Source: a virus. Taken from it: a DNA stretch of 20,250 nucleotides. How positions within the stretch are numbered: the stretch's first letter is position 1; every line of letters starts with the position of its first letter. The notes beneath the pieces were generated by a model. The model ran no database searches. It was not told the origin of the DNA and worked only from the letters and a program-made list of their open reading frames with translations. Shown piece by piece: positions 1 to 20,250 of this stretch. The stretch spans positions 1 through 20,250 of IMG/VR virus record IMGVR_UViG_3300009495_000112, one strand, 5' to 3'. Both the position numbers and the translations under genes were made by a program.

Positions 1-1
1 A

Positions 2-895
2 GACTACGGTCTTAGATTGGTTAGAAATAATGGCGGAGCTAATACAAACTCTGAGATTATACACAGAGGAACAGGTGCTTTAAATTTAAACGTTACTCAA
101 GCAGGAAGTATAACACTTAAAACTAGCAACCTTGAAAGAGTTCGTATTAACTCATCAGGCAACGTTGGTATTGGAACGACTAGTCCTAGCAAGAAACTTG
201 ATGTTAATGGAAGCTTAGGATGTACTAGTTTTGAAATGGGTAATCTTAAGATGTTTACTACTTTTGGTAGTATATTTATAAATGGCACAACTAGTGGTAA
301 TACTATATTTTATGGAGCTCCAGCAAGTTTTACTCAAAATTTACAAGTCAATGGCACTGTAACATGTGTTAACCTTGTGCAGACATCTCAGACAGATAAA
401 AAGAAAGACATATCTAACATTGATAAAAGCAAAGCTAAAACAATCCAGTTTAAAGAATATAAATATAAAGAAGGAGATGGTGATAGAAAAAGATATGGTG
501 TATTAGTAGAGGATTTAGAAAATGATTACCCTGAGCTAGTGCACGTAGGAGCTGATGGAGTAAAAGGTATTAACTATATTGACTTATTAGTAAAGCGTGT
601 AGCTGAACTTGAAAAAGAATTAGAAGACATATCTTTAACACCAGGGCCAAAAGGTGACACAGGCGCTACAGGTGTGCAAGGTGCGCAAGGACCAAAAGGA
701 GACACAGGAGCAACAGGCCCACAGGGTGCAACTGGTGCAACTGGTGCAGCTGGAACTAATGGTTCTAATGGAAAAAACGGAGCAGATGGTAATAGCCATT
801 TAAGTAATGTAACTAGCATAGCGTTTAACCCTAAGGCTAACAGATTAGAAGTAAATATAGGTGGAACGGTATACAACTTTGTACCATCAAAATAA
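2..895 (+). CDS. Tail fibre C-terminal part with S74 chaperone and collagen-like repeat (5' partial)
   Basis: The reading frame is open at the left edge, so the gene starts before the window; TTG at 17 is the first start-like codon inside but is unlikely to be the true start. Residues below count from that TTG. Residues 49-65 carry the GNVGIGTTSP-type segment common in phage fibres. Residues about 124-205 match the peptidase S74 (endosialidase chaperone) family: S124 and K129 keep the Ser-(4)-Lys spacing of the self-cleaving dyad, followed by KDI, then YGVLVEDLE, PELV and a closing coiled segment. In this family the domain trimerises the fibre and then cuts itself off. Residues 208-258 are 17 Gly-X-Y triplets. 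Residues 259-292 form a short beta-rich tail. S74 domains usually end the protein, so the collagen-like part and tail beyond it are odd. It probably belongs to the host-binding apparatus. The S74 call is firm; the role of the extra tail is not known. Confidence 0.85.
   Translation, partial: DYGLRLVRNNGGANTNSEIIHRGTGALNLNVTQAGSITLKTSNLERVRINSSGNVGIGTTSPSKKLDVNGSLGCTSFEMGNLKMFTTFGSIFINGTTSGNTIFYGAPASFTQNLQVNGTVTCVNLVQTSQTDKKKDISNIDKSKAKTIQFKEYKYKEGDGDRKRYGVLVEDLENDYPELVHVGADGVKGINYIDLLVKRVAELEKELEDISLTPGPKGDTGATGVQGAQGPKGDTGATGPQGATGATGAAGTNGSNGKNGADGNSHLSNVTSIAFNPKANRLEVNIGGTVYNFVPSK
638..790 (+). repeat. Collagen-like Gly-X-Y coding repeat
   Basis: Seventeen uninterrupted triplets (TPG, PKG, DTG, ATG, VQG, AQG, PKG, DTG, ATG, PQG, ATG, ATG, AAG, TNG, SNG, KNG, ADG) lie downstream of the S74 domain. 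Such stretches form triple-helical stalks in many phage fibres. Lys sits in the Y position twice (PKG) and Pro once (TPG). The DNA is itself repetitive (ggt/gga-aca-gga units), which makes this a likely site of repeat-number change. Confidence 0.9.
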
Positions 896-907
896 ATTGT
901 ATCTTTG
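879..907 (+). promoter_or_regulatory. Bacteroidota-type promoter P1
   Basis: TATCTTTG at 900-907 matches the TAnnTTTG -7 element used by the primary sigma factor of Bacteroidota. TTG at 879-881, 18 bases upstream, fits the -33 element and lies inside the end of the preceding gene. Transcription would start a few bases after 907, leaving a leader of only about 6-9 bases before the ATG at 920. Confidence 0.75.
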
Positions 908-919
908 CATTAAAAAATT

Positions 920-1252
920 ATGATAACTTACGATTGGAATTGCAAAACAGTAGACGTTTATCCTGTAAATGGAGATAACTCGGACGTAGTGTATAATGTA
1001 CACTGGATAGCAAAAGGAACTACAGAACAAGAAGGTGTAACTTATTCATCTACAAGCATTGGAACTCAGGTATTGGATATTAGTGACATCACTAACTTCA
1101 TTCCATTTGAGGACTTGACAAATGATGAAGTTGTGGGTTGGACTAAGATAGCTATTGGTGAGAAACAAGTTTCTTCTATAGAGGAGTCTATTGCTCATCA
1201 AATACAAGCTAAAATAACACCTACATCTATTACGTTGACAATTGAAAATTAA
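920..1252 (+). CDS. Small conserved phage protein (DUF7936-like)
   Basis: This is a 110-residue protein. The N-terminal half alternates hydrophobic and polar residues (VDVYPVNG, VVYNVHWIAKG), suggesting beta strands. It is followed by IPFEDLTNDEVVGWTKIAIGE and a helix ending in IAHQIQAK. The order 'Y-W near the start, V.W in the middle, PFEDLT..VVGW, then IE..I..QI' recalls a small family of phage proteins of unknown function that I know as DUF7936, often encoded near tail or fibre genes. The family name is from memory. The gene has its own promoter at 879-907 and ends just before another, so it may be made as a single-gene transcript. No catalytic motif, signal peptide or membrane segment is visible. 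A small structural or fibre-associated role is only a guess from position. Confidence 0.75.
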   Translation: MITYDWNCKTVDVYPVNGDNSDVVYNVHWIAKGTTEQEGVTYSSTSIGTQVLDISDITNFIPFEDLTNDEVVGWTKIAIGEKQVSSIEESIAHQIQAKITPTSITLTIEN

Positions 1253-1264
1253 TTTGTATATTTG
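1235..1264 (+). promoter_or_regulatory. Bacteroidota-type promoter P2
   Basis: TATATTTG at 1257-1264 is a full TAnnTTTG match, with TTG at 1235-1237 placed 19 bases upstream. It sits immediately after the stop at 1250-1252 and 24 bases before the ATG at 1289. It is the only clear promoter before the fibre-terminase-portal run, so it probably drives a transcript of about 10 kb. Confidence 0.75.
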
Positions 1265-1288
1265 CATCAAATAATAAATTCAAATTAA

Positions 1289-1543
1289 ATGTCAAAAAAA
1301 ATTACAGAGCAAGAGCTGGAGAAACTCCAGGGGCTTGTACAAGGATTAAACAAAATTGTTACTGACTTAGGTCTTTTAGAGACTCAGAAGCATTCAATTT
1401 TACATTCATTCAGCGATGCAGACGCCAAGCTAAATGAGTTTAAGCTTGAATTAAATGAGGCTTATGGAGATGCAAGCATTAACATCTCAACAGGTGAAAT
1501 AGATGACAAAGATCAAGAATTACGAGCTAGACTCGACGATTAA
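1289..1543 (+). CDS. Small helical/coiled-coil phage protein
   Basis: The 84-residue product is almost wholly helical in appearance: a first amphipathic helix (ITEQELEKLQGLVQGLNKIVTDLG), then a second (ETQKHSILHSFSDADAKLNEFKLELNEAYGD), then a short polar tail ending in an acidic patch. I do not recognise a functional family. The shape suits a small two-helix bundle or oligomerising assembly factor. The ATG at 1289 has an AT-rich leader and sits just after promoter P2. The last 41 bases overlap the start of the fibre gene in another frame, so translation of the two may be coupled. That and the position suggest, but do not show, a role with the fibre, such as a chaperone or adaptor. Confidence 0.7.
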   Translation: MSKKITEQELEKLQGLVQGLNKIVTDLGLLETQKHSILHSFSDADAKLNEFKLELNEAYGDASINISTGEIDDKDQELRARLDD

Positions 1544-4500
1544 CGATGACGATAAAGTAATTGGTACTGACGGCTTGCCAGGTCCAAATTTTGGTAGGAC
1601 TAAAAATTATTCAATTGGTTCGTTAGTAACTTACATAGAAAATCAATTAGACCCTGTTGATGGGTCTGGAACACTAAATACAATCCCTATCTGGACTCCA
1701 GATGGGGATACTTTAGGTGATTCTATAATGACATATGCCACTGGAACTATTACGGTTGCTGGTGGTTTAGGTATTACTGGTAATCTAGATGTAACCCTTA
1801 CATCGACGTTTGAAGGAGATGTTTCTTTAGGCGAAGGCTTAAAAGATGCATCTGACAGTTACGGTACACCTAATCAGTTATTAACGTCAACGGGAACTCA
1901 GACATCTTGGCAAGACTTCTCAACGCTTGTACCAAATAACATTACGGGATCGGGGACATTAAACACAATAGCAATGTTCACACCTGACGGAACAGCTATA
2001 GGTGATTCCTTAATTACTCAGAATGCTGCAGGTACACGTATTGATATTACCGTAAATTCTACCGCAATAAGCGGAAATGTGGGAATTGTAGGTAATTTAG
2101 ATCTTACAGGGGTAGCTACATTTGAGAATGATATCTCAGTAGGAGAAGGATTAAAAGATGCTTCAGATAGCTACGGAACAGCTAACCAGTTGTTAACGTC
2201 AACGGGAACTCAAACATCTTGGCAAGACTTCTCAACGCTTGTACCAAACAATATTACAGGATCTGGTACGGTAGAATATATACCTAAGTTTACACCAGAT
2301 GGTACAGCTATAGGTAATTCTATAATGTTCACAAAACCAAACGGGATAGAAATACAAGTAGGGGTTACAGCAGGGCCATCGCAAACAACACTAGGGGCTG
2401 GGTCTATAACTACTGGTGGATTGGGAGCGGACACCGTAACAGCAACAAACATAAACGCAGGAGCTACAGGTACACTAACAGCTTCTGGAAATATAATACT
2501 AGGTGACGCTACAGCAGACACAACAACAATAAACTCAACACTGTCAATTCTTAGCGTTGTAAAGGACAGCAATGATACTCTCGGTACAGATGGCCAAATA
2601 TTAGTGGCAAACGCAGCAAGTGAGCTTCTATGGCAGGACCAAGATGGTGATACTACATACTCTATATCTTCTCAACAAGCGGCGTCAGATGTGGAAATTA
2701 ATTTAACAGGAAGTGATGTAACTGAATCAGAAGTAACGCTTGTAGCTGGAAACAGTATAACGCTTACGGACGATGGCAGCAATAATATTACAATCGCTGC
2801 AACAGGCGGAGCCGCTAACACAACGTATTCATTAAATAATACTCAGGCAGCTACATATACTGATTTACAATTAGTTGGATCTGATGCTACCACAACTAGC
2901 TATAGATTTGAAGCTGGAACAGGGGTTACATTTGATCAAGATCCAGGAGTTGCAACTACTATTGAATTTGACATATCAAGCTCAGGCGCCGTAGGTGGAT
3001 CTGGAACGCTTAACACGGTACCGCTTTGGACGCCAGACGGGGATACTTTAGGAGATTCATCTTTGACTGTTGATGCAGATGGAGGTGTTACGATAGACAC
3101 TTTAGCGTATGGGACATCAAATATAACACCTGAATTAACTTTAAGAGGAAATAAATCAAGTCTTATTTTAGAATCACTTGGATATGGAGATGCGTTTATT
3201 TTCTTTAAACCTAATCCAATTAGCGGTAGCTTAGGCGTATTTAGTATAGACGACCCTGTGCCCGCAACTCCTTCTGCAAAATTTGTATGGAAAAAAAACA
3301 TTGCCGAATACATGCGCCTTGACACAGTTACTGGAAACCTAGGTATTGGAACAACAACTGCAACACATAAAGTACAGGTAGAGGGAACTGAAGGTTTTAA
3401 AGCAACAGATGCTGGTGTTAGTTATTTTGAAGTTTTTAAAGAATTTAGCAATACAGCCATTTGGACTGGTGTTGATGGAGGCACAATATATATTGGAAGC
3501 TTTGCACCAGCTCAAAGTCAAAATTTACAAGTGCAAGGAACTGGTAGATTTATGGATGGTATAAAAGATACATCTGATAGCGTAGGTACTTCAGGTCAAA
3601 TATTAACATCTACTGGGTCACAGGTTCAGTGGGTAGATCTATCTGGATTAATACCAAACAATGTAACAGGGTCTGGTACTGAGAACTTCGGTGTTCTATG
3701 GGGAGCAGGTGGAACAGTACTAACAGACTCATTGCTTAAGCACGGAACAGGTGTAAATAGTGTGGGTATAGGATTAAATAACGATACACAGGGATTAGAG
3801 TCAATTGCATTTACTAGATCAACATCTAAGGCAGATTATTCTTTCGCTCTTGGATACGAAAGCGTAACTGACGGAGAGTTCTCTGTAACATTAGGTAAAG
3901 GTACTTACACAGCTGGTAGACACGCTATGGCCGCTAACTATAAGTCATTAGCTTTAGGTCAGAGCTCATTCGCAGGTGGACACACTAGTGCTACTGGTGG
4001 TGACGGAGCGGTTGCTTTAGGTCACAATGCATCGGCTGGAAACTTTGGGGCTGCTAAGCTAGTTGCAACATTCCCTAACGACCAAACTACGTTTGATATA
4101 GAGGGAATTGTAGGAACAGTTGAGGCTGGACTATTCATGAGATATGGAGAGAACCTTGATGTTCCAGACCCTAGAATTGAGGTATTAACATTTACTGATA
4201 ACGGAAATAACTCAGCAACTTTAACTGTAGCAGCACCAGGTATACGACCAATTCAGGGTGAATTAGTAGTATTTGAAGAGGCAACACCTTTCAGAGGAGA
4301 TCACCAAGGTGGTGTAGCTCTAGGTAACGATGCTTACTCTTTAGGAGAAGGAACGGTATCTATAGGTCATACTTCTGTAGCAGAGGCTGATAAGGCTGTA
4401 GCTTTAGGAGATGCCGCTAGATCATCTGGGGCAAGTTCTGTAGCTATAGGTAAGAATGCAACGGTAACATCCGCAGATACAATAGCCTTAGGTGGCGATT

Positions 4501-4631
4501 CAACTAAAATTTTAATGAACGCATTAGCCGCATCATCATCTTATGCAGATGACGTTGCAGCCGCAGCTGGAGGCGTCGCCATAGGTGAGCTTTACAGAAA
4601 CGGAAATATAGTGCAGATAAGATTAACTTAA
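1503..4631 (+). CDS. Modular tail fibre with internal repeats and YadA-like head region
   Basis: A 1042-residue protein. The N-terminus (TKIKNYELDSTINDDDKVIGTDG) is the form common to fibre or baseplate-anchoring ends in Bacteroidota phages. A GSGT-type unit (GSGTLNTIPIWTPDGDTLGDS) recurs at about residues 54, 149, 253, 499 and 723. A linked unit starting LKDASDSYGT recurs at 113 and 217, with diverged copies at 353 and 687. Residues about 612-685 resemble the segment before S74 in the fibre at 2-895. From about 770 on, runs such as FALGYES, LALGQSSFAGG, VALGHNA, VSIGHTS and VAIGKNA match the YadA/Hep-Hag left-handed beta-roll of trimeric adhesins, interrupted at about 845-935 by a non-repeat insert. 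It ends in GVAIGELYRNGNIVQIRLT, a typical fibre terminus. No S74 domain is present. It is probably a trimeric host-binding fibre. The ATG at 1503 is inside the previous gene. Confidence 0.85.
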   Translation: MTKIKNYELDSTINDDDKVIGTDGLPGPNFGRTKNYSIGSLVTYIENQLDPVDGSGTLNTIPIWTPDGDTLGDSIMTYATGTITVAGGLGITGNLDVTLTSTFEGDVSLGEGLKDASDSYGTPNQLLTSTGTQTSWQDFSTLVPNNITGSGTLNTIAMFTPDGTAIGDSLITQNAAGTRIDITVNSTAISGNVGIVGNLDLTGVATFENDISVGEGLKDASDSYGTANQLLTSTGTQTSWQDFSTLVPNNITGSGTVEYIPKFTPDGTAIGNSIMFTKPNGIEIQVGVTAGPSQTTLGAGSITTGGLGADTVTATNINAGATGTLTASGNIILGDATADTTTINSTLSILSVVKDSNDTLGTDGQILVANAASELLWQDQDGDTTYSISSQQAASDVEINLTGSDVTESEVTLVAGNSITLTDDGSNNITIAATGGAANTTYSLNNTQAATYTDLQLVGSDATTTSYRFEAGTGVTFDQDPGVATTIEFDISSSGAVGGSGTLNTVPLWTPDGDTLGDSSLTVDADGGVTIDTLAYGTSNITPELTLRGNKSSLILESLGYGDAFIFFKPNPISGSLGVFSIDDPVPATPSAKFVWKKNIAEYMRLDTVTGNLGIGTTTATHKVQVEGTEGFKATDAGVSYFEVFKEFSNTAIWTGVDGGTIYIGSFAPAQSQNLQVQGTGRFMDGIKDTSDSVGTSGQILTSTGSQVQWVDLSGLIPNNVTGSGTENFGVLWGAGGTVLTDSLLKHGTGVNSVGIGLNNDTQGLESIAFTRSTSKADYSFALGYESVTDGEFSVTLGKGTYTAGRHAMAANYKSLALGQSSFAGGHTSATGGDGAVALGHNASAGNFGAAKLVATFPNDQTTFDIEGIVGTVEAGLFMRYGENLDVPDPRIEVLTFTDNGNNSATLTVAAPGIRPIQGELVVFEEATPFRGDHQGGVALGNDAYSLGEGTVSIGHTSVAEADKAVALGDAARSSGASSVAIGKNATVTSADTIALGGDSTKILMNALAASSSYADDVAAAAGGVAIGELYRNGNIVQIRLT
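1881..1936 (+). repeat. Near-identical fibre repeat core, copy 1
   Basis: These 56 bases match 2193-2248 with one mismatch (g at 1901, a at 2213). The offset is 312 bases, exactly 104 codons. Bases on either side encode nearly the same residues but differ at many silent positions. Confidence 0.9.
2193..2248 (+). repeat. Near-identical fibre repeat core, copy 2
   Basis: Second copy of the 56-base core at 1881-1936, in the same reading frame of the same fibre gene. It encodes LTSTGTQTSWQDFSTLVP in both copies. Confidence 0.9.
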
Positions 4632-4855
4632 TGGAAATAAGAAAGATTTCTCTTGGTGCGGACTATAAGTCAAGTGCAATGCATTATATAGTCGGCCAAG
4701 AGGTTTTAAATAAGGAATATATTATACATTTAATCCAGTATGATTCTGATAAAGATTCGTACAAAATTTGGATAGAAAGAAAAGACGAGGTTGTTCTATG
4801 GAAAGAATTTAACAAGAACATGCCTGCTTCAATTGAATATAATATTAATTTTTAG
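4631..4855 (+). CDS. Small conserved phage protein, unknown function
   Basis: A 74-residue protein whose ATG overlaps the fibre stop by one base (TAATG), a layout that favours re-initiation by the same ribosome. The sequence alternates strand-like segments (MHYIVGQ, YIIHLIQYD, SYKIWIER, EVVLWKEF) and ends in PASIEYNINF, suggesting a small all-beta fold. The pattern IRKISLGADYKSSAMHY...GQ...WKEFNKNMP looks like that of a family of short proteins I associate with flavobacterial phages, but I know no function for it. There are no catalytic motifs, cysteines or membrane segments. Coupling to the fibre gene suggests an accessory virion or assembly role; this is inference. Confidence 0.75.
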   Translation: MEIRKISLGADYKSSAMHYIVGQEVLNKEYIIHLIQYDSDKDSYKIWIERKDEVVLWKEFNKNMPASIEYNINF

Positions 4856-4856
4856 C

Positions 4857-5030
4857 ATGACTAAAGATGAAATGATTACAGCTCTAGAAACTCTTAGAGC
4901 AAAGAAGTCAGCTACTGATGATTTTATTGAGCAAATGGAAATTGCCGATGAGATTCATAATATTGAAATGAAATTAAATGGAGTTAAGCCAACAGATTCT
5001 AGTATAGACTGTATTGGTTGCGGCTCATAA
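4857..5030 (+). CDS. Very small protein with C-terminal CxxC-Gly-Ser tail
   Basis: The 57-residue product starts at ATG 4857, one base after the preceding stop. A longer version from TTG 4791 would add 22 residues that merely overlap the previous gene, so it was not chosen. Most of the chain is one or two charged helices (KDEMITALETLRAKKSATDD, EQMEIADEIHNIEMKLNG). The last residues are SSIDCIGCGS, giving a Cys-X-X-Cys pair right at the C-terminus. Such a tail could bind a metal or form a disulfide, but one pair alone is too few to name a site. I recognise no function. It lies in the tightly packed small-gene run between the fibre and the terminase. Confidence 0.7.
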   Translation: MTKDEMITALETLRAKKSATDDFIEQMEIADEIHNIEMKLNGVKPTDSSIDCIGCGS

Positions 5031-5039
5031 ATTAAATAG

Positions 5040-5603
5040 ATGAAATCACCTTTTAACTTTATTGTACGTCCGTGCAATGGTAGAAGGTATGATAACGTAA
5101 AAGAGATTGGTGGGGTTGACTTTATAACCAGCACGTCTCAGGAGGATCATACCGTATCTAACAGATATGCCGAAGTAGTAGAGACACCTATAGGATATGA
5201 TGGCGAAATACAGCCTGGAGATACTATTATAGTTCACCACAATGTTTTTAAGTATTATAACGACATGAAGGGTCGCCAAAAGAGCGGTAAGAGCTTCTTT
5301 AAGGATGACTTATTCCTTGTTGATGATTACCAGTATTTCTTGTATAAACATAATGATGAGTGGAAGGCTGAGGATCAGTTTTGCTTCGTGAAGCCGGTCC
5401 CTAAGGAGGAATTCTACTTACACGTACCTGGTGTAGAACAGCCGCTAGTTGGAACCATAAAATACACAAATAACAAATTACTATCTTTAGGAGTAGAAGA
5501 GGGAGACTTAGTTTCCTTTAAACCTGATAGTGAGTACGAGTTTAACATTGAAGGAGAGAAGCTATACAGGGTATTTACTAGCAGTATAACAATGAAGCTA
5601 TGA
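5040..5603 (+). CDS. GroES-like (co-chaperonin-like) protein
   Basis: A 187-residue protein. The first 70 residues follow the GroES plan: an opening strand (FIVRP), a loop with GGVDFITSTS where GroES has its mobile loop with GGIVL, then AEVVETP, then IQPGDTIIVHHNVF in place of the VGD-IVIF strand. A second stretch, GVEEGDLVSFKPDSEYEFNIEGEKLYRVFTSSITMKL (150-187), again looks like the GD-V-F ... dG-e-y-I ... s-I end of a GroES barrel. Between them (75-125) is an insert with a DDLFLVDDYQYFLY block. GroES itself is about 97 residues, so this is roughly twice that: either one barrel with an insert or two lobes. T4 gp31 is the precedent for a phage co-chaperonin needed for capsid folding. The downstream gene overlaps by 4 bases (ATGA). 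The match is by eye; confidence in the fold is moderate. Confidence 0.55.
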   Translation: MKSPFNFIVRPCNGRRYDNVKEIGGVDFITSTSQEDHTVSNRYAEVVETPIGYDGEIQPGDTIIVHHNVFKYYNDMKGRQKSGKSFFKDDLFLVDDYQYFLYKHNDEWKAEDQFCFVKPVPKEEFYLHVPGVEQPLVGTIKYTNNKLLSLGVEEGDLVSFKPDSEYEFNIEGEKLYRVFTSSITMKL

Positions 5604-6073
5604 ATGTATCTATATATGAAAATGTAATAAAAGACATAGATGATTATGTTTTTGACATAATAGATAACGGCTTTGAAGATATTCAAGTTGGAGACGATCT
5701 ATTTAAAAATGTTCGTCAGAGAGGTTTAGATGAATTGGTTGAGTTTCTTTCAGATAAATACACGGATTACTCCCCGGTATTGAATTTTGTTAGAAGATCT
5801 CCTTTGAATCAGGAAGAGCCTAACTTTATTCACACAGATGAAATGATGGGTGATTTAACCGCTATATTATATTTGAATAAAACGTATCCAAGTGGATACG
5901 GAACAACGATATACGATAAAGATAACAATGAGGTTTTGATATGTAAAGCAAAGTACAATTCTCTTATCATATTTCCTTCACATGTAAAGCATTCTAGAAA
6001 TTCTTTACACAACTTTGGCGATGGTGATGACGCAAGGTTAGTCCAGGTTTGTTTTTTAAAAAAAATAATATGA
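5600..6073 (+). CDS. 2-oxoglutarate/Fe(II)-dependent oxygenase-like protein
   Basis: A 157-residue protein starting inside an ATGA overlap with the previous stop. It shows the expected landmarks of the prolyl-hydroxylase-type double-stranded beta-helix: FIHTDEM with H78 and D80 as the HxD iron ligands, TAILYLN (88-93), a SGYGTTIYD strand (98-106), then SLIIFPSHVKHSRN with H128 or H131 as the distal ligand, and R146 in ARLVQVCF as the likely 2-oxoglutarate anchor. Family members hydroxylate protein side chains, nucleobases or small molecules. The substrate is not evident here. The length suits a single catalytic core with no added domain. Its place among virion genes points to a protein target more than to DNA. 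The motif set is clear; exact subfamily and substrate are unknown. Confidence 0.75.
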   Translation: MNVSIYENVIKDIDDYVFDIIDNGFEDIQVGDDLFKNVRQRGLDELVEFLSDKYTDYSPVLNFVRRSPLNQEEPNFIHTDEMMGDLTAILYLNKTYPSGYGTTIYDKDNNEVLICKAKYNSLIIFPSHVKHSRNSLHNFGDGDDARLVQVCFLKKII

Positions 6074-6342
6074 AATCAAAAGAAACTAAGTTAAGAATAA
6101 TTCAGGCAGGCCACAAGGCTGTTGAACAGTTAATAAAGGTAGCTGAGGAACATATAATAAAATATGGAGAGGATGATGAACTAGCGGCTGACAAGTTAAA
6201 GAACGCAGCGGCAACTAAAAAGCTTGCTATATTTGATGCATTTGAGATACTATCTAGAATTGAGGCTGAGAAATCTTTAATAGATGAATCTGAGACACCA
6301 ACTAAAAACATGAATAGTTTTGCAGAAAGAAGAGCTAAATAA
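6070..6342 (+). CDS. Small helical protein upstream of terminase; candidate small terminase subunit
   Basis: The ATG at 6070 forms an ATGA overlap with the oxygenase stop and gives 90 residues; the in-frame TTG at 6049 would lie wholly inside the previous gene and was not used. The sequence is highly charged and helical: LRIIQAGHKAVEQLIKVAEEHI, then DELAADKLKNAAATKKLAIFDAFEILSRIEAEK, then a polar tail ending in SFAERRAK. The last 23 bases overlap the large terminase gene. A small helical protein directly upstream of the large subunit is where the small terminase (DNA-recognition) subunit usually sits, but I see no clear helix-turn-helix. It is therefore a positional candidate only. An alternative is a small packaging or assembly factor of unknown type. 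Confidence 0.75.
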   Translation: MKSKETKLRIIQAGHKAVEQLIKVAEEHIIKYGEDDELAADKLKNAAATKKLAIFDAFEILSRIEAEKSLIDESETPTKNMNSFAERRAK

Positions 6343-8566
6343 GGACTTATATAAGGTAGTTGACATTATACCTTCAGCTGTGTTGAAGCGAAAGAACAAG
6401 GCTAAGACTTTTGAGTATGGTTACAACGAAAAGTATGATGTTGTGGTTATATCTAGGGATGGAACTGTTGGGGAGGTTATAAGTATAAACAATATAAATA
6501 TAGGTCTACCTTCAGAACCTTCTGATGTTTATAAGAGATCCTCAAAGAAAGAAGATCAATACTGGGAGGTTTATGAATATCCCAACCAGTTAAATAAGAT
6601 AAAATCTATATTTCAGTGGAATGAATCTCCTAAGGATTTTAAATCAAAGTGGGTAGACTATATAGAGTCTGAGTTTGATCGTCGTGAGAACGGTTATTGG
6701 TTCTACAATAATGGAACACCTACATACATTACAGGTACCCATTATATGTACCTTCAATGGACAAAAATAGATGTAGGTAACGCAGATTTTCGTGAGGCTA
6801 ACCGTATATTTTTTATATACTGGGAGGCGTGCAAGGCTGATAATAGGAGCTTTGGAATGGTTTATTTAAAGATTAGACGTTCAGGGTTTTCTTACATGGG
6901 CTCTTCAGAGGGTGTCAATACAGGGACACTTGCAAAAGATGCGAGGGTTGGAATACTATCTAAAACAGGAGCAGATGCTAAAAAAATGTTTACTGATAAA
7001 GTTGTTCCTATATCTAGTAATTATCCATTCTTTTTTAAGCCAGTGCAGGATGGTATGGATAAACCAAAGACTGAATTAGCATATCGTGTACCAGCATCAA
7101 AGATCTCTAAGAAGAACATGTATGACATTGATGAATCTGGATTAACGGGACTTGATACAACTATTGACTGGAAAAATACAGACGATAACAGTTATGATGG
7201 AGAGAAGCTATTATTACTCGTGCATGATGAGAGTGGTAAATGGGTTAAGCCAAATAACATACTAAATAACTGGCGTGTAACAAAAACTTGTTTACGTTTG
7301 GGTAGTAAGATAATTGGTAAGTGTTTAATGGGGTCAACCTCAAACGCACTAGATAAAGGTGGGGATAACTTCAAGAAACTATATAACGACTCAAACCCAT
7401 CAGATAGAAACTCAAATGGTCAAACTAAAAGCGGTATGTATTCACTTTTCATCCCTATGGAGTGGAATATGGAAGGGTTTATAGATAGGTATGGAATGCC
7501 TGTTTTTTATAAGCCATCAAAACCTGTCATGGGTGTCGACGGTTCTATGATAAATAATGGTGCTATTGATTATTGGAAGGCAGAGGTAGACTCTCTAAAA
7601 GGAGATCCAGACGCATTAAACGAGTTCTACAGACAATTTCCAAGGACAGAGTCTCATGCGTTTAGAGATGAGAGCAAGGCGTCTATATTTAACCTTACAA
7701 AAATTTATCAGCAAATAGATTATAATGATAACTTAATAAAAGACAGGGTATTAACTAGGGGGTCTTTTCACTGGGAAAATGGTAAAGTAGACACAAAGGT
7801 TGTCTGGTCTCCAGATTCTAGGGGTAGGTTTTTAGTTTCTTGGTTACCTAATAGTTTATTACAGAATAGACAGGAGCGTAAGAACGGTCTTAAGATACCT
7901 GGTAATTCTCATTTAGGGTCATTTGGTTGTGATTCATACGATATATCAGGAACAGTTGGTGGTGGTGGATCTAATGGAGCGCTACACGGTTTGACTAAGT
8001 TCCACATGGATGACGCACCAGTTAACGAGTTTTTCTTAGAGTACGTTGCAAGGCCTCAAACAGCTGAGCTATTTTTTGAGGACGTTTTAATGGCTTGCGT
8101 ATTTTACGGGATGCCTATACTAGCAGAGAATAATAAGCCTAGGCTTCTTTATCACTTCAAGAATAGAGGATACAGGCATTACTCATTAAACAGGCCAGAT
8201 AAAGCCACTAGGAAGCTCTCAGGCTCCGAAAAAGAGCTAGGGGGTATACCTAACTCATCTGAGGCAGTAAAACAAGCACACGCAGCCGCTATTGAGACTT
8301 TTATAGAGAAATATGTTGGCATAGACACTGAAGGCGTATATAGATCTCCTGATGAGATGGGGACAATGTATTTTAGTAAGACACTTCAAGACTGGGCTAG
8401 GTTTGATATAAACAATAGAACTAAATTTGATGCCTCAATAAGCTCAGGATTAGCTATAATGGCTAACCAGCAGCATCTATATAAAAACGTTAAAAAAGAG
8501 TCCAAAATAAGCATTAACTTTGCAAGATATAATAATAACGGAATATCTAGTAAATTAATTAGATGA
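6320..8566 (+). CDS. terL: Terminase large subunit
   Basis: A 748-residue packaging motor ATPase/nuclease. The start is TTG at 6320: the frame is closed by TGA at 6311-6313, no ATG is near, and the opening (KEELNKDLYKVVDIIPSAV) is rich in conserved-looking residues. The ATPase half has an unusual Walker A-like segment, KIRRSGFSYMGSS (K184-S196), in place of GxxxxGKS/T. A Walker B follows, LLLLVHDE with D303-E304, then a motif III-like MGSTSN (337-342). The nuclease half has FGCDSYD with D538 and D541 as likely metal ligands. A DSNPSDRNSNGQTKSGMY block and IPMEWNMEGFIDRYG are typical of the terminase type seen in Bacteroidota phages. Length fits crAss-like terminases. The stop overlaps the portal start (ATGA). 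The enzyme docks on the portal and cuts and pumps DNA. Family call firm. Confidence 0.9.
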   Translation: MQKEELNKDLYKVVDIIPSAVLKRKNKAKTFEYGYNEKYDVVVISRDGTVGEVISINNINIGLPSEPSDVYKRSSKKEDQYWEVYEYPNQLNKIKSIFQWNESPKDFKSKWVDYIESEFDRRENGYWFYNNGTPTYITGTHYMYLQWTKIDVGNADFREANRIFFIYWEACKADNRSFGMVYLKIRRSGFSYMGSSEGVNTGTLAKDARVGILSKTGADAKKMFTDKVVPISSNYPFFFKPVQDGMDKPKTELAYRVPASKISKKNMYDIDESGLTGLDTTIDWKNTDDNSYDGEKLLLLVHDESGKWVKPNNILNNWRVTKTCLRLGSKIIGKCLMGSTSNALDKGGDNFKKLYNDSNPSDRNSNGQTKSGMYSLFIPMEWNMEGFIDRYGMPVFYKPSKPVMGVDGSMINNGAIDYWKAEVDSLKGDPDALNEFYRQFPRTESHAFRDESKASIFNLTKIYQQIDYNDNLIKDRVLTRGSFHWENGKVDTKVVWSPDSRGRFLVSWLPNSLLQNRQERKNGLKIPGNSHLGSFGCDSYDISGTVGGGGSNGALHGLTKFHMDDAPVNEFFLEYVARPQTAELFFEDVLMACVFYGMPILAENNKPRLLYHFKNRGYRHYSLNRPDKATRKLSGSEKELGGIPNSSEAVKQAHAAAIETFIEKYVGIDTEGVYRSPDEMGTMYFSKTLQDWARFDINNRTKFDASISSGLAIMANQQHLYKNVKKESKISINFARYNNNGISSKLIR

Positions 8567-10983
8567 AAGAGATAAATATATCTATTAACCCATCTTCTTT
8601 TCCAAGTCAATATGTTCCTGATTCTATAAAGAAAACCAATGAATTTGGTCTTAAGATAGGTCAGGCGATTCAGTATGAATGGTTCAGAAAAGACAATGGA
8701 GGTTCTAAGTTTTACGATCAATGGGATTCTTTCCATAAATTAAGGCTTTACGCAAGAGCAGAGCAATCTGTAGGAAAATACAAAAACGAATTATCAATAG
8801 ATGGTGATTTGTCACACTTGAACTTGGATTGGACACCTGTGCCTATTATACCTAAGTTTATAGATATAGTAGTTAATGGAATGTCTGATAGATTATTCGA
8901 TGTAAAGGCATACGCACAAGATGCATTATCTGCTGATAACAGGAATAAGTACCAAGAAAACCTTGAGGCTGATATGGTTTCAAAGGATTTATTAAGTCAA
9001 ATAAAGGAGGATTTTAATGTTGATGCATTCAATACTAATCCTGACGATTTACCAGAGAATGATGACGAGCTTTCATTGCATATGCAGTTGAGTTATAAGT
9101 CATCAATAGAGCTAGCTCAAGAAGCAGCAATAAACACTGTTCTGTCTGAGAACCACTATGAAGATACACGAAAAAGAGTAATATATGATTTAACCACGGT
9201 AGGGATTGGGATTACTAAGCATGAGTTCCTGCCTGGGGCAGGTGTTGTGGCTAAGTACGTAGACCCTGCTAATGTGGTATATAGCTACACAGAGGATCCA
9301 AACTTTAAGGATTGCTTCTACTGGGGTGAAGTAAAAACAGTCCCTATAAATGAGGTACTTAAAATAGACCCAGACTTAAGCAAGGACGATCTAGAAAAGA
9401 TCGCACAATCAAGCTCACAGTGGCACGACCACTTTAATGCTACTCAGTTTTATAACAATTCGTTATTTAACAATGACACGGTTACATTACTCTACTATAA
9501 CTACAAGACCACCAAGAAATTTGTTTACAAGCAGAAGGGTGAGAAGGTAATACAGAAAGATGATGAGTTTAATCCTCCATCAGAAATGATGGAAGAGAGA
9601 GGCTTTGAAAAAGTAGAAAAAACCATAGACGTTTGGTACGAGGGCGTTATGGTAATGGGAACAAATATAATACTTAAGTGGAATATGTCTGAGAATATGG
9701 TTAGACCTAAGTCTGCCTCTCAACATGCTACACCTAATTATATCGCATGTGCACCTAGAATGTATAAAGGTAAGATAGAGTCTACGTTAAGACGTATGAT
9801 TCCATTTGCTGATCTTATACAGATGACGCACATGAAGCTTCAGCAAGTTATACAGAAGGTTGTACCGGATGGTGTGTTCATTGACGCTGATGGGCTTAAT
9901 GAGGTTGATTTAGGTAATGGGTCTGCTTACAACCCAGAGGACGCCTTAAGGTTATACTTCCAAACAGGTAGTGTAATAGGTAGAAGTTTTACTGGAGACG
10001 GAGACTTTAATAATGCTAGAGTTCCAATTCAAGAGCTAGCTAAGAACTCAGCACAAGGGAAAATATCTAGCTTAATAGGTAGTTATAATCACTACCTCCA
10101 AATGCTTAGAGATGTAACAGGCTTAAACGAAGCAAGAGACGGGTCTATGCCAGACCCCAATTCATTGGTTGGTTTACAGAAAATGGCCGCATTAAACAGT
10201 AATACCGCAACAAGACATATACTAGATGCAAGCTTAGATATCAGCAGGGATTTAGCCGTAGCGCTAACGTCTAGGATATCTGACGCACTAGAGTATTACC
10301 CGTACAAGGAAGAGTTTGTTATGCAGATTGGTAAGTATAACGTAGACTTGCTTAACGATATAAGAGACTTACATATATATGACTTTGGTATATTTATAGA
10401 GATGGCTCCAGATGAGGAAGAGAAGCAACAGTTAGAGGCAAACATACAGGTTGCGCTATCTAGAGATTCTATTGATCTTGATGATGCTATTGATATAAGA
10501 GAGGTCAGAGATACGAAATTAGCTAACCAACTATTAAAGGTTAAGCGAAAGAAAAAAGAGAAGAAAAAACAGGAGTATGAGATGCAGAAAATGCAATCTC
10601 AACAACAGGCTCAGATGCAGTCACAACAAATGGCGGCTCAAACATCGGCTCAAAAACTCCAGATGGAGACCCAGTCAGAGATGCAGATTGCGCAAGCAAA
10701 GGCAGGATTTGATATTGAGAGAATGCGTGGAGAGGCTCAAATAAAGTCTGAGTTGATGAAGCTTGAGTTTGACTTAAACATGCAATTAAAAGGTGTTGAA
10801 GTTAAGGCATTAAGTGATAGAGAAGATCTTAAGGAGAAGTCTAAAGATAATAGAATAAGTAAACAAAACACACAGCAATCTAAATTAATAGAACAAAGAC
10901 AGAAGGATTTACCTCCTATTAACTTTGAGTCTAACGAAGACACCCTAGATGGGTTTGATCTTGCTGAGTTTGAACCTAGATAA
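8563..10983 (+). CDS. Portal protein
   Basis: An 806-residue protein next to the terminase with a 4-base ATGA overlap. The segment DWTPVPIIPKFIDIVVNGM at residues 89-107, followed by SDRLFDVKAYAQDA, is characteristic of the long portals of crAss-like and related phages. The central part (about 200-560) carries the mixed alpha/beta portal core. It includes VDPANVVYSYTEDPNF, the IPFADLIQMTHMKLQQVIQKVVPDG region and a DVTGLNEARDGSMPDPNSLVGLQKM block that fits the helical stem and crown. From about residue 655 to 770 the chain is a Lys/Gln/Met/Glu-rich coiled coil, starting KRKKKEKKKQEYEMQKM. That tail may project into the capsid or contact the scaffold. The C-terminus is acidic. The portal is the dodecameric DNA gate at one capsid vertex. 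Confidence rests on length, position and motifs. Confidence 0.88.
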   Translation: MKEINISINPSSFPSQYVPDSIKKTNEFGLKIGQAIQYEWFRKDNGGSKFYDQWDSFHKLRLYARAEQSVGKYKNELSIDGDLSHLNLDWTPVPIIPKFIDIVVNGMSDRLFDVKAYAQDALSADNRNKYQENLEADMVSKDLLSQIKEDFNVDAFNTNPDDLPENDDELSLHMQLSYKSSIELAQEAAINTVLSENHYEDTRKRVIYDLTTVGIGITKHEFLPGAGVVAKYVDPANVVYSYTEDPNFKDCFYWGEVKTVPINEVLKIDPDLSKDDLEKIAQSSSQWHDHFNATQFYNNSLFNNDTVTLLYYNYKTTKKFVYKQKGEKVIQKDDEFNPPSEMMEERGFEKVEKTIDVWYEGVMVMGTNIILKWNMSENMVRPKSASQHATPNYIACAPRMYKGKIESTLRRMIPFADLIQMTHMKLQQVIQKVVPDGVFIDADGLNEVDLGNGSAYNPEDALRLYFQTGSVIGRSFTGDGDFNNARVPIQELAKNSAQGKISSLIGSYNHYLQMLRDVTGLNEARDGSMPDPNSLVGLQKMAALNSNTATRHILDASLDISRDLAVALTSRISDALEYYPYKEEFVMQIGKYNVDLLNDIRDLHIYDFGIFIEMAPDEEEKQQLEANIQVALSRDSIDLDDAIDIREVRDTKLANQLLKVKRKKKEKKKQEYEMQKMQSQQQAQMQSQQMAAQTSAQKLQMETQSEMQIAQAKAGFDIERMRGEAQIKSELMKLEFDLNMQLKGVEVKALSDREDLKEKSKDNRISKQNTQQSKLIEQRQKDLPPINFESNEDTLDGFDLAEFEPR

Positions 10984-10984
10984 T

Positions 10985-11302
10985 ATGAGTACTATAAAAA
11001 GAAAAAGAAAAAAGCATTTAAGAAGTCTTGAGCGAAACAGTTCAGGAAGAAATGCTACTGTAAAAATGGGTACATATAGTGGCGATAATAAGTATTATGC
11101 TGCACCTACTATTACATTTAAAGGTAACGAACCTGAAAAACCTCAAACTTTTCAACAAGCATTAGAAGCAGGAGAGGTTTATGAGTTCAAATCTAGACGA
11201 AGAGCTGAACGATTTGCAGCAGGTTCTTGGAAAAAGGGAACGGCAAAAAGAGAAGCTATGAAGGCTTACAGGCAAAATAGAAAATCAATAAAAGGAAGAT
11301 AA
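10985..11302 (+). CDS. Small basic phage protein with GEVYEF...GSWK motif
   Basis: Start chosen at ATG 10985, one base after the portal stop; an ATG at 10949 would add 12 residues overlapping the portal and looks spurious. The product is 105 residues and strongly basic. Its N-terminus is KRKRKKHLRSLERNSSGRN. The core has NATVKMGTYSGDNKYYAAPTITF, then QQALEAGEVYEFKSRRRAERFAAGSWKKG. This 'TVKM...YYA.PTI......A...GEVYEF.S...AE.FA.GSWK' pattern is one I recognise from many marine phage proteins, sometimes at the end of larger virion or lytic proteins, but no function is attached to it. The basic N-terminus could touch DNA or an acidic partner such as the scaffold encoded next. It closes the terminase-portal run before a new promoter. 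Confidence 0.75.
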   Translation: MSTIKRKRKKHLRSLERNSSGRNATVKMGTYSGDNKYYAAPTITFKGNEPEKPQTFQQALEAGEVYEFKSRRRAERFAAGSWKKGTAKREAMKAYRQNRKSIKGR

Positions 11303-11309
11303 ATTCTTC

Positions 11310-11343
11310 TTTAAAAAACAAATAATACTAATGCGTATTTTTG
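11310..11343 (+). promoter_or_regulatory. Bacteroidota-type promoter P3 (scaffold/capsid)
   Basis: TATTTTTG at 11336-11343 fits TAnnTTTG in the only sizeable gap of this region. The -33 region is weak: TTT at 11310-11312 rather than TTG. It lies 20 bases before the ATG at 11364 and would give the scaffold and capsid genes their own strong late transcript. Confidence 0.65.
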
Positions 11344-11363
11344 CGTCATAAATTAAATCAAAT

Positions 11364-12464
11364 ATGGAATTAAAAGTAAAAGCGGTCCCCGGACCAGGTG
11401 AGAAGTCTGTACAAGAAGTTGAAGAAACTTTATTGGAACAGCATGAAGAGACTACTACCGATGTTGAAGAAACAAAAGAAGTTGATCAACAACCTGTAGA
11501 AGAAGAAGTTACTGCTGACGAAGAGGTTGTCAGTGAAGCCGAAGAATTTGGCGAAGAGGACGTTCTTTCATTTATTAAGAGTAAATATAACAAGGACATT
11601 GCATCTGTTGATGATTTGTTTTCTAAGGAAACACAAGAGTTACCAGAGGATGTGTCTGCGTTCTTAAATTATAAAAAAGAAACCGGGCGAGGTATCAATG
11701 ATTTTATGAAGCTACAGGCTGATTTTGATCAAATGAAACCAGACCAGTTATTGCGTGATTATTATGCTTCAACAGAGGAGGATCTTGATTCAGAAGATAT
11801 TGAATATCTTATGAGTGAGAAGTTTTCTTATGACGATGAGCTAGATGATGAATCAGAGGTTAAGCAGAAGAAGATCGCAAAAAAAAGAGAACTTGCTAAG
11901 GCAAAGAAATATTTTAACGAATTGAAGGAGACGTACAAGGTTCCGGTTGAGTCAACTGGTGTTCCTGTCAATGATGATGAGTTAGAGTCTTACAACGCTT
12001 ACAAGGAGTATATATCACAATCGCAAAATGTTCAAGAGGAGAATCAAAAGCGCTCTGAGTATTTTCAGAAAAAAACAGAAGAATTGTTCAACGATGAATT
12101 CAAAGGTTTTGAATTTAAAGTCGGAGATCAAAAGATGAGTTTTAGTCCTGGAGATGCAGTCGAAGTGAAGAAAGTTCAGTCTGACGTAAACAACTTTATA
12201 TCTAGATACCTAGATGATCAAGGTGTTATCAAAGACGCAGCAGGATATCACAAGGCATTATCAGCAGCGATGAACCCTGATAAGTTAGCTGAGTTTTTCT
12301 ACGAGAAAGGCAAGGCAGATGCTGTTGGAGATGTTTCAAGACAATCAAAGAATATAAACATGGATGTCAGGTCATCACCTCAGCAATTAAAAGACAACTC
12401 AGGATTCAAGATTCGAGCCGTAGATCAAGACAGTGGGCGTGGTTTAAAAATTAAAAAACGTTAA
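11364..12464 (+). CDS. Scaffolding protein candidate
   Basis: A 366-residue, mostly helical and strongly charged protein lying between portal-region genes and the capsid gene, the usual place of the scaffold. Residues about 15-75 are very acidic (runs such as EEETTT, EETKEVDQQPVEEEV, EEFGEEDV). Residues about 165-240 look like a coiled coil (KQKKIAKKRELAKAKKYF, EENQKRSEYFQKKTEELF). The C-terminus is basic, ending GRGLKIKKR; scaffolds of other phages bind coat protein through a basic C-terminal helix. A conserved-looking YHKALSAAMNPDKLAEFFYEKGKADAV block is at about 294-320. No protease motif is visible, so the scaffold is either expelled intact or cut by an enzyme outside the window. The role is inferred from position and composition. 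Transcribed from P3 together with the capsid gene 21 bases downstream. Confidence 0.7.
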   Translation: MELKVKAVPGPGEKSVQEVEETLLEQHEETTTDVEETKEVDQQPVEEEVTADEEVVSEAEEFGEEDVLSFIKSKYNKDIASVDDLFSKETQELPEDVSAFLNYKKETGRGINDFMKLQADFDQMKPDQLLRDYYASTEEDLDSEDIEYLMSEKFSYDDELDDESEVKQKKIAKKRELAKAKKYFNELKETYKVPVESTGVPVNDDELESYNAYKEYISQSQNVQEENQKRSEYFQKKTEELFNDEFKGFEFKVGDQKMSFSPGDAVEVKKVQSDVNNFISRYLDDQGVIKDAAGYHKALSAAMNPDKLAEFFYEKGKADAVGDVSRQSKNINMDVRSSPQQLKDNSGFKIRAVDQDSGRGLKIKKR

Positions 12465-12485
12465 ACATTAAAAAAAACAAAAATT

Positions 12486-13877
12486 ATGGCACTTACAGTG
12501 AACCCAACTCCTGGATTTAGCTTACAACCGACTCCGTCGCAAGTAGCAACTCCTGGATCTTACATTGCAGATTTTGACTTCTTAAGTCAATATCTACCTG
12601 ATACGCACGAAGCAGAATTCGAGCGTTACGGAAACCGATCAGTCTCTTCTTTCTTACGTTTAGTAGGAGCTGAGATGCCTTCTAACTCTGACTTAATTAA
12701 GTGGTCTGAGCAAGGAAGATTACACATTAAATACACAAGCGTAACAAGCGGTGGAGCTGCAACAGATAACACGGCTATCTTTACTATTGGTGATGCTGGA
12801 ATTACAGCTGCAGCTGTTAGAGTAGGACAAACAGTTATGATCTCTGATAATACTGCTGCTTCTACATTAAACAACAAAGGTATCGTAACTGCGGTTAGCG
12901 GACTTACTTTTACTGTTGCTTTTTACGAGGCAGGTGGTCAAGAGAACTACGCAGGATCAGTTACTGTATTCATTTACGGTTCTGAATTCAAGAAAGGATC
13001 TAACGGCATGGAAGGTGCTTTAGAAGCTGAGAGCGAAATTTTCGAGAACTCTCCAATCATCATCAAAGATAAGTACACTGTATCTGGATCAGATATGGCA
13101 CAAATCGGATGGGTTGAAGTAACAACTGAGAACGGAGCAAGCGGATACTTATGGTACTTAAAGTCTGAGCACGAAACTCGTCTACGTTTTGAGGATTACT
13201 TAGAGACAGCTATGATTGAAGCAGTACCTGCTGAGGCTGGTTCTGGAGCAATTGCTGCTGCTGGAGATTTAGGAAACAAAGGATCTGAAGGTCTTTTATA
13301 TGTACTAGAAAACAGAGGAAACGTTGCCGCTGGAGCTTTAGCTGATTTAACTGAATGGGACGCAGTAGTTGCACGTTTAGACAAGCAAGGATCTATTGAA
13401 GAAAATGTATTATTTGTTGACAGAGATTTCTCTTTCGAGATTGACAACATGTTAGCAGCGCAAAACAACTTTGGTTCTTCAGGAGCTTCTTATGGTTTGT
13501 TTGACAATGATACAGACATGGCTCTAAACTTAGGTTTCTCTGGATTCCGTAGAGGATACGACTTCTATAAGTCTGACTGGAAATACTTAAACGATGCTAC
13601 TATGCGTGGTGGAATTACAGGTGGAGCGATCAATGGTGTATTAGTTCCTGCTGGATCTACTTCAGTATATGATCAAGTTTTAGGTAAAAACGCTAAGAGA
13701 CCATTCTTACACGTACGTTACCGAGCTTCTGAAGCTGAAGATCGTAAGATGAAATCATGGGTTGTTGGTTCAGCTGGTGGTGCATCAAATAGCGATAAAG
13801 ATGCTATGGAAGTACACTTCTTATCTGAGAGAGCTCTTTGTACTTTAGGTGCAAATAACTTCTTCTTATTTAAGTAA
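12486..13877 (+). CDS. Major capsid protein
   Basis: A 463-residue protein directly after the scaffold candidate. The N-terminal arm (PTPGFSLQPTPSQVATPGSYIADFDFLSQYLPD) leads into EAEFERYGNRSVSSFLRLVGAEMPSNSD, a pattern I associate with HK97-fold capsid proteins of crAss-like phages. A beta-barrel-like insert (TAAAVRVGQTVMISDN..., about 110-165) is followed by long helices (VEVTTENGASGYLWYLKSEHETRLRFEDYLETAMIEA, about 210-245) fitting the E-loop/spine-helix region. Near the end comes HVRYRASEAEDRKMKSWVVG. The length is close to crAss-like capsid proteins. Codon use is biased compared with neighbours: Arg is often CGT, and Tyr, Asn, Asp and Phe codons often end in C, as expected for the most abundant virion protein. 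The leader is purely A-rich with no Shine-Dalgarno. A terminator follows the stop. Confidence 0.85.
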   Translation: MALTVNPTPGFSLQPTPSQVATPGSYIADFDFLSQYLPDTHEAEFERYGNRSVSSFLRLVGAEMPSNSDLIKWSEQGRLHIKYTSVTSGGAATDNTAIFTIGDAGITAAAVRVGQTVMISDNTAASTLNNKGIVTAVSGLTFTVAFYEAGGQENYAGSVTVFIYGSEFKKGSNGMEGALEAESEIFENSPIIIKDKYTVSGSDMAQIGWVEVTTENGASGYLWYLKSEHETRLRFEDYLETAMIEAVPAEAGSGAIAAAGDLGNKGSEGLLYVLENRGNVAAGALADLTEWDAVVARLDKQGSIEENVLFVDRDFSFEIDNMLAAQNNFGSSGASYGLFDNDTDMALNLGFSGFRRGYDFYKSDWKYLNDATMRGGITGGAINGVLVPAGSTSVYDQVLGKNAKRPFLHVRYRASEAEDRKMKSWVVGSAGGASNSDKDAMEVHFLSERALCTLGANNFFLFK

Positions 13878-13890
13878 GATTAAACTATAA

Positions 13891-13923
13891 GGGGGGACCG
13901 CAACAAAGCGGTCTCTCTTTTTT
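13891..13923 (+). terminator. Intrinsic terminator after the capsid gene
   Basis: GGGGGGACCGC (13891-13901), loop AACAAA, then GCGGTCTCTC (13908-13917) and a T run. Six perfect pairs (GACCGC/GCGGTC) are extended by G-C and G-U pairs. It lies 13 bases after the capsid stop and 23 bases before the next ATG. Confidence 0.85.
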
Positions 13924-13945
13924 ATAAACTTTAAATTAAATTAAA

Positions 13946-14689
13946 ATGAAAAAACAAGCAGTCCTTAAGGACAGAACTTACCGATTACTAGGAGCAACCG
14001 CTCCATTAAGTTACTCACTTAACACAAGAAATTCAAGAAGAAAACCATTGCTACACTTTGACGGTCAGTCAAATAGAGCATTGAGGTATGCTTCAAACCA
14101 ACAATCACCATTTGAGGATGATCAGGATGGAAATGCTATTTTAGAGCCCGTTGTATTTGATAGAGGGATGTTAAGCGTTCCAAAAACAAACCCAATACTA
14201 CAGGAGTTCTTATCATTACACCCAGGGAATGGATCTATTTTCGATGAAATTGATGGAGAGAAAGATGCCAGCGTACAAGTTGAGGATTTAGATTACCAAT
14301 TAGAGGCACAAATTCAGGCCCGTGATTTAGGTATCGAAATGCTAGAAACAATTGGGCGAGTGGTATTATCTCTAAACATAGATAAGATGTCTACAGCTGA
14401 GTTAAAGAGAGACGTTAGGCTATACGCTAAGAACGATCCTCAAGACTTCTTAGATACACTTAATGATCCTATGCTTAAGATGCAAAACTTAGCATCTAAG
14501 TTAGTTGATCAAAAAATATTAATATTAAAAAACAGTGGCAAAGACATTTACTTCAATATTAAAGGAAACAAAACCAAGCTAATAAGTATTCCGTTCGGAC
14601 AGAACGCTATTTATACATTAGCTACGTTCTTCCAGACAGATGATGGTATTGAGGTCATGACAATGCTAGAAAACAAGTTAGAAGACTAA
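13946..14689 (+). CDS. Conserved virion-region protein, unknown function
   Basis: A 247-residue protein between two terminators. The N-terminal third is distinctive: APLSYSLNTRNSRRKPLLHF, then ALRYASNQQSPFEDDQDGNAIL, then PVVFDRGMLSVPKTNPILQEFLSLHPGNG. I recognise this arrangement from proteins encoded next to the capsid gene in many marine and crAss-type phages, always of unknown function. The middle (about 110-190) is helical with paired acid and base residues (DLDYQLEAQIQARDLGIEMLETIGRVV, AELKRDVRLYAKNDPQDFL). The C-terminal part, ending near FFQTDDGIEVMTMLENKLED, reads as a short mixed fold. The 'SPFEDDQDG' piece looks like an acidic loop, perhaps for metal or coat contact. Minor capsid, head-completion or internal protein are all possible. 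No promoter is visible between the upstream terminator and this ATG, so expression probably depends on read-through. Confidence 0.75.
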   Translation: MKKQAVLKDRTYRLLGATAPLSYSLNTRNSRRKPLLHFDGQSNRALRYASNQQSPFEDDQDGNAILEPVVFDRGMLSVPKTNPILQEFLSLHPGNGSIFDEIDGEKDASVQVEDLDYQLEAQIQARDLGIEMLETIGRVVLSLNIDKMSTAELKRDVRLYAKNDPQDFLDTLNDPMLKMQNLASKLVDQKILILKNSGKDIYFNIKGNKTKLISIPFGQNAIYTLATFFQTDDGIEVMTMLENKLED

Positions 14690-14702
14690 CACAATCAATA
14701 GG

Positions 14703-14733
14703 CCCTCCATTATCGGAGGGTTTATTTTTTTTT
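14703..14733 (+). terminator. Intrinsic terminator before the neck genes
   Basis: Perfect 6-bp GC stem CCCTCC (14703-14708) / GGAGGG (14715-14720) with loop ATTATC, followed by TTTATTTTTTTTT. It lies 13 bases after the preceding stop and is followed within 4 bases by a promoter element. Confidence 0.9.
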
Positions 14734-14736
14734 AAG

Positions 14737-14744
14737 TATCTTTG
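14737..14744 (+). promoter_or_regulatory. Bacteroidota-type promoter P4 (neck/tail genes)
   Basis: TATCTTTG at 14737-14744 is a full TAnnTTTG match. The expected -33 position falls at the end of the terminator stem and the start of its T run, so no good TTG is present. The ATG at 14761 would have a leader of about 10-13 bases. Confidence 0.7.
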
Positions 14745-14760
14745 CGTAAATTATTACAAG

Positions 14761-15453
14761 ATGATAAACAGCGTAAGAAACACTGTACTTGCGGTTGCTA
14801 ATAAACAAAATTTCGGGTATATCACACCAGCAGATTTTAACTTATATGCAAAGCAGGCACAACTAGACTTGTTTGAGGATTACTTTTACAGTTACTCCCA
14901 ACAGTTATATAAACAAAATGCAAGACGTTCAGGGAGCGGATATGCAGATATAGTAAAAGGATTAGAGGAGGTTATAGATTCATTCTCGGTTCTAAACACT
15001 CCATCCGACACAAACGCACCATTGTATCCGTTACCACTAGATTATTATTTAATAAACTCAGTTAGATATGGAACTAGAGAGGTTGAGCGTGTATCAAACA
15101 ATAAAATAATTCAGCTTTCATCTTCAAACCTAACGGCCCCTAACGCAACATTCCCGGCCTATGTATTAAATGGGAATGATATAACGGTATATCCTGATAC
15201 AATATTAACTGGTGTTACTTTGCAGTACATAAGAAAACCTTTAGATCCTAAGTGGACCTATGCTACTCTTTCTGGTGGTGAACCAGTTTTCGATCAGGGT
15301 AGTTCTGATTATCAAGATTTTGAGTTACCAGAGTCTGATGAACCATCTTTGGTTGCTAAGATACTACAGTACGCTGGAATATCTATAAGAGAGAAAGATG
15401 TTTACCAATTTGGCGTAAACGAGGAGACCATAGAACAACAAACACAACAGTAA
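14761..15453 (+). CDS. Neck/ring-type structural protein 1
   Basis: A 230-residue protein, first in a new transcript after the terminator-promoter pair. The N-terminus is helical (INSVRNTVLAVANKQNFGYITPADFNLYAKQAQLDLFEDYFYSY). It is followed by a strand-rich middle (YPLPLDYYLINSVRYG, FPAYVLNGNDITVYPDTI, VTLQYIRKPLDPKWTY) and then FELPESDEPSLVAKILQYAGISIREKDVYQF. The 'YIRKP..PKW.Y' and 'ELP..E...L..KIL.YAG..IRE.DV' features are ones I know from structural proteins encoded between the capsid and tail genes of crAss-like phages. There, proteins of this position build stacked rings under the portal. I infer an adaptor or head-completion role. The assignment to a particular ring is not possible by eye. 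The next gene starts 3 bases after its stop. Confidence 0.65.
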   Translation: MINSVRNTVLAVANKQNFGYITPADFNLYAKQAQLDLFEDYFYSYSQQLYKQNARRSGSGYADIVKGLEEVIDSFSVLNTPSDTNAPLYPLPLDYYLINSVRYGTREVERVSNNKIIQLSSSNLTAPNATFPAYVLNGNDITVYPDTILTGVTLQYIRKPLDPKWTYATLSGGEPVFDQGSSDYQDFELPESDEPSLVAKILQYAGISIREKDVYQFGVNEETIEQQTQQ

Positions 15454-15456
15454 GAC

Positions 15457-16374
15457 ATGGCATATATAACAGGATATCAGTACTACGAGAACTCAGGTAA
15501 TAACTGGGAAGAAGACAATTGGGGTAGTTACCAATACGTTAACTTAATTGACATTGTAAACAACTTCATGCTAATGTATGTTGGGAATGATAAATTAATA
15601 AACAACGTTGAGCGATATAACGTATTATTTCACGCCAAGCGTGGCTTACAGGAGTTGAACTACGACGCAATGAAGGAAACTAAGATCGTTGAACTTACGG
15701 TCTGTGACAATTTAAGAATAGTTCTACCACCAGATTTTGTAAACTGGGTTAGAATATCTCTATACAAGGATGGTATATTAAGCCCTCTTTCTGAGAATAT
15801 ACAAACAAATTTCGCACAGAGTTACCTACAAGATAATGACTGTCGTGTTCTTTTTGACATAGATGGAGGTGTCTTAATAGGAACATCGTCTCTAGATGGA
15901 GACAGAATAGACGGTACTCAGAAGACACCTTACCTAGGCGATGGCAAGATGCACGGAAGAATGGGTTACAATATAGATGGTAACTGGGTCTTTGATATGC
16001 CACTAGGGGGAAGAATGGGCCTCAACACTGAAACAGCAAATACCAACCCAACATTTAAGGTTGACAAAAAATTTGGTGTTGTAAACTTTAGCTCTCACAT
16101 GGCAGATCAAACCATTGTTATAGAGTATGTTTCTGATGGAATGGAAAATGGAGACGACGCTAAAGTAAATGTCAATAAACTTTTTGAAGAATTTATATAT
16201 GCTTACATAAAGTATTCAATACTTAGCAGTAAGTTTGGAATTCAGGAATACATAGTAAACAGGGCTAGAAAAGAAAAATCAGCACTATTAAGAAATGCTA
16301 AGCTCAGATTAAGCAATATTCACCCAGGTAGACTACTTATGAATTTAAGGGGTCAAAATAAATGGATAAAATAG
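15457..16374 (+). CDS. Neck/ring-type structural protein 2
   Basis: A 305-residue protein 3 bases after the previous stop. Residues about 28-80 (LIDIVNNFMLMYVGNDKLINNVERYNVLFHAKRGLQELNYDAMKETK) form an adaptor-like helical part. LRIVLPPDFVNWVRISLYKDGILSPLSEN follows, and this 'LP.DFVNWVRIS.Y..G.L.PL' stretch is one I strongly associate with a conserved virion protein of crAss-like and marine phages. The centre (about 150-205) is rich in Gly, Asn and Asp with a repeated GRMG motif (HGRMGYNIDGNW, GGRMGLNTE), suggesting loops or an inserted domain. The C-terminal 80 residues are helical (VNKLFEEFIYAYIKYSILSSK, RARKEKSALLRNAKLRLSNIHPGRLLMNLRG). A neck ring or tail-completion function is inferred from position and family memory. 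The big tail gene begins after a 1-base gap. Confidence 0.7.
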   Translation: MAYITGYQYYENSGNNWEEDNWGSYQYVNLIDIVNNFMLMYVGNDKLINNVERYNVLFHAKRGLQELNYDAMKETKIVELTVCDNLRIVLPPDFVNWVRISLYKDGILSPLSENIQTNFAQSYLQDNDCRVLFDIDGGVLIGTSSLDGDRIDGTQKTPYLGDGKMHGRMGYNIDGNWVFDMPLGGRMGLNTETANTNPTFKVDKKFGVVNFSSHMADQTIVIEYVSDGMENGDDAKVNVNKLFEEFIYAYIKYSILSSKFGIQEYIVNRARKEKSALLRNAKLRLSNIHPGRLLMNLRGQNKWIK

Positions 16375-16375
16375 A

Positions 16376-19300
16376 ATGAATATAAATAACAACTTTATTG
16401 GGTCCAGAATGAACAAGAGTCTGGACGAAAGACTTATACCTCAGGGTGATTATATAGACGCATTAAACATTAGAATATCTTCCGATGAAGACGGGGAGTC
16501 TGGTTCTCTTGAGAATGCGAAAGGTAACGAATTAGTTACCTCTTTGACTTATAACTCATCACCACTTGTTGATGCGACGTGTATTGGGGCTTTTGAAGAC
16601 GGTGAGCAGGAAACTATCTACTGGTTTGTAACTAGCCCTACGGTGGATATGATAGTATCATATAACTTCAACAATTCAACATTAATATACCACATTATCA
16701 GTACGGATGTTTTAAACTTTTCTACTGACTTCAGGATTGAATCTATAAACCTTATAGATGATTTATTGTTTTTTACAGACAATTTAAACCCTCCAAGAAA
16801 GATAAATACTAAGAGGTCTTATCCAAGACCTATAACAGGGCAGGATCAAATAACTGAGGATGATATATCTGTTATTGTTAAGCCACCCATTGAAGCCCCT
16901 GGGGTTGGGTTAGTAGAAACAGCTTCAACTCAGAATTATATTGAGGATAAGTTCGCTAGGTTCTCCTATAGGTATAAATATAAAGATGGAGAATATTCTG
17001 CTTTGTCTGAATTTTCTGACATTGCTTTTTTACCAGGTGTTTTTGAATTAGATTTCGGGAACTACGATATGACTGGAATGAGGAATAGGTTTAACTCTGC
17101 TAACGTTTCATTTAACACAGGATCAAAGCATGTAATTGGAATTGATGTTTGTTTTAAGCTATCAAACTCTAACGTAGTCCATATAATTGAAAAGTTTGAT
17201 AAAGCAGAAGAGGGGTGGGGTAACAATGAAGTTAAGAGTGTACAATTTAGTAATCAAAAAATATTCACAACACTGCCAGAGTCTGAACTATTAAGACTGT
17301 TTGACAATGTGCCAAAGCTAGCCAAGGAACAAACGTTAATGGGTAATAGAATTATGTATGGAAACTATACTGATGGGTATGATATCGATACTAACATTGA
17401 TTACAGTTTAAGTCTTGTCTCTGAACTTATAGGTGATTCTGCATTAACAACAACTCATTTTTATAATGCAGACACTAATGAAACAGGATTTACGGTAGAC
17501 CTTGATGGTTTAGAGTTAGTTCAAGGATTAAATTTATTTATAGATTTGAATATTCTCCACGTTAAGTTTGTAGGAGATCCAAATTACCCCATGACACCTG
17601 AGAATGACGTACAAGAAAATTGGTCATTTCAGCTCCCAAGAGATTATACTTCCGTTCAGGATTTAGTAACTAGTACCGAGTGGAATGAGGCCATAGAATT
17701 AACAGACTTATGGACCAACACTGCTGACGGGGACAGCATGACTGACGTGTGGTTTACTGCTATAACAGCAGCTAATGGGTGGGATAAGGTAGATGGCACT
17801 CGTGGTAGTGGCCCATACTCGGTTAACCAAGAAATAGAGACTACTTACTCAGGCACTGTAATTACATTCGATATACCAGGGGTTAGGTATGAATCAGGCC
17901 CTGGTGTAACACCTTATGCTAGTGAGTTTTTTGAAAATTCAGTTACAGTGGCAAATGTTTTTGATGACACTACATCAAAAAGCCTCCATAGCAATAGAGA
18001 TTATGAGGTAGCTATAGAGTATCTAGATGAGTATGAGAGAGCCTCTACGGCACTTGTTAGTACAGCGAACAGTATATACGTGGGATCTGAACTATCTACT
18101 TTTCAGAATAAAATAAGGGTAACCCTAAACAGTCTTGCTCCAAGCTGGGCTAGCAGATATAGGTTTGTTTTAAAACCTAGTAAGGGTGATTACGAGACTA
18201 TATACTCTAGGTTCTACTATCAAAGTATAAACGATGGTGGTGCTTGGTGGATTAGGCTTGAAGGAGATAATCAAACAAAGGCAAAGGTTGGGGATACATT
18301 AATAGTTAAGGCAGATTCAAGTGGACCTGCCCCAAGATATATTGAGACTAAAGTACTAGATCTACAGGCCTTACCTTATAATGATGCGGAGAGAATAGAG
18401 GGAAATCATCCGGCTGGGTTATATATGAAGTTAAGGGCTACTAATTTCTCAATCTCTAGTGACCCTGAAAATGAAAGAATATCTAGAACAGCTGATACTC
18501 GTCGTTCAAATTCAAACGCTGTATTGTGGATGTCTGAACTAGTAGACCCAGATGTCCCTGGTGTTTACCAACAAATAGCTATACCTGCTGGAGCTAAAGT
18601 GTCTTTTAGTTGCAACGCTTATACCTTTGGGACTTACGGGTATGAGTATGTGTTTAACGGAGAGTTTACAGCTCAAAATGATTATGATAATATAGGTCAA
18701 TTTATAAATGGTGAGAACATAACTTTTTCGCCACCAACCGTAAATAGTGGTATGGGTAGCCCTGCTGATGGAGATGAGAACAGGTTCAAGTGGTTCTCTG
18801 CCGTGGGTGACTCCAATAATTTATATCAGGGGTCTGTTGTTGCTACACCTATTACACCAGAATACAGTGGGCGTGGTAGAAATACTGACGTAACTCCTGT
18901 AGAGAGGGAGATGCAGATGAAGTATTACGAGAATCCTGCCGACCCAACACTGAGCTGGTTAATGCTAACAAATAATAGTAACGGAAGCGGAGGTAGACCG
19001 GCAACGGCTATATTAAGAGTTGAAATTGAAAGACCTGGAGATATACTTGTTTTTGAGACTAAACCAGAGGAAATAGCTGGGGAGATATACTACCAAAGCA
19101 GCAAGAGTTACCCTATACAGTCAATAAAAAATAGTAATATAGGTCTATACGGTGTAACTGTTTCAGCAGCTGAGACAAATCAACAGACTATAGAGTATAC
19201 AACACCAGCAACACCAGGGGTTGAAAGTGAAGTAAGGACTACCACGATAACACCAGGTGGGCCATCTTTTTTATTTGAGGCTGTAGTAGGTAGTGTCAGC

Positions 19301-20250
19301 TTATTGACAACGCCTTTATCACCTTCAAACATAACCATACAATTACTCAGCTCTCCAACATACACTGGAGATGTGCCTACCCTTGGTCACTATGGGAACG
19401 TGTCTAATCAGTCCTCTACAGAGCCAGCAGTTATTGATTTAGAATTGTATAACTGTTTCTCATTTGGAAATGGAGTTGAGAGCTTCAAAATAAACGATGG
19501 GTTTGCAACACCAGGGTTTCGCATAGGGGCTCGTACTACGGCTGTTTCTTTAGAAGACTACAAAGAGGTTAACAGATACTTCGATATAACATATAGTGGT
19601 GTATATAACCAACAAACGAACATAAACAAGCTAAATGAGTTCAATTTAGCACTAGGAAATTACAAGAGCTTAGAGGCTTCATTTGGACCTATAAACAAGC
19701 TACACGGAAGACAAACAGATATATTAGTTCTTCAAGAAGACAAAATATCATATGTTTTAGCTGGAAAGAATTTATTATCTGATGCTGCTGCAGGAGGGGC
19801 TATAACGTCTATTCCTGAGGTTTTAGGTACACAGATAGCTAGAACTGAAGAGATCGGAATAAGTAATGACACCGCTAGCTTTGCTACGGAATCTGGGGAT
19901 GTATTCTTTACAGACTCAAAGAGAGGAATGGTATTAAACCTTAAGGGTGGATCATACCAAGGAGAGTCGTTGAATATTATCTCTACATTAGGTATGAGAT
20001 CTTGGTTCAGGGATGAATTTTCAACTGGTTTTAATAAAATAAAACTTGGTGGATTTGATCCATACATGAATGAGTATGTACTAACTTTTGGTGATTATGA
20101 AAGACCACTACCCCCTCTATTAGTAGGGTGTGGCACAGAATTATCTTACCAAGATAGATCCACACCTGTGACATTTAATGTACAGTTAAATGATTCAATA
20201 GGAGATGTAAATACTGACTATAACTTTACCTCTGGGGCTGGTAATATTAC
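16376..20250 (+). CDS. Large tail stabilisation/muzzle-type virion protein (3' partial)
   Basis: ATG 16376 opens a frame I read without a stop to the window end: at least 1291 codons. The start NINNNFIGSRMNKSLDERLIPQGDYIDALNIRIS is the hallmark of the large protein called tail stabilisation protein in crAss-like phages. It recurs with ENAKGNELV, FSDIAFLPG, LFDNVPKLAKEQTLMGNRIMYGNY, SLHSNRDYEVAIEYLDEYERASTALVS, FETKPEEIAGEIYYQ, LELYNCFSFGNGVESFKIND, and RYFDITYSGVYNQQTNINKLNEFN. The part from about residue 1020 has short motifs spaced like beta-propeller blades (ILVLQEDKISYVLAGK, SNDTASFATESGDVFFTDSKRGMVLNL). In the crAss-type virion this protein is thought to form the outer tail or 'muzzle' around the neck rings. 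The long 'EYSALSEFSD' and 'EYLDEY' pieces suggest fibronectin-like beta domains. It follows the ring genes by 1 base, as part of the P4 transcript. Confidence 0.8.
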   Translation, partial: MNINNNFIGSRMNKSLDERLIPQGDYIDALNIRISSDEDGESGSLENAKGNELVTSLTYNSSPLVDATCIGAFEDGEQETIYWFVTSPTVDMIVSYNFNNSTLIYHIISTDVLNFSTDFRIESINLIDDLLFFTDNLNPPRKINTKRSYPRPITGQDQITEDDISVIVKPPIEAPGVGLVETASTQNYIEDKFARFSYRYKYKDGEYSALSEFSDIAFLPGVFELDFGNYDMTGMRNRFNSANVSFNTGSKHVIGIDVCFKLSNSNVVHIIEKFDKAEEGWGNNEVKSVQFSNQKIFTTLPESELLRLFDNVPKLAKEQTLMGNRIMYGNYTDGYDIDTNIDYSLSLVSELIGDSALTTTHFYNADTNETGFTVDLDGLELVQGLNLFIDLNILHVKFVGDPNYPMTPENDVQENWSFQLPRDYTSVQDLVTSTEWNEAIELTDLWTNTADGDSMTDVWFTAITAANGWDKVDGTRGSGPYSVNQEIETTYSGTVITFDIPGVRYESGPGVTPYASEFFENSVTVANVFDDTTSKSLHSNRDYEVAIEYLDEYERASTALVSTANSIYVGSELSTFQNKIRVTLNSLAPSWASRYRFVLKPSKGDYETIYSRFYYQSINDGGAWWIRLEGDNQTKAKVGDTLIVKADSSGPAPRYIETKVLDLQALPYNDAERIEGNHPAGLYMKLRATNFSISSDPENERISRTADTRRSNSNAVLWMSELVDPDVPGVYQQIAIPAGAKVSFSCNAYTFGTYGYEYVFNGEFTAQNDYDNIGQFINGENITFSPPTVNSGMGSPADGDENRFKWFSAVGDSNNLYQGSVVATPITPEYSGRGRNTDVTPVEREMQMKYYENPADPTLSWLMLTNNSNGSGGRPATAILRVEIERPGDILVFETKPEEIAGEIYYQSSKSYPIQSIKNSNIGLYGVTVSAAETNQQTIEYTTPATPGVESEVRTTTITPGGPSFLFEAVVGSVSLLTTPLSPSNITIQLLSSPTYTGDVPTLGHYGNVSNQSSTEPAVIDLELYNCFSFGNGVESFKINDGFATPGFRIGARTTAVSLEDYKEVNRYFDITYSGVYNQQTNINKLNEFNLALGNYKSLEASFGPINKLHGRQTDILVLQEDKISYVLAGKNLLSDAAAGGAITSIPEVLGTQIARTEEIGISNDTASFATESGDVFFTDSKRGMVLNLKGGSYQGESLNIISTLGMRSWFRDEFSTGFNKIKLGGFDPYMNEYVLTFGDYERPLPPLLVGCGTELSYQDRSTPVTFNVQLNDSIGDVNTDYNFTSGAGNI

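Follow-up and report, generated by a model that had tools for sequence, protein, structure and literature searches.

A phage fibre protein with a mid-protein Peptidase_S74 chaperone followed by a conserved collagen-like stalk and beta tail

We describe a marine phage fibre protein in which an intramolecular chaperone of the Peptidase_S74 type lies in mid-protein and is followed, in the same frame, by a collagen-like stalk and a small beta tail, a real arrangement that is both conserved and uncommon. The protein is encoded at the beginning of the window, by which we mean the whole 20,250-base stretch of viral DNA analysed here (IMG/VR record IMGVR_UViG_3300009495_000112). S74 chaperones are generally taken to be throw-away C-terminal parts. 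Here the chaperone has an intact Ser/Lys pair and precedes a conserved, exchangeable collagen-tip cassette, which makes the protein a variant of S74 fibres whose possible mechanism is fairly surprising. In our best explanation, which we judge to have about an even chance of being correct, the S74 domain still cuts and would thus give two useful trimers.

The 3' part of the fibre gene occupies positions 2-895 of the plus strand (stop codon at 893-895) and encodes 297 residues in frame. The frame is open to the window edge with no stop before it, and the real start lies upstream, outside the window. A contig from another sample (L001) encodes a protein identical over all 297 residues, with a full open frame of 654 aa (653 from the first Met). 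The features that follow are all on the plus strand. The distal fibre shaft (2-385), built of repeated beta-helix motifs of the type GNVGIGTTSPSKKLDVNG, ends at the predicted cut T128|S129; it matches tail-fibre PHROGs such as phrog_9942, and its residues 34-112 match the Bdellovibrio fibre bd2133 in the PDB. The predicted self-cutting motif S-Q-T-D-K-K (386-403) contains the catalytic Ser129 (386-388) and Lys134 (401-403), which correspond to about S485 and K490 of the full-length protein. The preliminary description had rightly regarded this pair as intact, but its numbering, S124/K129, was counted from an arbitrary TTG at base 17. The motif opens the body of the chaperone (386-568; Pfam PF13884), which is recognized at residues 133-181 with 30.3 bits against a cut-off of 22 (33.7 bits in the genome search) and is the single S74 match in the whole record. 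The domain closes with a C-terminal helix, GINYIDLLVKRVAELEKELEDISLT (569-640), expected to form a trimeric coiled coil; it is heptad-like and is predicted at model residues 99-118 by an AlphaFold monomer model, which is silent on oligomeric state.

Beyond the coiled coil lie another 84 residues, so that S74 is not the last domain of this protein. They begin with a collagen-like run of 17 perfect Gly-X-Y triplets (644-796, residues 215-265), which matches Collagen PF01391 at residues 214-264 (33.6 bits; cut-off 27.2) and overlaps a DNA tandem repeat at 643-729. An unbroken series of 17 glycines, one in each triplet, cannot be put down to chance. The C-terminal beta tail NSHLSNVTSIAFNPKANRLEVNIGGTVYNFVPSK (791-892, residues 264-297), which we call tail type 1, spans about 34 residues and is modelled by AlphaFold, as a monomer, as three beta strands with a pLDDT of about 82. 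The 51 Gly-X-Y residues and the 34-residue tail described earlier are borne out, as is the beta nature of the tail; the coordinates then given for the collagen-like run, 638-790, lay two residues too early. The S74 part gave a low-confidence model, since a monomer model is unsuited to intertwined trimers, and its best PDB fold match was 3gw6 (E 0.62); a fold search with the S74-collagen-tail model returned nothing significant. Among cultured phages the tail alone had no match at E values up to 10, and the whole fibre protein matched one Pelagibacter phage only, through its upstream part alone. The next gene (920-1252, plus strand) encodes a DUF7936 protein (PF25590, 78.7 bits), which served as the anchor for neighbourhood comparison.

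A scan of viral contigs rendered 21 relatives, and a later scan added one more, L208. Once fragments and an exception, L021, were set aside, the relatives were found to carry S74, helix, Gly-X-Y and tail in one frame. The order S74, collagen-like repeats, beta tail is therefore real, being repeated in at least 19 viral contigs. The preliminary description was to give way to homologues showing the order to be common and already explained; this applies by half, as homologues of the same order exist but the literature searched offered no explanation of them. One relative, L210, retains S74 and tail and has no collagen. The helix is near-invariant in 12 relatives, its sequence VAELEKELEDISLT being all but constant, and the Gly-X-Y run starts where S74 proteins usually end. 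The 12 distinct S74 domains of the fused clade form one group against 48 others (support 86 on a short alignment), which makes a single origin of the fused S74 the simplest reading; as identities to the window over the segment from S74 to the end drop to 53%, the fusion is old and has been kept. In L014 and L208 a DUF7936-like gene comes after the fused gene, and the gene beyond it resembles that of a contractile tail sheath, as judged by eye. Because of this neighbour the cassette seems to cross phage types.

A terminal position of S74 is the rule in phages, not a law. The domain was last in 15 of 15 S74 proteins of cultured phages from many families, with the gene ending within about 60 residues of the match, and none of the 15 had collagen after it. 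The preliminary description, which held that S74 is normally last, was right for these phages; it did not hold for MYRF, in which a membrane segment lies after the S74-type domain and both cut products persist (PMC3742443), or for nine of 65 bacterial loci. These loci came from a sample of 198 genomes of one phylum (that of a bacterial locus), 57 of which had S74; 70 loci were fetched and 65 could be scored. In the nine, S74 is followed by a type IX sorting-like domain, which exceeded the NCBIfam cut-off in four of five bacterial sequences tested; L233, L263, L273 and L196-L198 are bacterial proteins of this kind. Gly-X-Y after S74 was found in 0/65 of the scored loci of this phylum, and bacterial genomes held only five weak relatives of the fused-type S74 clade, all without collagen.

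The exception L021 carries the same collagen and tail on a separate protein of 168 aa, with tail DNA 94% identical to that of the window. A separate collagen-tail gene of this sort was found in three close loci, in 22 of 77 DUF7936-anchored loci and in 79 loci retrieved through its N-terminal domain. The split protein has an N-terminal domain of 87 residues that closes with a long helix, then a Gly-X-Y run whose length varies, and finally a tail, of which there are at least four types. In AlphaFold monomer models the split form has a tail of three strands at good confidence and a helix ahead of the collagen; the fused and split layouts are alike in these models, with a long helix, Gly-X-Y and the same three-stranded tail. 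A fold search with the split protein matched a viral "collagen-like protein" and fold searches were otherwise uninformative; a search of cultured phages with it gave no matches. The gene starts 1-8 bases past the stop of the upstream fibre gene or overlaps it by one base, and that fibre has a beta-rich tip at its end and no S74. Where the upstream gene is visible (70 of the 79 loci) it encodes the non-S74 beta-rich tip in 68 and S74 in none. The tip had no significant match in the PDB, the best being a lactococcal phage receptor-binding chimera (E 0.13). Two further split-type proteins, L372 and L378, have the N-terminal domain and the tail and have lost the collagen, a mirror of the fused L210, and L322 represents a third context, a long collagen protein with the same tail at its end.

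The two forms exclude each other. The 77 anchored loci divide without overlap into 7 fused, 22 split, 30 with S74 and no collagen, and 18 with none of these, so that fused and split genes occur together in 0/77; among 23 longer contigs, none had both an S74 profile match and the N-terminal domain of the split protein, though for such fragments absence is no proof. A rough hypergeometric value for the exclusivity (1e-8) was set aside, as the loci share ancestry. The tail is also shared across the forms. Between the window and the split locus L091 the tail DNA is 94% identical, as against 67% for the DUF7936 gene and 68% for the terminase, and the window's tail DNA is identical to that of the fused L041. 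In the tail tree, from a short alignment, fused and split tails are mixed: the labels change seven times, just as often as when they are shuffled, and on the same short alignment the hypothesis that all split tails form a single clade is rejected (p-AU 2.6e-5). The fused L012 has a tail type otherwise typical of split proteins (49 bits). Judging from these sequences, tail DNA moves between the fused and split forms. Since the cassette is a separate gene and its tail is exchanged between forms, it is an independent cassette that acts as a polypeptide in its own right, and in the split phages a separate polypeptide therefore suffices for what it does. The 30 S74-last loci lack both collagen and tail, which shows that some relatives can do without the cassette. 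In four of the S74-last relatives (L044, L054, L078 and L082) two adjacent DUF7936-like genes stand in tandem.

The Ser/Lys pair, five apart at the start of the domain, is kept in 13 of 13 distinct relatives; Ser, the Gln after it and Lys are invariant in all alignment rows, the three positions separating that Gln from Lys are variable, and the tyrosine pair of EYKYK is conserved in the S74 alignment. The spacing equals that of S911/K916 in endoNF and S587/K592 in MYRF (PMC8326128). The residue before Ser129 is Thr128, and T5 likewise cuts between Thr and Ser (PMC4690869). An Arg at position -14, with counterparts in R897 of endoNF (PMC8326128) and R1250 of T5 (PMC4690869), occurs in 11 of the 13 distinct relatives. 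The conserved pair, this Arg and the preceding Thr count for a cut. Two substitutions count against it: the Asp that follows Ser in the canonical motif SDxxxK is Gln throughout the fused clade (SQxxxK), and position -14 is Gln instead of Arg in the subclade to which the window belongs. Asp does follow Ser in the 28 S74-last neighbours listed, which were selected by that very motif; LtfA of phage DT57C, for which self-cleavage is predicted (PMC4728585), has none in its aligned motif, TSGIEYK. MYRF cuts without the stalk Arg (PMC8326128), so loss of Arg at -14 does not imply loss of cutting. Nor was this Arg accepted as proof of catalysis, as most canonical S74 neighbours and cultured phages also lack it.

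The preliminary description had posed a dilemma: self-cleavage would send collagen and tail away with the chaperone, which made sense only if the released trimer had a job of its own, and otherwise the chaperone would stay as an uncut linker, with the tail as the tip. The separate collagen-tail protein of the sister phages strengthens the former branch, and the latter stays under consideration. In the mechanism we favour, the chains would trimerise via the coiled coil of S74 together with the collagen stalk and beta tail, the fibre shaft would fold, and the Ser/Lys pair would then cut ahead of Ser129. The products would be (i) the mature fibre and (ii) a second trimer of S74, coiled coil, collagen and tail, which might serve separately as a tip or whisker on a stalk, whether it stays at the end of the fibre or sits at another site on the virion. 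The order, its conservation, the exclusivity and the cassette exchange are seen in the sequences; the cut and the retention and function of this trimer are inferred. The S74 cut in the fused gene would correspond to the stop and start codons of the split pair, and the coiled coil of S74 would stand where the split protein has its helix. If S74 does cut, what is released is a trimer equivalent to the sister protein, and the paradox disappears. The released piece would have no counterpart of the split protein's N-terminal domain, and if that domain is the anchor, there would be none unless S74 serves. Somewhat more tentatively, S74 may be a self-cleaving polyprotein joint, by which one gene would yield fibre and collagen-stalked tip in equal amounts, the chaperone becoming the base of the second protein. 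If true, phages would have a counterpart of MYRF in which the chaperone is reused rather than discarded, and sister phages would obtain the same two proteins from a pair of adjacent genes.

The most serious competitor, which we consider rather doubtful, is that the protein stays uncut, or is cut without separation, so that S74 would be a structural joint and the collagen stalk and beta tail the distal, host-facing tip; in split phages, correspondingly, the N-terminal domain would dock the stalk non-covalently onto the beta-rich fibre tip. It remains serious because the fused gene has no copy of that domain, which may be the docking part, and fusion would take its place. The almost strict pairing of the split gene with one kind of fibre tip (68/70) is as expected if the two touch, the several exchangeable tail types resemble tip diversification, and the loss of Asp after Ser in the whole clade and of the -14 Arg in the window's subclade also counts in its favour. 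Against it stand the retention of the Ser/Lys pair while the residues between vary, the cutting of MYRF despite its missing stalk Arg, and the canonical motif of the S74-last neighbours.

It is improbable that collagen and tail are merely an extended folding nucleus, a foldon-like C-terminal trimeriser discarded with the chaperone. The tail is indeed a compact three-stranded unit, and PfC is a C-terminal trimeriser after phage collagen in E. coli prophages (PMC3368898). However, a cassette of this kind sits on a separate polypeptide in 79 loci and cannot act there in cis on the fibre, S74-last relatives fold without it, and the tail persists in L210 despite collagen loss; as split phages use the cassette as an independent protein, it is unlikely to be purely a throw-away nucleus. 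Least of all do we expect an artefact or a recent accidental fusion, in which a lost stop or repeat recombination added a functionless neighbouring gene. Recombination could be promoted by the repeat DNA and the sister gene sits just downstream in split phages, but conservation contradicts this reading: the order recurs in at least 19 contigs from many samples and the fused S74 group is divergent, down to 53% identity.

The S74 proteins of the K1F endosialidase, T5 pb1 and the phi29/GA-1 neck appendage resemble the window protein in PF13884, in the Ser-Lys pair five apart and in the beta-helical shaft before it. They differ in their canonical SDxxxK motif, where the window clade has SQxxxK, and in ending after a C-terminal trimeric coiled coil, with the chaperone discarded; here the helix is predicted only, and the protein continues with 17 Gly-X-Y triplets and a beta tail. 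MYRF likewise has its S74-type domain (ICA) in mid-protein with functional sequence on both sides (PMC3742443), but it is a eukaryotic membrane transcription factor with a membrane segment where the window protein has collagen. The bacterial proteins with a type IX sorting domain share the non-terminal S74; their sorting domain serves secretion, and collagen was seen in 0/65. EPclA of E. coli prophages combines a coiled coil, a Gly-X-Y stalk and a C-terminal trimerising module in one trimer (PMC3368898); it has no S74 domain, unlike the window protein, and the likeness is one of layout, not a comparison of tail and PfC. By analogy only, the split pair recalls gp37 and gp38 of phage S16, where the fibre bears at its distal tip a capping protein that is made separately (PMC6851490), though gp38 is a monomeric polyglycine adhesin and not a collagen trimer; the profile match of the window S74 to gp37 is weak and not significant (E 0.046). 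The fused and split relatives provide a natural test of the fate of a released chaperone, and the S74-collagen-tail protein would offer a compact self-processing fibre design. For annotation it is a warning that sequence beyond an S74 domain can be functional.

By its terminase, which matches an uncultivated spring phage at 74% and Flavobacterium Elemovirus phages at 46%, the record falls among the podovirus-type phages of Bacteroidota. A gene at 5600-6073 has a sub-threshold match to 2OG-Fe(II) oxygenases (22.3 bits; cut-off 27), and its relatives are present in many of these phages. It was considered as a collagen hydroxylase and rejected: such genes also lie near collagen-less S74 genes (L040), and none was seen between the split gene and the terminase in L021, a distribution that gives no link to the collagen cassette. 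At 1503-4631 lies a second long fibre-like gene (1042 aa), which had neither S74 nor a PHROG match; its product ends in GGVAIGELYRNGNIVQIRLT and has YadA head repeats close to the C terminus.
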